A stretch of DNA of 64,000 bases from positions 124,001 to 188,000 of the forward strand of contig NZ_JAIXCQ010000008.1 in the NCBI RefSeq assembly GCF_020297055.1, in the 5' to 3' direction. Source of the DNA: Isoptericola luteus. Lineage in GTDB: Bacteria > Actinomycetota > Actinomycetes > Actinomycetales > Cellulomonadaceae. Shown one piece after another: positions 1 to 64,000 of this stretch. Position numbers and translations under genes: made by a program. Position 1 is the stretch's first letter; each line of letters starts with the position of its first letter. The notes under the pieces were generated by a model that saw only the letters and a list, made by a program, of their open reading frames with translations, made no database searches and was not told where the DNA came from.

Positions 1-705
<705 letters not shown>

Positions 706-708
706 TCC

Positions 709-1806
709 TCAGCCGCCGAGCGGCGGTGGCGCAGCGGGCAGCCGCACCACCACCCGGAGCCCGCCGTCCACCCGGCCGGAGAGCGTGAGCTCCCCGGCGT
801 GCGCCCGGGTGATGCTCTGGACGATCGCCAGTCCGAGGCCGGTGCCCGCGTGATCGCGCCGGACCCGCGAGGTGCCGCGCTGGAACGGTTCGGTCAGCGT
901 CGCGACGAGCCCGGGCTCGAGGCGCTCGCCGGTGTTCTCGACGGTGAGCAGCGTCTGCCCCCCGGGCTCGGTCGTCGTGCTGACCCGCACGGTGCCGCCG
1001 CCGGGCAGGTTGTGGACGATCGCGTTGTGCACGAGGTTCGTGGTGAGCTGCAGCAGGAGCGCCCGCGACCCGACGACGGGCGCGCTCTCGCCGTCGACCC
1101 GGACGACGATGTCGCGCCGCTCGGCGAGGGGAAGGAGCGTCTCGGCGGCCTCCTCCGCCGCGAGGGACAGGTCGACGCGCTCGCGGACGAACGACCCCTG
1201 GTCGGCGCGGCTGAGCAGGAGCAGGGCCTCCGTGAGGTCGATCGCGCGGGTGTTGACGGCGCGGAGGCGTTCGAGCAGCTCGCCGGTGTCGCAGTCCGGG
1301 TCCTTGGCGGCGACGTCGAGGATCGTCTGGGTGATCGCGAGCGGGGTGCGTAGCTCGTGGGAGGCGTTGGCCGCGAACCGCTGCTGCTCGGCGACCTGCG
1401 CCTCGAGCCGGGCGAGCATGACGTCGAAGGCGTCGGCGAGCTCCCGGAACTCGTCGTCGCGGCCCGGCAGGTGGATGCGGTGAGAGAGCGAGCCGGCCCC
1501 GGCCTGGCGTGCCGCGTCGGTGATGCGGGTCAGCGGGGCGAGCATGCGGCCCGCGAGGAGCCACCCGCCCAGCAGGCCCAGCACCAGCAGGAAGGCCAGC
1601 GCCCACGCCGCCCGCGGGACGAAGGCGCTCTCCAGGTCGGAGCGGTTCGGCACGAACGGGCCCCTGTTCCGGATGGGCCCGTCGGGCACGTACCGCAGCA
1701 GGAACAGCCACACCACCGCGAGCAGCAGGGCGCCGGCGACCATGACGAGCCCGGCGTAGCTGAGGGTGAGCCGGAGACGGACGCTCAGTCCACGAGGCCT
1801 AGCCAT
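709..1806 (-). CDS. Sensor histidine kinase, VanS/OmpR-partner type
   Basis: 365-residue membrane histidine kinase. A first membrane segment lies at about residues 14-38, a short extracytoplasmic loop follows, and a second segment spans about 67-90, leading into a HAMP-like region (LAPLTRITDAARQ). The H-box is ANASHELRTPLA, with the phospho-accepting His near residue 150. An N-box (TNLVHNAIVHN) and a G-box (GTGLGLAIVQS) complete the ATPase domain. The ATG overlaps the stop of the upstream response regulator by 8 nt, so translation is probably coupled. The extracytoplasmic loop of only about 25-30 residues suggests sensing at or in the membrane. The divergent neighbour is a D,D-carboxypeptidase, so a cell-wall or glycopeptide signal is an inference, not shown. 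Confidence 0.9.
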   Translation of the reverse strand: MARPRGLSVRLRLTLSYAGLVMVAGALLLAVVWLFLLRYVPDGPIRNRGPFVPNRSDLESAFVPRAAWALAFLLVLGLLGGWLLAGRMLAPLTRITDAARQAGAGSLSHRIHLPGRDDEFRELADAFDVMLARLEAQVAEQQRFAANASHELRTPLAITQTILDVAAKDPDCDTGELLERLRAVNTRAIDLTEALLLLSRADQGSFVRERVDLSLAAEEAAETLLPLAERRDIVVRVDGESAPVVGSRALLLQLTTNLVHNAIVHNLPGGGTVRVSTTTEPGGQTLLTVENTGERLEPGLVATLTEPFQRGTSRVRRDHAGTGLGLAIVQSITRAHAGELTLSGRVDGGLRVVVRLPAAPPPLGG

Positions 1807-2497
1807 GGTCGCCCTCGCCCTCGCCGTCCTCCGGGGTGCCGGTGTCGATCCGATAGCCGACGCCGGGCACCGTGGCGATCACCCAGGGCTCGCCGAGCCG
1901 CTTGCGCAGCGCCGAGACCGTGATGCGCACCGCGTTGGTGAAGGGGTCGGCGTTCTCGTCCCACGCGCGCTCCAGCAGCTCCTCGGCGCTCACCACACCA
2001 CCGTCGGCGGTCAGGAGCACCTCGAGCACGGCGAACTGCTTGCGGGTGAGCGCCACGTAGCGGCCGTCGCGGTAGACCTCTCGGCGGAACGGGTCCAGCC
2101 GGAGCCCGGCGAGCTCACGCACCGGCGGCCGGTGGTGCGCGCGCCGGCGGTCGAGGGCGCGCAGCCGGAGCACCAGCTCGCGCAGCTCGAACGGCTTGGT
2201 GAGGTAGTCGTCGGCCCCCAGCTCGAACCCGGACGCCTTGTCGTCGAGCCGGTCGGCCGCGGTGAGCATGAGGATCGGCATGCCGCTCCCGGACGCGACG
2301 ATGCTCGCGGCGATCTCGTCGCCGGAAGGCCCGGGGATGTCGCGGTCCAGAACGGCGAGGTCGTACGTGTTGACGCTCAGCAGCTCCAGGGCGGTGTCGC
2401 CGTCGCCGGCGACGTCGGCCGTGATCGCCTCGAGGCGCAGGCCCGTGCGGACGGCCTCGGCCAGGTAGGGCTCGTCCTCGACGATCAGCACGCGCAC
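1799..2497 (-). CDS. Response regulator, OmpR/PhoB family (VanR-like)
   Basis: 232-residue two-domain regulator. The receiver domain starts VRVLIVEDEP and has the phosphorylatable Asp in the LAVLDRDIPG block (about residue 51), the Thr in MLTAA, and the Lys in YLTKPF. A winged-helix Trans_reg_C domain fills about residues 125-225 (DPFRREVYRDG, VRITVSALRKRL). The frame is open further upstream but that part is proline/glycine-rich non-receiver sequence, so GTG 2497 is chosen because the receiver fold starts there. It partners the overlapping kinase. The 87-bp gap to the divergent VanY-like gene holds a 17-bp inverted repeat that could be its binding site. Confidence 0.9.
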   Translation of the reverse strand: MRVLIVEDEPYLAEAVRTGLRLEAITADVAGDGDTALELLSVNTYDLAVLDRDIPGPSGDEIAASIVASGSGMPILMLTAADRLDDKASGFELGADDYLTKPFELRELVLRLRALDRRRAHHRPPVRELAGLRLDPFRREVYRDGRYVALTRKQFAVLEVLLTADGGVVSAEELLERAWDENADPFTNAVRITVSALRKRLGEPWVIATVPGVGYRIDTGTPEDGEGEGDHG

Positions 2498-2520
2498 CCT
2501 GCCGATGCTACGAGCCGCCA

Positions 2521-2537
2521 CATATCGCGGGGATATG
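2521..2537. promoter_or_regulatory. Inverted repeat between vanR-like and vanY-like genes
   Basis: CATATC-N5-GATATG is a perfect 6-bp dyad with a 5-bp centre, lying in the divergent promoter region. A related GGATAC element follows at 2545-2550. AT-rich dyads are rare in this GC-rich sequence, so a regulator site is plausible; the binding protein is inferred to be the neighbouring response regulator. Confidence 0.4.
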
Positions 2538-2584
2538 GGAAACGGGATACGAGCGGGCAACAGGCCGTCGAGTGGGCTGGAGGC

Positions 2585-3169
2585 ATGCCCCCCAGGCATT
2601 CCCGGAGCCCCCGACGGCGCCGCTCCGCCGCCCTTGCCGGCGCCGTCCTCGCCGCGTCTGTCGTCGGCGCGTCCGTCGTGGCGGCCATGGCCGCCGGCGT
2701 CCTGCCCGTCCGGCAGCTCGGCTCCGACGGCGAGGTCCACGGCGACGTGACGGTCTTCGACGGCGAGGCGCCGGCCGTGGCCCGCCTCGACCCGCAGCTG
2801 CTCGGCGCCGTCCGCCGGGCCGCGTCGGCCGCCGAGGCCGACGGCGTGACGTTCTGGGTCAACAGTGGCTGGCGCTCACCCGAGTACCAGGACGAGCTGT
2901 TCCGGGACGCCATCGCCGAGTACGGCTCGGTCGAGGAGGCGGCCCGCTGGGTGGCCACCGCGGAGACGTCCCCGCACGTGCACGGGGACGCGATCGACGT
3001 CGGGCTCTGGGACGCGACCGCCTGGCTGGCGGAGCGCGGCGCCGCGTACGGTCTGTGCCAGATCTACGGCAACGAGCCGTGGCACTACGAGCTGCGCCCC
3101 GACGCGGCCGACCACGGCTGCCCGGCCATGTACCCCGACGCGTCGCACGACCCACGGCTCCAGCGGTGA
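2585..3169 (+). CDS. M15 family D-alanyl-D-alanine carboxypeptidase (VanY-like)
   Basis: 194-residue predicted secreted or membrane-anchored zinc carboxypeptidase. A basic N-terminus (PPRHSRSPRRRR) precedes one hydrophobic segment at about residues 15-40, acting as signal peptide or anchor. The catalytic domain shows the M15 signatures: NSGWRSPEYQ, the zinc-ligand motif SPHVHGDAIDVG (SxHxxGxAxD) and EPWHYEL with the catalytic Glu and third zinc His. These enzymes trim the terminal D-Ala from peptidoglycan stem peptides. The start ATG 2585 has a GGAGG five bases upstream. Divergent placement from a VanRS-like pair matches known vanRS-vanY arrangements. The three Cys-containing segments near the C-terminus may form disulfides outside the cell. 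Confidence 0.88.
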   Translation: MPPRHSRSPRRRRSAALAGAVLAASVVGASVVAAMAAGVLPVRQLGSDGEVHGDVTVFDGEAPAVARLDPQLLGAVRRAASAAEADGVTFWVNSGWRSPEYQDELFRDAIAEYGSVEEAARWVATAETSPHVHGDAIDVGLWDATAWLAERGAAYGLCQIYGNEPWHYELRPDAADHGCPAMYPDASHDPRLQR

Positions 3170-3184
3170 CCTCCCGGGGCGCGC

Positions 3185-3331
3185 CTACGCCTTCTTGGCG
3201 CGACGCCCCCAGAATCGTCGACGGGTCTCGTTCGCGAGCTCGGTCCCGGCCGCCGTCGCGAAGGCGTCGGTCGGCGTCCCCTCGGTGGTGCCCACAACCT
3301 CCCGGCGGGGCGGCAGGCCGGGCCCGCTCAC
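3185..3331 (-). CDS. Small hypothetical protein, coupled to DUF1345 gene
   Basis: A 48-residue frame starts at a GTG that overlaps the TGA of the upstream DUF1345 remnant (GTGA), suggesting translational coupling. The product is hydrophilic and basic at the C-terminus ([14 protein letters not shown]). A second possible GTG at residue 13 has GGAGG very close to it. I recognise no family. The overlap arrangement is the main evidence that it is real, so confidence is modest. Confidence 0.4.
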
Positions 3332-4034
3332 GAGGTGAGGCTGCCGAACAGCAGGGACACCGTCATCGCGATGATCACGGTGTTGAAGGCGAACGCCACG
3401 AGGACGTTGGCACGCACCAGGCGCCAACCCGGCCGGGTGGTGATCTCCGCGGAGACGGTCGCGGCCATGGTCGACACGAGGACGGCGAGCGTGAGGTAGT
3501 CGTCGAAGCGAGGTTCGTCGGGGACGGGAATCGCACGGGCGCGCTCGAGCCCGCCTGTGCATCGAGACGCAGGTAGGCCTGTGCGTACGAGAAGACCATG
3601 AGGATCCACGCGCTGGCGACGGTCAGCAGCCCCGCGACCAGGTAGATGGTCTCGCCCCGGAACTGAGGGCTCTGAGCGATGCCCACCGTGGCGACCACGG
3701 CGATGACCGCCGCGCTGATGGTCGTGTTCGCGGTTCCGGTCAGGCCGAGCGCGCGGTGGAGTCGTCGGCTCTGGTCCCGCAGCTCGGCGGACGCGACCTC
3801 GCGCAGTCGGGCCGGCTCCAGCCGGGAGTAGGTCCGCGCGCCCCAGCCCACGTAGACGACCGCGTAGACCGGGAAGAGGAAGACGAACGTCGTGATGACG
3901 GTGTCCGCGGTGGTGGCGATCGGTACGGAGGTGGCGCTGCCGACGAACGTGACGCCGCCGACCGCGACGACGGCGGCGACGAGGCTGCTGACCCAGGCAC
4001 GGAAGAAGTCGGACCGGGATCGAGGATGTGCCAT
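3328..4034 (-). pseudogene. DUF1345 family membrane protein, frameshifted
   Basis: The N-terminal part is read from ATG 4034 ([14 protein letters not shown]) and contains membrane segments at about residues 15-30, 38-60, 105-125 and 135-155, ending in [13 protein letters not shown]. The family's usual C-terminus ([19 protein letters not shown] and [17 protein letters not shown]) is found in another frame, ending at TGA 3328. The switch falls in a GCGGGCTCGAG run near 3545-3552. Adding a single G there would restore one continuous 235-residue protein of normal family layout. This is either a genuine one-base deletion or a sequence error. The role of DUF1345 proteins is unknown. Confidence 0.72.
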
Positions 4035-4152
4035 GCCCACATTCTGATGTGCGCACGGGAAGGCGGATGACGGTGCGACCGGAGCCGGCGAACGCTCTCG
4101 GCGGGACGAATCGTCCAACACTACGATTTCGGTCACCAAGGACAGTGACGGG

Positions 4153-4473
4153 ATGCGAGATGAACAGCGGGTCCAGCGTGCACGCAGCAACGGTTCCGAT
4201 CGACGGCGAGGGAGTGGGACGACCCGGCTCGTCGCCGCGGTCATGGCGTTCCTTCTCGTGGTGGTGACCTTGGTGGTCGTTCCATCCCCGGATGCGAGGG
4301 CCGCGGCGTCCGTGGTCAGGACGGTGACGCTCCGCCGGAGCGACAAGGGCAAGAAGACGATCACGATGCCCTGTGTCGAGCGAGGACAGCACTACTTCGA
4401 GGTCTTCTACAAGGGCTCGACGACGACGGGGCGTTCCGATTCGAAGAACACCAACTACTTCACCGTGCGCTGA
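4153..4473 (+). CDS. Small secreted hypothetical protein
   Basis: 106 residues from ATG 4153. A basic N-terminus leads to a strong hydrophobic segment at about residues 26-44 ([18 protein letters not shown]) followed by an ARAAA cleavage-like site, so a mature exported protein of about 55 residues is predicted. The mature part is basic and beta-like, with a single Cys ([18 protein letters not shown]). An internal ATG at 4243 lies within the hydrophobic core and is a poor start. No family is recognised. It is divergent from the DUF1345 remnant. Confidence 0.6.
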
Positions 4474-4509
4474 TCTGCGGGCTCGCCCAGGTCGACCTAC
4501 GGTCGGCGT

Positions 4510-4830
4510 ATGGGCAAGCAGCAGAGCAGCGGGGGACGCGCCGAGGCCAAGGGCAGCACGTCGGCCAAGATCCTGTACCGGCCGGTCGGCATCGTGGGAT
4601 CGCTCGTGGGCGGCCTCGTCGCCGGGCAGGTGTTCAAGCAGGTGTACAAGCGCGTGGCTCCGGGCCACCCGGACGACCCGCCCACGCCGCTGCAGTCGGA
4701 GTACCCGCTGCGGGAGATCGTGCTCGCGTCGCTGTTACAGGGCGCGATCTTCGCCGCCGTGAAGGCGCTCGTCGACCGCGGTGGCGCCCGGGCGTTCGAG
4801 CGCTGGACGGGGGAGTGGCCGGGGGACTGA
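4510..4830 (+). CDS. DUF4235 family membrane protein
   Basis: 106 residues. The family pattern is visible: [31 protein letters not shown], then a charged linker, then [35 protein letters not shown]. Two membrane helices are predicted at about residues 24-44 and 71-88. DUF4235 proteins are small actinobacterial membrane proteins of unknown role, usually of this length, so the gene appears complete. Confidence 0.8.
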
Positions 4831-4852
4831 CGGCCGTCGCCGGCGCGTCGCC

Positions 4853-5410
4853 TCAGGCGGCGTCGCGGAGCCCGGGCGACTGGTGCCCGCCGCCGGCGAG
4901 GTGGACGAAGTTCACGACGTCGATGCGCAGGCGCGCCCACTCGACGTCGCCCACCACGGGTGACGAGGCGTGCGAGCGCCGCGAGAGCTCGACGACGCGT
5001 CGCAGCAGGTGGACGGCGCGCACGGTACAGGCGGCGTCCCCCGGCGCTCCGGCGGCCGCGCGGGCTACCTGCCGGGCGAGGACGAACCCCGGCGACCCCG
5101 GGTCCAGCATCGACGAGTCGGCGAACCGGAACGGCACGGGCCGGCTGCGGAGCGACCACTCGCCCGCCGCCGGGTCCCGCACCACGATCACCCGCGGCCC
5201 TCGGAGCAGCGAGACCACTCCGAGCAGGAGGCCGACGAGCACGACCGCGCCGATCAGCACCAGGCTCCAGCGCCCGATGCCGTCGGCGACCGGCCGGCCC
5301 ATCAAGGAGAGCACCGCGATCCCGACGCCCCACCCCACGCCGCACCCCAGTACGACGAGCACCACGAGCAGCACGACGTGCCCGCGGTAGGTGGGCCGCG
5401 CCCGGTCCAT
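4853..5410 (-). CDS. Hypothetical protein with two N-terminal membrane segments
   Basis: 185 residues. Membrane helices are predicted at about residues 9-37 and 45-68. The rest (about 70-185) is a soluble, probably cytoplasmic domain rich in Arg and Ala (RVIVVRDPAAGEWSLRSRPVPFRF), ending with a long amphipathic stretch and GGGHQSPGLRDAA. No family is recognised. It converges on the DUF4235 gene with a 22-bp gap and is divergent from the lipoprotein gene at 5560. Confidence 0.6.
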   Translation of the reverse strand: MDRARPTYRGHVVLLVVLVVLGCGVGWGVGIAVLSLMGRPVADGIGRWSLVLIGAVVLVGLLLGVVSLLRGPRVIVVRDPAAGEWSLRSRPVPFRFADSSMLDPGSPGFVLARQVARAAAGAPGDAACTVRAVHLLRRVVELSRRSHASSPVVGDVEWARLRIDVVNFVHLAGGGHQSPGLRDAA

Positions 5411-5559
5411 ACGTGCCTCCTCACCGTCGACGGCACAGTGCCGACACCTCTCATGTCGCCGGCAGGGGGGTGATCCCTACAGGTGATCTCGGACGAATCT
5501 CGTCCGTTCGCGTTCGCGCCCCGCTACCTTGGGGCCGTGGAGACGCGAGGGAGCGACCG

Positions 5560-6246
5560 ATGAACGACGACCCCCGCCGGGGGCTCGGCCCGGCGGTCGC
5601 GGCCGTCGTCCTGACGCTGGCGGCGTGTGCGGCTCCCGGCGCCCCGGTAGGCCCGCGCGACCGCTTCAACCCGGTCGACGCCGACCAGCCCGGATGGGTC
5701 GCGTCGGCACCGGACTACGCCGCCGAGCTCCTTGCGACCGCGTACGCCGCGAGCGCCCCGACCACGCTCCGCAGCTCCGGGCAGACCCGTCGGCTGGACC
5801 ACCGCGGCACGTCGCCGGCCGCGATCGTCGTCGACTACACCACCGGCGACTACTCGGAAGTGCTCACCGACGACGCCGCGCGGCAGCTCGAGGCCCTGAT
5901 CTCTGAGACCGTCGCCGGCGGCGAGTTCGCGTCGGTCGACGTCGCGCCGTGCCGCGACGACGGCCTCGGCGACCTGCCCGACGAGGCGTGGTTCGACATC
6001 GAGAACGGCGAGATGCTGGTACGGACCTGCGTCCACGTCACCGGGGTCCCGGCGGGCACGACCGCGGCGGACGGCGTCGTCACGGAGCTCCTGGAGCCGG
6101 TGGTCGTCGCCGCGGTGGTGCCGGGCGGCTCCGACGTCGCCGGCACGGGTGCCACCTCTCGCATCCTTCGTCTGGACGTCCTAACCCTCCACGACGTCGA
6201 GGAGTCCGGCCTGGCATGGCACGAGTACGTCGCCGACCGTCTCTGA
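5560..6246 (+). CDS. Putative lipoprotein
   Basis: 228 residues from ATG 5560, which has GAGGGAG six to seven bases upstream. The frame is open much further upstream but those residues are arginine-rich noise. The N-terminus is a type II signal peptide with lipobox LAAC (VVLTLAACAAPG, Cys at about residue 23). The mature domain is acidic, with a Cys pair (APCRDDG and VRTCVHVTG) that could form a disulfide. No enzyme motif is recognised. The stop lies five bases from the stop of the convergent monooxygenase gene. Confidence 0.72.
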   Translation: MNDDPRRGLGPAVAAVVLTLAACAAPGAPVGPRDRFNPVDADQPGWVASAPDYAAELLATAYAASAPTTLRSSGQTRRLDHRGTSPAAIVVDYTTGDYSEVLTDDAARQLEALISETVAGGEFASVDVAPCRDDGLGDLPDEAWFDIENGEMLVRTCVHVTGVPAGTTAADGVVTELLEPVVVAAVVPGGSDVAGTGATSRILRLDVLTLHDVEESGLAWHEYVADRL

Positions 6247-6250
6247 CGGC

Positions 6251-7390
6251 TCAGGCGGGCTCGCGGACCATGGTCTGGATGCGGTGCATGAGCGCGGGCA
6301 CGTCGGCGACGGGCGGCCGGACGCCGTCGAGCATCCACTGCACGATCTGCACGGACGCCTCCACGACCTGGCGCGCGCGGGGCAGCCGCCGCGCGGTGTA
6401 GCGGGCGAGGAGGTCGGCGTCGAACCGGTCCGCACCGACGAGGAGCTCGCTCAGCACCGCGGCGTCCTCCAGCGCCTGGGCGGCGCCCTGGGCGAGGGTG
6501 GGCGGGCAGGAGTGGGCGGCGTCGCCGGCGAGGACGACGCGACCGCGGTGCCACGGCCCGTCGACCACGTGCCACTCGAACAGCGAGTAGTTCACACCGG
6601 TGGTGTCGGTGAGCTGCGCACGGACGTCGTCCCACGGCCCGTGGTAGCTGCTCGCCAGGTCCCGCACGACGGCGATCTGCTCGGCGGGGCTCAGGTGCCG
6701 CCGGTCCTGGACGTCCTCGACGAGGTAGGCGTACATGGTGTCGGGGCCGGTGGGGCAGTAGCCGGCGATGTAGCACCGCCCGCCGTGCGTGAGGTCGGTG
6801 CGGAACACGTCGGCGGGACGCGCGACGTCCACCCGCCAGATGCCCATGCCGGTGCCGCGCGGTTCGCTGTCGATGCGGAGCGCGCGCCGGGTCCAGGATC
6901 CGACACCGTCGGCACCGACGACGAGGTCGTACCGGCGCTCGCTGCCGTCGCCGAACGTCACGTCGACGCCGTCGTCGTCCTGGCGCAGCCGTGTGGGGAA
7001 GGTGCCGAACCGCACGTCGGCGCCCGCCTCGGCGGCGTGCTCCAGCAGGATGCGGGCGAGCGTGGGGCGGGGGATGCCGAGGGTCGCGGGCAGGTCGTCC
7101 CCTCCGGTGCGGACGTCGGGGATCTCGGCGACGAGCGTCCCTGCCGGGTCGGGGGCGCGCATCCCGACCGAGTCGAAGGCGTACCCGTGGGCCTGCAACC
7201 GGTCCCAGACGCCGACGTCGCGCAGGACTCGCAACGCGTTGCCCTGCAGCGTGATGCCGGACCCCTCGACGGGGACGGCGGACCGCGCCTCGGCGATCTC
7301 CACCCGGACCCCTGCGCGGGCCAGCTGGGTCGCGGTGGCGCAGCCGGCGCTACCACCGCCGACGATCAGGACGGACTGCACTGCGGGCAT
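6251..7390 (-). CDS. FAD-dependent monooxygenase (UbiH/PHBH-like aromatic hydroxylase family)
   Basis: 379 residues. The Rossmann FAD motif is VLIVGGGSAGCATATQLARAG at residues 7-27. The family DG motif is DLVVGADGVGSWTRRAL near residue 155, and the second FAD motif is GRVVLAGDAAHSCPPTLAQGAAQALEDA near residue 285. These single-component flavoproteins hydroxylate aromatic substrates with NAD(P)H and oxygen; the substrate cannot be told from sequence. The length is normal for the family. The gene stands alone, and its upstream region carries CAACCGGA direct repeats and a CGGAC/GTCCG dyad that look like an operator. Confidence 0.85.
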   Translation of the reverse strand: MPAVQSVLIVGGGSAGCATATQLARAGVRVEIAEARSAVPVEGSGITLQGNALRVLRDVGVWDRLQAHGYAFDSVGMRAPDPAGTLVAEIPDVRTGGDDLPATLGIPRPTLARILLEHAAEAGADVRFGTFPTRLRQDDDGVDVTFGDGSERRYDLVVGADGVGSWTRRALRIDSEPRGTGMGIWRVDVARPADVFRTDLTHGGRCYIAGYCPTGPDTMYAYLVEDVQDRRHLSPAEQIAVVRDLASSYHGPWDDVRAQLTDTTGVNYSLFEWHVVDGPWHRGRVVLAGDAAHSCPPTLAQGAAQALEDAAVLSELLVGADRFDADLLARYTARRLPRARQVVEASVQIVQWMLDGVRPPVADVPALMHRIQTMVREPA

Positions 7391-7420
7391 GGGACCTCAC
7401 TCGGATCGGGCGGGCTCGAT

Positions 7421-7450
7421 CAACCGGACTGATGTGTCCGAGCAACCGGA
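7421..7450. promoter_or_regulatory. Repeated operator-like element upstream of the monooxygenase
   Basis: CAACCGGA occurs at 7421-7428 and again at 7443-7450, exactly 22 bp apart (two helical turns). Between and overlapping them is the dyad CGGAC-N6-GTCCG (7425-7440). The position, 31 bp or more upstream of the monooxygenase ATG, suits a repressor or activator site. The regulator is not evident next door. Confidence 0.4.
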
Positions 7451-7487
7451 TTGTCCCTTTTCTACCGTATCCGGGACGTGCGAGGGC

Positions 7488-7874
7488 TCATGACCCCGGC
7501 GTCGCGCCGAGCGCGTCGCCCGGTGTCGCCAGCCAGTCCTCGACCTCGAGCCCGGGGACGCCGGTGAACTCGCGGACGTTGTTGGTCGCGACGACGAGGC
7601 CGAGCGACCGGGCATGGCCTGCCAACAGGGTGTCGAACGGGCCGATCGGTTCTCCCCGACCGGCGAGGATCGCGCGGATCCGGCCCGCGTGCATCGCTGC
7701 GGCGGTGTTGAACGGAAGGGCCTCGACCAGTGACAGCAGCTCGCCCACGGCCCTGCGGCTCCGAGCCGGGTCGTTCGACCGTTCGATGCCGTACTCGAGC
7801 TCCATCTCGCTGATCGACGACACGGCGACGCGCCCCTCGGCCGCTTGGGACCGTGGTCGTGCGACGTCGGCCCT
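7488..7874 (-). pseudogene. VapC-like PIN-domain toxin, N-terminally truncated
   Basis: The frame reads RADVARPRSQAAEGRVAVSSISEMELEYG, then a helical middle, GPFDTLLAGHARSLGL, VVATNNVREFTGVPGLEVEDW: the central and C-terminal parts of a PIN-domain RNase, with conserved acidic residues in SEMELEYG, PFDTLLA and NNVREF. The usual N-terminal strand with the first catalytic Asp (a YLLDTN-type motif) is missing. Upstream, in another frame, sits the first eight codons of a VapB antitoxin. A deletion therefore removed most of vapB and the start of vapC. A GTG at 7823 could still start a 111-residue fragment, but activity is unlikely. Confidence 0.72.
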
Positions 7875-7887
7875 GCCCCGCAGCAGC

Positions 7888-7911
7888 GTTGCGGAACACG
7901 GTGGTGCGCAT
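7888..7911 (-). pseudogene. VapB antitoxin 5' remnant
   Basis: ATG 7911 begins MRTTVFRN, the typical opening of AbrB/SpoVT-type VapB antitoxins, with a strong GTAGGAGG ribosome-binding site. The expected continuation (SQAVRLPK-type) is absent and the frame runs into the truncated vapC out of phase. With the palindromic operator just upstream, this marks the start of a once intact vapBC operon. Confidence 0.6.
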
Positions 7912-7921
7912 GACGCCTCCT

Positions 7922-7933
7922 ACGTATATACGT
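7922..7933. promoter_or_regulatory. Palindromic operator of the vapBC remnant
   Basis: ACGTATATACGT is a perfect 12-bp palindrome 11 bp upstream of the VapB ATG. A related half element, GTATAGACGT, follows at 7937-7946. VapBC complexes autoregulate through such AT-rich palindromes, so this is probably the surviving operator/promoter. Confidence 0.5.
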
Positions 7934-7988
7934 CAGGTATAGACGTGCACGGTGCGATGGACGAGCCCCGTGCCGCGGGACCACGCCG

Positions 7989-8762
7989 TCAGCGCAGCGG
8001 CCGGACGACCAGCGACTGGGCGTTCGTGCCGAACGCCCCGTCGACGTCGTGCAGGACGGCGCTCGTCAGACCCGCCCCGGCAGACCCGAAGGTCACGGTG
8101 GTGTCCAGTCCGAGCCACTCCCCGGCGGGCAGCCGGTGCAGGTGCGCGGTGAGGTCGAGGTTCGGGAACGCGACGTCCCGCGGGTCCGAGCGGACGGACA
8201 TGCCGTTGGCGACGTCGAGCAGCCCGGCGAACCGGGCGAGGGCACCCACCTCCTCGTCCTCGACGAGCGGGTGGGCGGTGCGCACCCAGACCACGCCCCG
8301 GCCGGGAGCCTCCAGGGTGCGGCGCACCTCGATCGACGCGACGAGCCCGCCGGGCCAGTCCGTGGTGGGGTCCCACGCCGGCGTCTCGTCCGGTCCGGGC
8401 AGCGGCGCGGGCCCGCCGCCGGCCAGCGCGGTGGTGTCCCCGACCTGCCCGAGCCAGGCGCGCAGCGTCACGACCTTGCGGCCGGAGCAGCTCACCTCGG
8501 CCTCCACCAGCTCCACGCCGCGCCCCGGCCGGACCACACGGACCGCCGTCTCCATCTCCTCGAGGCGGTACGGGCCCCAGATGTCGTAGGAGAGCCGGAG
8601 GGGAGCGAGATCGTCGCGCCCCCGGGCCTGCCGGTCCGCCTCGACCAGGTGGGCGAGCAGGCCCAGGGTGGGGGCCACGTGCTGCTCGTCGGTCTTCCAG
8701 GCACCTCCCACCAGGGGTGTCGGCTGGAACGTCGTCGCGCCGGTGCGGCGGAAGTAGGCCAT
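7989..8762 (-). CDS. Thioesterase-like (double hotdog) family protein
   Basis: 257 residues from ATG 8762; AGGACGG lies six bases upstream. The pattern resembles acyl-CoA thioesterase-like proteins: MAYFRRTGATTFQPTPLVGGAW, LSYDIWGPYRLEEMETAVRVVRPGRG and VELVEAEVSCSGRKVVTLRAWL in the first hotdog, then FPNLDLTAHLHRLPAGEWLGLDTTVTFGSAGAGLTSAVLHDVDGAFGTNAQSLVVRP in the second. The final GxxAQSL block is characteristic. A role in hydrolysing acyl-CoA is inferred; the substrate is unknown. The gene lies just downstream of the vapBC remnant on the opposite side of its promoter. Confidence 0.75.
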   Translation of the reverse strand: MAYFRRTGATTFQPTPLVGGAWKTDEQHVAPTLGLLAHLVEADRQARGRDDLAPLRLSYDIWGPYRLEEMETAVRVVRPGRGVELVEAEVSCSGRKVVTLRAWLGQVGDTTALAGGGPAPLPGPDETPAWDPTTDWPGGLVASIEVRRTLEAPGRGVVWVRTAHPLVEDEEVGALARFAGLLDVANGMSVRSDPRDVAFPNLDLTAHLHRLPAGEWLGLDTTVTFGSAGAGLTSAVLHDVDGAFGTNAQSLVVRPLR

Positions 8763-8926
8763 GAACCGTCCTCGTCGGTGGGGGAGACCGCCATCCTGCC
8801 AGGGCGGCCTGCCGCCCCGCGCGCCGTCGGCCCGCTCGACACGACCCGGGGCTCGTCGGCCCGCTCGACGCGACCGGGGTCGTTCCCGCACGATGGACCA
8901 GGACGTCGTCGACGATGGGAGCCGAG

Positions 8927-9238
8927 ATGGGTCAGCGCACGAAGAAGAAGAGCGGCCTGAAGTCCGTGGTCCGCCTGGTGACGATCGGCCTGGTCGTCGC
9001 CGCCGTGGCCAAGGAGCTGCAGAAGGACGAGGACGACCGGACCTGGAACGGCACGGTCGCGGGCTTCGTCCCCTACGACTTCCGTGTGCCGACCGTCGAC
9101 CGGATCCGCGAGCGGATGTGGGACCCGGAGGGCGAGCACATCGTCAGTCCCCACGTGTTCGGCGTCGGATGGACGCTCAACCTGGGTCGCGTCGTCACGC
9201 TCGCCCGCGCCCAGCTCGGCCAGGCGGCGGAGTCGTAG
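8927..9238 (+). CDS. DUF5808 domain protein
   Basis: 103 residues from ATG 8927, which has GGGAG six bases upstream; an alternative ATG lies at 8915 without a clear site. A lysine-rich start is followed by a membrane segment at about residues 16-32 (VRLVTIGLVVAAVAKEL). The C-terminal block DRTWNGTVAGFVPYDFRVPT with MWDPEGEHIVSPHVFGVGWTLNLGRV is the DUF5808 signature. The function is unknown. The stop lies two bases from that of the convergent aldo/keto reductase. Confidence 0.78.
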   Translation: MGQRTKKKSGLKSVVRLVTIGLVVAAVAKELQKDEDDRTWNGTVAGFVPYDFRVPTVDRIRERMWDPEGEHIVSPHVFGVGWTLNLGRVVTLARAQLGQAAES

Positions 9239-9239
9239 G

Positions 9240-10073
9240 TCAGAGCTCCTCGTAGCGGGCCGGGTCCTGGTCGGCGATGCGCCCGTCGGGCCGGGCCAGG
9301 CCCGCGATCGTGTCCAGGTCGGTTTCGGTGAGCGCGACGCGGCCCGCCTCGAGGTTCTGGCGCTGCCGGTCGGCGGACGAGGCCTTGGGCAGCGGGACGA
9401 CGCCGAGGCGGGTGTGCCACGCGAGGATGATCTCGGGGACGGTCGCGTCGTGGTCGCGGGCGATGCCCGCCAGGACCGGGTCCTCGAGCATCTCGTTCGC
9501 GCGCCCGAGCGGGCTCCACGCCTGGGTCACGATGCCGTGGGCGGCGTCGTAGGCACGCTGCTCCGGCTGCGGGAAGTACGGGTGCATCTCGATCTGGTTG
9601 ACGGCCGGGACGACACCGGTCTCCGCCGCGAGCCGGTCGAGGTGCTCGGGCAGGAAGTTGGACACGCCGATCGCCCGCACGAGCCCGCGCTCGCGCGCCT
9701 CGATCAGCGCCGTCCACGCCTCGACGTACTGGTCGCGCGCCGGGTTGGGCCAGTGCAGCAGGTACAGGTCGAGGTGGTCGAGCCCGGTGCGGGCGACGCT
9801 CTCCTCGACGGTCGCCAGGGCGTCGGCGCGCGCGTAGTACCGGCCGGGAAGCTTGGACGTCACGACGACGTCCTCGCGCGGGACGGCGCTCGCGCGCACA
9901 CCGGCCCCCACGGTGCCCTCGTTCTGGTAGCTGACGGCGGAGTCGAGCAGCCGGTACCCGAGGTCCAGGGCCTGGGCGACGGCCCGCGTGCCGTCCCGGC
10001 CGCGCAGCCGGTAGGTGCCGAGCCCCACCGCGGGCAGCGTCAGTCCGTCGGCGTTCGTGGGGTGCTGTGCCAC
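9240..10073 (-). CDS. Aldo/keto reductase (AKR5-like)
   Basis: 277 residues, a TIM-barrel NADPH-dependent oxidoreductase. The catalytic tetrad is visible: Asp in YRLLDSAVSY, Tyr a few residues later, Lys in VVTSKLPG, and His in LYLLHWPNP. The signatures GVSNFLPEHLDRL, VNQIEMHPYFPQPEQ and the C-terminal VVPLPKASSADRQRQN cofactor loop match the 2,5-diketo-gluconate reductase-type branch. The length is typical. It is a lone gene sharing a 47-bp promoter region with the divergent peptidase E gene; the physiological substrate is unknown. Confidence 0.88.
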   Translation of the reverse strand: MAQHPTNADGLTLPAVGLGTYRLRGRDGTRAVAQALDLGYRLLDSAVSYQNEGTVGAGVRASAVPREDVVVTSKLPGRYYARADALATVEESVARTGLDHLDLYLLHWPNPARDQYVEAWTALIEARERGLVRAIGVSNFLPEHLDRLAAETGVVPAVNQIEMHPYFPQPEQRAYDAAHGIVTQAWSPLGRANEMLEDPVLAGIARDHDATVPEIILAWHTRLGVVPLPKASSADRQRQNLEAGRVALTETDLDTIAGLARPDGRIADQDPARYEEL

Positions 10074-10120
10074 GTCGAAACTCCCTGTTCGTCGGTCGTC
10101 GTCAGTCGTAGGGTCTCACC

Positions 10121-10828
10121 GTGATCGGAACGGTGCTGACTCTCGGCGGTGGCGGCTTCTCCATGTCGGACGACGGCTCGTCGGCCATCGACGACCACCT
10201 GCTCGACCTCACGGGCGCCGCCACTCCGAGGGTGTGCTTCGTGCCCACGGCCAGCGGCGACGCGGACTCCTACGTCGAGCGGTTCGAGTCCGCGTTCGCG
10301 GGCCGCGCGCGCACGTCGGTGCTGTCGCTGTTCTGCCGGGACCCCTGGGGATACCGGGACCCGAAGATGCTGCTCGAGCAGGACGTGGTCTACGTCGGCG
10401 GAGGATCGACGGCGAACCTGCTCGCCGTCTGGCGGCTGCACGGCGTGCCCGAGCTGCTCGCCGAGGCGGCGGCGCGCGGCACCGTCCTGGCAGGGATCAG
10501 CGCGGGCATGAACTGCTGGTTCGAGAGCTCGTCCACGGACTCGTTCGGTCCGCTCGCCGCGCTCGACGACGGCCTCGGGATCCTCGCCGGCAGCGCCTGC
10601 CCGCACTACCTCGGCGAGCCCGACCGCCGCGAGAAGTACCTCGGCTGGGTGGGCGACGGAGCCCTGCACGACGGGTACGCCGTCGACGAGTTCGCCGCAC
10701 TGCACTTCCGCGACGGCGAGCTCGTCGAGGCGGTCGCCGAACGGCCGGACCGGCCCGCGTTCCGGGTCGAGCGTGCGGCCGACGGCAGCGGCGCCAGGGA
10801 GACCCGGATCCCGGTCCGCCGGCTCTGA
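10121..10828 (+). CDS. Peptidase E-like serine dipeptidase (family S51)
   Basis: 235 residues from GTG 10121. The fold opens with VLTLGGGGFSMSDDG, then FVPTASGDADSY, VVYVGGGSTANLLAVWR and the nucleophile elbow GISAGMNCWF (GxSAG, Ser at about residue 128). SACPHYLGEPDRREKYL supplies the conserved His region. Family S51 enzymes cleave Asp-X dipeptides or act on cyanophycin fragments in the cytoplasm. The length fits. The 3' end is three bases from the convergent VOC gene. Confidence 0.85.
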   Translation: MIGTVLTLGGGGFSMSDDGSSAIDDHLLDLTGAATPRVCFVPTASGDADSYVERFESAFAGRARTSVLSLFCRDPWGYRDPKMLLEQDVVYVGGGSTANLLAVWRLHGVPELLAEAAARGTVLAGISAGMNCWFESSSTDSFGPLAALDDGLGILAGSACPHYLGEPDRREKYLGWVGDGALHDGYAVDEFAALHFRDGELVEAVAERPDRPAFRVERAADGSGARETRIPVRRL

Positions 10829-10831
10829 GAC

Positions 10832-11248
10832 TCAGCTCGCGCCGCTCGACTCCACCTCGGCGTCGCTGCGCAGGATGCAGAACTCGTTGCCCTCGGGGTC
10901 GGCGAGCACGACCCAGCCACCGTCAGGCCTGCGCCGGTCCGCCACCTGGGTGGCGCCGAGGGCGAGCAGACGCTCGACCTCCTCGTCGCGGGTGCGGTCC
11001 GTGGGCCGCAGGTCGAGGTGGACGCGGTTCTTGATCTCCTTGGCCTCGGGCACCTCGATGAACAGGACGCGCCCCCGGCTCTCGGGCCGTGCGTCCACGT
11101 CCGTGCGGGGCACGATCATGCACTCGACATGACCTGGCAGGTTGGGGTCGCCGGGCACGTCCGTGTAGCCGAGCACGTCGGCCCAGAAGACGGACTGCGC
11201 GTAGGCGTCGCGGGCGTCGAACGTCGTGTGCGAGATGCGAGAGGTCAT
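10832..11248 (-). CDS. VOC/glyoxalase-like superfamily protein
   Basis: 138 residues from ATG 11248. It has the two-module vicinal-oxygen-chelate layout: TTFDARDAYAQSVFWADVLGY at the start, VLFIEVPEAKEIKNRVHLDLRP in the middle, and GGWVVLADPEGNEFCILRS at the end. His and Glu residues of the metal site are partly present. Many such actinobacterial proteins are uncharacterised, and some bind antibiotics, so no reaction is assigned. Confidence 0.8.
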   Translation of the reverse strand: MTSRISHTTFDARDAYAQSVFWADVLGYTDVPGDPNLPGHVECMIVPRTDVDARPESRGRVLFIEVPEAKEIKNRVHLDLRPTDRTRDEEVERLLALGATQVADRRRPDGGWVVLADPEGNEFCILRSDAEVESSGAS

Positions 11249-11350
11249 GGCGCCATCGGACCACGGCGGTCCCGCCGGGGCCACGCTTTTCGTGACCGCC
11301 TCGGCAGGTGACCCGCGGGCCGTGGTCTCGAGCGGGGCCGCGCCGACGGC

Positions 11351-13186
11351 TCAGGAGCGGCGGCGCCGGGCCGGGTCCTGCGCCGCGGCCACCTCGTTCG
11401 CCTCGAGCGCCGCGATGAGCGTGCGTGCGTCGTGCGGGCCGCGGTGACGGACGCCGTCGAGGAAGAAGGTGGGCGTGCCGCGCGCGCCGCTCGCCCGGGC
11501 GCTCGCCAGGTCGGCCTGCACGCGCGCGTGCACGGCGTCGTCGCCCAGGTCGGCGTCGAACCGGTCGAGGTCGAGGTCGATCCGTGCGGCGTGCTCCCGC
11601 AGGTCGTCGGGCTCGAGGCGGGACTGGTGCGCGAACAGCTCGTCGTGCATCTCCCAGAACCGGCCCTGTCGCGCCGCGGCCTCGGCCGCCACGGCCGCGA
11701 GGTAGGCCTGCGGGTGGGCGTCGTCGAGGGGCAGGTGCCGCACGACGTAGCGGACCCGGTCGCCGAAGTGCTCCCGCACCTCGTGGCCCATGCCCGTGGC
11801 GCGGGCGCAGAACGGGCACTGGAAGTCGAGATACTCGACGACGGTGTGGGCGGCGTCGTCGGACCCGAGCACGTGGTCCCGCTCGGGCTCGACGGGCGGC
11901 TCGAGCGTGACGGGCAGGTCGGCGCTCGTCTCGCCCCATCGCACCCGGGCCACGGTGAAGACCAGCCGCCCCAGCAGCGAGGAGATCACCATGGCGAGCA
12001 GCACGCCCACCGTCGCGGCCTGCGCGTCGACGCGGTCGGGGAACGCGAGGTTCACCACGAGCAGGGCGACGGTGAACCCGATGCCGGAGAGCGCGGCCCC
12101 GCCCACCACGCTGCCCGGCCCTACGCCGTCGGGCAGCGTGCCGAGCCGCAGGCGCAGCGCCGCCCACGTGCCGAGCGTGACGCCCACGAGCTTGCCCACC
12201 ACGAGCCCGGCCACCACGCCCCAGGTGATGGTCGACGTGAGCGCGTGGCCGAGTGCGCCGCCGCGCAGGTCGATGCCGGCGTTGGCGAGGGCGAAGACGG
12301 GCACGACGACGAGCGAGACGGGCCCGCGCAGCACCTCGTGCAGGCGGTGGTTCACGGAGATGGACCGTGCCAGGCCCACCTGCACGGTGCGGGCGACGGC
12401 CGCGCCGGGCGACTGCCAGTAGGCGCGGAACAGGTGCTTCGCCTGCAGCACGTCGGCGCGCTGCGTGACGGCGGCGGGCACGAGCAGCCCCGCCAGCATG
12501 CCGGAGATCGAGGGGTGCACCCCGGCCTGCACGGTCGCGCCCCAGAGCACCACCACGACCAGCACGTACGGCGAGCTGCGCCACTGGCGCATCCGCCCCA
12601 GCAGCCACAGCGCGGCGAGGCTGGCGGCGGCCACCACCAGCGGGCCGACCCGTACGTCATCGGTGTAGAAGACGCCGATGATCAGGACGGCGAGGAAGTC
12701 GTCCACCACGGTCAGGGTCAGCAGGAAGACGCGGAGCTGGCTCGACATCGCCGGGCCCACGAGGGCGAGGACGCCGAGCAGGAACGCGGTGTCCGTGCCG
12801 ACGACGACCCCCCAGCCCTGGGGTGCGGCACGACCTGCGACGGCGAGGTACACCAGCGCGGGCCCGAGGACGCCGAGCGTCCCGGCCACGAGCGGCACCA
12901 GGCGGTGGCTGCGCTGACGCAGCGACCCGACGGAGAGGTCTTGACGCACCTCGAGCCCCACGACGAAGAAGAACAGCACCATGAGGCCGTCGTTGACCCA
13001 GTGGTGCAGGTCCATGTCGAACCTCAGGTCGCCGACGTCGATCCGGACCGGCGTCGCCCACAGGTCTGTGTACCAGGGGGACAGCGGCGAGTTCGCCCAC
13101 ACGAGCGCCAGGAGGGTGACGGCGACCAGCAGCAGGGCAGCGCCGGACTCGGTGCGGAGGCGCTCACGCAGCGCCAGGCCTGCCAT
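11351..13186 (-). CDS. nhaA: NhaA Na+/H+ antiporter fused to a DsbA-like thioredoxin domain
   Basis: 611 residues from ATG 13186 (GGAGA upstream); the longer frame upstream is non-homologous. Residues about 15-400 form the NhaA antiporter: membrane helices with WVNDGLMVLFFFVVGLEVRQD, the TDTAFLLGVLALVG block, VVDDFLAVLIIG with the two ion-site Asp residues, and FALANAGIDLRGG. Residues about 430-600 form a DsbA-like domain with active site CPFC (near residue 456), GRFWEMHDELF and a cis-Pro region GTPTFFLDGVRH. NhaA exports Na+ at alkaline pH. The fusion is known in actinobacteria, but the redox domain's job is not established. A GATCCG-N4-CGGATC dyad lies upstream. Confidence 0.92.
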   Translation of the reverse strand: MAGLALRERLRTESGAALLLVAVTLLALVWANSPLSPWYTDLWATPVRIDVGDLRFDMDLHHWVNDGLMVLFFFVVGLEVRQDLSVGSLRQRSHRLVPLVAGTLGVLGPALVYLAVAGRAAPQGWGVVVGTDTAFLLGVLALVGPAMSSQLRVFLLTLTVVDDFLAVLIIGVFYTDDVRVGPLVVAAASLAALWLLGRMRQWRSSPYVLVVVVLWGATVQAGVHPSISGMLAGLLVPAAVTQRADVLQAKHLFRAYWQSPGAAVARTVQVGLARSISVNHRLHEVLRGPVSLVVVPVFALANAGIDLRGGALGHALTSTITWGVVAGLVVGKLVGVTLGTWAALRLRLGTLPDGVGPGSVVGGAALSGIGFTVALLVVNLAFPDRVDAQAATVGVLLAMVISSLLGRLVFTVARVRWGETSADLPVTLEPPVEPERDHVLGSDDAAHTVVEYLDFQCPFCARATGMGHEVREHFGDRVRYVVRHLPLDDAHPQAYLAAVAAEAAARQGRFWEMHDELFAHQSRLEPDDLREHAARIDLDLDRFDADLGDDAVHARVQADLASARASGARGTPTFFLDGVRHRGPHDARTLIAALEANEVAAAQDPARRRRS

Positions 13187-13234
13187 CACACGTCTCCGTC
13201 CGCCTGCGGTCAGTTCGCGCGTGAGCCTCGGCGT

Positions 13235-13250
13235 GATCCGGTGACGGATC
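13235..13250. promoter_or_regulatory. Dyad in the nhaA / YdcF-like divergent promoter
   Basis: GATCCG-GTGA-CGGATC is a perfect 6-bp inverted repeat with a 4-bp centre, 49 bp upstream of nhaA and 94 bp upstream of the divergent gene. It is a possible operator; chance occurrence cannot be excluded for so short a dyad. Confidence 0.3.
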
Positions 13251-13343
13251 CCCGGGTGGCGTTCGCACGGACGCGCCGGATGTCTGCCTATCCTGCCTGG
13301 CAGTCCGTCCACCAGCGCGTCGTCCAACACCCGGGAGGGCCGA

Positions 13344-14393
13344 GTGATTCCCGAGCTCAGCGCAGGTCTCGGCACGGTGGTGTCGGCCGCCACGGCGACA
13401 GGTTTCTGGGGGTGCTGGCTCGCCTGGTCGTTGCGCCAGGACCGGCGGCGCCTGCGCAACGGGTTCCTGCTGATGGCCGTCGTCTACACGGGCGCCGGCC
13501 TCGTGAGCGCGCTGGTCTCCCTGGTCCCCGGGGGCGCGGAGGCCCTGTCGTGGGTCACCCTGGCGCTGCTCGCCGTCCTGGCCCTCGGGCTGCTGGCGCT
13601 GCCGGTGTTCCTCGTGCTCAACGGGGTCACCATGGTGCGGCGCGAGCGCCGCAGCCTCCCGAACATGCTGTCCCTCCTGGCCGGGCTCGCGATGCTCGCG
13701 GCGCCGGTGGTCGCGCTGGTGCCGGCGGCCCTCGGGGCGCCGTGGGCCCTGGCGCTCACGACCGTGGTGCTGCTGGCGACCGCCTGGCTCGGGTTCTCGT
13801 TCCTGGGCTTCGTCGCCCAGACGCTGCTGTACCGCCGGTACGCCGCCCGGGTGCCCGCGCACGCGGTTGTCGTGCTGGGTTCCCGGGTGGTGGGCGGCCG
13901 CGTGCCACCCTTGCTCGCGGCCCGGCTGACGACGGCCCTCGAGGCGGCCACGCGGCTCGGCGGAGCGGACGGCCCGGTCCCCGTCGTGCCGTCGGGCGGG
14001 CAGGGAGCCGACGAGGACCGGCCCGAGGGGGTGGCCATGGCCGAGTGGCTGTCCGACCAGGGCGTGCCGGCCGAGCGCATCCTCGTCGAGGACCGCGCGC
14101 GCACGACCCGGGAGAACCTCGCGAACAGCGTGGCGCTGCTGCGCGCCGCGGGCGTCGCCGAGCCGTACCTCCTGGCGACGAACGACTACCACGCGCCCCG
14201 CGCGGCGCTCGAGGCGATGGATCTCGGGCTCGAGGTGCACGCCGTCGGCGCCCCCACGGCCGGGTACTACTTCCCCAGCGCCTACCTGCGTGAGTTCGTG
14301 GCCGTCGTGCGGCGGCGCCGGGCGGTGCACCTCGGGGCAGCGGCGAGCATCGTGCTCGCCGGCGTGCTCGTGCTGTTCCTCGCGACGAGGTAG
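13344..14393 (+). CDS. YdcF/SanA-like (DUF218) membrane protein
   Basis: 349 residues from GTG 13344. The N-terminal half has about five membrane helices (residues about 5-25, 40-62, 68-92, 112-135, 138-160). The C-terminal half is the DUF218 domain: HAVVVLGSRVVGGRVPPLLAARL, VPVVPSGGQGADEDRPEGVAMAEWL, ILVEDRARTTRENLANSVALL and LLATNDYHAPRAAL. A final membrane helix ends the protein. E. coli SanA and YdcF relatives are linked to envelope integrity, but the biochemical role is unproven. Length and layout match the large membrane-anchored YdcF proteins of Gram-positives. Confidence 0.85.
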   Translation: MIPELSAGLGTVVSAATATGFWGCWLAWSLRQDRRRLRNGFLLMAVVYTGAGLVSALVSLVPGGAEALSWVTLALLAVLALGLLALPVFLVLNGVTMVRRERRSLPNMLSLLAGLAMLAAPVVALVPAALGAPWALALTTVVLLATAWLGFSFLGFVAQTLLYRRYAARVPAHAVVVLGSRVVGGRVPPLLAARLTTALEAATRLGGADGPVPVVPSGGQGADEDRPEGVAMAEWLSDQGVPAERILVEDRARTTRENLANSVALLRAAGVAEPYLLATNDYHAPRAALEAMDLGLEVHAVGAPTAGYYFPSAYLREFVAVVRRRRAVHLGAAASIVLAGVLVLFLATR

Positions 14394-14544
14394 CGGATCC
14401 CCTCCGGCGGCCCCGGCCGTACCACCCCCTCCGCGGACAACCCGGATGCTTGCCGCGCGAAACCCGGCCACATGACCTATCTCTTGTCCGACAGTGTCAA
14501 GCGGACACGTCGTTCGAGATCGGATCGTCGCCGGGGGGCACAGG

Positions 14545-16041
14545 TTGACAACAGCACGGGTGAAGCAGCGCGTCGGAGCGCTGCTGGTCGCAGGGGCGCT
14601 CTCGCTGGGGCTCGGGGTGGGGTCGGTCCTCGTGGCCCCGCCGGCGGGCGCGGCGTCGGGCGTGGTCGCGCCGCTGGCCGCGAAGACGTACTCGATCTCG
14701 TCGTACTACGGGCCGCGGTGCATGCCGGTCGCCCGGGCCTCGGCGTGGCACAAGGGGCAGGACATGGGGGCCGCGTCCGGCCGCCGCATCAACGCCATCG
14801 CCTCCGGGACGGTGCTGCGGGCGGGGTCGATCTCGGGGTTCGGCCAGTGGGTCGTCATCAAGCACTCGATCGGCGGGCGCACGATGTCGTCGCTCTACGG
14901 GCACGTCATCGACGGCGACCGCTACGTGCGCGTCGGGCAGAAGGTCAAGGCCGGGCAGCGGATCGCCGACGTCGGCTCGACCGGCACGTCGACCGGGCCG
15001 CACCTGCACCTGGAGATCTTCAAGGGCACCTACGGCTCCGGCGCCACCAACACCGACCCGATCGCCTACCTCAAGGGGCAGGGCGTCGACCTGGTCCGCT
15101 CCGCAACGTGGGCCGCGGCCCGCAAGGTGCCGTCGTCGTGCACCTACTACGCGGCGAGCAAGGTCAACCTGCGGTCCGGCCCGTCGACCGGCACGTCCGT
15201 GCGCGCCGTCGTCCCGAAGGCCGGCAAGCTCACCGCGAAGCCGGGCGACGCCTCGGGGACCTGGCGCAAGGTGAAGTACGGCTCCAGGACCGGGTGGGTG
15301 AGCGCCTCGTACGTCACCCCGCGCAAGCCGGCGGTGTCCTCGGCGGCCACCGTCTCGAAGAAGACCGCCACGACGTCGAAGGCGTACGTGCGGGTCTCGG
15401 CGCTCAACCTGCGCTCGAAGGCGTCGACGTCGTCGAGCGTGCTGACGACGCTGAAGAAGGGCACGGCGGTGACGCGCGTGGGGTCGGCGTCGAAGGGCTG
15501 GCAGAAGGTCAAGGCCGGCTCCAGGACGGGCTACGTCTCGGCGTCGTACCTCTCGTCGAGCAAGCCCGCCACGACGTCGGCGGCGAAGGCCCCCGCGGCA
15601 CCGAAGGCGAAGACGTCGTACGTGCGGGTGTCCTCGCTGAACCTGCGGGCGAAGGCGTCCACGTCCTCCAAGGTGCTCGCGAGCCTGAAGAAGGGCACGG
15701 CGGTGAAGCACGTCGGGTCGGTGTCGAAGGGCTGGCAGAAGGTGAAGGTCGGCTCGAAGACCGGCTACGTCTCGGTGTCGTACCTCTCGTCGAGCAAGCC
15801 GGCCGCGACGTCGGCGTCGAAGCCGCCCAAGTCCACGAAGGCCAAGACGTCGTACGTGCGCGTCACCTCGCTGAACCTGCGGGCGAAGGCGACGACGTCC
15901 TCCAAGGTGCTCGCGAGACTGAAGAAGGGCACGGCGGTGAAGCACGTCGGGTCGGTGTCCAAGGGCTGGCAGAAGGTGAAGGTCGGCTCGAAGACCGGCT
16001 ACGTCTCGGTGTCGTACCTCTCGTCGAGCAAGCCGCGCTGA
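14545..16041 (+). CDS. Secreted M23 family metallopeptidase with SH3-type repeats
   Basis: 498 residues from TTG 14545, chosen because GGGGGG lies six bases upstream; GTG 14494 is a longer alternative without a site. A signal peptide (residues about 1-36, ending PPAGAAS) precedes an M23 endopeptidase domain with zinc motifs HKGQDMGAASG and GPHLHLEIFKG, plus SSLYGHVIDGDRYVRVGQKVKAGQRI. Then come four bacterial SH3 repeats, the last three nearly identical (SYVRVxSLNLRAKA, KGTAV, KGWQKVKxGSxTGYVSxSYLSSSKP) and each about 78 residues. M23 enzymes cut peptidoglycan cross-bridges, and SH3 repeats usually bind the wall. The linkers are lysine-, serine- and alanine-rich. Confidence 0.9.
   Translation: MTTARVKQRVGALLVAGALSLGLGVGSVLVAPPAGAASGVVAPLAAKTYSISSYYGPRCMPVARASAWHKGQDMGAASGRRINAIASGTVLRAGSISGFGQWVVIKHSIGGRTMSSLYGHVIDGDRYVRVGQKVKAGQRIADVGSTGTSTGPHLHLEIFKGTYGSGATNTDPIAYLKGQGVDLVRSATWAAARKVPSSCTYYAASKVNLRSGPSTGTSVRAVVPKAGKLTAKPGDASGTWRKVKYGSRTGWVSASYVTPRKPAVSSAATVSKKTATTSKAYVRVSALNLRSKASTSSSVLTTLKKGTAVTRVGSASKGWQKVKAGSRTGYVSASYLSSSKPATTSAAKAPAAPKAKTSYVRVSSLNLRAKASTSSKVLASLKKGTAVKHVGSVSKGWQKVKVGSKTGYVSVSYLSSSKPAATSASKPPKSTKAKTSYVRVTSLNLRAKATTSSKVLARLKKGTAVKHVGSVSKGWQKVKVGSKTGYVSVSYLSSSKPR
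15385..16035 (+). repeat. Three tandem ~234-bp repeats encoding SH3 domains
   Basis: Units begin at about 15385, 15617 and 15851, each opening with a CGTACGTGCG-type block and closing with TACCTCTCGTCGAGCAAGCC. The second and third units are almost identical at DNA level, pointing to recent duplication or ongoing homogenisation; repeat number may vary between strains. Confidence 0.8.
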
Positions 16042-16194
16042 TCCCTCGGCAGCAGGCGGTGCTGCTCTCGCGTCCGCGCTGAGGTATCAGCCGCCGGCAC
16101 GCGCGTTCCCCTTCGGTAGAGCCGGCGCGCGACGGGCGCGCCGGGACGTGGGACGACCGCGATGCGGCCGCTCGGGTGCGCCCGGGGTGGCGGG

Positions 16195-16818
16195 ATGAGT
16201 CAGGGCAGAAGGCTCCTGCTGGGAGCGATGGTGGCGGCGAGCGTCGCGGCGTGCTCCCTCGGCCCGCCGGCCGCGCCCGACGACGCCGACCCGGGCACGG
16301 CGGCGGCAGAGCCCTCACCGGGCACGTCGGACGGGATCGCCGTCGACCCGGACGCCGCGCCGGAGCCCGAGGCCGACGACGGCGAAGAACCCGCCGCGCC
16401 CCGCGCCGACGGCCGCCCGGCACTGCCGCCGCTGGCCGAGCTGGACGCGGGCGGCGACCCGTCGTCCGTCGTCGCCGTCGACGAGGCGTGGTGCGCGGTC
16501 GTCCAGCCCGCGGCCACCCCGGACCCCGGCGTGTGGGTCGAGGTCTACGAGGTCGAGTCCGACCCCGGACGCGCGGTCGAGGTCACCTGCGGGGGCGCGG
16601 CCTCGTGCGTCGGCGCGACGCTGACCCACGCAACGCCCGCCTGCGCGATCGCCGTCGTTCCCCCGACCCCCGGGACGGAGAGCGTCAGCACCGCCCTGAA
16701 CGTGCGGATCTCGTGCGACAGCGAGGAGCTGTGCGAGGACTACCGCGCCCGGGTGACCACGGGGACGCGCTGGGTCATGCCGAGCCCTGCGCCGCCCGCC
16801 GAGGAGGACGGCGCGTGA
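16195..16818 (+). CDS. Putative lipoprotein
   Basis: 207 residues from ATG 16195. The signal peptide ends with lipobox VAAC (AASVAACSLGP). A long acidic, proline-rich linker (about residues 22-75) follows, then a compact domain with six cysteines (AWCAV, VTCGGAASCVGA, PACAIAV, ISCDSEELCEDY), probably disulfide-bonded. No family is recognised. The stop overlaps the GTG of the next gene by 3 nt, so the two are translationally coupled and probably work together. Confidence 0.72.
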   Translation: MSQGRRLLLGAMVAASVAACSLGPPAAPDDADPGTAAAEPSPGTSDGIAVDPDAAPEPEADDGEEPAAPRADGRPALPPLAELDAGGDPSSVVAVDEAWCAVVQPAATPDPGVWVEVYEVESDPGRAVEVTCGGAASCVGATLTHATPACAIAVVPPTPGTESVSTALNVRISCDSEELCEDYRARVTTGTRWVMPSPAPPAEEDGA

Positions 16819-17729
16819 CGACGCCGTCCGGCACGGTCCGGCCCGACGAGGCCGAGCGCGCGGGCGCACTGGGTCGCCTGTGGACGCTCGTCGGGTCGGT
16901 CGTCGCGCCGGCCACGCTGGTGACAGCGGTGCTGTTCTACTTCGGCTACGTGTCCTCGCGGTCCCAGTACCTGTACTTCGGCATCGACGTGGACCTGCTC
17001 GGGTTCAGCACCCAGGAGTTCGTCATGCGCAGCCCGCAGCCGTTGCTCGTGCCGATGCTCCTGGTCCTGCTGGTGGGGGTCGGGCTGGTGCTGGTGGACG
17101 CCGCGCTGCGGCGCCGGCTCGCGACGGCGGCCGGGGCGACCGCGCGGCGCTGGGCGCGCGGCCTGGTCGCCGCGGGGACGGCGCTGCTCCTGCTGGGGGT
17201 GACGCTGCTGCTCGCGTACCCCGCGCTCACGGGCTGGGCCCTGTTCCCGCTGGTCACGCCCGTCGTCCTCGGGGCGGGCGCCGCGCTGCTCGCGTACGGC
17301 CTGGCGTGGGCGCGCCGGCACCCGCGCCCCGGGCGGGCGGCGGGCACCGGCCCCGATCCCGGCCGGACGGCGGTGGTGCTGCTGGTGCTGACCGTGGTCG
17401 CCGCGCTGTTCTGGGCCACGGCGACGGTCGCCGAGTGGTCGGGCACCACCCGCGCGAAGGGCCTGGCGAGCAACCTCACCGTGCTGCCCGCCGTCGTCGT
17501 CGACACGACGCAGCGGCTGCACGGCGGCGACCCGGCCGTCGAGGAGTCGGTGCTCCCGGCCGACGCCTCCGGCGTGGAGCGCTACCGGTACCGCGGGCTG
17601 CGGCTCCTCGTCGAGGGGGAGGGCGTGCTGTACCTGGTGCCGCAGCGATGGTCGGACCGGGGGTCGACGTTCGTGCTCGACCGTGAGGACGTGCGCGTGC
17701 GGTTCCGCTTTGTCAACGACCCGCCGTGA
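16815..17729 (+). CDS. Polytopic membrane protein, coupled to the lipoprotein
   Basis: 304 residues from GTG 16815, which overlaps the upstream TGA. Membrane helices are predicted at about residues 24-48, 75-97, 115-138, 144-170 and 188-208. A C-terminal extracytoplasmic domain of about 95 residues follows (YRYRGLRLLVEGEGVLYLVPQRW). No family is recognised. The early motif SQYLYFGIDVDLLGFSTQEFVMRS is seen in uncharacterised actinobacterial membrane proteins. The operon partner is the cysteine-rich lipoprotein. Confidence 0.68.
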   Translation: MTTPSGTVRPDEAERAGALGRLWTLVGSVVAPATLVTAVLFYFGYVSSRSQYLYFGIDVDLLGFSTQEFVMRSPQPLLVPMLLVLLVGVGLVLVDAALRRRLATAAGATARRWARGLVAAGTALLLLGVTLLLAYPALTGWALFPLVTPVVLGAGAALLAYGLAWARRHPRPGRAAGTGPDPGRTAVVLLVLTVVAALFWATATVAEWSGTTRAKGLASNLTVLPAVVVDTTQRLHGGDPAVEESVLPADASGVERYRYRGLRLLVEGEGVLYLVPQRWSDRGSTFVLDREDVRVRFRFVNDPP

Positions 17730-17838
17730 CGATGGTGGGCGGTCTCACGGACCCAGGCCCCGCGTCTGTCGTGCGCCCAGGGGCTCGCGGTCCTACATTC
17801 AAGGGGTCTGACCAGCCACGGCGAAGGATGGAGCGATC

Positions 17839-18104
17839 ATGACTGCAGGTGGAATCATCACGGCGATCATCATCGGCGCGATCATCGGAGCGTTGGGCCG
17901 GCTCCTGGTGCGAGGCAAGCAGAACATCTCGATCCTCGTGACGATCCTCGTCGGCATCGTCGCGGCCCTCCTCGGGACCTGGCTCGCGGACCTCGTCGGG
18001 GTCAAGGACACCGGTGGGATCGACTGGATCGAGCTCGCGTTCCAGATCGGCCTCGCCGCCGTGGGCGTGGCGATCGTCGCCGGGACGATGGGGCGCAAGA
18101 CTCC

Positions 18105-18108
<4 letters not shown>
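17839..18108 (+). CDS. GlsB/YeaQ/YmgE family stress membrane protein
   Basis: 89 residues. Three short glycine-rich helices (GGIITAIIIGAIIGALGRL, ISILVTILVGIVAALLGTWLA, IELAFQIGLAAVGVAIVAG) are typical of the transglycosylase-associated/YeaQ family, with RLLVRGKQ in the first loop. These are general stress-induced inner-membrane proteins of unclear mechanism. The TGA overlaps the GTG of the following P-type ATPase by 3 nt, so the two are an operon. Confidence 0.88.
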
Positions 18109-20837
<2,729 letters not shown>

Positions 20838-20933
20838 CACGGATCGCCGTGCGGACCTGCCCTGATGGTGGGAGCATCGAGCGCAGCACTGCCGATGATC
20901 GTCTCAGCCGACCGCACTCCGGGGGCATCGAAC

Positions 20934-22379
20934 ATGGCACACGAGGACACCGTCACACCCGCCAAGGGTGCGACCAAGGTCTCGCTCCTCACACTCACCG
21001 CCATGGTCGTCGGGTCCATGGTGGGCGCTGGCGTCTTCTCCCTGCCGAGCAGGTTCGCGCAGGAGACGGGCGTCCTGGGCGCCCTCATCGCCTGGGCCGT
21101 GGCCGGGACGGGCATGCTGATGCTCGCGTTCGTCTTCCAGCGTCTCGCCGTGCGCAAGCCCGAGCTCGACGCCGGGGTCTACGCCTACGCCAAGGCAGGC
21201 TTCGGGGAGTTCACGGGCTTCTTCTCCGCCGCCGGGTACTGGGCCAGCGCCTGCGTCGGCAACGTCACCTACTGGGTGCTCATCACCTCGACACTGGGCC
21301 AGTGGATCCCGGCGCTCGGTGCGGGGGACACCGTGCTGGCGATCGTGTGCTCCACCGCCGGGCTGTGGTTGTTCTTCCTGCTCGTGCGCCGCGGCATCAA
21401 GGAGGCGACGGCGATCAACCGGATCGTCACGGTCGCCAAGGTCATCCCCATCATCGTCTTCGTCCTGCTCGCGCTGTTCCTGTTCGACCCGGGGGTCTTC
21501 GCCGAGAACTTCGGCGGGGCGGACTACGCCGGCTCCCTGTTCGACCAGGTGCGGGGCACGATGCTCATCACCGTCTTCGTGTTCCTCGGCGTCGAGGGCG
21601 CGAGCGTCTACTCCCGGCACGCCAAGCGCCGCGAGGACGTCGGGCGCGCCACGATCCTGGGCTTCCTGAGCGTGCTCGCGATCTTCGCCTCGGTGTCGAT
21701 CGTGTCCTACGGCATCCTGCCGATGGCCGAGATCGCCGAGCTGCGCCAGCCCTCGATGGCGGGGGTGCTCGAGGCGGCGGTCGGCGACTGGGGCAGCGTC
21801 TTCGTCGGCATCGGGCTGATCGTCTCCGTGCTGGGTGCCTACCTGGCGTGGACGCTGATGGCGGCCGAGGTGCTGCTGGTCAGCGCCAAGGACCGCGACA
21901 TGCCCCGGTTCCTCGCCCGCACCCAGCGCGACGTGCCCGTGAACGCCCTGCTGCTCAGCACGTCGCTGTCGCAGGTGGTGCTGATCGTCACCTATTTCTC
22001 CGAGGACGCGTTCGACTTCGCGCTCGACATGACCGCCGTCATGACGCTGATCCCGTTCCTGCTCGCCGCGCTCTACGCCGTCAAGCTCCGCACGACCCGC
22101 GAGACCTACGACGGCGCACGGCCCTCGACCCTGCGCGCCGACCTGGTCATCACCGCTCTTGCCACCGTCTACACGGCGTTCCTGGTCTTCGCGGCGGGTT
22201 TCAGCCTGGTGGTGGTCTCGTTCCTCTTCTACGCCCCGGTGACGATCCTGTTCGTCATGACCCGCCGCGAGCAGGGGCGCCGGGTCTTCGCACCCGCCGA
22301 GCTGGTCGGGTTCGTGGTGGTCCTCGCCCTCGCGGCGCTCGCCGCGACCGGGCTCGCCGCCGGCTGGATCTCGATCTAG
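20934..22379 (+). CDS. arcD: Arginine/ornithine antiporter-type APC permease
   Basis: 481 residues from ATG 20934; upstream in-frame ATGs at 20865 and 20895 exist, but homologous sequence begins near KVSLLTLTAMVVGSMVGAGVFSLPSRF. About 12-13 membrane helices are predicted. GSMVGAGVFSLP is the APC substrate-binding first helix, and DAGVYAYAKAGFGEFTGFFSAAGYW and VEGASVYSRHAKRREDVGRAT match the basic amino acid/polyamine antiporter branch. The next gene, 33 bp on, encodes arginine deiminase, so exchange of arginine for ornithine or citrulline is the likely job. Confidence 0.85.
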   Translation: MAHEDTVTPAKGATKVSLLTLTAMVVGSMVGAGVFSLPSRFAQETGVLGALIAWAVAGTGMLMLAFVFQRLAVRKPELDAGVYAYAKAGFGEFTGFFSAAGYWASACVGNVTYWVLITSTLGQWIPALGAGDTVLAIVCSTAGLWLFFLLVRRGIKEATAINRIVTVAKVIPIIVFVLLALFLFDPGVFAENFGGADYAGSLFDQVRGTMLITVFVFLGVEGASVYSRHAKRREDVGRATILGFLSVLAIFASVSIVSYGILPMAEIAELRQPSMAGVLEAAVGDWGSVFVGIGLIVSVLGAYLAWTLMAAEVLLVSAKDRDMPRFLARTQRDVPVNALLLSTSLSQVVLIVTYFSEDAFDFALDMTAVMTLIPFLLAALYAVKLRTTRETYDGARPSTLRADLVITALATVYTAFLVFAAGFSLVVVSFLFYAPVTILFVMTRREQGRRVFAPAELVGFVVVLALAALAATGLAAGWISI

Positions 22380-22412
22380 GCACCGTCGTACCGTTCCACC
22401 GAAAGGACCCCG

Positions 22413-23675
22413 ATGACCTCCGTATCGTCCACGCCCCCCGTCCCCCCGCACGGCGTCCACTCGGAGGTCGGGCGGCTGCGCAAGGTGCTCGTCTGCTCGC
22501 CCGGGCTCGCGCACGAGCGGCTCACGCCCAGCAACTCCGACGACCTGCTGTTCGACGACGTCATGTGGGTGGAGGCGGCACAGCGCGACCACCTCGACTT
22601 CGTCAACAAGCTGACGAACCGTGGGGTCGAGGTCGTCGAGCTCCACGACCTGCTCGCACAGACGATGGACATCGCCGAGGCGCGCGCCTGGCTGCTGGAC
22701 CGCAGGGTGGTGCCCAACCGGGTCGGTCTCGGGCTCGTCGAGGGCGCCCGCGCCTACTTGGATTCGCTGCCGTCGCGCGAGCTGTCGCGCCTGCTCATCG
22801 GCGGTCTCTCGACGGCGGACCTGCCCGCCGACTTCCGCACCGGCTACCTGTCCCTGGCCCGCGAGTCGCTTGGCGCCGGCGACTACCTGCTCCCGCCGCT
22901 GCCCAACACGCTGTACACCCGCGACACGACCTGCTGGATCTACGGCGGCGTGACGCTCAACCCGCTGTTCTGGCCGGCCCGGCACGACGAGACGATGCTG
23001 ATGCAGACGATCTACGGCTTCCACCCGGACTACGCGCCGTCGCGCGTGTGGTGGGGTGACGCCGAGCAGGACTGGGCTCGCGCCACCGTCGAGGGCGGCG
23101 ACGTCATGCCCGTCGGGAACGGCGTCGTCCTGATCGGCATGAGCGAGCGGACGTCGCGTCAGGGCATCACCAGCCTGGCCAAGTCGCTGTTCGACGCCGG
23201 CGCCGCGGAGCGGGTCGTCGTCGCCGCCATGCCCCAGCTGCGTGCCGCGATGCACCTCGACACCGTGTTCACCTTCGCCGACCGCGACCTCGTCACCGTG
23301 CACCCCGCCTTCGTGGACGGCATCCGGGCGGTCTCGCTGCGGCCGTCCGACGCGGCACCCGGCATCGAGGTGACCGACGAGGGGGACACCCCGTTCGTCG
23401 ACGTCGTCGCCGAGGCGATGGGGCTGCCCCGGCTGCGCGTCGTCGAGACCGCCGGGGACGTGTACGCCTCCGAGCGCCAGCAGTGGGACTCGGGCAACAA
23501 CGCCGTGGCGCTGGAGCCCGGCGTCGTCTTCACCTACGACCGCAACACCCTGACCAACGCCGCGCTGCGGCAGGCCGGGGTCGAGGTGATCACGATCGTC
23601 GGCGCCGAGCTCGGCCGCGGTCGCGGTGGCGGGCACTGCATGACGTGCCCGATCGTCCGGGACCCGCTGGACTGA
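22413..23675 (+). CDS. arcA: Arginine deiminase
   Basis: 420 residues; GAAAGGA lies seven bases before the ATG. The enzyme hydrolyses arginine to citrulline and ammonia. Visible motifs are [12 protein letters not shown], the Asp-rich [67 protein letters not shown] and the catalytic cysteine in [10 protein letters not shown] near residue 410. Length and active site are complete. No ornithine carbamoyltransferase or carbamate kinase follows, so either those genes lie elsewhere or the pathway stops at citrulline plus ammonia, as in acid protection. argG at the window's left end could recycle citrulline. Confidence 0.94.
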
Positions 23676-23730
23676 CCGCCGGGCGGCAATCCGGTTGCCC
23701 CGGGACTGGTCCACCGGGGAGAGTCCGGGG

Positions 23731-24780
23731 ATGACGATCCGCTACCCGCGCCCCCTGCGTCCCGGCGACACGATCGGTGTCACCGCGCCGTCGGCCGGCG
23801 TCGAGCCCCCGCTGCACGCTCGTCTGCACCACGCCGCCGACGTCGTGCGCGCACGGGGCTACGACGTGCGGGTCGGCGCGACGCCCACGGGGTCGGGCGT
23901 CGTCAGCGCCCCGGCCGCGGACCGCGCCGCCGAGCTCACCGCGATGCTCACGGACCCCGTGGTGCGCGCCGTCGTGCCGCCGTGGGGCGGCGAGCTCGCC
24001 GTCGACCTGCTCGGCCGCCTCGACTGGGAAGCGCTCGCGGCCGACCCGACGTGGCTCGTCGGCTTCTCCGACATCTCCTCCGTGATGCTGCCGCTCACCC
24101 TGCGCACCGGCGTCGCGACGCTGCACGGTCAGAACCTCATGGACACCCCGTACGACGTGCCCGACGGCCTGCTGGGCTGGTGGGACGTCGCCGCCGCCGG
24201 GCCCGGTGACGTGCTGGTGCAGCGCTCGCCGCGCCGGTACCGCTCGTCCGGGTGGGACGACTACGAGAAGCACCCGGAGGTCTCGACCTGGACGCTGGAC
24301 GCGGCCGGCGCGTGGGTGCGGCTCGACGCCGGGGCTGCGGCCGAGGGTGACGACGCGGCCGTCGACGTCGGCGGCCGCCTGATCGGCGGCTGCGTGGAGA
24401 CCGTCGGCGTCCTCGCGGGCACGCCCTACGGCGACGTGCCGGCGTTCGCCGCCGAGCACGCACCGGAGGGCCTGGTCGTCTACCTCGACGTGTGCGAGTG
24501 GGGCGCCACCGACATCGGCCGCGCGCTGTGGGCGATGCGGTACGCCGGCTGGTTCGACGCCGCGAACGCCGTCCTCGTGAGCCGCACGCACGCTCCCGCC
24601 GTCGGGGGCTTCACCCAGCACGACGCCGTCCGCGACGCCCTCGGCGACCTGGGGATCCCGGTGCTCGGCGACGTCGAGTGCGGGCACGTCCCGCCGTACC
24701 TCGCGCTGGTCAACGGCGCGCTCGCGCGCGTGCAGCACGGGCCGGACGAGTCGGTGATCACCCAGCGTCTCGTGCCGTAG
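23731..24780 (+). CDS. S66 family LD-carboxypeptidase / MccF-like serine peptidase
   Basis: 349 residues from ATG 23731, with GGGGAGAG upstream. Family blocks: RPLRPGDTIGVTAPSAGVEPP at the N-terminus, VPPWGGELAVDLLGRLDW, the nucleophile region LVGFSDISSV (Ser about residue 113), GGRLIGGCVETVGVLAGTPYG with the catalytic Glu, and DVECGHVPPYLALVNGA with the catalytic His. S66 enzymes either remove D-Ala from L-Ala-gamma-Glu-mDAP-D-Ala in murein recycling or inactivate microcin C-like nucleotide peptides. Its actual substrate is open. It converges on the TetR gene. Confidence 0.87.
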   Translation: MTIRYPRPLRPGDTIGVTAPSAGVEPPLHARLHHAADVVRARGYDVRVGATPTGSGVVSAPAADRAAELTAMLTDPVVRAVVPPWGGELAVDLLGRLDWEALAADPTWLVGFSDISSVMLPLTLRTGVATLHGQNLMDTPYDVPDGLLGWWDVAAAGPGDVLVQRSPRRYRSSGWDDYEKHPEVSTWTLDAAGAWVRLDAGAAAEGDDAAVDVGGRLIGGCVETVGVLAGTPYGDVPAFAAEHAPEGLVVYLDVCEWGATDIGRALWAMRYAGWFDAANAVLVSRTHAPAVGGFTQHDAVRDALGDLGIPVLGDVECGHVPPYLALVNGALARVQHGPDESVITQRLVP

Positions 24781-24816
24781 CCGCCTGCCGGGCCGGCCCT
24801 GCGGGCCCTGCGGGCC

Positions 24817-25455
24817 CTACGAGCCCGCGAGCCCCGCGAGCACGATGTCGAGCATCCGGTCGAGCTCGGCGTCCGAGCCGAAGTCGGACCAGCCCGGCGC
24901 GAGGGCGGCCATCGCCGGATGGGTCTGCGGGTCGAACGCGGGCACGGCGGTCTGCCCCTCGGCCGTGCGGGCCAGCAGGTGGCCGTTGAGGAAGCCGAAC
25001 AGCACCATCGGTGCGTCGGCCACCACGCGGTCCGGCAGGCCGTCGCGCCGCATCGCGGCCACCAGGGACTCGAGCGCGGAGACCGCGACAGGCGACGTCT
25101 GCGCGCGCGTGACCAGCAGCGGGAACACGCGGGGATGCCGGTAGGCCATGTCGCGGTACGCGTGCGCGATGTTGCGGGCGAGCTCCTGCCATCCGCTCGG
25201 GTCGTGCTGCGCCGTGGTGGTTGTGGTGACCGCGAGCTCGGCGACCTCGCCGAGCACGGCCTCCGAGGCGGCGTCCAGCAGCGCCGCCTTGCCCTTGACG
25301 TGGTGGTAGATCGACATCGGGTCGACGCCGAGCGCACCGGCGAGCGGGCGTACGCCGAACCGTTCCAGCCCGTCCCGGTCGATCAGGGCGACCGCGGCGG
25401 CCGCGATCCTTGCGCGGTCGAGACCTGCTGAGGTACCTCGTGCGCGTCCGGCCAT
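24817..25455 (-). CDS. TetR family regulator
   Basis: 212 residues. The N-terminal helix-turn-helix is RIAAAAVALIDRDGLERFGVRPLAGALGVDPMSIYHHVKGKAALLDA (residues about 15-62), the tetracycline-repressor-like subtype; the remainder is an all-helical ligand domain with the TetR_C-type end GWSDFGSDAELDRMLDIVL. Two palindromes sharing CTAC-N3-GTAG sit in the gap to the divergent gene at 25568, so it very likely represses that gene and itself. The ligand is unknown. A 9-bp GCGGGCCCT direct repeat lies at its 3' end (24801-24818). Confidence 0.9.
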   Translation of the reverse strand: MAGRARGTSAGLDRARIAAAAVALIDRDGLERFGVRPLAGALGVDPMSIYHHVKGKAALLDAASEAVLGEVAELAVTTTTTAQHDPSGWQELARNIAHAYRDMAYRHPRVFPLLVTRAQTSPVAVSALESLVAAMRRDGLPDRVVADAPMVLFGFLNGHLLARTAEGQTAVPAFDPQTHPAMAALAPGWSDFGSDAELDRMLDIVLAGLAGS

Positions 25456-25486
25456 CCGCCGCTGCCCCCTTGAGCTCGCTTGCCAA

Positions 25487-25533
25487 ACCTACGTCGTAGA
25501 ACATACCGTGCCACGAAGACCTACAGCGTAGGT
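25487..25533. promoter_or_regulatory. Twin TetR operators
   Basis: Site 1 is centred at 25494 (CTAC-GTC-GTAG). Site 2 at 25519-25533 is ACCTAC-AGC-GTAGGT, a perfect dyad. The centres are 32 bp apart, about three turns, within the 112-bp divergent promoter region. Confidence 0.65.
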
Positions 25534-25567
25534 TTCGCCAGTTCGTCCACCGACAGGGAGGCTTCCC

Positions 25568-26032
25568 ATGACGAGCACCCCGCAGGAGCGCCGCGCCCTC
25601 GTGGCGATGTCCGTGGGCCTCGCGCTCACCGTGCTCATGACGCTCGTGCCGTTCCTCGACGGAGGCACCCGGCTGCTCGCCGACCACGTGCGCACGGGCT
25701 ACCCGTCCTACGGCCAGGCACAGGTCGACGCCGCCGTCACCACGTACCAGTACCTGCTGGCGGGTGTCGGCGTGCTCGGCGTCGCCGCCTGGTTCTGGAC
25801 GATGCGTGCCGTCCGGGCGCGCCGGCGGTGGTCACGAGGCGCCGCGGTGGGTGCCTTCGCGCTCGCCGTCGTCGTCGCGCTGACCGCGCTGCTCACCCCG
25901 GACACCTCGGGTGAGGCAGGGTTGGCGCCCGCCCTGGGCTGGGCCGGTCTGGCCCCGTGCGTGGCCGGCGGCATCGCCGTCGTGCTGCTGTGGCGGGCGC
26001 CGCGCGTCAGCGCTGGAACGCGCGCGGCATGA
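25568..26032 (+). CDS. Four-helix membrane protein under TetR control
   Basis: 154 residues, with GGGAGG before the ATG. Four hydrophobic segments lie at about residues 11-28, 58-78, 90-110 and 122-142; loops are charged (RAVRARRRWSRG). No family is recognised. Divergence from the TetR gene with paired operators in between suggests it is the regulator's main target, perhaps a stress or drug-responsive membrane protein. The last 26 bp overlap the 3' end of the convergent gene. Confidence 0.68.
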   Translation: MTSTPQERRALVAMSVGLALTVLMTLVPFLDGGTRLLADHVRTGYPSYGQAQVDAAVTTYQYLLAGVGVLGVAAWFWTMRAVRARRRWSRGAAVGAFALAVVVALTALLTPDTSGEAGLAPALGWAGLAPCVAGGIAVVLLWRAPRVSAGTRAA

Positions 26033-26804
26033 GCTCGCGGGCCGGGGCGGTGCGGTCGAGGAACGCCGTGCTCCCGGCCTGCAGCTCGCGCGCCGCGTCG
26101 ATCAGTCCAGACAGGGCGTTCCACGCGAACGCGCCGCCGACGGAGATCCGTGCGACGCCCGCCTCGGCGAGCGCCGCCGGGTCGGGGCCGCCGGGCACGA
26201 GGAGCACGTTGACCGGCCGGTCCACCTCGCGGCACAGCGTGGCGACCTGCCCGGCGTCGCGCAGCCCCGGCGCGTACAGCACGTCGGCGCCCGCCTCCTG
26301 GTAGGCCTGGAGCCGGGCGATCGTGTCGGCGAGGTCGTCGCGGCCGTGCAGGTGGTTCTCGGCGCGGGCCGTGAGCACGACGTCGCCGGAGGCCTCCGCC
26401 GCCGCCGCGATCCGTTCGACGGCGAGCGTCCGGTCGTAGATCGGGTCGTCGTCGCGGCCGGTGTGGTCCTCGATCGAGCACCCGGCGACCCCGGTGCCGC
26501 GGGCGTCCGCCACGGTCCGCGCGACGTCGTCGGGGGAGTCCCCGAAGCCGTTCTCCAGATCGGCGCTCACCGGGACGTCGACGGCGGCCGCGAGCACAGC
26601 CGCGTGGGCGAGCGCCTCGTCGCGCGTCACTGCGCCGTCGGCGCGCCCGAGCGTCGCCGCGAACCCGCTGCTCGTGGTGGCGAGGGCCGCGAACCCGAGC
26701 GCGGCGAGGATCCGCGCGGACCCGGCGTCCCAGGCGTTGGGCAGCAGCAACGGGTCGCCGGGGCGGTGCAGGGCGAGGAAGGCAGCGCGATCGGTGAGGG
26801 CCAT
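26007..26804 (-). CDS. Isocitrate lyase/PEP mutase superfamily protein
   Basis: 265 residues from ATG 26804; the frame runs further upstream without homology. The TIM-barrel family pattern is clear: PLLLPNAWDAGSARILAALGFAALATTSSGFAATLGRADG, VPVSADLENGFGDSPDDVARTV, GCSIEDHTGR, VLTARAENHLHGRDDLADTIARLQAYQEAGADVLYAPGL and PVNVLLVPGGPD. The usual lyase KKCxH loop is absent; this subgroup is mostly uncharacterised (oxaloacetase or carboxyvinyl-type chemistry possible). Length is typical. Confidence 0.85.
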   Translation of the reverse strand: MALTDRAAFLALHRPGDPLLLPNAWDAGSARILAALGFAALATTSSGFAATLGRADGAVTRDEALAHAAVLAAAVDVPVSADLENGFGDSPDDVARTVADARGTGVAGCSIEDHTGRDDDPIYDRTLAVERIAAAAEASGDVVLTARAENHLHGRDDLADTIARLQAYQEAGADVLYAPGLRDAGQVATLCREVDRPVNVLLVPGGPDPAALAEAGVARISVGGAFAWNALSGLIDAARELQAGSTAFLDRTAPARELMPRAFQR

Positions 26805-26875
26805 GACGTCGACGCTAGCCACCGCCACCGACGCGCCCGCGCCCTGTGGCCCGGCGCTGACTAGGCTCGGGCCCC

Positions 26876-27238
26876 GTGAGCCGCGAACGCTTTCCCCGCT
26901 GGGTCTACGAGAAGGGCACCGAGCCGGACGCACGCTTCTCCCTCGCCAACGAGCGGACCGTCCTCGCGTGGATCCGCACCTCGCTCGGGCTCATCGCGGG
27001 CGGCACGGCGCTGGAGGCCCTCGACCTGCCCATGGAGCCGACGCTGCGCCTGGTGGCGTCGGTCGTGCTGCTCGTCGCCGGGGTGGTCGTGCCCGTCGTC
27101 GCGGCCGTCGAGTGGGCGCGGACGGAGCGCGCCATGCGTGAGCACGCGCCGCTGCCCGGCGGGCTCACGGGTCTCGTCCTCGTCCTGACCGTGAGCCTGG
27201 TCGGCGTCCTCGTGCTGCTCGCGCTGCTGCTGTACTGA
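26876..27238 (+). CDS. DUF202 (YidH) family membrane protein
   Basis: 120 residues from GTG 26876. It begins with ERFPRWVYEKGTEPDARFSLANERTVLAWIRTSLGLIAGG, the DUF202 signature (ANERTxLAWxRTS), followed by three membrane helices. The role is unknown. It forms a pair with the next DUF202 gene 10 bp downstream. Confidence 0.86.
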   Translation: MSRERFPRWVYEKGTEPDARFSLANERTVLAWIRTSLGLIAGGTALEALDLPMEPTLRLVASVVLLVAGVVVPVVAAVEWARTERAMREHAPLPGGLTGLVLVLTVSLVGVLVLLALLLY

Positions 27239-27248
27239 GGCGTGCTGC

Positions 27249-27596
27249 ATGGCACCAGAGCACGCCCCGTCGCTCGTCGGCCCCGAGCGGGACCGCGGGC
27301 TGCAGGCCGAGCGCACGGCACTCGCCTGGCGGCGCACGCTGCTCTCGTTCACCGCGGCCTGCGGGGTGGCGTGGCAGACCCTCCCGGCCGTGGAGGGGGC
27401 CTCGGTGCTCGTCCTCGCGGCCGCGCTCGCCCTGACACCCCCGCTGTGGTGGTTCGCCGGGCGGCACGCCCGGCACACGCAACAGCATCTCGGCGCGGCC
27501 GAGCCGCGGCTGCGGCACGGTCGGCGGATCGTGGTCATGTGCGGGGGCACGGCGCTGCTCGCTATCGCCGGCCTGGTCGCGATCCTCGTCCTGTGA
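27249..27596 (+). CDS. DUF202 family membrane protein, second copy
   Basis: 115 residues. The motif is DRGLQAERTALAWRRTLLSFTAACGVAWQTLP, with QAERTxLAWRRT replacing the YidH form. Two further helices follow, with a His-rich loop (RHARHTQQHLG). Paired DUF202 genes of these two subtypes are common in actinobacteria and may form a heteromeric membrane complex. Confidence 0.84.
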   Translation: MAPEHAPSLVGPERDRGLQAERTALAWRRTLLSFTAACGVAWQTLPAVEGASVLVLAAALALTPPLWWFAGRHARHTQQHLGAAEPRLRHGRRIVVMCGGTALLAIAGLVAILVL

Positions 27597-27618
27597 AAAT
27601 GCTGGTTCACTGACGCCC

Positions 27619-28257
27619 ATGCACGTCATCGTGGGTCTGTTTCGGCTCTTCCTCGTGGTCCTCGCGCTCGTGGGCAACCGCGTCATCTGGCGCGACGGCG
27701 ACGTGGAGGGCCTCGTCTACTTCACCAACCTCACGGGTTTCCTCGTCGTGGCGGTGTTCGGGTGGGCGGGCGTCGCCTCGCTGCTCCGCCGCACCCAGCC
27801 ACCGGTGTGGGCCAAGGGCGTGGTGACGCTGGCGGCGTCGATCACGGGGCTGGTGGCCTGGCTCGTCCTCGCGCCCGAGGACCCGGACGCGCCCGCGGTG
27901 TTCCTCGGCCTGACCGACGGGCAGATCGAGCACGAGCTGGTGCCGATCGCCGTCGCCGCAGACTTCCTGCTGCTCGACGAGCACCGCCGCATGCGCCTGC
28001 GCGACGCCGCGGTGTGGATGGCGTTCCCGGTGCTCTACTTCGGCTTCGTCCTGGTGCGCGGGCAGCTCAGCCCGGGCAGCGAGTACCCGTACGGCTTCGT
28101 CGACCTGGACGCGCTCGGCTGGGGCGGGCTGGGGATCAACCTGGCCGTCTACGGCGGAGCCTTCTACGTGCTCGGGCTCGTGGTGGTCGGCCTCGACCGG
28201 CTGCTTCCGGCCCGCCCTCTCCTCGGTGGTGCCAGGAGGTCCGGGCTCACGGCGTGA
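27619..28257 (+). CDS. Pr6Pr family six-helix membrane protein
   Basis: 212 residues, six predicted helices. Family traits are the early YFTNLTGFLVVAVFGW block, HELVPIAVAADFLLLDEHRR, and WMAFPVLYFGFVLVRGQLSPGSEYPYGFVDLDALGWGGLGINLAVYG. Pr6Pr proteins are of unknown function and resemble FAR-17a/AIG1-like proteins. Length is typical. Confidence 0.83.
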   Translation: MHVIVGLFRLFLVVLALVGNRVIWRDGDVEGLVYFTNLTGFLVVAVFGWAGVASLLRRTQPPVWAKGVVTLAASITGLVAWLVLAPEDPDAPAVFLGLTDGQIEHELVPIAVAADFLLLDEHRRMRLRDAAVWMAFPVLYFGFVLVRGQLSPGSEYPYGFVDLDALGWGGLGINLAVYGGAFYVLGLVVVGLDRLLPARPLLGGARRSGLTA

Positions 28258-28373
28258 CATCTCGACGTCCGCCCTCGATGAAGGTCACGGAGGGCAGGCC
28301 GATGCCTCACCTGGTAGACGCCTTCGACGGCCTCGAACGGGCCCCGCTCGACGACGCCGCGCACGGCGAGCGT

Positions 28374-30068
28374 TCAAGCCTCGGTAGGCGGGGGATCGGC
28401 GAGCACGTAGTGCGCTCCTCGTCGCTCGCCCCGCAGCTCGAGGTCGCCGTCGTCGACCATCGACCGTAGCAGCGTCGTAGCGGCTGGTGGAGCGATCGCG
28501 CATAGCTCCGCCGCCGTGGCCCGTGTGATGCTGCCGTGCGCTCGCACGTAGGTGAGCACCATCGGGCGCTGCTGGATGCGGTCGAGTCCGCGGACACGGA
28601 CGTAGCCCGGATCGGAGTGCAGCGCGCGGTAGGTGGCCGCCGAGAGGTGATACCGGCGTCCTCGTCCGGATCCTCGTGGTTCGACAAGACCTGCCTCGAC
28701 CATCTTCGTCAACGAGGCGCGAGCCTCGCCCTCGGTCCTCTGCAGGAGCCGAGCCGCCTCGGCCACGCTGAGATCGCCTTCGCGCCGCAGTTCGTGCAGT
28801 ACCTGGAGGACGGAGAGCGGCATCGGGCCGCCCTGCACCGACTCCTTCTCGAAGACGAACCTGGCCAAGGCAGCGTCGGCGTCGGACGTCGCGAACGACG
28901 CCACGACGGCGTCCGACGTGCTGCGAGAGTAGTCGGGCGCGTCGCGGCCGATGCGCAACGTGCTCTCGAACATCCGAGGGATGCCACGGCCTGTGCGCTC
29001 GACGATCCCGACTCGCTTGAACGCGTCGGCCAGGGTTCGGCTTCGCGGTCGGCTGTGGTCGAGGATGTTGTCCAGCGTGATGCCGCGGGGGAACGAACCA
29101 GGGCTCGAGATCACGACCGCGTCGTCTCCGACCTGGAGCCGCACCGCACCTGTCATCGTGTAGTCGCGGTGCACCAGCGCGTTGGCGATCGCCTCCCGCA
29201 GGGCGAGTTCCGGCACGCGGGGGAGCGCGATGCGTACCAGTCCGGCGTCGACCTCCTCCTCCGTGTTGTAGGGCGAGAAGCGGTTGAACAGCTCTTCCGC
29301 AGACTTGAGCAGTCCTCCGACGACCTGTTCATTGACCTTGACGTCCGAGCCGTGCATGACCTGGAAGAACGTCTCGTGGGTCGGCGCGAAACGCGCGAGC
29401 GCGTCGGCCGTGCCGAAGAGGAGCAGCGCGCCCATGAGCGGTGTCGGCCCGGCCGTTCCGGGCTCAGTGACGCCGAGCGACCGCGCGATCTCGACGTCCG
29501 AGAGCACGGCGAGCGTGCCGTCGCCTGGCTGGCTGGCTGCGAGGCGTCGGAACCGGTCGAACTCGGCCGGGTCCAGGTCGGCCCAGGTCGCACCGTGTAC
29601 GCGAAGCGTCGCGTAGTCGGACTCGCCTGTGCTCGTGGTCCTGCTCAACATCTCGTGCAGGGGGTATGGCGTGCACTCAGGCATCCCGTCGTTGCGGAGC
29701 GCGCGCCGTGTGTAACGGCCAGTCGTGGTGCCGATGGGCGTCGTCGCTTCATCCACCTCGATCGCGGTGACGTCCTGGGATGCGATCGAGAGCAGGGACA
29801 CACGGGTGGAGAGTGGTGGAATCGTCGCGTTGGCGATCGCGGCTTGCACTCGGAACGGGTCCGTCCGACCTCCGTGCCGCGGTCGAGCACCTGTGACGGT
29901 CCCGTCGTCCTCGACCCCGAGGAACAGCACCCCACCGGTGCCGTTGGCCAGGCAAGCCACCGCTTCGGTGAGTTCCCGATCCGCGTAGGCGTGCCGCTGC
30001 TCGCTCTTGAACTCGACCTCGAGAGTCTCGCCCTGAGCGATGAGGTGTGCCGCCTGCTGAGCGTCCAT
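28374..30068 (-). CDS. AlbA_2/Schlafen-domain ATP-binding transcriptional regulator
   Basis: 564 residues. Residues about 13-125 form an AlbA_2 domain (GETLEVEFKSEQRHAYADRELTEAVACLANGTGGVLFLGVEDDG). Residues about 275-370 form an HATPase_c_4-type region (LREAIANALVHRDYTMTGAVRL, VVISSPGSFPRGIT, IVERTGRGIPRMFES). Two winged-helix modules lie at about 415-480 (SVLQVLHELRREGDLSVAEAARLLQR) and 505-560. Such proteins are often predicted regulators, sometimes in defence islands. Two identical 14-bp palindromic sites directly upstream suggest autoregulation. A/T content of its promoter stands out. What it senses is unknown. Confidence 0.85.
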   Translation of the reverse strand: MDAQQAAHLIAQGETLEVEFKSEQRHAYADRELTEAVACLANGTGGVLFLGVEDDGTVTGARPRHGGRTDPFRVQAAIANATIPPLSTRVSLLSIASQDVTAIEVDEATTPIGTTTGRYTRRALRNDGMPECTPYPLHEMLSRTTSTGESDYATLRVHGATWADLDPAEFDRFRRLAASQPGDGTLAVLSDVEIARSLGVTEPGTAGPTPLMGALLLFGTADALARFAPTHETFFQVMHGSDVKVNEQVVGGLLKSAEELFNRFSPYNTEEEVDAGLVRIALPRVPELALREAIANALVHRDYTMTGAVRLQVGDDAVVISSPGSFPRGITLDNILDHSRPRSRTLADAFKRVGIVERTGRGIPRMFESTLRIGRDAPDYSRSTSDAVVASFATSDADAALARFVFEKESVQGGPMPLSVLQVLHELRREGDLSVAEAARLLQRTEGEARASLTKMVEAGLVEPRGSGRGRRYHLSAATYRALHSDPGYVRVRGLDRIQQRPMVLTYVRAHGSITRATAAELCAIAPPAATTLLRSMVDDGDLELRGERRGAHYVLADPPPTEA

Positions 30069-30083
30069 GCCGCTCAGTATGGG

Positions 30084-30128
30084 GAGTTATATAACTTGGA
30101 GCAAGAGGCGGAACGAGTTATATAACTT
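30084..30128. promoter_or_regulatory. Twin identical palindromes upstream of the AlbA_2 regulator
   Basis: GAGTTATATAACTT occurs exactly twice, at 30084-30097 and 30115-30128, each containing the perfect 12-bp palindrome AGTTATATAACT. The spacing is 31 bp, about three turns. Such AT-rich identical sites in GC-rich DNA are very unlikely by chance and probably bind the regulator starting at 30068. Confidence 0.75.
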
Positions 30129-30166
30129 CCATTCCACTGATGCCTGCCTGGCCGGCTCCGCACGGA

Positions 30167-30589
30167 TCAGGGCCGAGCCGCGACCTGGCGCTCACCCCAC
30201 GCGCGGGCGACCTCGGCGCACGCGGCGTGGTGGGCCGGGTCGACGACGAGGACGAGGTTGCCGGCGTGGTCGCTGTACTGCGCCTCGACGTTCACGCCGG
30301 CGTCGGCGAGCAGCGCGGCCACGGTGCCGAGCTGGCCCGGCGTCTCCTGGTCCAGACGCAACATCACGACGTCGTGCAGGCAGGCGGGCCCCAGGCCGGC
30401 GTGCTCGACGGCGTCGCGGGCAGCCGGGCCGTCGAGGACGAGGTAGTGCGCGACGGCGGTCGAGCCGGTCGCGAACACGCCCCCGCCTTCGAGGCTCACC
30501 CCCGCCTCGCCGAGAGCTCGGCCCAGCGCGGCCAGCGTGCCGGGGTGGTGGGCAAGGACGATCTCGAGGTCCTGCATCGTGGTGGTCAT
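30167..30589 (-). CDS. Tandem ACT-domain protein
   Basis: 140 residues from ATG 30589 (a second ATG at 30577 precedes LEIVLAHHPG). Two ACT-like folds are visible: LEIVLAHHPGTLAALGRALGEAGVSLEGGGVFATG (first) and VVMLRLDQETPGQLGTVAALLADAGVNVEAQYSDHAGNLVLVVDP (second). The domain usually binds amino acids as an allosteric signal. It is divergent from an ArsR-type gene with a 64-bp promoter region, but the partner enzyme is unknown. Confidence 0.82.
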   Translation of the reverse strand: MTTTMQDLEIVLAHHPGTLAALGRALGEAGVSLEGGGVFATGSTAVAHYLVLDGPAARDAVEHAGLGPACLHDVVMLRLDQETPGQLGTVAALLADAGVNVEAQYSDHAGNLVLVVDPAHHAACAEVARAWGERQVAARP

Positions 30590-30613
30590 GTCGGCACCGT
30601 ACGGCGGAAACGC

Positions 30614-30629
30614 TTCGGCGGCGGCCGAA
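30614..30629. promoter_or_regulatory. Dyad between the ACT gene and the ArsR-type gene
   Basis: TTCGGC-GGCG-GCCGAA is a perfect inverted repeat 25 bp upstream of both start codons, flanked by GAAACG elements (30607-30612 and 30628-30633). It is a good candidate operator for the ArsR-type protein. Confidence 0.45.
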
Positions 30630-30653
30630 ACGTCGTCGCCGTACCGTGGCCCG

Positions 30654-31385
30654 ATGAGCGTGAGGGTGGGCCACCGGGCGGGCAAGGACGTGAGCGGCAG
30701 GGACTTCACGGCGGTCGGACGCGCCCTGGCGGCGCCGGTGCGGTCCACCGTGCTGAACCTGCTGATCGACGGCAGCAGCAGGCCCGCGGGCGAGCTCGCG
30801 CGCGCCGCGGGCGTGCGGCCGTCGACGGCCAGCGAGCACCTCGCCGCCCTGGTGGACGCCGGCTTCGTGGTGGCGGAGCCGCGCGGGCGGCAGCGGTTCT
30901 TCCGGCTCGCGGACGCCCGCGTCGCCGACGCGCTGGAGACGCTGGGGGAGCTGTGCCCGCCCGCGCCCGTCGTCAGCCTGCGGCAGTCGCGGGAGCAGGC
31001 GCGGCTCGCCCGCGCCCGGCTCTGCTACGACCACCTGGCAGGGCGGCTCGGCGTGGCGGTCACCGACGCCATGGTCGGCCGTGGCTGGCTGGGCGACGGG
31101 CTCGTCGTCACCTCCGCCGGGAGGACTGGCCTCGTGGACAGGGGGGTCGACGTCGACGCGGCCGGGAGCGGTCGTCGCCCGCTCACCCGCGCCTGCCCGG
31201 ACTGGACCGAGCGGCGTGAGCACCTCGCCGGAGCGCTGGGTGCCGCCGTCGCCGGGCGGTTCCTCGCCGCCGGCTGGGTCGCGCGGCGTGGGAGCACGCG
31301 GGGCCTGGCCGTCACCGAGGCGGGGCTGGTGGCGCTCGCGGACGAGTGGGGCGTGCCGGCGGACCTGCTCGACGTTCCCTGCTGA
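30654..31385 (+). CDS. ArsR-type winged-helix regulator
   Basis: 243 residues from ATG 30654. The N-terminal winged helix reads VGRALAAPVRSTVLNLLIDGSSRPAGELARAAGVRPSTASEHLAALVDAGFVVAEPRGRQRFFRLAD (residues about 20-87). The C-terminal half (LCYDHLAGRLGVAVTDAMVGRGWL onward) is the common extension of larger actinobacterial ArsR proteins and may bind a ligand. No ArsR metal-site cysteine pair (CVC) is present, so a small-molecule or redox signal is more likely. Confidence 0.85.
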   Translation: MSVRVGHRAGKDVSGRDFTAVGRALAAPVRSTVLNLLIDGSSRPAGELARAAGVRPSTASEHLAALVDAGFVVAEPRGRQRFFRLADARVADALETLGELCPPAPVVSLRQSREQARLARARLCYDHLAGRLGVAVTDAMVGRGWLGDGLVVTSAGRTGLVDRGVDVDAAGSGRRPLTRACPDWTERREHLAGALGAAVAGRFLAAGWVARRGSTRGLAVTEAGLVALADEWGVPADLLDVPC

Positions 31386-31518
31386 CCTCGGCGCCGAGCC
31401 CCGTGCCCGGGGCGTCCGTTCGCCGCGCGCGATCGCGCTACGTCTGACACCGTCGTAGGTGGCGGTCGTCCGCGAAGGCGCGGGACGGAGCCAGTCACCG
31501 GAGTGCGGGAGGGCACCG

Positions 31519-34500
31519 ATGGTGGAGGGTCACGGGACGGCGCGCCGGTCGGCGCGGCGCCGCAGGAGGCGTCGCGGCAGGCGCCGCTTCAGCAGGGGAT
31601 GGTCGGCGCTCGGGGCCGCCGCGATCGCGCTGCCGATGCTGCTGGTGCCCGCGACCACGGCGTCCGCGGCGGAATGGGGCGGCAGCAAGACCGTCACCAG
31701 CGGGCCGGGCCCGTACGAGCCGGGCGAGAACGTCACGTTTGTCCTGACGTTCTCGTGCTCGGACCCCAACGACGACCCGTGCGCCGACACGACCATGACG
31801 GACCCGCTGCCCGCGCCGCTCGAGATCGTCAGCGCGGACGTCATCAGCGGGGACGGCGAGGTGGTGGCGGACCCCGGCACGAACACCGCCGTCTACACCA
31901 ACCCCGGCGAGATCCCCACGGGCGACCAGGTGCAGATCAGCGTCATCGCGACGGTGCCGCCCGACACACCACGCAGCTTCGACGGCACCGACGTCACGAA
32001 CAGCGCGACGATCGTGTCGGACAACGCTCCCGAACTCCCGGTGGAGGCCGACGTCCCGCTGACGGTGCCGCTGGTTCTCGACTCGGAGACCAGCAAGTCG
32101 ATCGACCCCGAGGGGGCGATCGCGAGCCCCGGCACGACGGCGACCATGACCCTCGGGGGCAGCAACGGCTCCAACGACCCGGTGGACACGCTGGTCCTCC
32201 AGGAGCCGGCGCCGGGGACGGTCCCGAACCCCTTCACGTACCTCGGCTTCACCGGGTTCGGCGACGTCTCGTGGCCCGCCGGCGCGACCTCCGCGGAGGT
32301 GACGTTCGCCTGCGCGGACGGGTCGACGCCGGCGGAGACCACGACCGACGTCGACACGCTCCCCGGCCCGCCCGCCGGGTGCGTGGTCGAGGGCTTCACC
32401 GTCGAGTTCACCGGCGAGATCGAGCAGGGTGCCGCCGCGTCCGTGCCCGTGGTGGTCGAGCAGACCGAGGCCGTCACCGGGCTCACCGCCTCGACGACGG
32501 TGGCGAACACCGTGTCCTCGAACGTCACCGACGCCGAGGGCGGCGCGTCCGAGCCGACGACGGCGAGCGACACGTACGTCATCACGCCGCCGAACAACGC
32601 GGTGACGGCGGCCAAGTCCTTCGACCCGGAAGTGGTGAGCGCCGGCGACCCGACGACGGTCACGATCGGCGCCACGAACGACGGGGACCCGATCACGTCG
32701 ATGACGATCACCGAGCCGTCGCCGGGCACCGACAGCCCCTTCGAGGGCGACGACCCGCTGACGTTCACCGGGTGGGGCACGGACGACGACGGGGACGGCG
32801 TCGGCGACGGCACGGTGCAGTGGCCCACGGGCGCGGACGCCGCGACCGTGACGTACTCCTGCGCCGAGGGCGGCACCGAGGTCGTGGACGCGACGGCTCC
32901 GGACACGCTGCCCGACCCGCCGGCGGGATGCACCGTCGTCGGGTTCGAGGTCGAGTTCACGGGCGAGATCGTCACCGGCGCGACCGCCTCGCTCCCGTTC
33001 ACCGCGGACACCGACCCGGACCAGGCGGAGGACGACGTCCTCCATCCCAACGAGATCACCGCGATCATCCCCAACGCCGAGGACACCGACGCGGCGACCG
33101 TGGAGACGCTCACAGACCGGCTCGCGACGGAGACGACAAAGCAGATCTCCCCGTCGACGTTCCCCGCCCTGCCGGGCCAGACTGTCGTCGTCCAGCTCCC
33201 GTCGCAGCTCCTGCCGTTCGGCGAGGACGGGTCGACGACGAACGCGGACCAGGTGATCGTCCAGGACCCGACCGACCCGACGAGCCCCGACGAGTGGTCC
33301 CAGAACTTCGTGCCGACGAGCGTGCGGTCCACGGACGTGCCGACGGAGTCGACGTTGACGGTCAACTACTGGGACGGCGACTCCTGGGAGCCCGCCCCCG
33401 GATGCACCTTCGTCGGGCCGACGACGGCGAGCTGCGACCTGCCGGACGACGCACAGGGTGTCCAGTTCGTCTACGACTCCACCGGGGACGGGTTCCCCCC
33501 GGGAACGAGCTTCCAGCCGAACTTCACCGCCTCCTACACCGGCCCGACCGACCGGGACGCCCCGATCGAGAACTGCGGCGCCTCGAGCGCATCGTCGGGC
33601 GCGGTGCCGCCGACGGAGCCGGCGGTGGGCTGCGACACGGTGGACCCGTTCCCGGTGCCCACGGACCCGGGCGAGCTGGACTTCATCAGCAAGAACTTCC
33701 TGGGAGAGGACCCGCCTACTGTGCGGGCGCGGACCCAGGACCAGGTGACCGCCGAGATCACCTGGTCCACCAACGGGTTCTCCGGCGTCGACCCGATGGT
33801 GGTGAGTGACATCGCCGACCCCGAGGGAACGGCCGTCGACCAGTCGTTCTACGACGCCTTCGACCTCGTGAGCATCGGGGAGATCGACGCCGGGGTCGAC
33901 CCGCTCATCGAGTACGACGCGATCGTGGGCGTGGAGCTGTACGACGGGTCCACGTGGACCCAGGCGGCGAACTCCACGTGCACGACGGCGACACCCTGTG
34001 ACGGCGGGATGCCGGCCGTGCCGCTCACCGGCGCGGAGCAGGCCTCGACCGTCTCGGTGCGGATCACGTACGTCGAGTCGCCGACCCGGTCGGCGGACGA
34101 CGATCCCACGGTGCCGCACCCCGGCGAGGGCGTGGCCCGCTCCACCCAGGCGGACGGGCGCCACCTGGACCTGACCTTCCAGCTCCGGGACGTACGGCGC
34201 AGCGACGGGGAGCCGGTGCTCGGCTCCACCGAGGGCACCATCTACAACCTGCCGGACGATCCTGGCACGGTCCGCGACACCGCGAGCGGCACCGCCACGT
34301 TCGACGGCACGGACTACACCGACTCGGACCTCGACGACGTCCTCGTCCTCGACCAGCCGGTGAACGTCTCGATCACCAAGGACTGGACCGGTGGCCCGCT
34401 CTCCGTGCCGCCGGACGGCACCCCGGACGAGGCCTACCCGTCGACGCATGCCGTCATCACGTCGACCAACGACTCCGTCCAACGGGTCGACACCCTGCGG

Positions 34501-37500
34501 ATCGCGGAACCGAGCACGGCGAACGACGAGCTGGTCGTCGACCCGGAGACCGCTCCAGGCACGCAGCCGTTCGACGCGTTCACCCTGATCGCCCTCGCGG
34601 TCACCGCACCGGAGGGGACCGGCACCACGACGGTCACGCTGACGTCGGTGGGCGGGGGGACGGCCGACTACACGGAGGCCGAGGCGGAGGCGCTGACGGC
34701 CGCGGACCTCGCCGACGTCGTCGGCGTGGCCGTCGAGTTCGACGGCCGCATCGTCTCGGAGGCGCAAGGCGTGCTGGACCTGACGCTCCAGCTGCGCGAG
34801 CTCGACCGCTACACGGGCGAACGGATCACCGTGGACGGCTACTCCCCGGTGCCGAACAGCGCCGGGACGGAGCTGATCGAGCCGGGCGGCACGGCCGATC
34901 AGCAGCCCCAGGCCTGGGACACCGCGGACATGGAGCTGCAGGACGCCGCGATCTCGATGGTGCAGACCAAGTCGTTCGACCCGACCACGATCGTCGAACC
35001 GGGGTCGGACGCCGAGCCCAACCCGACGTCGGTCCTGACGATCACCGGGCAGCCCACGGGCCCGTCGCGCGCCGTCGAGATGACGCTCACCGACGTCGAC
35101 GGCAGCTTCTGGAACCAGTACGACCTGGTCGGCTTCGGCGGCTCCACCCTGACCGCGCCCATCGACCAGGTCCAGGTCGACGCCTGCGTCAGCGGGACGT
35201 ACGACGAGACGAGCGACACGTTCGCCGACTGCACCTGGACCAACGGCACGCCGTCCGGCGCCTTTGCGCTGCCCGCGGGCGTCGACCCGGCGACAGTCAC
35301 CGGCCTGCGCCTCACCTTCACCCGTGCTGACGGCGCCATCTGGGAGAACCCGGCCAACCCGGTGCAGGCGGTGGACCTCGAGGTCCAGGTGCGCGACACC
35401 CTCCGGTCCGACCCTGGTACCCCGGTGCCGAGCGACCTGGCGCAGAACGACCCGGCCCCCGGCGAGGACGCGCCCGGGATCGCGACCAACGACGTCACCT
35501 CGACGGTGACAGGTGCCGACCTCGTGCCCGACCCGGACGACCCGACAGGCCCGCTGGTCCCCGTGAGCGGCGACGCCGAGGCGACGTCGACCATCACCTA
35601 CCAGCACACGACGAACGGCGTCGAGATCGTCAAGGCCTTCGACGGCGTGATCAGCGGCGGCATCGAGGCTCCGGCTGACGTGTTCCCCATGACCCTCAGC
35701 GTCACCAACTCCGGGAACCGGCCGGTCTACGACCTCGACGTCGTCGACGCCCAGATGCCCGTCGATGCCGAGGGTCCTCAGCTGCGGCTCGCCGAAGACG
35801 TGGACCCGCAGATCACCTATGCGCTCGAGGGCGCGGCGCCCGACCCGGCCAACGGCGACCCGTTGCCCACGACGGAGGCGGGGACCGGCGACCAGGTGAC
35901 CGCCGACGTCGAGGGCGACCTGGAGGCCCTGGAGTTCACGTTCCCGGAGGGGACGGTGCTCGAGGTCGGCCAGACGTACACCATCACGGTCATGGTGCAG
36001 TTCCGGGTCGGGATCGAGCCGCAGACCCTCGTGGAGAACACGGCCGGCGTCACCGGCGACCGTCCCTGGGACGTCTGCCAGAACGAGAACGCGGCGGGGG
36101 AGCCGATCGACGGCACCCTCGACGCCGAGACCGGGCAGTGCCTGGCGAGCGCCGACGTCACGCCGACCGCCGCGGCCACGCTCCAGCAGCGCAAGCTCGT
36201 CCGGGCGACGAGCGACGAGTACCCGCTGGGGATCATCGTCGACCCCGGCCAGTCGGGAGACGTGACCCCCGAGGAGTGCGAGGCGGACGCGGACGGTTTC
36301 TACGCCTACCCCTGCACTCCCGTCGTCCCGCCCGGCCAGAACGAGACCTGGCGCATCCGGGTGGACAACGTCGGCAACCTGCCGATGGACACGCTCGTGC
36401 TCTACGACCGGCTCCCGACGCCCGGTGACACCGGGACCATCACCGACCCCCCGCGCGGTTCCCAGTGGACGCCGGTTCTCACCAACGATCCGCCGCCGGT
36501 GCTGGCCGAGGCGCCGGAGGGGGCGGAGGCGACGTTCTACTACACCACCTCGGACGTCCTCTGCGAGGACGACATCGACACGCCGCTCGACCCGACGTGC
36601 CCGACCGATCCCGCGACGGGCTGGGCGGAGCTCACGGCGGACGTGAGCGAGGACGTCTACTCCCAGGTCACCGCGTTCAAGGCGGTCGTGACCTTCGACG
36701 AGGCCAGCCTCTTCGAGCCGGGCGACTTCGTCGCCCTCGACGGCACCACCACGACCCCGTCCGAGGCTCCCGAGGCGGGGGACGAGTCGATCGCCTGGAA
36801 CTCCGCCGCGGCGGGCGGCATCGTCATCGCGCAGTCGGGCGACCGGTTCAACCAGGTGCCGGCCGAGGGCGTCAAGGTCGGCGTCGCCACGGCGACGGGC
36901 TCCCTCGAGGTGAACAAGGCCGTCACGGGTGACGGCGCGGGGTACGCGCCGGGCACCTTCGACGTGATCGTGCAATGCACGTCGGCGGTGGGGACGTGGG
37001 TCGAGACCGAGCTGGACCCGATCACCGTGACGGTGACACCGGGTGTCTCGGTGACCGTGCCCAACCTGCCGTACGGCGCCGAGTGCACGCTCACGGAGGA
37101 CGACGGCGCCGGGCAGACGGACTTCACCGTCGACCCCGCGTCGGTGACGATCCAGGAGACCGCGGCCGCGGGGATCACCATCACCAACTCGTACGACCTC
37201 GCGAGCCTCGAGCTGTCGAAGGCCGTCGAGAGCGACGCCGTCGACCAGGACGGCGACCCCGTGTCGTACGGGCCGTTCGAGGCCGCGGTGGAGTGCACGT
37301 TCCTCGACGAGGAGGTCGTCGCGGACGGGTACGTGCCCGGCAGCCCGATGGTCGTCGAGCTCTCCGGGGACGGCGCACCCGTGGCGCTCACCGGACTGCC
37401 GGTGAACTCCGCGTGCACGGTGACCGAGACGGTCACCGCCGGTGCCGCCGCGACGTCGATGACCGTCGCGCAGCCTGGCGAGGACCCCGTCACCACCGGC

Positions 37501-39123
37501 GGCACGTCCGTCGACGTGACGATCGTCCCGGACGGCGTCGTGACCATCGGGACGCAGGTCGGCGTGACCAACACGTACGACGTCGGTGCGATCGACCTGC
37601 AGAAGGTGGTCGACGGCGAGGGTGCGCAGGCGTACGGAACGGGTCCGTTCAGGATCACCGTCACGTGCACCTACGACGACGACGGCGACGGGCCGCTCGC
37701 ACCGCGCCCGGTCTACGACGGCACCGTGGTGCTGGGTGGTGCCGGGCCGCTCGACGCGGAGATCGCCAACCTGCCCGCGGGCGCGGTGTGCGAGGTCGCC
37801 GAGGTCGACGACGCCGGCGCCACCGGGGCGGTCGTCGTCCCGGACACGGTGACCGTCGGCGCCGACGAGACCGCGGAGGTCGTCGTCACGAACACGTTCG
37901 ACGTCGGCACCGTCGAGGTGGTCAAGGAGCTCGCCGGCCTCGGGGCGCTGTACGGTCCGGGACCGTTCGAGGTGGAGCTGGCCTGCACCTACGACGGAGT
38001 CGAGCTCACGGTGCCCGGCGGTGCCACCCGGGAGTTCACCCAGGGTGATCCCGCCGTCTACGACGGTCTGCCGGTCGGTGCCGAGTGCACCGTCACCGAG
38101 ACGGACACCTTCGGTGCGTGGTCCACCACCATCACGGTGGATGACGGCGAGCCGCTGGACGGCACGACGGTGGACGTCGTCGTGCCGGACGCGACCGACG
38201 GCGACCCGACGACCGTGACCGTCGACATGACGAACACGTTCGAGACGAGCCCGCTGGTGGTGCGCAAGGTGGTGGACGGCGACGGCGTGGCCTTCGCCCC
38301 GGCGATGCCCGACGTGCCCGACCTGCCGACGACGCTCGAGGAGCTTGCCGACTTCGACTTCGGCTCGATCCCGTTCGAGGAGCTCCCGTACGCGGTCACC
38401 CTGGAGTGCACCGACAGCCAGGGTGATGTGGTCGAGGTCGTCCCCGGCGGGCCCGACCGCCGGTTCGGACCCGGCTTCCCGGCGCTCTACTTCGGGCTCC
38501 AGGACGGCGACACGTGCACGGTGACGGAGACGGACGACGGCGGGGCGACGTCGATGGCCATCAGCCCGGACCCGGTCGTGGTCGACGGGGAGGCGACGTT
38601 CGAGGAGCCTGTCGAGGTGCTGGTGACGAACACCTACGACACGGGGGCGATCGTGGTGGACAAGGTGGTGGAGTTCGAGGGCGCGCCGTACGACGTCGGG
38701 CCGTTCGAGGTCGCGCTCGAGTGCACCTTCCAGGGTGCGGGCATCGACGTCCCGGGCGGGGCGGCGCGGGAGATCGCCGCCGGGGACACCGTCACCTACG
38801 ACGGGCTTCCCGTCGGCGCCGACTGCGTGCTGACCGAGACGGACGACGGTGGCGCGGCCGTGGTGGAGGTGTCGGGCGTCGACGACGGCGAGCCCGGAGC
38901 GGTGACGGTGGCAGCCGACCCGGCGTCGGTTGCTGTGACCAACACCTTCGGCCCGTCGCCGCCGCCGCCGGCGCCGGCACCGGGGCCCGACCCCGGCACC
39001 GACGCTGCGTCGCCGGCCTGGCTTCCCCGCACCGGTGGCGACGTCAGATGGCTCATCGGTCTCGCGGTGCTGGTGACGGCCGCGGGAGTGGTTCTGCTGA
39101 CCGTGCGCCGTCGCGCCTCCTGA
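31519..39123 (+). CDS. Giant LPXTG-anchored surface protein with DUF11/isopeptide-type and DUF5979 repeats
   Basis: 2534 residues from ATG 31519, with GGGAGGG upstream. A very basic N-terminus precedes the signal peptide (about residues 28-52). Residues about 55-1790 are a long series of beta-sandwich-like repeats with phrases such as NAVTAAKSFDPEVV, TVTIGATNDGDP and MTITEPSPGT, typical of DUF11/isopeptide adhesin stalks, strongly acidic and rich in Asp, Thr and Pro. Residues about 1794-2480 hold six DUF5979-type repeats (each with a K-V/E-V start, a Cys pair and a final NTYD/NTFD). A proline linker leads to LPRTG at residue 2502, a hydrophobic helix and RRRAS. Sortase attachment to the wall and a role in adhesion or aggregation are inferred. 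No sortase gene is adjacent. Confidence 0.9.
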   Translation: MVEGHGTARRSARRRRRRRGRRRFSRGWSALGAAAIALPMLLVPATTASAAEWGGSKTVTSGPGPYEPGENVTFVLTFSCSDPNDDPCADTTMTDPLPAPLEIVSADVISGDGEVVADPGTNTAVYTNPGEIPTGDQVQISVIATVPPDTPRSFDGTDVTNSATIVSDNAPELPVEADVPLTVPLVLDSETSKSIDPEGAIASPGTTATMTLGGSNGSNDPVDTLVLQEPAPGTVPNPFTYLGFTGFGDVSWPAGATSAEVTFACADGSTPAETTTDVDTLPGPPAGCVVEGFTVEFTGEIEQGAAASVPVVVEQTEAVTGLTASTTVANTVSSNVTDAEGGASEPTTASDTYVITPPNNAVTAAKSFDPEVVSAGDPTTVTIGATNDGDPITSMTITEPSPGTDSPFEGDDPLTFTGWGTDDDGDGVGDGTVQWPTGADAATVTYSCAEGGTEVVDATAPDTLPDPPAGCTVVGFEVEFTGEIVTGATASLPFTADTDPDQAEDDVLHPNEITAIIPNAEDTDAATVETLTDRLATETTKQISPSTFPALPGQTVVVQLPSQLLPFGEDGSTTNADQVIVQDPTDPTSPDEWSQNFVPTSVRSTDVPTESTLTVNYWDGDSWEPAPGCTFVGPTTASCDLPDDAQGVQFVYDSTGDGFPPGTSFQPNFTASYTGPTDRDAPIENCGASSASSGAVPPTEPAVGCDTVDPFPVPTDPGELDFISKNFLGEDPPTVRARTQDQVTAEITWSTNGFSGVDPMVVSDIADPEGTAVDQSFYDAFDLVSIGEIDAGVDPLIEYDAIVGVELYDGSTWTQAANSTCTTATPCDGGMPAVPLTGAEQASTVSVRITYVESPTRSADDDPTVPHPGEGVARSTQADGRHLDLTFQLRDVRRSDGEPVLGSTEGTIYNLPDDPGTVRDTASGTATFDGTDYTDSDLDDVLVLDQPVNVSITKDWTGGPLSVPPDGTPDEAYPSTHAVITSTNDSVQRVDTLRIAEPSTANDELVVDPETAPGTQPFDAFTLIALAVTAPEGTGTTTVTLTSVGGGTADYTEAEAEALTAADLADVVGVAVEFDGRIVSEAQGVLDLTLQLRELDRYTGERITVDGYSPVPNSAGTELIEPGGTADQQPQAWDTADMELQDAAISMVQTKSFDPTTIVEPGSDAEPNPTSVLTITGQPTGPSRAVEMTLTDVDGSFWNQYDLVGFGGSTLTAPIDQVQVDACVSGTYDETSDTFADCTWTNGTPSGAFALPAGVDPATVTGLRLTFTRADGAIWENPANPVQAVDLEVQVRDTLRSDPGTPVPSDLAQNDPAPGEDAPGIATNDVTSTVTGADLVPDPDDPTGPLVPVSGDAEATSTITYQHTTNGVEIVKAFDGVISGGIEAPADVFPMTLSVTNSGNRPVYDLDVVDAQMPVDAEGPQLRLAEDVDPQITYALEGAAPDPANGDPLPTTEAGTGDQVTADVEGDLEALEFTFPEGTVLEVGQTYTITVMVQFRVGIEPQTLVENTAGVTGDRPWDVCQNENAAGEPIDGTLDAETGQCLASADVTPTAAATLQQRKLVRATSDEYPLGIIVDPGQSGDVTPEECEADADGFYAYPCTPVVPPGQNETWRIRVDNVGNLPMDTLVLYDRLPTPGDTGTITDPPRGSQWTPVLTNDPPPVLAEAPEGAEATFYYTTSDVLCEDDIDTPLDPTCPTDPATGWAELTADVSEDVYSQVTAFKAVVTFDEASLFEPGDFVALDGTTTTPSEAPEAGDESIAWNSAAAGGIVIAQSGDRFNQVPAEGVKVGVATATGSLEVNKAVTGDGAGYAPGTFDVIVQCTSAVGTWVETELDPITVTVTPGVSVTVPNLPYGAECTLTEDDGAGQTDFTVDPASVTIQETAAAGITITNSYDLASLELSKAVESDAVDQDGDPVSYGPFEAAVECTFLDEEVVADGYVPGSPMVVELSGDGAPVALTGLPVNSACTVTETVTAGAAATSMTVAQPGEDPVTTGGTSVDVTIVPDGVVTIGTQVGVTNTYDVGAIDLQKVVDGEGAQAYGTGPFRITVTCTYDDDGDGPLAPRPVYDGTVVLGGAGPLDAEIANLPAGAVCEVAEVDDAGATGAVVVPDTVTVGADETAEVVVTNTFDVGTVEVVKELAGLGALYGPGPFEVELACTYDGVELTVPGGATREFTQGDPAVYDGLPVGAECTVTETDTFGAWSTTITVDDGEPLDGTTVDVVVPDATDGDPTTVTVDMTNTFETSPLVVRKVVDGDGVAFAPAMPDVPDLPTTLEELADFDFGSIPFEELPYAVTLECTDSQGDVVEVVPGGPDRRFGPGFPALYFGLQDGDTCTVTETDDGGATSMAISPDPVVVDGEATFEEPVEVLVTNTYDTGAIVVDKVVEFEGAPYDVGPFEVALECTFQGAGIDVPGGAAREIAAGDTVTYDGLPVGADCVLTETDDGGAAVVEVSGVDDGEPGAVTVAADPASVAVTNTFGPSPPPPAPAPGPDPGTDAASPAWLPRTGGDVRWLIGLAVLVTAAGVVLLTVRRRAS
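36898..38950 (+). repeat. Six DUF5979-type coding repeats
   Basis: Starts at the codons for LEVNKAVTG, LELSKAVES, IDLQKVVDG, VEVVKELAG, LVVRKVVDG and IVVDKVVEF. Units are about 90-125 codons and end in an xVTNTYD/NTFD turn. Each carries a conserved Cys pair (such as VQC with AECTLTE). DNA identity between units is moderate, so the expansion is old. Confidence 0.75.
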
Positions 39124-39147
39124 CCCGCGCCTCGTCGACGTGGGTGC

Positions 39148-40623
39148 TCAACCGGAAGACGAGGCCCAGGCGCCGAGCAGTTCCTCGGCGCCGAAGGCCA
39201 CGTCGGCGCCCGCTGGAAGACGCCCGGACGGGCTGATCGCGGCGAGCAGGGCCGCGTCGCTGCGGGGGACCCGGTCGCGAGCTCGGCGGAGCGCGTCGAC
39301 GTCGCGATCCGTCAGGCCGCCCGTCGGGCGCCACTTGATGGAGCCGAGCAGGGCCGAACGCTCGGGGGTCGTCGCGACGACGTCCACCTCCACCTGGCCG
39401 TCACGTGTCCACCAGGGGTGCACGGCCTCGACGCCCGAGAGACGGGTGTCGGTGCGCGCGAGCCGGGCCAGCGCCTCGCGGACCACGGGCTCGACGCTGC
39501 GACCGCGCCAGCTCGACCAGTCACGCTCGAACGCGGCCACCGCGAGGTCGTCACGACCGCGCGCGATCTGCTCGACCCGCCGTTCCACGTAGCGGAACCA
39601 GAAGCGCAGGTAGGGGTCCGTGACGCGGTAACGGCGCAGCCTGCCCGAGGCGGCCGCCCAGGCGGGAGTCTCCCGCTCGACGAGCGACTTCGTCTCGGTG
39701 AGCGTCTTCAGCGCGCGCGTCGCCGCGGTCTCAAGCGCCTTTCGCTCCGACGCGTCCTTGATCGCGGAGGTCACGTCGTTGAAACCGGGGCTCGCCGTGT
39801 CGTCGGCGCCGATGGCCGCCAGGACGCGGTACGCCGCGGGCGCATCGGGGAACTCGGCGTCCAGGGTGATCCGGGCAGTCGTGACGAGCGGGCTGTACCG
39901 GTCGCTCAGGGATGCGCGGACGTAGTCCTCGGTGCCGGCACCGTGCCGCGCCAGGTCGGTGACGAGCCGCGGGTACCCGCCCGTGACCAGGTAGGCGTCG
40001 AAGACCTCGAACGCGGCGCGGCCGGGAAGCGCTCCCGCCATCTCGGCAGGGTCGAGCGGCGGCACGACGCACGGACGCAGCCGTCCGAAGAGCGGGCGGC
40101 CGTGCGTTGCCAGGCGTTCCATCATCGCGACGTCCGAGCCGATGAGGATCATCAGCACGGGGAGGCGTTCCAGCAGCCGGTCCCACTGCGCCTGGAGCTC
40201 GCCCTCAAGGGTCGGGTCCCCGTGCACCATCCAGGGGAACTCGTCCAGGACGGCGATCACGGGCCCCGAACGGGCTGCCACGGCGAGGCGAGCGAACCAG
40301 TCCCGCCAGGTCACCGCGGGAGTCTCGGTCAGCAGCTCGGCGTCCGGCAGAGGGCGCTGAGAGTCGACGATCGCCCTGGTGGCGTCGTCGAGCTGGCGCT
40401 GCAGAGGGGACCCGTAGACGCCGGGGACGAACACCGAGGGGACGCTGGTGGACGCGACGAACCGTTCCACCACGGTCGACTTTCCCACTTGTCGTCGGCC
40501 GCGGATGGCGACGATTCGTCCGGACCGCTGCTGCACGACGGCGTCCAGGTGCATCTGCAACGCCCTGGCCACCACCGGCCGTTGAACGTACTCGGCACGC
40601 GTCGTATCATTCATGGGGCGCAT
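39148..40623 (-). CDS. AAA+ ATPase with DUF234 C-terminal domain
   Basis: 491 residues; GTG/ATG starts at 40623 and 40614 cannot be separated by a ribosome site. The P-loop is GRRQVGKSTVVERF (residues about 42-55), Walker B is VIAVLDEFPWMV, followed by MILIGSDVAMMERL and TGGYPRLVTDL, all typical of archaeal-type ATPase_2 proteins. The C-terminal part (RRYRVTDPYLRFWFRYVERR, then WWTRDGQVEVDVVATTPER) is the DUF234 nuclease-like domain with an E-V-D-V-V motif. The biological role is unknown; such proteins are often mobile or defence-associated. The gene stands alone. Confidence 0.83.
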   Translation of the reverse strand: MRPMNDTTRAEYVQRPVVARALQMHLDAVVQQRSGRIVAIRGRRQVGKSTVVERFVASTSVPSVFVPGVYGSPLQRQLDDATRAIVDSQRPLPDAELLTETPAVTWRDWFARLAVAARSGPVIAVLDEFPWMVHGDPTLEGELQAQWDRLLERLPVLMILIGSDVAMMERLATHGRPLFGRLRPCVVPPLDPAEMAGALPGRAAFEVFDAYLVTGGYPRLVTDLARHGAGTEDYVRASLSDRYSPLVTTARITLDAEFPDAPAAYRVLAAIGADDTASPGFNDVTSAIKDASERKALETAATRALKTLTETKSLVERETPAWAAASGRLRRYRVTDPYLRFWFRYVERRVEQIARGRDDLAVAAFERDWSSWRGRSVEPVVREALARLARTDTRLSGVEAVHPWWTRDGQVEVDVVATTPERSALLGSIKWRPTGGLTDRDVDALRRARDRVPRSDAALLAAISPSGRLPAGADVAFGAEELLGAWASSSG

Positions 40624-40731
40624 GCTACATGTGGCGTAGGTTAACTCGCCTGATAGCGATCCTCCCGACGGGAAGGCTCGAACAGTGCCGACCTGCGGAA
40701 CGAGCAGGGCGTCGCGCTCGGCTCGGAAGGC

Positions 40732-41151
40732 TCAGGCGGCGGTGCCGTAGTCTCCGCGCCGGCGCTCCGAGCGCACGACGGTGCCGGCCGGGACGAGCTC
40801 GTCGGGCAGGACGACGGCGCCAGGCTCCACCGTGACGTCGACGCCCAGGCGGGCGCCGTCGCCGACCAGGGCGCCGTCGCCGACGATCCCGCGGACGCCG
40901 ACGTGCACGTTGCTGGCCACCCGGGCGTTCGGGCCGACGACGGCGTCGGTGTCCACCCAGCTGAACCGGCCGACGCGCGCGTGGTCGGCCACGCGCGCGC
41001 CCGCCTCGACGTACGCCCCGCGCTCGACCGTCGCGTCGGGATGCACCTTCGCCTGCGGGGAGACGTAGCCGTCACCGTTGTCGTGCCGGACATACCGCGT
41101 GATCTTGCCGGGCTCGTGCTCGACCTCGACCTTGCGGGGAATGCGTCGCAC
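40732..41151 (-). CDS. Left-handed beta-helix (hexapeptide repeat) protein
   Basis: 139 residues from GTG 41151, chosen because AAGGAG lies five to six bases upstream. After VRRIPRKVEVEHEPGKITRYV the sequence is hexapeptide repeats (KVHPDATVERGAYVEAGARVADHARVG, then VGPNARVASNVHVGVRGIVGDGALVGDGARLG) of the acyltransferase/gamma-carbonic anhydrase fold. It lacks the three His ligands in the usual carbonic anhydrase spacing, so enzymatic activity is not assigned. A GACATAACGC direct repeat lies upstream. Confidence 0.75.
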   Translation of the reverse strand: MRRIPRKVEVEHEPGKITRYVRHDNGDGYVSPQAKVHPDATVERGAYVEAGARVADHARVGRFSWVDTDAVVGPNARVASNVHVGVRGIVGDGALVGDGARLGVDVTVEPGAVVLPDELVPAGTVVRSERRRGDYGTAA

Positions 41152-41185
41152 GTTGCTCCTTGCTCCTCGGGTCCTCGGTGTCGCT

Positions 41186-41208
41186 GACATAACGCATGGA
41201 CATAACGC
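41186..41208. repeat. GACATAACGC direct repeat upstream of the beta-helix gene
   Basis: Two exact 10-bp copies, 41186-41195 and 41199-41208, 13 bp apart, 35-57 bp before the GTG. They could contribute promoter elements or a regulator site. Nothing else is seen in the 148-bp gap. Confidence 0.35.
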
Positions 41209-41299
41209 TCGGACGGGCCCCAGGATTCCCGACATGTCGAGCGGTGCGCAAGGAGCCGGTGGACGCCACTCGCAGGGGCCTCCGGCGGAGATCCGGTGC

Positions 41300-41629
41300 T
41301 CAGTGTCCCCACGGGGCGGGGAGCTCGTTCCAGTCGACGACGCTGAGCGTGACGGTCAGGACCGGACGGTGCTGATGGTGCGACAGGTGGGCCGCGACGG
41401 ACCCCTCGAAGAGCCCGCGCAGACGCGCCGTCGCGCCGTGGGCACGGGTGCCGACCACGGCGGCGTCGACGTAGGCGAGGTGCAGTGCGGGCGCACGGAT
41501 CGCCCGGGCGAGGGACAGCGCGGTGAGGACCACGAGGTCGGGTTGGCCCGGCACGATCCCGACGACCACGGGGCGGCCGCCGAAGTGGACCATGCGGTCG
41601 ACCGCGGGCTGCGGCACCGAGCGGGCCAT
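41300..41629 (-). CDS. Universal stress protein-like, internally shortened
   Basis: 109 residues from ATG 41629, with GAGGAGG upstream. The N-terminus (VVVGIVPGQPDLVVLTALSLARAIRAPALHLAYVD) and the C-terminus (VGTRAHGATARLRGLFEGSVAAHLSHHQHRPVLTVTL) match UspA-like proteins of this actinobacterial subgroup. The middle (about 40-50 residues between the second strand and the VVGTR loop) is missing, yet the frame is preserved. A deletion derivative is likely; it may not fold as a normal Usp domain, but the ATP-loop-like GSVAAHLSHHQHRPV end remains. Confidence 0.6.
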   Translation of the reverse strand: MARSVPQPAVDRMVHFGGRPVVVGIVPGQPDLVVLTALSLARAIRAPALHLAYVDAAVVGTRAHGATARLRGLFEGSVAAHLSHHQHRPVLTVTLSVVDWNELPAPWGH

Positions 41630-41695
41630 GGCGGACCTCCTCACGCGGCCGGACGATCCTGTCCGCCGCTACCTGTGATCATCCGTCGCCGGTCG

Positions 41696-42586
41696 TCAGA
41701 TCGCTCGCGAACCGAGCTCGCGGGCGGCGTCGACGAACGCGCGGATCTCGGGGGTCTCCCGCTCCCGCAGCCAGACGAGCACCCACTCCGTGTCGGGGAC
41801 GTCGAGGATCGGAACGTAGACCACGCCGGGATGTGTGTAGTAGCGCGACACGTGCGCGTTGAGCGGCGTGACGGCCTCGCCCGACGCGACGACGGTCAGC
41901 ACCTCGTGGAACGTGCGCGCCACCGGGCCACGCAGGACGGGGCGGCCGGACGGCGTCCGGCGAGGTGCCATCGCCTCCTCCCAGTACCCCGGGACCGCGG
42001 GCCCGAGATCGAGGACCGTGTGGTCCCCGAGGACCTCGATCGACACCGCCTTCTCGCCGGCGAGCGCGTGCTCCGCCGGCACGGCGAGGACCCGGCCCTC
42101 GGTGAGCACCCGCGGCCCCACGACGATGTCGGGCTCGCGCACGGGTGACCACGTCACCTGGACGTCCGACTCGTCGTCGCGCAGCGCGCCGAAGGGGTCG
42201 GAGAAGTGGAACTCGCGCCGCTCGACTGCGCATCCCGGGTGTCGCTCCGTGAACGCGTCGATCACGGGCCGGAGCTCGTGCCCGATCACCCCCATCGCCG
42301 CGAGGCGCAGCGTGCCCTCGGGGCGTTCGTCGGACCGGCTGGCCGCCGCGATGCCGGACTGGATCAGCTCGTAGCCCTGGCGCAGGTCGTCGCGCAGGCG
42401 GGCGCCGACGGCGGTGAGCTCGACGCGCCGGCTCGTGCGCTCGAACAGCGTTGTCCCCATGCGGCGCTCCTGACGGCTGATCGCCTGGCTCACGCGCGCA
42501 GGGGACACGTGGAGCCGCTCGGCGGTGCGCCCGAAGTGCAGCTCGTCGGCGAGCGTCAGGAAGATCTCGATGTCCCTCAGGTCCAC
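41696..42586 (-). CDS. LysR family regulator
   Basis: 296 residues. The N-terminal helix-turn-helix is MDLRDIEIFLTLADELHFGRTAERLHVSPARVSQAISRQERRMGTTLFERTSRRVELT. A LysR substrate-binding domain follows from about residue 90. It is divergent from the DHFR-like gene; between them is a 27-bp perfect palindrome with a LysR-type T-N11-A core, so regulation of both genes is likely. The ligand is unknown. Confidence 0.9.
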   Translation of the reverse strand: MDLRDIEIFLTLADELHFGRTAERLHVSPARVSQAISRQERRMGTTLFERTSRRVELTAVGARLRDDLRQGYELIQSGIAAASRSDERPEGTLRLAAMGVIGHELRPVIDAFTERHPGCAVERREFHFSDPFGALRDDESDVQVTWSPVREPDIVVGPRVLTEGRVLAVPAEHALAGEKAVSIEVLGDHTVLDLGPAVPGYWEEAMAPRRTPSGRPVLRGPVARTFHEVLTVVASGEAVTPLNAHVSRYYTHPGVVYVPILDVPDTEWVLVWLRERETPEIRAFVDAARELGSRAI

Positions 42587-42609
42587 GCGGTCACCCTCTC
42601 CGTCGTCCT

Positions 42610-42636
42610 CGATCGTTCACGCCCCGTGAACGATCG
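42610..42636. promoter_or_regulatory. 27-bp palindrome in LysR / DHFR-like promoter
   Basis: CGATCGTTCACG-CCC-CGTGAACGATCG is a perfect 12-bp inverted repeat with a 3-bp centre. TTCAC-N5-GTGAA inside it fits the LysR T-N11-A pattern. It lies 24 bp upstream of the LysR start and 50 bp upstream of the divergent ATG. Confidence 0.7.
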
Positions 42637-42686
42637 CCCCAGGATGCGTCATTGATCGTGCATCGGCGGAATCCGAGGCTGGAGCC

Positions 42687-43262
42687 ATGAGACGACTCAC
42701 CTATTTCGTGGCCCTGTCTATCGACGGCTTCCTCTCGGGGCCGGACGACGAGGTCGACTTCTACCCCTCCAGCGACGCGTACAGCGCGCGGATGATCGAG
42801 ACCCTCCCGGACGTCCTGCCCACCCATGTCCGCAGTCAGCTCGGTGTCGACGACGAGCCCCAACGAACGTTCGACACGGTCGTCATGGGCCGGCGGACCT
42901 ACCAGCCGGCTCTCGATCTCGGGATCACCAGCCCGTACAAGCACCTGCGCCAGTACGTCGTGTCGACGTCACAGCCGGAGCTCGACGCGGACGTGACGAT
43001 CGTGCGGGACGACCCGGTCGGGCTCGTCCGCGCGCTCAAGGCCGAGGACTCCCCGCTCGACATCTATCTCGCGGGCGGCGGGATCCTCGCGGGTGCGCTC
43101 CTCGACGAGATCGACCGGCTCGTCGTCAAGCTCTACCCGGTGGTGGCAGGAGCGGGCCGCAGTGCGTTCGGGTCCGTCAGGTTCCGGCCGACGAGGTACG
43201 ACCTGACCGACGTCGTGACGTTCGAGGGCGGCAATGCCGTGCTCACCTACGACCGTGGCTGA
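42687..43262 (+). CDS. Dihydrofolate reductase-like (RibD C-terminal) protein
   Basis: 191 residues. Blocks RRLTYFVALSIDGFLSGPD, DTVVMGRRTYQPALDLG, YVVSTSQP, LDIYLAGGGILAGALLDEIDRLVVKLYPVVAGAGRSAF are those of the YwjB/YyaP DHFR-like family, NADPH-binding reductases of unknown substrate, distinct from folate DHFR. Length is normal. Regulation by the divergent LysR protein is inferred from the shared palindrome. Confidence 0.84.
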   Translation: MRRLTYFVALSIDGFLSGPDDEVDFYPSSDAYSARMIETLPDVLPTHVRSQLGVDDEPQRTFDTVVMGRRTYQPALDLGITSPYKHLRQYVVSTSQPELDADVTIVRDDPVGLVRALKAEDSPLDIYLAGGGILAGALLDEIDRLVVKLYPVVAGAGRSAFGSVRFRPTRYDLTDVVTFEGGNAVLTYDRG

Positions 43263-43335
43263 CCGCGCCGCGCCCCGCCCGACGCCCTCCGGCCGACGAT
43301 CCGGTGGGTGGACGACCCACGGGTGACGGTGGAAG

Positions 43336-43379
43336 CACGGAGCGGTCAGAGCGTCCTTCGACGCCCCGACCGCTCCGTG
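43336..43379. terminator. Bidirectional terminator-like hairpin
   Basis: CACGGAGCGGTC (43336-43347) pairs perfectly with GACCGCTCCGTG (43368-43379), and an inner GCGTC-CTTC-GACGC hairpin sits in the loop. It lies between the convergent DHFR-like gene and the 34-residue gene. There is no long T-run, as is common for high-GC terminators. Confidence 0.7.
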
Positions 43380-43406
43380 TGCATGCGTGTGCATCCGTGT
43401 GCAGGG

Positions 43407-43511
43407 TCAGCGCTTACGCGCCTTGACGAGGGTCTCGGCGCCCCTCTCGCGCTTCTGCGCGCGCTTCTCCTTCAGGGTGAGCGCAGGCTGCTTCTTCGAG
43501 CTCTTGGTCAC
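43407..43511 (-). CDS. Very small basic protein (34 residues)
   Basis: GTG 43511 is preceded by a near-perfect GGAGGTGA six bases upstream. The product is TKSSKKQPALTLKEKRAQKR followed by ERGAETLVKARKR: 34 residues, extremely basic, no hydrophobic core, likely nucleic-acid or ribosome associated (inference). Similar tiny Lys/Arg-rich actinobacterial proteins exist without assigned function. The ribosome site and the hairpin after the stop support a real gene despite its size. Confidence 0.65.
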   Translation of the reverse strand: MTKSSKKQPALTLKEKRAQKRERGAETLVKARKR

Positions 43512-43578
43512 GTGAGTTCACCTCCACTCGCCTCCAGCTGTGTCGAGGAACTGGCCACCATAGCCAACTTCCTCCCGA

Positions 43579-43620
43579 CAAACGAGCGTGCTCATATGTG
43601 TCGTGCACCGCGCTCGTTTG
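43579..43620. promoter_or_regulatory. Operator-like inverted repeat upstream of the polyol dehydrogenase
   Basis: CAAACGAGCG (43579-43588) and its exact complement CGCTCGTTTG (43611-43620) flank an AT-rich centre (TGCTCATATG). The half-site CARAYGAG also occurs twice in the promoter of the polyol-type ABC importer at 52139-52167, suggesting one shared regulator (the SorC protein at 51098-52045). Confidence 0.6.
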
Positions 43621-43662
43621 CTACGTTGGCCGTCGGGCCAGACGAAGGAGCGAGGACGCACC

Positions 43663-45147
43663 ATGACCGCACTGCGCGACGAGACCGTGGGAGACCTGAC
43701 CGGCGGGGACCTCCCGGTCGCCGTACCGACGTACGACCGGTCGGCGCTGCGCGCCGGCATCGTCCACCTCGGTGTCGGGGGGTTCCACCGCGCGCACCAG
43801 GCGATGTACCTCGACCGGCTGATGACCGAGGGCAAGGCGCTCGACTGGGCGATCTGCGGCGTCGGCGTCCTGCCCCACGACGCCCGGATGCGCGACGCCC
43901 TGATGAGCCAGGACGGGCTGTACACGCTGGTGCTCAAGCACCCGGACGGCACGCTCGAGGGCCGCGTCATCGGGTCGATCGTGGACTTCCTGCTCGCGCC
44001 GGACGATCCGGAGGCGGTCATCGAGAAGATGGCCTCGCCCCAGATCAGGATCGTCTCCCTGACCGTCACCGAGGGCGGCTACAACGTCCACCCGGTGACG
44101 GGGGAGTTCGACGCCCAGGACCCGGCGGTCGTGGCCGACCTCGCGCCGGGCGCCGTTCCTGCGACCACGTTCGGGCTGGTCACGGAGGCGCTGCGCCGTC
44201 GTCGGGACCGCGGCGTCACGCCGTTCACCGTGGCCAGCTGCGACAACATCCAGGGCAACGGCGACGTCGCGCACCGGATGTTCACCGCGTTCGCGCGCCT
44301 CAAGGACGCCGAGCTCGCCGGCTGGATCGAGGCGAACGTGCCCTTCCCGAACTCGATGGTCGACCGCATCACGCCCGTGACCACGGACGACGACCGGGCC
44401 ATGGTCGCGGACCGGTTCGGCATCGACGACGCCTGGCCCGTGGTGGCGGAGCCGTTCACGCAGTGGGTGATCGAGGACCGGTTCGCGGACGGTCGCCCGC
44501 CTTACGAGGACGTCGGAGCGCAGCTCGTGGACGACGTCGAGCCGTACGAGCTCATGAAGCTCCGGCTCCTCAACTCCAGCCACCAGGCGCTGTGCTACCT
44601 CGGCTACCTCGCCGGGTACCGGTACGCGCACGAGGTCTGCTCGGACCCGGCGTTCGTGCAGTTCCTGCGCGACTACATGGCTCGCGAGGGCGAGCCGACG
44701 ATGCTGCCCGTGCCCGGCATCGACCTCGCCGCGTACCAGGACACGCTCATCGAGCGGTTCGCCAACCCCCACGTGCGCGACACCCTCGCACGGCTGTGCG
44801 CCGAGTCGTCCGACCGCATCCCCAAGTGGCTGGTCCCCGTGATCCGGGCGAACCTCGCGTCCGGGGGCGAGATCCACCGGTCGGCCGCCGTCGTCGCCTC
44901 CTGGGCGCGCTACGACGAGGGCGTCGACGAGCAGGGCGAGCCCATCGAGATCGTGGACCGGTACGCAGACCGGCTCAAGGCCGCCGCGGCGAGGAACCGC
45001 GAGGACCCGCTGGCCTTCGTGCGCGACGAGGAGCTCTTCGGGGACCTGGCCTCCCAGCCGCGCTTCGTCGAGGCGTACACCGCGGCACTCGACTCGCTGC
45101 ACGCGCTCGGTGCCCGGGCGACGGTGGTGAAACTGGCCGGCGCCTGA
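43663..45147 (+). CDS. Mannitol dehydrogenase family protein (polyol/fructuronate oxidoreductase)
   Basis: 494 residues from ATG 43663 (GAAGGAG and GAGG upstream). It is an NAD-dependent long-chain dehydrogenase: N-terminal Rossmann region (AGIVHLGVGGFHRAHQAMYLD), SLTVTEGGYN, FTVASCDNIQGNGDV, VPFPNSMVDRITPVT, and the catalytic K-N-H signature LMKLRLLNSSHQALCYLGYLAG. It oxidises mannitol, arabinitol or sorbitol to the ketose; fructuronate reduction is a related possibility. Length is typical. Shared half-sites with the ABC importer 7 kb downstream suggest a mannitol/polyol-utilisation regulon broken up by the IS and the ABC/peptide module. Confidence 0.88.
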   Translation: MTALRDETVGDLTGGDLPVAVPTYDRSALRAGIVHLGVGGFHRAHQAMYLDRLMTEGKALDWAICGVGVLPHDARMRDALMSQDGLYTLVLKHPDGTLEGRVIGSIVDFLLAPDDPEAVIEKMASPQIRIVSLTVTEGGYNVHPVTGEFDAQDPAVVADLAPGAVPATTFGLVTEALRRRRDRGVTPFTVASCDNIQGNGDVAHRMFTAFARLKDAELAGWIEANVPFPNSMVDRITPVTTDDDRAMVADRFGIDDAWPVVAEPFTQWVIEDRFADGRPPYEDVGAQLVDDVEPYELMKLRLLNSSHQALCYLGYLAGYRYAHEVCSDPAFVQFLRDYMAREGEPTMLPVPGIDLAAYQDTLIERFANPHVRDTLARLCAESSDRIPKWLVPVIRANLASGGEIHRSAAVVASWARYDEGVDEQGEPIEIVDRYADRLKAAAARNREDPLAFVRDEELFGDLASQPRFVEAYTAALDSLHALGARATVVKLAGA

Positions 45148-45168
45148 GGACAAGAGCGCATGTGCCGG

Positions 45169-45178
45169 ACATTAGCGG
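45169..45178 (+). repeat. Target-site duplication, left copy
   Basis: ACATTAGCGG immediately left of the IS terminal repeat; the identical copy is at 46682-46691. A 10-bp duplication fits IS4-family insertion. Confidence 0.8.
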
Positions 45179-46582
45179 CAACGCCATTCGGTGAGCCGTC
45201 GGGTGCGTGCGTCAAGACGGTGGTCTGGATCGTGACGGGGCGGGTGCGGCGGTCGGCGTTGCGTTCCTTGGCGCGGTACATGGAGATCGCGCGTTTGATG
45301 ATGCGGGCGCGGATTCGTGGGCGGCGTGCGGGCATCAGGGCCTCCAGGACGGCGGTGCCGATACGGCCCACGAGGTCGATCGTGGTGTCGTTGATGATCC
45401 CGGTGGCGCGGATGACCTGGTCGCGGGCGGTTTTCGGCGCGATGTGAACGAGGCCCGGTCCGGGTCGATGTCGGGCCGGGCCAGAACGGCGTCGGCCATG
45501 GCGGTCCGCAGGATCTGGTAGGTGGCCAGTAGTGCCCAGGTCTCCTGGACGACGGCGGCGGGGTGACGAGCGCGTAGGACCCGCCCGCCCAGGATCGTGG
45601 ACTTCGGCTCGAGGTAGGACGTCTCGATCTCCCACCGCTGGTGGTAGAGCCGCACCAGTGTGATCGCGGGTGCCTCGCGGGGGTCGGTGAGCGTGGCCAG
45701 TAGCCGGTAGGTCCCGGACTGGGTGGTGCCGTCCGGGGCCCTGGAGATGATCTGCGCGTCGATGACCCGCACGGACACGTCCCCGGCCCTGGTCAGGAAC
45801 GATCCGTCGGCCAGCCGTTCCCCGACGGGCAGTTTCATCGCGTTCGTGCCCGTCTTGGCGCGGATCAGCAGGTCCGCGCCGGTCTGGGAGACCTGGGCCA
45901 GGAACCGGTAGGTCGCGAAGTTCCGGTCGGCGAGCAGCAGCATCCCGGCCCGTAGACCACCGGTGGCGGCCAGCTGGGCGGCATAGGTCAGTTCCCCGAC
46001 CTTGTCGGTGCCGAACACCGCCTCGATCACCGACCGGGTGCCGCAGGCCACGACCGCGACCAGGCGCAGCATCGGATACCCCGCAGCGCCGTTCGGCCCG
46101 GGCGACGGCTTGGGGAACACCGCCAGGTTCGCCGGGCTGTGCGCCACGGCGATCTGGGTGCCGTCGATCGCGACGACCAGCCTCTCGGCGAACCGCGCCG
46201 CCTGCCTAGCGGTGGTCGCGGCACCACCCTTGAGCAGGTCGAACAGCGCCTTGAGCGATCCGGGACCGACCCGCCGCATCGCCTCGGTCACCGACGCGGG
46301 CGCGGGCGCGGGCTGCTCACCGGGCAAAGAGGCGGTCAGCCTCGCCCAGACCTGCCCCCATCCCAGATGCTCGAACAGGCCCCCGGCGAGCAGCAGGTAG
46401 ACCACCACCCGTGACGGCAGCAACCGCACCCGCCGCTGCACGCCGACGGCCGCGGCCAGGACCGCGTCGACCATCTCGAACGGCACGAGGCGAGTCAGCT
46501 CGCCCAGGTGCCCAGGAGCCGACACGCCCGGAGCATGACGGATGACAGAATCGGACACAGCAGCCTTTGTGGAGGTGGGCAC
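45179..46582 (-). pseudogene. IS4-family transposase, frameshifted
   Basis: The frame from GTG 46582 carries the DDE transposase: RRVRLLPSRVVVYLLLAGGLFEHLGW, VVAIDGTQIAVAHSP (first Asp), MLLLADRNFATYRFL (second Asp), RLYHQRWEIETSYLEPK with the YREK-type Glu. It then reads DPDRASFT and drifts out of frame. The proper C-terminus (TARDQVIRATGIINDTTIDL, then PARRPRIRARIIKRAISMYRAK) lies in the next frame, so one base is missing near 45441-45446. A slip on AAAA could in principle bypass this. The corrected frame has no stop before the element's left end. Probably inactive. Confidence 0.8.
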
Positions 46583-46681
46583 GTCTTGGCGGACAAGACC
46601 ACTTCTACAAGGGCCGCACCCCTATGACCAGGCACAACAGCGACTTGACCTCAAGTCGAGACCCGCAACCGAACGGCGTTG
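45179..46681. mobile_element. IS4-family insertion sequence, 1503 bp
   Basis: The element is bounded by imperfect terminal inverted repeats (CAACGCCATTCGGT on the left, CAACGCCGTTCGGT read inward from the right) and a 10-bp direct target repeat ACATTAGCGG. It contains one transposase gene on the minus strand. Length, repeat type and duplication size fit the IS4 family. The right end terminates in GGCGTTG, which contributes TTG to a hybrid -35 box for the downstream operon. Confidence 0.85.
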
Positions 46682-46707
46682 ACATTAGCGGTGAGTCGCC
46701 CTAGGTT
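46679..46707 (+). promoter_or_regulatory. Hybrid promoter formed at the IS right junction
   Basis: TTGACA (46679-46684) has its TTG in the IS terminal repeat and its ACA in the target duplication. After exactly 17 bp comes TAGGTT (46702-46707), a good actinobacterial -10. Before insertion the same place would have read CGGACA, a poor -35. The promoter points at the secreted peptide/ABC operon; a GAGGAGGAG sits downstream in the leader. Confidence 0.7.
46682..46691 (+). repeat. Target-site duplication, right copy
   Basis: ACATTAGCGG, identical to 45169-45178. Its first three bases complete the hybrid -35 box TTGACA with the IS end. Confidence 0.8.
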
Positions 46708-46726
46708 CCTGCGAGGAGGAGCACCC

Positions 46727-46767
46727 TGTGGCCACGCCCTTGTGGCCAGCCCTTGTGGCCACGCCCT
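46727..46767 (+). repeat. Three tandem 13-14 bp repeats in the operon leader
   Basis: TGTGGCCACGCCCT, TGTGGCCAGCCCT, TGTGGCCACGCCCT follow one another without gaps. Units 1 and 3 contain the self-complementary GTGGCCAC and could form a hairpin upstream of the ribosome site (GGAGGTG at 46774-46780). Confidence 0.75.
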
Positions 46768-46782
46768 CGACGTGGAGGTGTC

Positions 46783-47175
46783 GTGAAGGCTCGCACAATG
46801 GTGGGTTCGATCGTGCTGGCGGCTCTGCTCGCAACACCGACCGCAGCGCACGGGATCCAGGCCACGCTGCACTCGACAGCGACGGGTGTCGACTCGTGGA
46901 ATTTTGATCAGGGCAACACCGCGACGCAGTTCTTCAAGGCGGGAGTCAAGGTCAAGGACACGGCTGCCGACAACCACGCGGTCTACTCCACCTACACCCT
47001 CCGGGATCTAGCGGTCGGCAGGACCGAGGCCGAGGCGCGGAGGAACAACCACGGTGGATACGGCTCGACGGCCACGGTCGGTGGTTACACGAACCACAAG
47101 GTGGTCAAGCACCGGGGATCCGTCGATATCCAGTTGCTCCCCGACCGGCACGGGGCCTGGCGGTACCCGAGCTGA
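46783..47175 (+). CDS. Secreted peptide of unknown family, operon partner of an ABC transporter
   Basis: 130 residues from GTG 46783 (GGAGG four bases upstream). Signal peptide MKARTMVGSIVLAALLATPTAAHG (about 24 residues) is followed by a mature chain of about 105 residues with no cysteine, rich in His, Asn, Gly, Thr (NNHGGYGSTATVGGYTNHKVVKHRG). The mature chain is basic and looks beta-rich. The stop overlaps the next ATG by one base. The arrangement secreted peptide, ABC ATPase, FtsX-like permease resembles lactococcin 972-type bacteriocin loci, but the tryptophan-containing signature of that family is absent. Either a bacteriocin-like effector or a peptide handled by the transporter. Confidence 0.68.
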   Translation: MKARTMVGSIVLAALLATPTAAHGIQATLHSTATGVDSWNFDQGNTATQFFKAGVKVKDTAADNHAVYSTYTLRDLAVGRTEAEARRNNHGGYGSTATVGGYTNHKVVKHRGSVDIQLLPDRHGAWRYPS

Positions 47176-47855
47176 TGCTTTCCGGGACGCCGGCGGTCGT
47201 CCTCGACGAAGTCGAAGTCGTCGTCGGCCACGCGGTGGCGCTCCCAGCGACGGACCTGTGTCTGGCGGAGGGCGAGATCCTCGCATTGATGGGTCCGTCT
47301 GGCAGTGGCAAGACGACGCTGCTCGACTGTGTGCTCGGCACCCGGCTTCCGACGTCGGGCAGGGTGACCGTGCTCGGGGTCGACCTCGGCGGTCGGTCTC
47401 CTTCCGAGGTCAGTCGACTGCGACGACGTTCCATCGGAATCGTCGCGCAGAACCCTCAGCTGCTGCCTGAGCTCTCCGTGGTCGAGAACGTCGCCGTCGC
47501 CCTCCTGTTCAACGGAGTGCCGCGCCGGCGGGCGCTAGCGCGCGGGCAGGCGGTGCTCGAGGAGGTCGGGCTTTCGGACGCGATGACCAAGAGACCGGGC
47601 CACCTCTCCGGTGGAGAGGCACAGCGGGTCGCGCTGGCCCGTGCGTTGGCGCAGGACGACGTCAGGCTCCTCGTGGCGGACGAGCCGACGGCCGCCCTTG
47701 ACGAGGCATCAGTCATCGCCACGACCGACCTGCTCGTCGGGACGGCCAGGACTCGAGGCGTGTCAGTCGTCGTCGCGACCCACGACCGCGCGGTCGCGGC
47801 CCGATGTGACCGCGTCCAGATGCTCCGGCACGGCAGCCTCATGACTCCCTCGTGA
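47175..47855 (+). CDS. ABC transporter ATP-binding protein (MacB/LolD-type)
   Basis: 226 residues, start overlapping the previous stop by 1 nt. Walker A is GPSGSGKTTLLDC (about residues 40-52), Q-loop VAQNPQLLPELSVVENV, signature LSGGEAQRVALARAL, Walker B LLVADEPTAALDEAS and H-loop VATHDRAVAARCD. This is the MacB/LolD/BceA subclass, which pairs with FtsX-like permeases and acts on lipids, peptides or toxins at the membrane. The TGA overlaps the GTG of the permease gene. Codon use is less strictly GC3 than neighbours. Confidence 0.92.
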   Translation: MLSGTPAVVLDEVEVVVGHAVALPATDLCLAEGEILALMGPSGSGKTTLLDCVLGTRLPTSGRVTVLGVDLGGRSPSEVSRLRRRSIGIVAQNPQLLPELSVVENVAVALLFNGVPRRRALARGQAVLEEVGLSDAMTKRPGHLSGGEAQRVALARALAQDDVRLLVADEPTAALDEASVIATTDLLVGTARTRGVSVVVATHDRAVAARCDRVQMLRHGSLMTPS

Positions 47856-50044
47856 TCACGGCCGTCAGGCTCGCCCTGAGGCTCGCTCTGAGCCGTGATG
47901 CTCGTCAGCGGTGGCGTCAGGTGAGCATCATCGGGTCAGCGGCGCTCGCTGCGTTCGTCCTCGTCCTCGGTGTTGTGGTCGTGGCGGCGTCCGCAGAGGT
48001 CGAGGCGAAGCTCTCTGCGCGGATGCCGATCTCGCCGACGGACGACATCGGCGAGAGCCTGCTGACGCTGACGCCGCGAGGGTTCGTCATCGAAGATCAG
48101 GAAGTGTTCCTCCGGTGGATCGAGCCGTTGCCGGGGCACGAGGATGATCCCGATGTCGTGCCGCCGGGCCTTGCGCGACTTCCGGAACCAGGCGAAGCGG
48201 TCCTGTCCCCGGGCCTCGTCCAGCTCGGTTACGACGCCGCCGATCTCGGCCTCGTGTCGTCCGGAGCCGGCACGGGTGTCGACGGGACGATCGGACCCGA
48301 GGGTGTCGGGACTCAGGACGAGCTTGTCGTCTGGGTGCGTCCCGAAGAGGGTCGGAGCCTCGAGGGTGAGGGGATCGCGGTCGTGCGCTTCCCCTCGTCG
48401 ACCGAGGTCGCGGCGATGGAGGATCATGAAGACGTCCTCGCCGACTATCCGATGCTCCGTCTCACCGAGGCATCCACGCTGGTGCTCACGTTCTTCGTCA
48501 TCCCCGCGCTGCTGATGCTCGTGCTGTCCACAAGGGCCAGGTCCGAGGTGCGGACGGAGCGCTCGGAGTTCCTCCTGCTTCTCGGGGTCTCACGCACCTT
48601 GGTGCGGGGGATTCTCGCGCTCGAGGGCGCCGTCCTCGCAGGCGTCGGCGCCCTGGCAGGAGCGTTCGTCCACGTGCTGATCGGGCCGACGTTCACCACC
48701 GTTCCGTTGACGGGGACAAATTTTCTGCCTGGGGCGCTGCAGGCGCAGCCCTTCGCCCTGCTCGACGGCTCGGCCCTGGTCGTCGCGACCGCCGCGTTCG
48801 CCTGTGCTGCGGGCAGGCTCGAGCCGTCCCTACGGCTGCGGCCGATGCGTCGGGTGAGCGGCTGGCGGGCCGTGCCGGTGCTCCTGGGCACCTTGGCCGT
48901 CGCGAGCACGGCACTGCTGAAGATCGACGGCACCGCCCTGTTCGTCGTGGGTGTGCTGTTCGTCGCGTTGGGCTTGCCGGTCTCCGCGGCTTGGTTCGCC
49001 CAGCAGGCGGCTCGGGTCTGGGGGAGAAGGCCTGACCCGGCCGTGTGGATGGCGTCGGCGAGAATCGTCCACGACCCTCAGCGGGCCGCCCGGGTCGCGG
49101 CCCTTCTCGGCCTTTCCGTCTTCCTCGGGGCGACGAGCGTGTCCATGTATCTGGGGCCGATGGGCGGGATGACCTCGGGGTCGAGCTCGTCGTCGGGTGC
49201 GGCGGCTGCTTACTCCGTGGATTGGTTGGACGGCCGTGACGGCGATCTCATGACGCTCACGCAACGGATGGCTGACATCGACGACGCGGTGCTCGTCCTG
49301 CCCGTGGGTCACGAGGCGTCCGCTGACGACTACCGTGTTCCAGCCGTCGGGCTCGACGACTGCGCCACGCTCGAGCCGTTGGCCGGATTCCTGGGCGGCG
49401 CGCCGTGCGACTCCTCTGGGGCGCCGACGAGCCAGGTGCGCGACACGTTCCGCGAGGCTCTCGACCTTGAGATCGTCGAGACCTCTGGGCTCGTGGGCGG
49501 GAGCGGATCCGGCGACTCGCAGGTGATCAGTGCTGCCCTGCTGTTGGCGGACCACTCCGTGTCCGCGGCGAGCGTGCATCACGCCGGCGCACCACTGCCC
49601 GGGTTCAACCCGGCCGACCTTATGAGCACCCGCATGTCCTGGGGAGTGATCGCGGGATGGATCGCCGCAGTGTGGGCGATATCGGTCCTCACCCTGGGCG
49701 CCGCCGTCCTCCGCGAGCTGATCGAGCACGCGCGCGAGGTGCACCGTGACACCCGGCGCCTGGTACTCATCGGACTCGAGCCAGCAGAGTCGGCACGTGT
49801 CGGCCGGTGGACGCTCCTCATACCGATTGCGGCGACGATCCCGGTGAGCTTCGTCTGCGGCCTTCTCGCCTCGTTCTTCGGGACGGGGCCCGAGGTCACG
49901 CGCTACACGCCGGCATGGATCACGCTCTACACGGTGATCGCGCTGGTCATGACGGGCGTCGCGGTCGCGGCGGGCGGCCTCATGACCGCGGCGGACCGTC
50001 GTCGCGGGCGGCGGACTCGCGGACCGCGCGCGCTTCAGCGATAG
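47852..50044 (+). CDS. FtsX/MacB-like ABC permease
   Basis: 730 residues from GTG 47852. About ten membrane helices are arranged as in BceB/FtsX-type permeases: helix 1 (about 24-47), a large extracytoplasmic domain (about 48-205), helices at about 208-228, 253-280, 303-322, 342-362, 366-388 and 415-435, a second extracytoplasmic domain (about 440-605) with GMTSGSSSSSGAAAAYSVDW, and three final helices (about 612-640, 665-690, 700-720). With the ATPase it likely extrudes, senses or gives immunity to a peptide. The last 65 bp overlap the convergent YihY-like gene. Not recognised as a named subfamily. Confidence 0.8.
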   Translation: MITAVRLALRLALSRDARQRWRQVSIIGSAALAAFVLVLGVVVVAASAEVEAKLSARMPISPTDDIGESLLTLTPRGFVIEDQEVFLRWIEPLPGHEDDPDVVPPGLARLPEPGEAVLSPGLVQLGYDAADLGLVSSGAGTGVDGTIGPEGVGTQDELVVWVRPEEGRSLEGEGIAVVRFPSSTEVAAMEDHEDVLADYPMLRLTEASTLVLTFFVIPALLMLVLSTRARSEVRTERSEFLLLLGVSRTLVRGILALEGAVLAGVGALAGAFVHVLIGPTFTTVPLTGTNFLPGALQAQPFALLDGSALVVATAAFACAAGRLEPSLRLRPMRRVSGWRAVPVLLGTLAVASTALLKIDGTALFVVGVLFVALGLPVSAAWFAQQAARVWGRRPDPAVWMASARIVHDPQRAARVAALLGLSVFLGATSVSMYLGPMGGMTSGSSSSSGAAAAYSVDWLDGRDGDLMTLTQRMADIDDAVLVLPVGHEASADDYRVPAVGLDDCATLEPLAGFLGGAPCDSSGAPTSQVRDTFREALDLEIVETSGLVGGSGSGDSQVISAALLLADHSVSAASVHHAGAPLPGFNPADLMSTRMSWGVIAGWIAAVWAISVLTLGAAVLRELIEHAREVHRDTRRLVLIGLEPAESARVGRWTLLIPIAATIPVSFVCGLLASFFGTGPEVTRYTPAWITLYTVIALVMTGVAVAAGGLMTAADRRRGRRTRGPRALQR

Positions 50045-51038
50045 CGTCGCGCCGCTTAGCTTCCTTCTTGTCGCTGGCGCGCGTGTCGCGTGGCGGGAGC
50101 TGGATGGACTCCTCGGCGGCGATACCGCCCTGCAGCTCGCGGCTGCGCTCCAGCTCGGCGTCGAGCTCGGCTCCGAACAGGAGCGCGAGGTTGGTGATCC
50201 ACAGCCACAGCAGGAACACGATCACGGTGCCGAGGAGCCCGTAGGACCCGTAGTTGCCGAAGTTCGCCACGTAGAAGCCGAAGGCGGCCGACGCGATCGC
50301 CCAGACGACGATCGCCACGAGGGCGCCGATGCTGATCCAGCGGAACTTGGGCTGCCGCACGTTCGGCGTCAGGTGGTAGAGCAGGGCGACGACGATGACG
50401 ACGAGCAGCAGCGCGAACGGCCACTTCGCGATGTTCCACACGGTGATCGCGACGTCGCCCAGCCCCACTGCCGAGCCGACCGCGCGCGCCACGGGTCCGG
50501 ACAGCACCAGGCTCGCGACGACGAGGGCCGCGAGGAGGACGACGACGAGCGTGACGAGGAGCATGATCGGGCGCAGCTTCCAGATGGGGCGCCCCTCCTC
50601 GACCTCGTACACCCGGTTCATGGCCCGCCCGAACGCGTTCACGTAGCCGGAGGCCGACCACAGGGCGATGACGAGGCCGACGACGAGGGCGAGCCCGGCG
50701 CCCGTCGAGCCCACCAGCTGCTCGACGAGGGGCTGGATGATCGCCAGCGTCTCTTCCGGCAGGAAGTCGCTGAGCGTCGTCAGGATCGAGTCGATCGCCG
50801 CCTTGGGGTCGCCGACGAAGCCGAGCAGGGACACCAGCGCCAGCGTGGCGGGTGCCGCGGCCAGGACGGCGTAGTAGGTCAGTGCGGCGGCCAGGTCGGT
50901 GCACTGGTCGTCCATGAACTCGCGGACGGCCCCCTTGAACGCCAGCTTCCACGACGGCTTGCGCAGGTCGGGCGGGGAGTCTGGCTTGCGCGGGTCGTCG
51001 GGGGCGGGTTCGGTGCGATGCTCGCCGGTCTCGGTCAT
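49980..51038 (-). CDS. YihY/BrkB family membrane protein
   Basis: 352 residues from ATG 51038, with GGGAGGT upstream. Six to seven membrane helices and family blocks: FMDDQCTDLAAALTYYAVLAAAPATLALVSLLG, ALWSASGYVNAFGRAMNRVYEVEEGRPIWKLRP, LLYHLTPNVRQPKFRWISIGALVAIVVWAIASAAFGFYVANFGNYGSYGLLGTVIVFLLWLWI and NLALLFGAELDAELE. The family is unrelated to RNase BN despite older naming; function unknown, sometimes linked to envelope or export. Its 3' end overlaps the ABC permease gene by 65 bp. Confidence 0.9.
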   Translation of the reverse strand: MTETGEHRTEPAPDDPRKPDSPPDLRKPSWKLAFKGAVREFMDDQCTDLAAALTYYAVLAAAPATLALVSLLGFVGDPKAAIDSILTTLSDFLPEETLAIIQPLVEQLVGSTGAGLALVVGLVIALWSASGYVNAFGRAMNRVYEVEEGRPIWKLRPIMLLVTLVVVLLAALVVASLVLSGPVARAVGSAVGLGDVAITVWNIAKWPFALLLVVIVVALLYHLTPNVRQPKFRWISIGALVAIVVWAIASAAFGFYVANFGNYGSYGLLGTVIVFLLWLWITNLALLFGAELDAELERSRELQGGIAAEESIQLPPRDTRASDKKEAKRRDAIAEARAVRESAARDDGPPRS

Positions 51039-51097
51039 GCGTACCTCCCTGGTGACCCCCAGGTTCGGCCGGGTCGCGGTGTTCCGCACGTCGAGGC

Positions 51098-52045
51098 TCA
51101 GGCCGAGGGCGCCTCGAGCAGGTGCTCCATCTCGAGCGCGGCGGCCTCGTCGCACACGAGGACGGTGGCGACGCCGCCCAGCACGGCGGCGCGCAGCCCG
51201 GCTCCGGCCTGGGCGCCGTAGCCCACGGCCACGACCTCGGGGGTGCGCACGAGCTGGTCGAGGGTCACGCCGACGACGCGGGCGTCGAGCGGCGTGACGA
51301 CGCGCCGCCCCGCGGCGTCGAACAGCCGCCCCGAGCACTCGGCGATCGCCCCGCCGGCGGCCGCGGCGCGACGCTCGTCACCGGTGACCTGCGGGTAGAC
51401 GGTGGAGCCGGTGTCGGTCCAGGCGCCGACGGCGACGACGGCCAGGTCGAGGCTGTCCGCACGGTCGAGGGCGGCGGCGATCTCGGTCTGACGGCGCATG
51501 CCGGCGGCGGTGGACGGGTCACCGACGAGCAGCGGCGACCATACGGGCCACGTGCGCACGCCCGACATCGAGCGGAAGGTCTGGGTCAGCCCGAGCGAGT
51601 CGCCGGCGCCGCTGACGGGCAGCGCCCCGACGAGCTGGACGACGTCGCACGGGGGCAGCGTGCCGAGGTGGTGCACGGCCGCCTCGACCGTGCGCGACCA
51701 GGAGATGCCGATCGTGGTGCCGGCGGGCGCCCGCTCGGCGAGCACGCGGGCGAGGGCGTGCGCGACGGAGGTGCGGGTGCCCTCCGCGTCCGAGCCGGAC
51801 GGCACGACGACCACCTGCTCCGCGCCGAGGGCGTCGGCGAGACGCCGGGACCGTTCGCCGTCCAGGTGGGCGGGCGGGGTGATCTCGATGCGCACGATCC
51901 CGGAGTCCCGGGCCTCCGCGAGCAACCGGGCGACCTGGAACCGGGACACGCCGTAGCGCTGCGCGATGTCCACCTTCGACGATCCGTCGAGGTAGTAGTC
52001 GCGGCTCACGTCGACGAGGAGCCGCGCGTGCTCGGGATCGGACAC
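51098..52045 (-). CDS. SorC/DeoR-type sugar-binding transcriptional regulator
   Basis: 315 residues from GTG 52045 (GAGGAA just upstream). The helix-turn-helix is RLLVDVSRDYYLDGSSKVDIAQRYGVSRFQVARLLAEARDSGIVRI. The large C-terminal domain shows SorC features: VVVPSGSD, GTTIGISWSRTVEAAVHHL, VVQLVGALP, AGDSLGLTQTFRSMSG and VAVGAWTDTGSTVY, binding phosphorylated or free sugars and polyols. It is divergent from the polyol-type importer. CARAYGAG half-sites upstream of both the importer and the polyol dehydrogenase are its probable targets. Confidence 0.88.
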   Translation of the reverse strand: MSDPEHARLLVDVSRDYYLDGSSKVDIAQRYGVSRFQVARLLAEARDSGIVRIEITPPAHLDGERSRRLADALGAEQVVVVPSGSDAEGTRTSVAHALARVLAERAPAGTTIGISWSRTVEAAVHHLGTLPPCDVVQLVGALPVSGAGDSLGLTQTFRSMSGVRTWPVWSPLLVGDPSTAAGMRRQTEIAAALDRADSLDLAVVAVGAWTDTGSTVYPQVTGDERRAAAAGGAIAECSGRLFDAAGRRVVTPLDARVVGVTLDQLVRTPEVVAVGYGAQAGAGLRAAVLGGVATVLVCDEAAALEMEHLLEAPSA

Positions 52046-52105
52046 GGTTCCTCGATTCTGCGGCAGAGGCGAGCGTCGATACCGCGGCACGTGAGCGGAT
52101 GGTCT

Positions 52106-52167
52106 TGCTCAGGTGAGCATATCGAACTACTGTCGTGACAGATGAGCGCAGCGCCGCCTCTCATTTG
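52106..52167. promoter_or_regulatory. Operator region between sorC-like regulator and ABC importer
   Basis: TGCTCA-GG-TGAGCA (52106-52119) is a perfect dyad. CAGATGAG (52139-52146) and CTCATTTG (52160-52167) are inverted CARAYGAG half-sites 21 bp apart, matching those upstream of the polyol dehydrogenase. Their presence also argues that the importer starts at ATG 52214 and not at 52142. Confidence 0.6.
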
Positions 52168-52213
52168 TGCGCGGCCCGGCACGCTCGACGCACCAGCACA
52201 CGTGAGGACAGCG

Positions 52214-53620
52214 ATGTTCCGACCACCCGGCGCACCAGCCCGCCCCGCCCGCCGACCCCGCACACCACACCGCTCGCTCGCCGCCGCGGCCGGGGCCGCG
52301 CTCCTGAGCCTGGGCGTCACCGCCTGCGCCGGAGCGGGCGCCGTCGGCGGGGGAGACGGCGAGCAGATCGTCGTCGCCATCGTGTCCAACCCGCAGATGC
52401 AGGACGCGATCTCCCTCCAGGACGAGTTCCGCGCCGCCCACCCCGGCATCGACGTGCGGTTCGTGTCCCTGCCCGAGAACGAGGCCCGCGCGAAGATCAC
52501 CGCGTCGGTCGCCACGGGCGGCGGCGAGTTCGACGTCGTGATGATCTCCAACTACGAGACGCCGATGTGGGCCGAGAACGGCTGGATCGAGAACCTGCAG
52601 CCGTACGCGGAGGCGACGCCGGGGTACGACCCCGAGGACTTCGTGCCCAGCGTGCGCGAGGCGCTCTCGGTCGACGGCGACCTCTACTCCGTGCCGTTCT
52701 ACGGCGAGTCGTCGTTCCTGGCCTACCGCGAGGACCTGTTCGCCGAGGCCGGGCTCCAGATGCCCGACCGGCCGACCTGGGACGACGTGCGGGAGCTCGC
52801 GGCCGAGCTGCACGACCCCGAGCAGGACTTCTCGGGCATCTGCCTGCGCGGCCTGGCGGGCTGGGGCGAGGTCATGGCCCCGCTCACCACCGTGATGAAC
52901 ACGTTCGGCGGGCAGTGGTTCGACGAGGACTGGAACGCCCGGCTCGACTCGCCCGAGGTCAAGGAGGCGGTGCAGACGTACGTCGACACCGTGCAGCAGT
53001 ACGGGCAACCGGGCGCCGCGACGTCGGGCTTCGGCGACTGCCTCACCCGGTTCGCGCAGGGCAACGCGGCCATGTGGTACGACGCGACGTCGATGGTCTC
53101 GTCCATCGAGGACCCGGCGTCGTCCACCGTCGCGGGCAAGACGGGCTACGTCCCCGCGCCCGTCGAGAAGACGGACGCCGCCGGCTGGCTGTACTCGTGG
53201 TCGCTGGCGATCCCGTCGACGAGCGAGCACAAGGACGCCGCCTGGGACTTCGTCTCCTGGATGACCGACAAGGACTACATCGAGCTCGTGGGCGAGAAGC
53301 TCTCCTGGGAGCGGGTGCCACCCGGCAGCCGGCTGTCCACCTACGAGATCCCCGAGTACGCCGAGGTCTCCGAGGCGTACGCCGACGCGACCCTCACCGC
53401 GATGAGCGAGGCCACCCAGGAGGCCACGATGGTGGCGCCCGTGCCCTACCCGGGCATCCAGTTCGTGGGCATCCCCGAGTTCCAGGACCTCGGCACCCGC
53501 GTCGGCCAGCAGATCTCCGCCGCCGTCGCCGGGCAGAAGACGGTGGACGAGGCGCTCGAGCAGTCCCAGCAGTACGCCGAGACCGTGGCCGAAACCTACC
53601 GAGAGGGAGCCGAGCGATGA
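52214..53620 (+). CDS. ABC sugar/polyol-binding lipoprotein
   Basis: 468 residues from ATG 52214 (GAGGA seven bases upstream). A lipoprotein signal peptide with lipobox VTAC (LSLGVTACAGAG) precedes a family 1 extracellular solute-binding protein: IVVAIVSNPQMQDAISL, FRAAHPGIDVRFVSLPENEARAKITASVATGGGEFDVVMISNYE, VPFYGESSFLAYREDLFAEAGL, NAAMWYDATS, WSLAIPSTSEHKDAAWDFVSWMT. The sequence style is that of sorbitol/mannitol (SmoE/MtlE) binding proteins. ATGA overlap with the next permease gene. Captures the substrate outside the membrane. Confidence 0.88.
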   Translation: MFRPPGAPARPARRPRTPHRSLAAAAGAALLSLGVTACAGAGAVGGGDGEQIVVAIVSNPQMQDAISLQDEFRAAHPGIDVRFVSLPENEARAKITASVATGGGEFDVVMISNYETPMWAENGWIENLQPYAEATPGYDPEDFVPSVREALSVDGDLYSVPFYGESSFLAYREDLFAEAGLQMPDRPTWDDVRELAAELHDPEQDFSGICLRGLAGWGEVMAPLTTVMNTFGGQWFDEDWNARLDSPEVKEAVQTYVDTVQQYGQPGAATSGFGDCLTRFAQGNAAMWYDATSMVSSIEDPASSTVAGKTGYVPAPVEKTDAAGWLYSWSLAIPSTSEHKDAAWDFVSWMTDKDYIELVGEKLSWERVPPGSRLSTYEIPEYAEVSEAYADATLTAMSEATQEATMVAPVPYPGIQFVGIPEFQDLGTRVGQQISAAVAGQKTVDEALEQSQQYAETVAETYREGAER

Positions 53621-54573
53621 CCGCCGTCACCGCGCACGCCGGCAGCGCCCGTCGTGCCGAGGCGCAGCGCGCGGCCCGCCGCGCCGACAAGCACGACTAC
53701 CCGCCCGCCGAGCGCTGGCGCCGTCGGGCACCGCTGCTGCCCGCGCTCGTCTTCACGATCGTCGTCACGCAGATCCCGTTCCTCGTGACGATCTGGTACT
53801 CGCTGCGCTCGCGGAACCTGCTGCGCCCCGAGTCCGACGTGTTCGTCGGGCTCGCGAACTACGGCGACATCGCCCGCGACTCCGTGTTCCGCCAGACGGC
53901 TGTGAACTCCGTGGTCATCACCCTGGGCTGCGTGCTCGTGGCGATGCTGCTGGGGATCGTGCTGGCGATCCTGCTGGACCGCCCGTTCCGCGGCCGCGGG
54001 GTGGCCCGGACGCTCCTCATCACGCCGTTCCTCATCATGCCCGTGGCCACGTCCGTGCTGTGGTCGATGGCGATGCTGAACCCCACGTACGGGTTGTTCA
54101 ACTGGACGCTCGGGCTGGTCGGCATCGACCCCGTCGACTGGACGTCGACGTACCCGATCGTCGCCATCCTCATGGCCCTCGTGTGGCAGTGGACGCCGTT
54201 CATGATGCTGCTGGTCCTGGCCGGGCTCCAGGCGCAGCCGAAGGATGTGCTCGAGGCCGCCGCGATGGACGGCGCCGGGTGGTGGCGCACCTTCGGGTCG
54301 ATCACGCTGCCGCAGCTGCGCCGGTACATCGAGCTGGGGGTCCTGCTGGGGATCATCTACGTGGTCAACACGTTCGACCAGATCTACCTCATGACCGCAG
54401 GCGGTCCCGGGACGGCGAGCGCGAACCTGCCGTTCTACATCTACCAGCGCGCCTTCCTCGGCTTCGACGTCGGGCAGGCCGCCGCGATGGGCGTCGTCGT
54501 CGTCATCGCCACGATCATCGTCGCCTCCGCCGCGCTGCGACTCATCTTCCGCAGCTTCGACGTCAAGGAGTGA
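53617..54573 (+). CDS. ABC sugar/polyol permease, MalF-like subunit
   Basis: 318 residues; ATG overlaps the preceding TGA (ATGA). Six membrane helices, beginning APLLPALVFTIVVTQIPFLVTIWYSL. The EAA loop is ALQAQPKDVLEAAAMDGAGWWRTFGSITLPQLRRYIELGV, contacting the ATPase. It pairs with the next gene. The long charged N-terminal extension (about 35 residues) is unusual but seen in relatives. Confidence 0.9.
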   Translation: MTAVTAHAGSARRAEAQRAARRADKHDYPPAERWRRRAPLLPALVFTIVVTQIPFLVTIWYSLRSRNLLRPESDVFVGLANYGDIARDSVFRQTAVNSVVITLGCVLVAMLLGIVLAILLDRPFRGRGVARTLLITPFLIMPVATSVLWSMAMLNPTYGLFNWTLGLVGIDPVDWTSTYPIVAILMALVWQWTPFMMLLVLAGLQAQPKDVLEAAAMDGAGWWRTFGSITLPQLRRYIELGVLLGIIYVVNTFDQIYLMTAGGPGTASANLPFYIYQRAFLGFDVGQAAAMGVVVVIATIIVASAALRLIFRSFDVKE

Positions 54574-54580
54574 GCAGGTC

Positions 54581-55474
54581 ATGAGCACTGCCACCGCAAC
54601 CACCACACCTCCCACGGGCACGCCCGCCGGCTCGAGCGCTCGGGCACCGCGTCGTCCCGCCGCGCGCGGGCGCGTCACCGGGGGCCTGCTGACCACGCTC
54701 ACCTGGATCCTGTCGCTCGGGTTCTTCTTCCCCGTCCTCTGGATGGCGATGACGGCCTTCAAGCAGGAGAACGAGGCGTCGTCGAGCCCGCCCACCTGGT
54801 TCTTCACCCCGACGCTCGACCAGTTCCGCGCCGTCGTCGGCGAGTCCGGGACGTACGTCGCGAACTCCGCGATCGCCACCGGCGTCTCGACGGTCCTCGT
54901 GCTGCTGCTCGGCATCCCCGCCGCGTACGCCCTGTCGATCCGGCCGGTGGAGAAGGTCAGCGACGTGCTGTTCTTCTTCATCTCCACCAAGATGCTGCCC
55001 GTCGTGGCCGTCATCGTGCCGATCTACGTCATCGCCGGGCAGCTCAAGGTGCTCGACAACATCTGGACGCTCGTCGTGCTGTACACGGCGATGAACCTGC
55101 CCATCGCGGTGTGGATGATGCGGTCGTTCTTCCAGGAGATCCCGGCCGAGGTGCTGGAGGCCGCGGCCGTCGACGGCGCGGGGCTGCTCAAGACGCTGCG
55201 TTCCGTGCTGATCCCGATGGTCGCGCCCGGCATCGCCGCCACCGCTCTCATCTGCGTGATCTTCGCGTGGAACGAGTTCTTCTTCGCGCTCAACCTGACG
55301 GCCTCGCAGGCCGCGACGGTGCCGATCTTCATCGTCTCGACGATGACGAGCGAGGGCCTGTTCCTCGCGCGGCTGTGCGCGGCGGCCCTGCTCGCGTCGC
55401 TCCCGGTGATCCTGGCGGGCTGGATCGCGCAGAAGCAGCTGGTGCGCGGCCTGTCGATGGGCGCGATCAAGTAG
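54581..55474 (+). CDS. ABC sugar/polyol permease, MalG-like subunit
   Basis: 297 residues, seven bases after the previous gene. Six membrane helices starting GLLTTLTWILSLGFFFPVLWMAMTAFKQENEAS; EAA loop FFQEIPAEVLEAAAVDGAGLLKTLRSVLIPMVAPGIAATALI. It completes the permease dimer. No ATPase gene is present, so a shared MsiK/UgpC-type ATPase encoded elsewhere is likely, as is common in actinobacteria. Confidence 0.9.
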   Translation: MSTATATTTPPTGTPAGSSARAPRRPAARGRVTGGLLTTLTWILSLGFFFPVLWMAMTAFKQENEASSSPPTWFFTPTLDQFRAVVGESGTYVANSAIATGVSTVLVLLLGIPAAYALSIRPVEKVSDVLFFFISTKMLPVVAVIVPIYVIAGQLKVLDNIWTLVVLYTAMNLPIAVWMMRSFFQEIPAEVLEAAAVDGAGLLKTLRSVLIPMVAPGIAATALICVIFAWNEFFFALNLTASQAATVPIFIVSTMTSEGLFLARLCAAALLASLPVILAGWIAQKQLVRGLSMGAIK

Positions 55475-55499
55475 CCGCACCCGCCCCGGCCCCGGGTGT

Positions 55500-55557
55500 T
55501 GTGAGCGGGCGTTTGGCCCTGTCGAGCATCGGCAAGGGGGCCAAACGCCCGCTCACA
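55500..55557. repeat. REP-like long palindrome, copy 1 (also a terminator candidate)
   Basis: TGTGAGCGGGCGTTTGGCCC (55500-55519) pairs perfectly with 55538-55557 around an 18-base loop. It lies between the ABC permease and the convergent RDD gene, where it would act as a bidirectional terminator. The outer stem GTGAGCGGGCG and the trailing CACAGCGG recur in a second copy at 57095-57156. Confidence 0.8.
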
Positions 55558-55573
55558 GCGGGTCCGGGGGGCG

Positions 55574-56683
55574 CTAGAAGGGCCAGCGGGCGCCGGACGA
55601 GGGCGCGCGCGGGTCGGGCACCGGGCCCGCGCAGGTGGCGAGGGCCGGGGCGTCGTCGCCACCTGCGTCCCGGAGCGACGTCGTGAGCATCCGGCTCGTG
55701 ACGTCGTCGTCGGTGGTGGCCGACTCCTCGGCGAGGAGCGTGCCGACCGGGGGCGTCGTGAACAGCGGCTCGCCGCCGTCCCGGACGTCGGCGAACCCGC
55801 TCTCCGCGTCCGGTCCCACGTTCTCCAGGTCCGTGAACCGCACGGACGACGAGCTGGACCAGGTGCCGCCGGGCGACAGGTCCTCGTCGGAGTGCGACCA
55901 CCGGACGCCGACGTCCCACGTCGTCTCGCCGCCGCGGCGGACGCCGAGCCGGGAGTACCAGGCGTCCGTCCGCCGGACGACGAGCTCGGCGCGGAGCTCG
56001 CCGGCACCGCCGTCCTGCTCGACGGTGCACAGGACGGACTTCACCGGGCCCCAGGTCGCCCGGCCCTGACCCTGCGTGAGGCTCATGGCGACGGCCACCG
56101 TGCACAGCGAGATCGCGGCGTAGCGAGCGACCCACCGCGGCCAGCGCAGCCGGGGCGCCCGCGCGTCGCGAGACCGGCGCAGGTTCGTCACCCAGGAGTG
56201 CGGCCTGGGCGTCGTCGTGGACCGCACGACGGTGTGGAGCATCGAGTCGGCGAACGTGCGCCGCTCGCGGTGCCACAGCGGGCGCAGGTAGCCGATCAGC
56301 AGGAGCGCGTCGAGCAGGTGCGCGACCCAGCGCACCAGCGTGCGCCACAGCCCGACCGGGCGTCCGGACTCGTCGTCGACGACCGAGATGCCCACGACCC
56401 GCTTGCCCGGCGTCATCCCCGTGTACGCCTGGATGGCCAGCAGGAGCAGCAGCGTAGCCCCCGCCCACCCGGCCTCCCGGCCGTCCCCGACGTCGAACGG
56501 CAGGCCGGGAGCGACGACCAGGCCGGGGCCCCCGCCCACGGCGAGGAAGGTGGCGGACGACACGACGGCGGAGTCGAGGAGAGTGGCGAGGACGCGTCTG
56601 CCCCACGCCGCCGGCCGGCCCCCGCCGGCCCGGTCCCCGCCACGAGCAGAGGGTCGGCTCGGTGCGGGGACGGTGGTCGTCAT
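55574..56683 (-). CDS. RDD family membrane protein
   Basis: 369 residues. The RDD domain (about residues 25-165) reads AAWGRRVLATLLDSAVVSSATFLAV, then helices and GMTPGKRVVGISVVDDESGRPVGLWRTLVRWVAHLLDALLLIGYLRPLWHRERRTFADSMLHTVV. The C-terminal half has one more membrane helix (about 195-213) followed by an extracytoplasmic domain with a Cys pair (VKSVLCTVEQ, ALATCAGP). RDD proteins are of unclear transport-related function. The fused C-terminal domain is not recognised. Confidence 0.8.
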   Translation of the reverse strand: MTTTVPAPSRPSARGGDRAGGGRPAAWGRRVLATLLDSAVVSSATFLAVGGGPGLVVAPGLPFDVGDGREAGWAGATLLLLLAIQAYTGMTPGKRVVGISVVDDESGRPVGLWRTLVRWVAHLLDALLLIGYLRPLWHRERRTFADSMLHTVVRSTTTPRPHSWVTNLRRSRDARAPRLRWPRWVARYAAISLCTVAVAMSLTQGQGRATWGPVKSVLCTVEQDGGAGELRAELVVRRTDAWYSRLGVRRGGETTWDVGVRWSHSDEDLSPGGTWSSSSSVRFTDLENVGPDAESGFADVRDGGEPLFTTPPVGTLLAEESATTDDDVTSRMLTTSLRDAGGDDAPALATCAGPVPDPRAPSSGARWPF

Positions 56684-56734
56684 GTCCGGATCGTTCCACG
56701 GTGCTGCCGCAGCGCCAAGGCGTGTCCGCGCAGG

Positions 56735-57997
56735 TCAGAAGGGCTTAGCGCCCGGTGGTTCGAGGGTCACGGTGCCCGCGTCGCCGTCGACGTCGACCGT
56801 CCCCGCGCCGTGGAGGGCACGGACCGCCCCCGGGACGCCGAGCACGGCGGGCAGCCGCAGCTCGCGCGCGACGATGGCGGCGTGGGAGAGCAGCCCGCCC
56901 GTCTCGGTGACCACGGCGGCGGCGACGCCGAACAGCGGCGTCCACGCGGGGTCCGTCTCGCGGCACACCAGCACGTCGCCGGGGCGGACGGCGGCGAAGT
57001 CGTCGGGCCCGCGCACCACCCGGGCCGGGCCGGTCGCCCAGCCGCTGCTGCCCGCCACGCCCGTCAGCACCGCTCCCGGGCGGTCCCGGCTCTCGCTGTG
57101 AGCGGGCGATGGGCCCGGTATGGCGCCCGGGACAGGGCGCATCGCCCGCTCACAGCGGTCAGGGGGGAGGGTGGCCGTGACGGGACGGGCCTGGAGCAGC
57201 CAGAGGGTGCCGTCGTCGTCCACCGCCCACTCCACGTCCTGCGGGCCGCCGAGCAGGTCCGCCACCCGCTCGCCGAGCGCCGCGACGGCGAGCACGGTGG
57301 CGTCCTCCAGGCAGGGCCGGTCCCTGTCGGCGGGCCGGACGTCGCGGACGACGGTGCCCGCCCCGGCGGGCGGACGGTCGACGCGGGTGCGCTTGGACCC
57401 CGTGCGGTGGTCGACGACGCGCCCCGCCACGACGGTCCACCGGTCGGGGTCGACCGCCCCCTGCACCACACTCTCGCCCAGACCCCACGACGCCTCGATC
57501 ACCGTGCGCCCGCCGTCGAAGCCCGCGGTGAACAGCACGCCGGCCACGCGGGCGTCGACCAGGCGCTGCACGACGACGGCGACCTCCACCCCGGTCTGAG
57601 CGCCGTCAGCGGGCCGGCCGGCGTCGTACGACATGGCGGCGTGGTACGCGGTGGCCCGCACGCCGTGTGACGACGCGCGGCAGGCGACGACCGCCGCGAC
57701 GACGTCGTCCACCCCCACGACGCCGAGCGTGGTCTCGTACTGGCCCGCGGCGGAGGTGCGCGCGCCGTCCTCGTCGGATGCGGACGAGCGCACGGCCACC
57801 GCGGCGTCGGCCCTCTCGGTGCCCGTCAGCTCACCGAGCCCGGTGCCGACCGCCGCGGGCAGGTGCTCGACGGCGACCTCGGCGGGCACGACGAAGCCGT
57901 CCGGCACGGGGAGCCCGAGCCGGTGCAGGCGGCCCAGCGTCGCCGCCTTGCCGCCGTGTGCCGCCGTCGTGGCGTGCAGGGGAACCACCGGGAGCAC
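56735..57997 (-). CDS. Two-domain PEP/pyruvate-binding and phosphohistidine protein (rifampin phosphotransferase/PPDK-like)
   Basis: 420 residues from GTG 57997 (GGAGG about nine bases upstream). Residues about 14-280 are the PPDK_N/ATP-grasp region: AAHGGKAATLGRLHRLGLPVPDGFVVP, AVAVRSSASDEDGARTSAAGQYETTLGV, VVVQRLVDARVAGVLFTAG, VIEASWGLGESVVQGAVDPDRW, LWLLQARPVTA. Residues about 325-415 are the swivelling phosphohistidine domain with TGGLLSHAAIVARELRLPAVLGVPGA (His about 370). Full enzymes of about 850 residues have more. It may phosphorylate a small molecule; the substrate is unknown. A REP-like palindrome is inserted in frame in the interdomain linker (about residues 281-301). Confidence 0.82.
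   Translation of the reverse strand: MLPVVPLHATTAAHGGKAATLGRLHRLGLPVPDGFVVPAEVAVEHLPAAVGTGLGELTGTERADAAVAVRSSASDEDGARTSAAGQYETTLGVVGVDDVVAAVVACRASSHGVRATAYHAAMSYDAGRPADGAQTGVEVAVVVQRLVDARVAGVLFTAGFDGGRTVIEASWGLGESVVQGAVDPDRWTVVAGRVVDHRTGSKRTRVDRPPAGAGTVVRDVRPADRDRPCLEDATVLAVAALGERVADLLGGPQDVEWAVDDDGTLWLLQARPVTATLPPDRCERAMRPVPGAIPGPSPAHSESRDRPGAVLTGVAGSSGWATGPARVVRGPDDFAAVRPGDVLVCRETDPAWTPLFGVAAAVVTETGGLLSHAAIVARELRLPAVLGVPGAVRALHGAGTVDVDGDAGTVTLEPPGAKPF
57095..57156. repeat. REP-like palindrome, copy 2, inside a coding sequence
   Basis: GCTGTGAGCGGGCGATG (57095-57111) pairs exactly with CATCGCCCGCTCACAGC (57140-57156). The outer stem and the following CGG match copy 1 at 55500-55557, while loops differ. 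It adds about 20 residues between the two domains of the PEP-utilising protein without breaking the frame. Confidence 0.78.
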
Positions 57998-58068
57998 TCG
58001 CACCACCTCCGTCCCTGCGCGTCGTCCAAGGTGCGTCCGTGAGTGACGCCCACGGACGAAGGTTCCGA

Positions 58069-58101
58069 CATCAATGGAACGTTGACAACGGTGTGTTGAT
58101 G
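58069..58101. promoter_or_regulatory. Double dyad operator, 33 bp
   Basis: CATCAA-N5-CGTTG-A-CAACG-N5-TTGATG is symmetrical about A58085 in both its inner (5-bp) and outer (6-bp) arms. It lies in the 119-bp region between the divergent PEP-utilising gene and the HTH pair, directly upstream of ATG 58117. Confidence 0.65.
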
Positions 58102-58116
58102 GTGCACGGTCGCGGG

Positions 58117-58566
58117 ATGGACCGCAAGCCCGAGGCCGCAGCGCCGTTCGACGCACCGTTCGACGCACAGCCGGACGACCAGGCCGCCGCCGACGCCGAG
58201 ACCCAGGCCCGCCGCACGCTGCTGGCACTCGGCGCCGACGAGCTGACGCCGCGGCCGTGGCAGCCCGCGTCGGTGCCGCCGTCGGCCACCGACCTCGTGC
58301 GGTACTACCTGTGGCGCTCGGCGCGCGGCGACCTCACCGCCGACCAGGACGCCGCGGGGGCGCTCGCCGCCCTCACGCTGGTGCCCGCCGCGCGCGCGGA
58401 GGCCGGACAGCTCGAGACCGCCGCGCTGTTCTCCGCCCGCTCCGCGGGCCACACCTGGGGGCGGATGGCGGGCGCGCTCGGGCTCGGCTCGCCGCAGGCG
58501 GTGCAGCAGCGCCTGGACCGCCTCGTCGCTCGGTCGGGCTCGGCGTCCCCACGGGACGGCGCGTGA
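58117..58566 (+). CDS. Small HTH-type DNA-binding-like protein
   Basis: 149 residues from ATG 58117; an upstream ATG at 58099 lies inside the operator dyad and is less likely. An acidic, alanine-rich start leads to LVRYYLWRSARGDLTADQDAAGALAALTLV and then a helix-turn-helix-like block AALFSARSAGHTWGRMAGALGLGSPQAVQQRLDRL at about residues 105-140. The stop overlaps the start of the next gene by 3 nt. Its position opposite the PEP-utilising gene suggests it regulates that gene. Confidence 0.7.
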   Translation: MDRKPEAAAPFDAPFDAQPDDQAAADAETQARRTLLALGADELTPRPWQPASVPPSATDLVRYYLWRSARGDLTADQDAAGALAALTLVPAARAEAGQLETAALFSARSAGHTWGRMAGALGLGSPQAVQQRLDRLVARSGSASPRDGA

Positions 58567-59234
58567 GCCGCCTTTCCGAGCCCGGGCTGCTCGTGCTGCA
58601 CGCCGTGCGAGTGCGGGGCACCGCGGACCCGGACGCCGTCGCCGCGCGGTACGGGCTCGACGTCGAGGTCGTCCAGGAGCTGCTGCTCGACCTGGAGGCC
58701 CTCGGCCAGGTGAGGTGGGCGGCGTTCGGCGGCACGGGCGGGTGGTCGCTCACCGAGCGCGGTCGCGCGGAGGACGAGCGCCTGCTCGCCGCGGAGCTGG
58801 CCGGCGACCCCGACGGGCGCGCGGCCGCCGTCGTGGGCGACGTGCTCCACGCCTTCGCGCCGCTCAACGCCCGGCTGCTGCGGGCGTGCACGGACTGGCA
58901 GCTGCGGCCCGCCGACGCCGGCCGGCTCGACGTCAACGACCACGCCGACGCCGCGTGGGACGCCCACGTGCTCGACGAGCTCGCCGCCGTCGTCCACGCG
59001 GCCCACCCGCTGCTCGCCGCGCTCGCGGCCGAGCTGCGCAGGTTCGACGGTTACGACGCCCGGCTGGACGACGCGCTGGCCGCCGCGCGGGCCGGCGACG
59101 GCGCGCGGGTGGCGGGCGTCGGCGCCGCCTCCGTGCACGGGGTGTGGATGGAGCTGCACGAGGACCTGCTCGCGACCGCCGGCATCACGCGGAGCGCGCC
59201 CCCTGACCCCCGCGCGCGTCGTGGACCGCACTAG
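58563..59234 (+). CDS. Winged-helix-like regulator, coupled to the preceding gene
   Basis: 223 residues from GTG 58563, overlapping the TGA of the upstream gene. The first 70 residues (LLVLHAVRVRGTADPDAVAARYGLDVEVVQELLLDLEALGQVRWAAFGGTGGWSLTERGRAEDERL) look like a winged helix. The remainder is alpha-helical with several His/Asp residues (NDHADAAWDAHVLDEL, VWMELHEDLL). Similar proteins accompany PEP/pyruvate-binding enzymes in actinobacteria. Probably acts with the 149-residue protein. Confidence 0.68.
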   Translation: MSRLSEPGLLVLHAVRVRGTADPDAVAARYGLDVEVVQELLLDLEALGQVRWAAFGGTGGWSLTERGRAEDERLLAAELAGDPDGRAAAVVGDVLHAFAPLNARLLRACTDWQLRPADAGRLDVNDHADAAWDAHVLDELAAVVHAAHPLLAALAAELRRFDGYDARLDDALAAARAGDGARVAGVGAASVHGVWMELHEDLLATAGITRSAPPDPRARRGPH

Positions 59235-59308
59235 GGTCGGCACGCGGGCCCCGGCCCGCCCCCACGTCATACCGACCCGCGAGAGCGCGGGGAGCCTGAG
59301 GAGGCAGC

Positions 59309-60064
59309 ATGTCGCACACCCAGCCCGTCGCGGTCGTCACCGGAGCCAGCAGCGGGATCGGCGCGGCCAGCGCGCGGGCGCTCGCGGCCGCCGGGTTCCA
59401 CGTCGTCCTCGGCGCCCGCCGCCTGGACCGGCTGGAGCAGGTCGCGGCCGAGACGGGTGGCACGGCGATCCCGCTCGACGTCACGCAGGACGCGTCGGTC
59501 GAGGCGTTCGCGAAGGCCGTCGACGAGCGGCTCGGGCGCTGCGACCTGCTCGTCAACAACGCGGGCGGCGCGCTCGGCGCGGACCCCGTGGCGCAGGCCG
59601 ACCTCGCCGACTGGCAGCGCATGTACGACATCAACGTGCTCGGCACGGTGCGTGTCACCAAGGCGCTGCTGCCGGCCCTCCTGGCGTCCGGCGACGGGCA
59701 GGTCATCACGATCGGCTCCATCGCGGGCCGTGAGCCCTACAAGGGCGGTGCCGGGTACAACGCGGCCAAGCACGCCGAGGCGGCGCTCACCCGCGTGCTG
59801 CGCCTGGAGCTGCTCGGCCAGCCGGTGCGCGTCAGCGAGATCGACCCCGGCATGGTGGAGACCGACTTCTCGCTCGTGCGGTTCAAGGGCGACCAGGCCA
59901 AGGCCGACGCCGTCTACGCGGGGGTCGAGGCGCTTACGGCCGAGGACGTCGCCGAGACCGTGGCGTGGGTGGCCACCCGCCCGTCGCACGTCAACGTCGA
60001 CCAGATCCTGCTGATGCCGCGTGACCAGGCTGCGGCGCAGGTCCTGCACCGTCGCGAGTCCTGA
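59309..60064 (+). CDS. Short-chain dehydrogenase/reductase
   Basis: 251 residues; GAGGAGG seven bases upstream. Classical SDR: cofactor motif TGASSGIGAASA (residues about 11-22), LVNNAGGAL, active-site Ser in IGSIAGREPYKGGAG, catalytic YNAAK (about residues 150-154), and IDPGMVETDFSLVRFKGD. The sequence is close to the YdfG-like 3-hydroxy acid/serine dehydrogenase group with NADP preference likely. Its last 74 bp overlap the convergent VanZ-like gene. Confidence 0.9.
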   Translation: MSHTQPVAVVTGASSGIGAASARALAAAGFHVVLGARRLDRLEQVAAETGGTAIPLDVTQDASVEAFAKAVDERLGRCDLLVNNAGGALGADPVAQADLADWQRMYDINVLGTVRVTKALLPALLASGDGQVITIGSIAGREPYKGGAGYNAAKHAEAALTRVLRLELLGQPVRVSEIDPGMVETDFSLVRFKGDQAKADAVYAGVEALTAEDVAETVAWVATRPSHVNVDQILLMPRDQAAAQVLHRRES

Positions 60065-60527
60065 CGGCCAGGCGCAGCGCCACCCAGGCGAGCGCGGCGC
60101 CCACGAGGGCCCCGGTGGTGTTGGAGAGCCAGTCGCCGGTGTCGCACGACCTGCCGATGGCAGGCACGAGCGCCTGCACCAGCTCGACGAGGGCGGATGC
60201 CGCGGACCCGGCGAGGAAGGCCGCCCAGGGCCGGCGCAGCGCGACCGCGGCGAGCAGGACCGGGGGCACGAACAGCACGACGTTGGCGAACATCTCGACC
60301 CGCCCGAACGTCGGGAACGCCCACTGGACCGCGCACCGTTCGAAGAGCTCGCGGTCGACGGGGACGAGCGTCAGTGCGAGGACGGGCAGCAGCGAGACGC
60401 CGCACAGGGCCCACGCGACCCGGGGGCGCCCGGCCAGCCACCGCCCGAGCCGTGGGCCCACCAGGACGAGCAGAGCGAACGCGGCCGGCGTGAGCCAGGG
60501 GTGGGCGACGAGCAGGGTCGAGATCAC
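59991..60527 (-). CDS. VanZ-like family membrane protein
   Basis: 178 residues from GTG 60527. Four to five membrane helices. The family motifs FGRVEMFANVVLFVPPVLL and SALVELVQALVPAIGRSCDTGDWLSNTTGALVGAAL are clear. VanZ gives low-level teicoplanin resistance in enterococci by an unknown mechanism; most chromosomal homologues are uncharacterised. Its 3' end overlaps the SDR gene antisense by 74 bp. It is far from the vanRS/vanY-like genes at the other end of the window. Confidence 0.85.
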   Translation of the reverse strand: MISTLLVAHPWLTPAAFALLVLVGPRLGRWLAGRPRVAWALCGVSLLPVLALTLVPVDRELFERCAVQWAFPTFGRVEMFANVVLFVPPVLLAAVALRRPWAAFLAGSAASALVELVQALVPAIGRSCDTGDWLSNTTGALVGAALAWVALRLAVRTRDGAGPAPQPGHAASAGSGRR

Positions 60528-60576
60528 GGCGGGCAGCTTTCCACAGGCCGCTCCCGTCGGTCGTCGCGCTGGTGCG

Positions 60577-61542
60577 TCATCGTGCCGGGGTGCCGACCAG
60601 GGCGTCGCCCACCTCGGAGCGCAGGTACAGCACGGACCGGCCGGACCGCGCGGACGTGAGCAGGCCGGCGTCGTGCAGCGCGCGCAGGTGCTGGTTGACG
60701 GCACTGGTTGTGACGTCGAGGCGACGCGCGAGCTCCGTGGACGACGCCGGGTGCTCGAGCGTCGTCAGCAGCCCGGCCCGCACGCGCCCGACGACGGCGA
60801 CGAGCGCGGCGCCCGCGACCGGCCGCTCCGCCTGCCACAGCGTCCCGGTGCCCCGTGCGCCGTACATGATGGTCGGCGGCTCGGCGGGGGAGATGGGGCA
60901 GGACGCCCCGCGGGTGAACAGCGTCGGCACCAGCGTGAGGCCCTCCCCGGTGGTGGCCCGCAGCTGGTCCCGGGGCTGGGTCGCGAGCTGCACGCTCACG
61001 ACGCCGTCCGCGAACGACACGCGCTCGGCGAGGTCGGCGAACATCGCGCCCGCCCCACGAGCGGAGATCACGGTGCCGCGGTGCACGACGTCGGCCTGGA
61101 GCACGGCGCGCATCCGCGGCCAGTAGGGGGCGAAGCAGGCGTCCCAGTAAGCGGCCAGGGCGTCCAGGACGCGTTGCCGCACCTGGGACGTCGGCCCGCG
61201 CAGCGCCGGCGGCGGGCCTGCGGGGTGGAGCGCGGCGAGCTCGCGGCCGACGACGTCTGCCCCGGTCCGGGCCACGACGGCCAGCTCGTCGTCGATCCGC
61301 GTGAGCGGGCCGCGAGGGCGCGGGGTGAGATGGTCCGGCGTCCACAGCGTCTCGTTGGTCAGGGCCAGCAGCATCTCGCCGTCGAGACGGGACCGGGCCT
61401 CCTGCGTGCGGCGCAGCCACGGCAGGTGCAGCGGGTACCGGCCCGGTTCGCGCCAGGTGCGCAGCGACAGGACGAGCTCGTTCAACGGCGAGACGGCGAA
61501 CCGGACGTCGGCCAGGTCCATGCCCGCGAGCTCGTAGCGCAT
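60577..61542 (-). CDS. ArsR-type regulator with long N-terminal domain (DUF5937-like)
   Basis: 321 residues from ATG 61542 (GTG 61551 is a longer option). The C-terminal winged helix is VGRVRAGLLTTLEHPASSTELARRLDVTTSAVNQHLRALHDAGLLTSARSGRSVLYLRSEVGDAL (about residues 250-315). The N-terminal 200 residues (FAVSPLNELVLSLRTWREPGRYPLHLPWL) are a common extension in actinobacterial ArsR regulators. A GAAGCG/CGCTTC dyad sits between it and the divergent transporter gene, which it probably controls. Confidence 0.86.
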   Translation of the reverse strand: MRYELAGMDLADVRFAVSPLNELVLSLRTWREPGRYPLHLPWLRRTQEARSRLDGEMLLALTNETLWTPDHLTPRPRGPLTRIDDELAVVARTGADVVGRELAALHPAGPPPALRGPTSQVRQRVLDALAAYWDACFAPYWPRMRAVLQADVVHRGTVISARGAGAMFADLAERVSFADGVVSVQLATQPRDQLRATTGEGLTLVPTLFTRGASCPISPAEPPTIMYGARGTGTLWQAERPVAGAALVAVVGRVRAGLLTTLEHPASSTELARRLDVTTSAVNQHLRALHDAGLLTSARSGRSVLYLRSEVGDALVGTPAR

Positions 61543-61555
61543 CCATCCCACGGAT

Positions 61556-61585
61556 GAAGCGTATTCCTTGATCGTTCCGCGCTTC
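61556..61585. promoter_or_regulatory. Dyad between ArsR-type regulator and MFS transporter
   Basis: GAAGCG (61556-61561) and CGCTTC (61580-61585) flank TATTCC-TTGATC-GTTCCG within the 69-bp divergent promoter region. Candidate operator for the ArsR-type protein. Confidence 0.4.
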
Positions 61586-61611
61586 GCCAGGTCTGTCGCC
61601 TACTGGTTCCC

Positions 61612-62943
61612 GTGATCCAGACGCTCTTCCCCCGTGACCGGGTGGCCCGCGCCCTCACCGTCTCGACCATGGCCTTCGCCATGTCGACCGGAGTCTTCTA
61701 CTCCGTGTCCGTCCTCTACTTCACGCGTGTCGTCGGCCTGTCCGCCGGTGCCGTCGGGCTCGGACTGGGCGTCGCGGGCGGCGCGGGGGTGCTGGGGTCG
61801 TTCCTCGCCGGCCGCTGGTCGGACCGGTGGGGCGCGCATCGCGTGCAGGTCTGGGGCCTGGTGGTCCAGGCGTCGGCGCTCGCCGCCTACGCGTTCGTCG
61901 CCGACGTCGTGAGCTTCACCGTGGTCGCCGTCCTGGTCAGCGCCGGGCGCGGCGTGCAGGGCACCGCGCGGCAGACGTTGCTCGCACGGTGGTTCACCGG
62001 GGCCGAGCGGGTCGAGGTGCGCGCCCGGCTGCGCGTCGTGACGAACGTGTTCATCGGGCTGGGCACGCTGGCCGCGGCGGTCGCCCTGCTGCTCGACACC
62101 GCCGTCGCTTACCGCACCGCGATGGTGGGTACGGCGGTGCTGCTGCTGGTCGCCGTCGTGCCGCTGGTCGCCCTCCCGCGCACCGTGCCCGGGCTGGCCG
62201 AACGGCTGCGCGCGGGCGCGCTCGCCGCTCAGGGCGCCGCGGACGGGGGCGCGGCGCCCGCCGCGGGCTCGGCCGGTGCGCCGGTCGGTGTCCCGGCCGG
62301 CACCGCGGCGCCGTCGCCCTGGCGTGACCGCACGTACCTCGCCAGCGTGGCGCTCAACGCCGTGGTCGCCATGCAGTTCGGGGTGATGACGGTGGGCGTG
62401 CCCCTGTGGGTGGCGACGACCGACGCGCCCACCGCCGTCGTCTCCGCGCTGCTGGTGGTCAACACCGTGCTGGTGGCGCTGCTGCAGGTGCGCGCGTCGC
62501 GCGGGACCCACGACGTGCGCGGGGCCGGCCGGGCGGTGCGACGCGGCGCGGTGCTGCTCGCCGTGGCGTGCGTGGTGTACGCGGCCGCGGGCCACGGCAG
62601 CCTGGTGGTCGCGACGGTGCTGCTGGTGCTGGCCGCCGCCACGCACTCCCTCGGCGAGGTGCTCTCCGAGGCCGGCGGGTGGGGGATGGCGTTCGAGCTC
62701 GCCGACCCGCGGCGGGCGGGCGAGTACCAGGGCCTGTCGCAGACGGGCTACGCGCTCTCGGGCATGGTGGCCCCGGTGGTCGTCACCGCGCTGCCGATCC
62801 GGTACGGCGCGCCGGGCTGGCTGGTGCTCGGGGCGATCTTCGTCGCGGCAGGTGTCGGCGCGGCCGCCGTGGCCCGTCGTGCCGCGGACCGGGCCGACCC
62901 GGTCGACGCCGGACTCTCCCCGATCGCTTCCACGTCCCGCTGA
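61612..62943 (+). CDS. MFS transporter
   Basis: 443 residues from GTG 61612. Twelve predicted helices with a cytoplasmic loop after helix 6 (about residues 188-240, rich in Ala/Gly/Pro). Motif A is LAGRWSDRWGAHRVQVWG after helix 2. GRGVQGTARQTLLARWFTGAERVEVRARLRVVTNVFIGLG and ATHSLGEVLSEAGGWGMAFELADPRRAGEYQGLSQTGYALSG are typical of drug-efflux-type MFS. Divergent from an ArsR-type regulator, so inducible efflux is likely; substrate unknown. Confidence 0.88.
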   Translation: MIQTLFPRDRVARALTVSTMAFAMSTGVFYSVSVLYFTRVVGLSAGAVGLGLGVAGGAGVLGSFLAGRWSDRWGAHRVQVWGLVVQASALAAYAFVADVVSFTVVAVLVSAGRGVQGTARQTLLARWFTGAERVEVRARLRVVTNVFIGLGTLAAAVALLLDTAVAYRTAMVGTAVLLLVAVVPLVALPRTVPGLAERLRAGALAAQGAADGGAAPAAGSAGAPVGVPAGTAAPSPWRDRTYLASVALNAVVAMQFGVMTVGVPLWVATTDAPTAVVSALLVVNTVLVALLQVRASRGTHDVRGAGRAVRRGAVLLAVACVVYAAAGHGSLVVATVLLVLAAATHSLGEVLSEAGGWGMAFELADPRRAGEYQGLSQTGYALSGMVAPVVVTALPIRYGAPGWLVLGAIFVAAGVGAAAVARRAADRADPVDAGLSPIASTSR

Positions 62944-63076
62944 CCTCGCCGCCCTTGGGGTCACGACGGGGGCACGGCGGGGACGCGACGGTCACGCGAC
63001 GGGGAGCGGCGAGGCGCGGCGGACGCCCGGACGGCTCGCGCTGCGCCGCCGGGCACCGGCACCCCAGAATGCAGGG

Positions 63077-64000
63077 GTGACGGACGACGAGGTTCCGGCG
63101 GCGCCGACGGTGGGGTTCGTGGGGGCGCGCGGCGGGGTGGTCGCGCAGCCCGACGCCGAGCATCGCACCCGCTGGACGCTCGTCGAGGACCGGGTGGCGT
63201 TCGCCCGCGCCGCACAGGACCTGGCCCCGGCGCTGCGGGACCGCATCGCCGTCGTCGTCCACGATCTCCGCGGGCCGGCGCACCGGCCGGTCGCGGCGGT
63301 GCGATGGATCGACGACGACTGGGTGCTGCTCCTCACCCCGACGGCGTGGTTCACGGAGGACGACCGGCAGGTGCACACGGGCGAGCTGGGCTGCCTGGTG
63401 GGCCCGGACCGGGTGCTGACCTTCGAGGAGGGCGACGCGAGGGTGCAGGAGCACGCTCTCGAGCGCCTCGGCGGTCCTGGTGGGCATCACGGCACCGCGC
63501 CGCACCGGGTGGTGCTCGCCGTCGTGCTGTCCCTCGTGGGTGTCGCGGCGAAGGTGGAGGTGGCGCTCGGGGACGCCGTCGCCGACGCCGAGCGTCTCGT
63601 CTTCGACACCGGGACCACCGCGCCGGTGCAGCAGGTCTACGATCTCAAGCGCGAGATCGCCGAGGCGCGGCGCGCCCTGGTGCCCGTGTCGGCGGAGCTG
63701 CCCGAGCTGTCCGAGGCCGACGAGGAGCACCCCCTGGTGGAGCGCCGCACGCTCGAGCGCCTGGTCGCCGCGGTGGAGCGGGTCGACCGGCACCTCGACG
63801 CCCACGACGACCTGCTCTCCGACATGCTGCAGGTGCACCTCGCGCAGGTGTCCGTGCGGCAGAACGAGGACATGCGCAAGATCTCCGCGTGGGCGGCGAT
63901 CCTCGTGTACCCGACGGTGATTGCGGGCGTCTACGGCATGAACTTCCGGCACCTGCCCGAGCTGCACTGGGTGCTCGGCTACCCGTTCTCGCTCGCGCTC
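63077..64000 (+). CDS. corA: CorA-family divalent cation transporter, 5' part (3' end outside window)
   Basis: 308 residues are visible from GTG 63077. The large N-terminal cytoplasmic domain (WTLVEDRVAFARAAQDL, VVHDLRGPAHRPVAAVRWIDDDWVLLLTPTAWF) leads to the long helix (VQQVYDLKREIAEARRALVPV, MLQVHLAQVSVRQNEDMRKISAWAAILVYPTVIAGV) and the selectivity motif YGMNF. The channel transports Mg2+ (or Co2+/Ni2+). The second membrane helix begins at the right edge. No strong ribosome site is seen before the GTG, so the start could differ. Confidence 0.87.
   Translation, partial: MTDDEVPAAPTVGFVGARGGVVAQPDAEHRTRWTLVEDRVAFARAAQDLAPALRDRIAVVVHDLRGPAHRPVAAVRWIDDDWVLLLTPTAWFTEDDRQVHTGELGCLVGPDRVLTFEEGDARVQEHALERLGGPGGHHGTAPHRVVLAVVLSLVGVAAKVEVALGDAVADAERLVFDTGTTAPVQQVYDLKREIAEARRALVPVSAELPELSEADEEHPLVERRTLERLVAAVERVDRHLDAHDDLLSDMLQVHLAQVSVRQNEDMRKISAWAAILVYPTVIAGVYGMNFRHLPELHWVLGYPFSLAL

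Follow-up and report, generated by a model that had tools for sequence, protein, structure and literature searches.

A putative hybrid promoter, with a -35 element divided between an IS4-family end and its target, upstream of a peptide/ABC transporter operon in Isoptericola luteus

Insertion sequences (ISs) can transcribe a neighbouring gene through fusion, or hybrid, promoters, in which an outward -35 element at the IS end is joined to a -10 element lying in the flank at the right spacing (PMC9330008). Raised expression through such promoters is listed, in the available part of the same review, for IS1, IS2, IS5, IS6, IS21, IS30, IS256 and IS982. The available text of a study of Paracoccus trap plasmids suggests a hybrid promoter for an IS256-family element (PMC3281130), and an excerpt of a paper on the actinobacterium Leifsonia xyli describes IS1237 upstream of the ISLxc2 transposase gene, with a hybrid promoter proposed from sequence (PMC2516522). 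The putative promoter considered here resembles the reviewed cases in having its -35 at the IS end and its -10 in the flank. The -35 of the reviewed fusion promoters lies within the IS inverted repeat, whereas here it is split, with TTG coming from the IS and ACA from the target; unlike in those cases, TTGACA arises only at targets that begin with ACA, and the genes downstream are not resistance genes (PMC9330008). In the text available for Paracoccus, the -35 likewise comes from the IS end and the -10 lies next to the target site, but that work selected for promoter activity and measured it with reporters, where we present sequence evidence only (PMC3281130). With the L. xyli case, as excerpted, our locus shares an IS upstream of a gene and a sequence-based proposal of a hybrid promoter, although IS1237 belongs to the IS5 family and precedes a different gene, the element here is of the IS4 family, and the excerpt names no hexamers (PMC2516522). 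IS-made fusion promoters are already well documented, and the division of the -35 between IS and target is the distinguishing detail of this one. We found no description of such a split in the literature by a search bound to particular wording, and an earlier description is possible.

The window, meaning the whole 64,000-nucleotide stretch analysed, comes from a genome of 3.97 Mb with a G+C content of 73% (442,837 bases sampled). The IS and three co-directional genes, for a peptide, an ATPase and a permease, lie between a dehydrogenase gene and a YihY/BrkB-family gene, and the 3' end of the permease gene overlaps that of the convergent yihY-like gene. The features are as follows.

43588-45147, + strand: upstream co-directional gene of the mannitol/fructuronate dehydrogenase family (profile matches)
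45169-45178: left target duplication, ACATTAGCGG (sequence; comparison with IS relatives)
45179-46681, - strand: IS4-family insertion sequence, 1503 bp, ends CAACGCC.../...GGCGTTG (ends from relatives)
45335-46582, - strand: transposase reading frame, Nterm_IS4 and DDE_Tnp_1 (profile matches)
46679-46684, + strand: hybrid -35 TTGACA, with TTG (46679-46681) from the IS and ACA (46682-46684) from the duplication
46682-46691: right target duplication, ACATTAGCGG (sequence; comparison with IS relatives)
46702-46707, + strand: -10-like TAGGTT in the native flank
46727-46767, + strand: three tandem units of 13-14 bp (TGTGGCCACGCCCT), predicted to lie in the leader of the peptide gene
46774-46778, + strand: GGAGG, probably the ribosome-binding site of the GTG start at 46783 (by inspection)
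46783-47175, + strand: small protein of 130 aa, GTG start, N-terminus signal-peptide-like by inspection
47175-47855, + strand: ABC transporter ATPase, LolD/FtsE/MacB-like (profile matches)
47852-50044, + strand: FtsX-like permease of 730 aa (weak match: PF02687, 23.3 bits against a cut-off of 25.5)
49980-51338, - strand: convergent downstream gene of the YihY/BrkB family (profile matches)

We compared the ends of the IS with those of related copies. The transposase matches IS4-type models (NF033592, 158.3 bits against a cut-off of 115; PF13006, 85.4 against 25; PF01609, 68.9 against 23), and the comparison set consisted of the best 80 of 286 loci encoding its relatives, all from actinomycete records by their titles, together with the window (81 in all). 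The main scan demanded CAA...TTG ends with inverted repeats; it mapped such ends in 77 of the 81 and left four unmapped. Of the 81, 65 are flanked by a 10-bp duplication that is perfect in 59 and has no more than one mismatch in the others, and 12 have unlike flanks, so the related copies carry both the terminal inverted repeats and the target duplication of constant length that characterise the IS4 family. A looser first scan, for which merely the first two bases of both ends had to agree, placed 68 of the 81, of which 65 have these ends or are shifted by one base and three (L048, L084 and L092) are evidently wrong; 13 were left unplaced. Within the duplication, positions 4-7 usually read (C/T)-T-A-(G/A), in 61, 63, 61 and 62 of the 65 respectively, and the window's ACATTAGCGG conforms. 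Its two copies are identical, and the same ten bases are present only twice on the + strand of the window and are absent from the other strand. Judged by these related copies, TTG is the IS terminus, and both the ends and the 10-bp duplication given in the sequence-only reading are confirmed.

The junction that results consists of TTGACA, a 17-bp spacer (46685-46701) and TAGGTT. This hybrid construction had been put forward beforehand, with TTG taken from the IS, ACA from the duplication and a spacer of 17 bp, and its letters and coordinates proved correct; the proposed empty site, CGGACA, which is derived solely by joining the two flanks, was likewise reproduced and gives CGGACA-17-TAGGTT at the same place. 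The net change at the -35 is therefore of two bases, CG to TT. An outward -35 is present at the IS end, though the IS sequence gives TTG alone, and the flank offers a correctly spaced -10 in TAGGTT after 17 bp. No other TANNNT precedes the peptide start within 300 bp on the + strand, whether the IS is present or removed, and the peptide start codon, with GGAGG before it, follows 75 nt past TAGGTT. An E. coli-type promoter scan made no call at the site because TAGGTT matches TATAAT at three of six positions, which is weak by E. coli standards. The predicted leader with its three tandem units has an ordinary fold (z -0.24), and we rejected a regulatory RNA there on that value and on the lack of any Rfam match at gathering scores in the window.

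Whether such a pair resembles the promoters of this genus can be judged from its distribution. Across 18 genomes of the genus, both strands included, TTGACA-N16-18-TANNNT occurs 138 times against 15 for the reversed pattern, although these sites are not independent, since some evidently represent a single promoter shared by several species; in the 3.97-Mb genome itself the counts are seven against none, again on both strands. The density of TANNNT, by a crude gene call, is 1.69 per kb upstream of genes as compared with 0.26 per kb in coding sequence. Given the rarity of the exact pair and its strong bias to one direction, this sequence class is, on these counts, a real promoter signature in the genus. 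TTGACA with TAGGTT at exactly 17 or 18 bp is found at four of the 131 sites outside the host's own genome (spacers of 17, 17, 17 and 18 by eye), and at all four a coding-like reading frame starts within 300 nt by a crude test. Five of the six other sites in the host genome have a candidate start within 350 nt, and the sixth lies too close to a contig end. In the 442,837 sampled bases, made up of the window and 19 stretches of the genome, the exact pair occurs once, at this junction. CGGACA-N16-18-TANNNT, by comparison, shows no excess in the genus (31 against 54 in the control), and this absence of enrichment in the empty-site class is a sequence proxy for a possible rise in expression over the empty site, as expected of a fusion promoter. 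The counts support a change from a pair that would not have been promoter-like to one that would, with the qualification that enrichment of a motif among evolved promoters is not proof that a fortuitous copy is active.

Junctions of this kind seldom arise among the related elements. Of the 130 ends of the 65 mapped insertions in the comparison set (best 80 of 286 relatives and the window), two spell TTGACA and five, these two included, spell TTGAC followed by any base. Only the window's TTGACA end has a TANNNT at 16-18 bp; the other (L053) has no -10 in place. In the same set about 10 of 130 ends, counting one copy per duplication, have A as their first outward base, and a preference of this IS group for targets beginning with ACA was rejected on this figure together with the two TTGACA ends. 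Beforehand, a chance insertion was unlikely to produce the full pair, but TAGGTT pre-existed and the case was chosen as striking, and the rarity of the junction is not converted into a probability of selection.

The operon was probably acquired, in a neighbourhood that varies within the genus. Relatives of the peptide and permease were not found in the 17 other congeneric genomes searched, two of which are incomplete (74% and 86%). In the family, the permease is found in seven of 221 genomes (E up to 1e-20; five first-look candidates scored per genome) and in the order in three of 396 (E up to 1e-60; two candidates scored per genome), and the peptide in three of 98 relatives, the host's own genome being included each time. 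Outside the genus, six genomes of the family carry relatives of both ATPase and permease, and four of them have a peptide homologue, detected by tblastn in G050, G051 and G228 and by reading the frames in G053, whilst none was recognised in G248 and G135. The third-position G+C of the three operon genes is 0.82-0.85, as against 0.95 in the dehydrogenase gene. Congeneric absence, scattered relatives and lower third-position G+C make it most likely that the operon was acquired by the host lineage. The IS most likely arrived after it, since the duplication flanks the IS alone. That same duplication opposes the reading that the IS carried the operon as part of a composite element, which was also rejected because a second IS copy did not turn up among the 40 of 333 candidates scored in the genome. 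The family, order, plasmid and IMG/VR data searched contained no operon-bearing relative that lacks the IS; scans of IMG/VR returned no relative of the permease or peptide, the plasmid collection gave no peptide relative by tblastn, and matches of the operon DNA to 12 plasmid records cover just 2-3% of its length.

With respect to the flanking genes, the dehydrogenase is present in 12 and the yihY-like gene in 14 of the 18 genus genomes, the host included, at the thresholds used. The two converge in G010, G005 and G004, with 46, 69 and 52 bp between match ends, whereas in G003 a gap of 2.4 kb is filled by a different gene group, so the gap took up different genes in two species. By eye, the group in G003 (L149, G003:C12:59000-64600) comprises a MarR-like regulator, a luciferase-like monooxygenase and an FMN-reductase-like gene. 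In five genomes with both genes (G001, G007, G008, G011 and G014) these lie far apart or on different contigs, and the neighbourhood is therefore common to only part of the genus.

The best explanation of the locus as a whole, and one that we hold with somewhat more confidence than doubt, is that the IS junction built a promoter that transcribes the operon more strongly than the empty site would. According to this account, an IS4-family element inserted between the dehydrogenase gene and the peptide/ABC operon that the lineage had acquired, with a TAGGTT already in place 20 bp downstream; its terminal TTG met a target that happened to begin with ACA, converting the CGGACA of the empty site to TTGACA 17 bp before TAGGTT. 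The junction would then act as a housekeeping-sigma promoter with a start near 46713-46716, from which the peptide, ATPase and permease genes would most likely be transcribed more strongly than from the empty site. An active and probably unregulated promoter of the housekeeping type is the most likely state of the junction as judged from its sequence, and it is plausible that the IS switched on the operon. The sequence itself establishes the anatomy, the IS ends and the fact that the present pair, unlike the empty one, is promoter-like in this genus, whereas we infer activity, the start point, any gain relative to the empty site and any selection on it.

Several other readings deserve consideration, and since they are partly non-exclusive the likelihoods attached to them overlap. 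The junction may have come about by chance and have no effect: the promoter may be dead or play no part, and the operon may stay silent or be transcribed from another site. TTGACA does arise by chance, as the two occurrences among 130 mapped ends and the lack of a -10 at L053 illustrate (best 80 of 286 relatives and the window), and neither the three consensus matches of TAGGTT nor the silence of the E. coli-type scan commends the site. This reading has to contend with the rarity and direction bias of the pair in the genus (138 against 15), which mark it as a real promoter signature, and with the lack of any further TANNNT in the 300 bp ahead of the peptide start, and we regard it as rather unlikely. 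It might equally be asked whether CGGACA-17-TAGGTT was already a working promoter, perhaps dependent on an activator, and whether the IS removed its regulation or slightly changed its strength. CGGACA has four of six matches in the -35, and even before the insertion TAGGTT was suitably spaced from the start. The homologous operons give a divided answer, in that TANNNT lies 92 and 28 bp before the peptide start in G228 and G053, with poor -35s, but 218 bp away in G050 and nowhere within 300 bp in G051. Together with the absence of any excess of the CGGACA class over its control, this leads us to consider a prior promoter improbable.

A further possibility, which is compatible with the junction promoter, concerns what the insertion took away. 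The IS, 1.5 kb long and with an antisense transposase gene, separates the operon from the co-directional dehydrogenase gene; without it, some 120 bp would separate the dehydrogenase stop from the peptide start on the same strand. Given this short gap, and with no terminator-like site in 44900-47300 by a simple scan, the operon may already have had read-through before the insertion. If the IS cut this off and the junction promoter served as a substitute, then net expression of the operon may have fallen or simply become independent. Nothing indicates, however, that the dehydrogenase transcript ran on into the operon, and the terminator scan detects one simple kind only, with 0.6 expected by chance, so that we think such rewiring unlikely. 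The net effect of the insertion on the operon could thus be gain, loss or mere independence. Returning to the junction as a promoter that strengthens transcription, it may further be supposed that the insertion was kept for switching on a newly acquired operon and that the junction became fixed as a domesticated promoter once the transposase was lost, an extension that we consider doubtful. Homology of the transposase to an open relative leaves the frame at about 45443 and continues in another frame to about 45195; the gene looks broken and the IS appears immobile by itself, so the junction is unlikely to be lost through the activity of the IS.

IS-made promoters are well known and no long-standing question is opened by this case. 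If the junction is active, it would be a clean example of a two-base change (CG to TT), with no full promoter imported, that provides the transcription start of a newly acquired operon, and it would illustrate how activation of a neighbour by an IS end depends on the bases at the point of insertion. If the insertion was indeed kept for activation, then IS groups with a TTG end would supply "half-promoters" in general, with the first three target bases deciding their activity.

In the available part of its description, the lactococcin 972 cluster, lcn972-orf2-orf3, has a small peptide gene followed by two putative ABC transporter genes, and the likeness to the operon here is in layout only (PMC4055356). 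We rejected a cluster of this type given that the window peptide matches no model of the family in Pfam or NCBIfam (E up to 10) and that the ATPase scores 137.7 bits with TIGR03608, far under the cut-off of 254.85. The peptide has no match in Pfam or NCBIfam (E up to 10), PADLOC or PDB sequences, and a known bacteriocin or defence family was rejected for it on these grounds; its four homologues, which adjoin homologous ABC genes in four other genera, have weak, unrelated profile matches only, with no lactococcin model among them. The ATPase matches PADLOC models, best mad3 at 2.6e-28, which we take as general ABC/ATPase similarity. The window peptide lacks two cysteines that are common to three of its four aligned homologues, and in the fourth one cysteine is aligned and the other lies a few columns off.

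As for the wider occurrence of the element, there is one IS match in the host genome (40 of 333 first-look candidates scored). The longest IS DNA matches in the family are at 67% (G234 and G252), and short matches are all that most of the 158 genomes listed out of 221 gave. On plasmids, relatives were found in 79 records, with identities of 60-80% throughout, and none of these is a near-identical copy. An 8-bp inverted repeat, CGACTTGA-CC-TCAAGTCG, can be seen by eye inside the IS end at 46641-46658, ahead of the transposase gene, and this is perhaps an operator or part of the transposase promoter.
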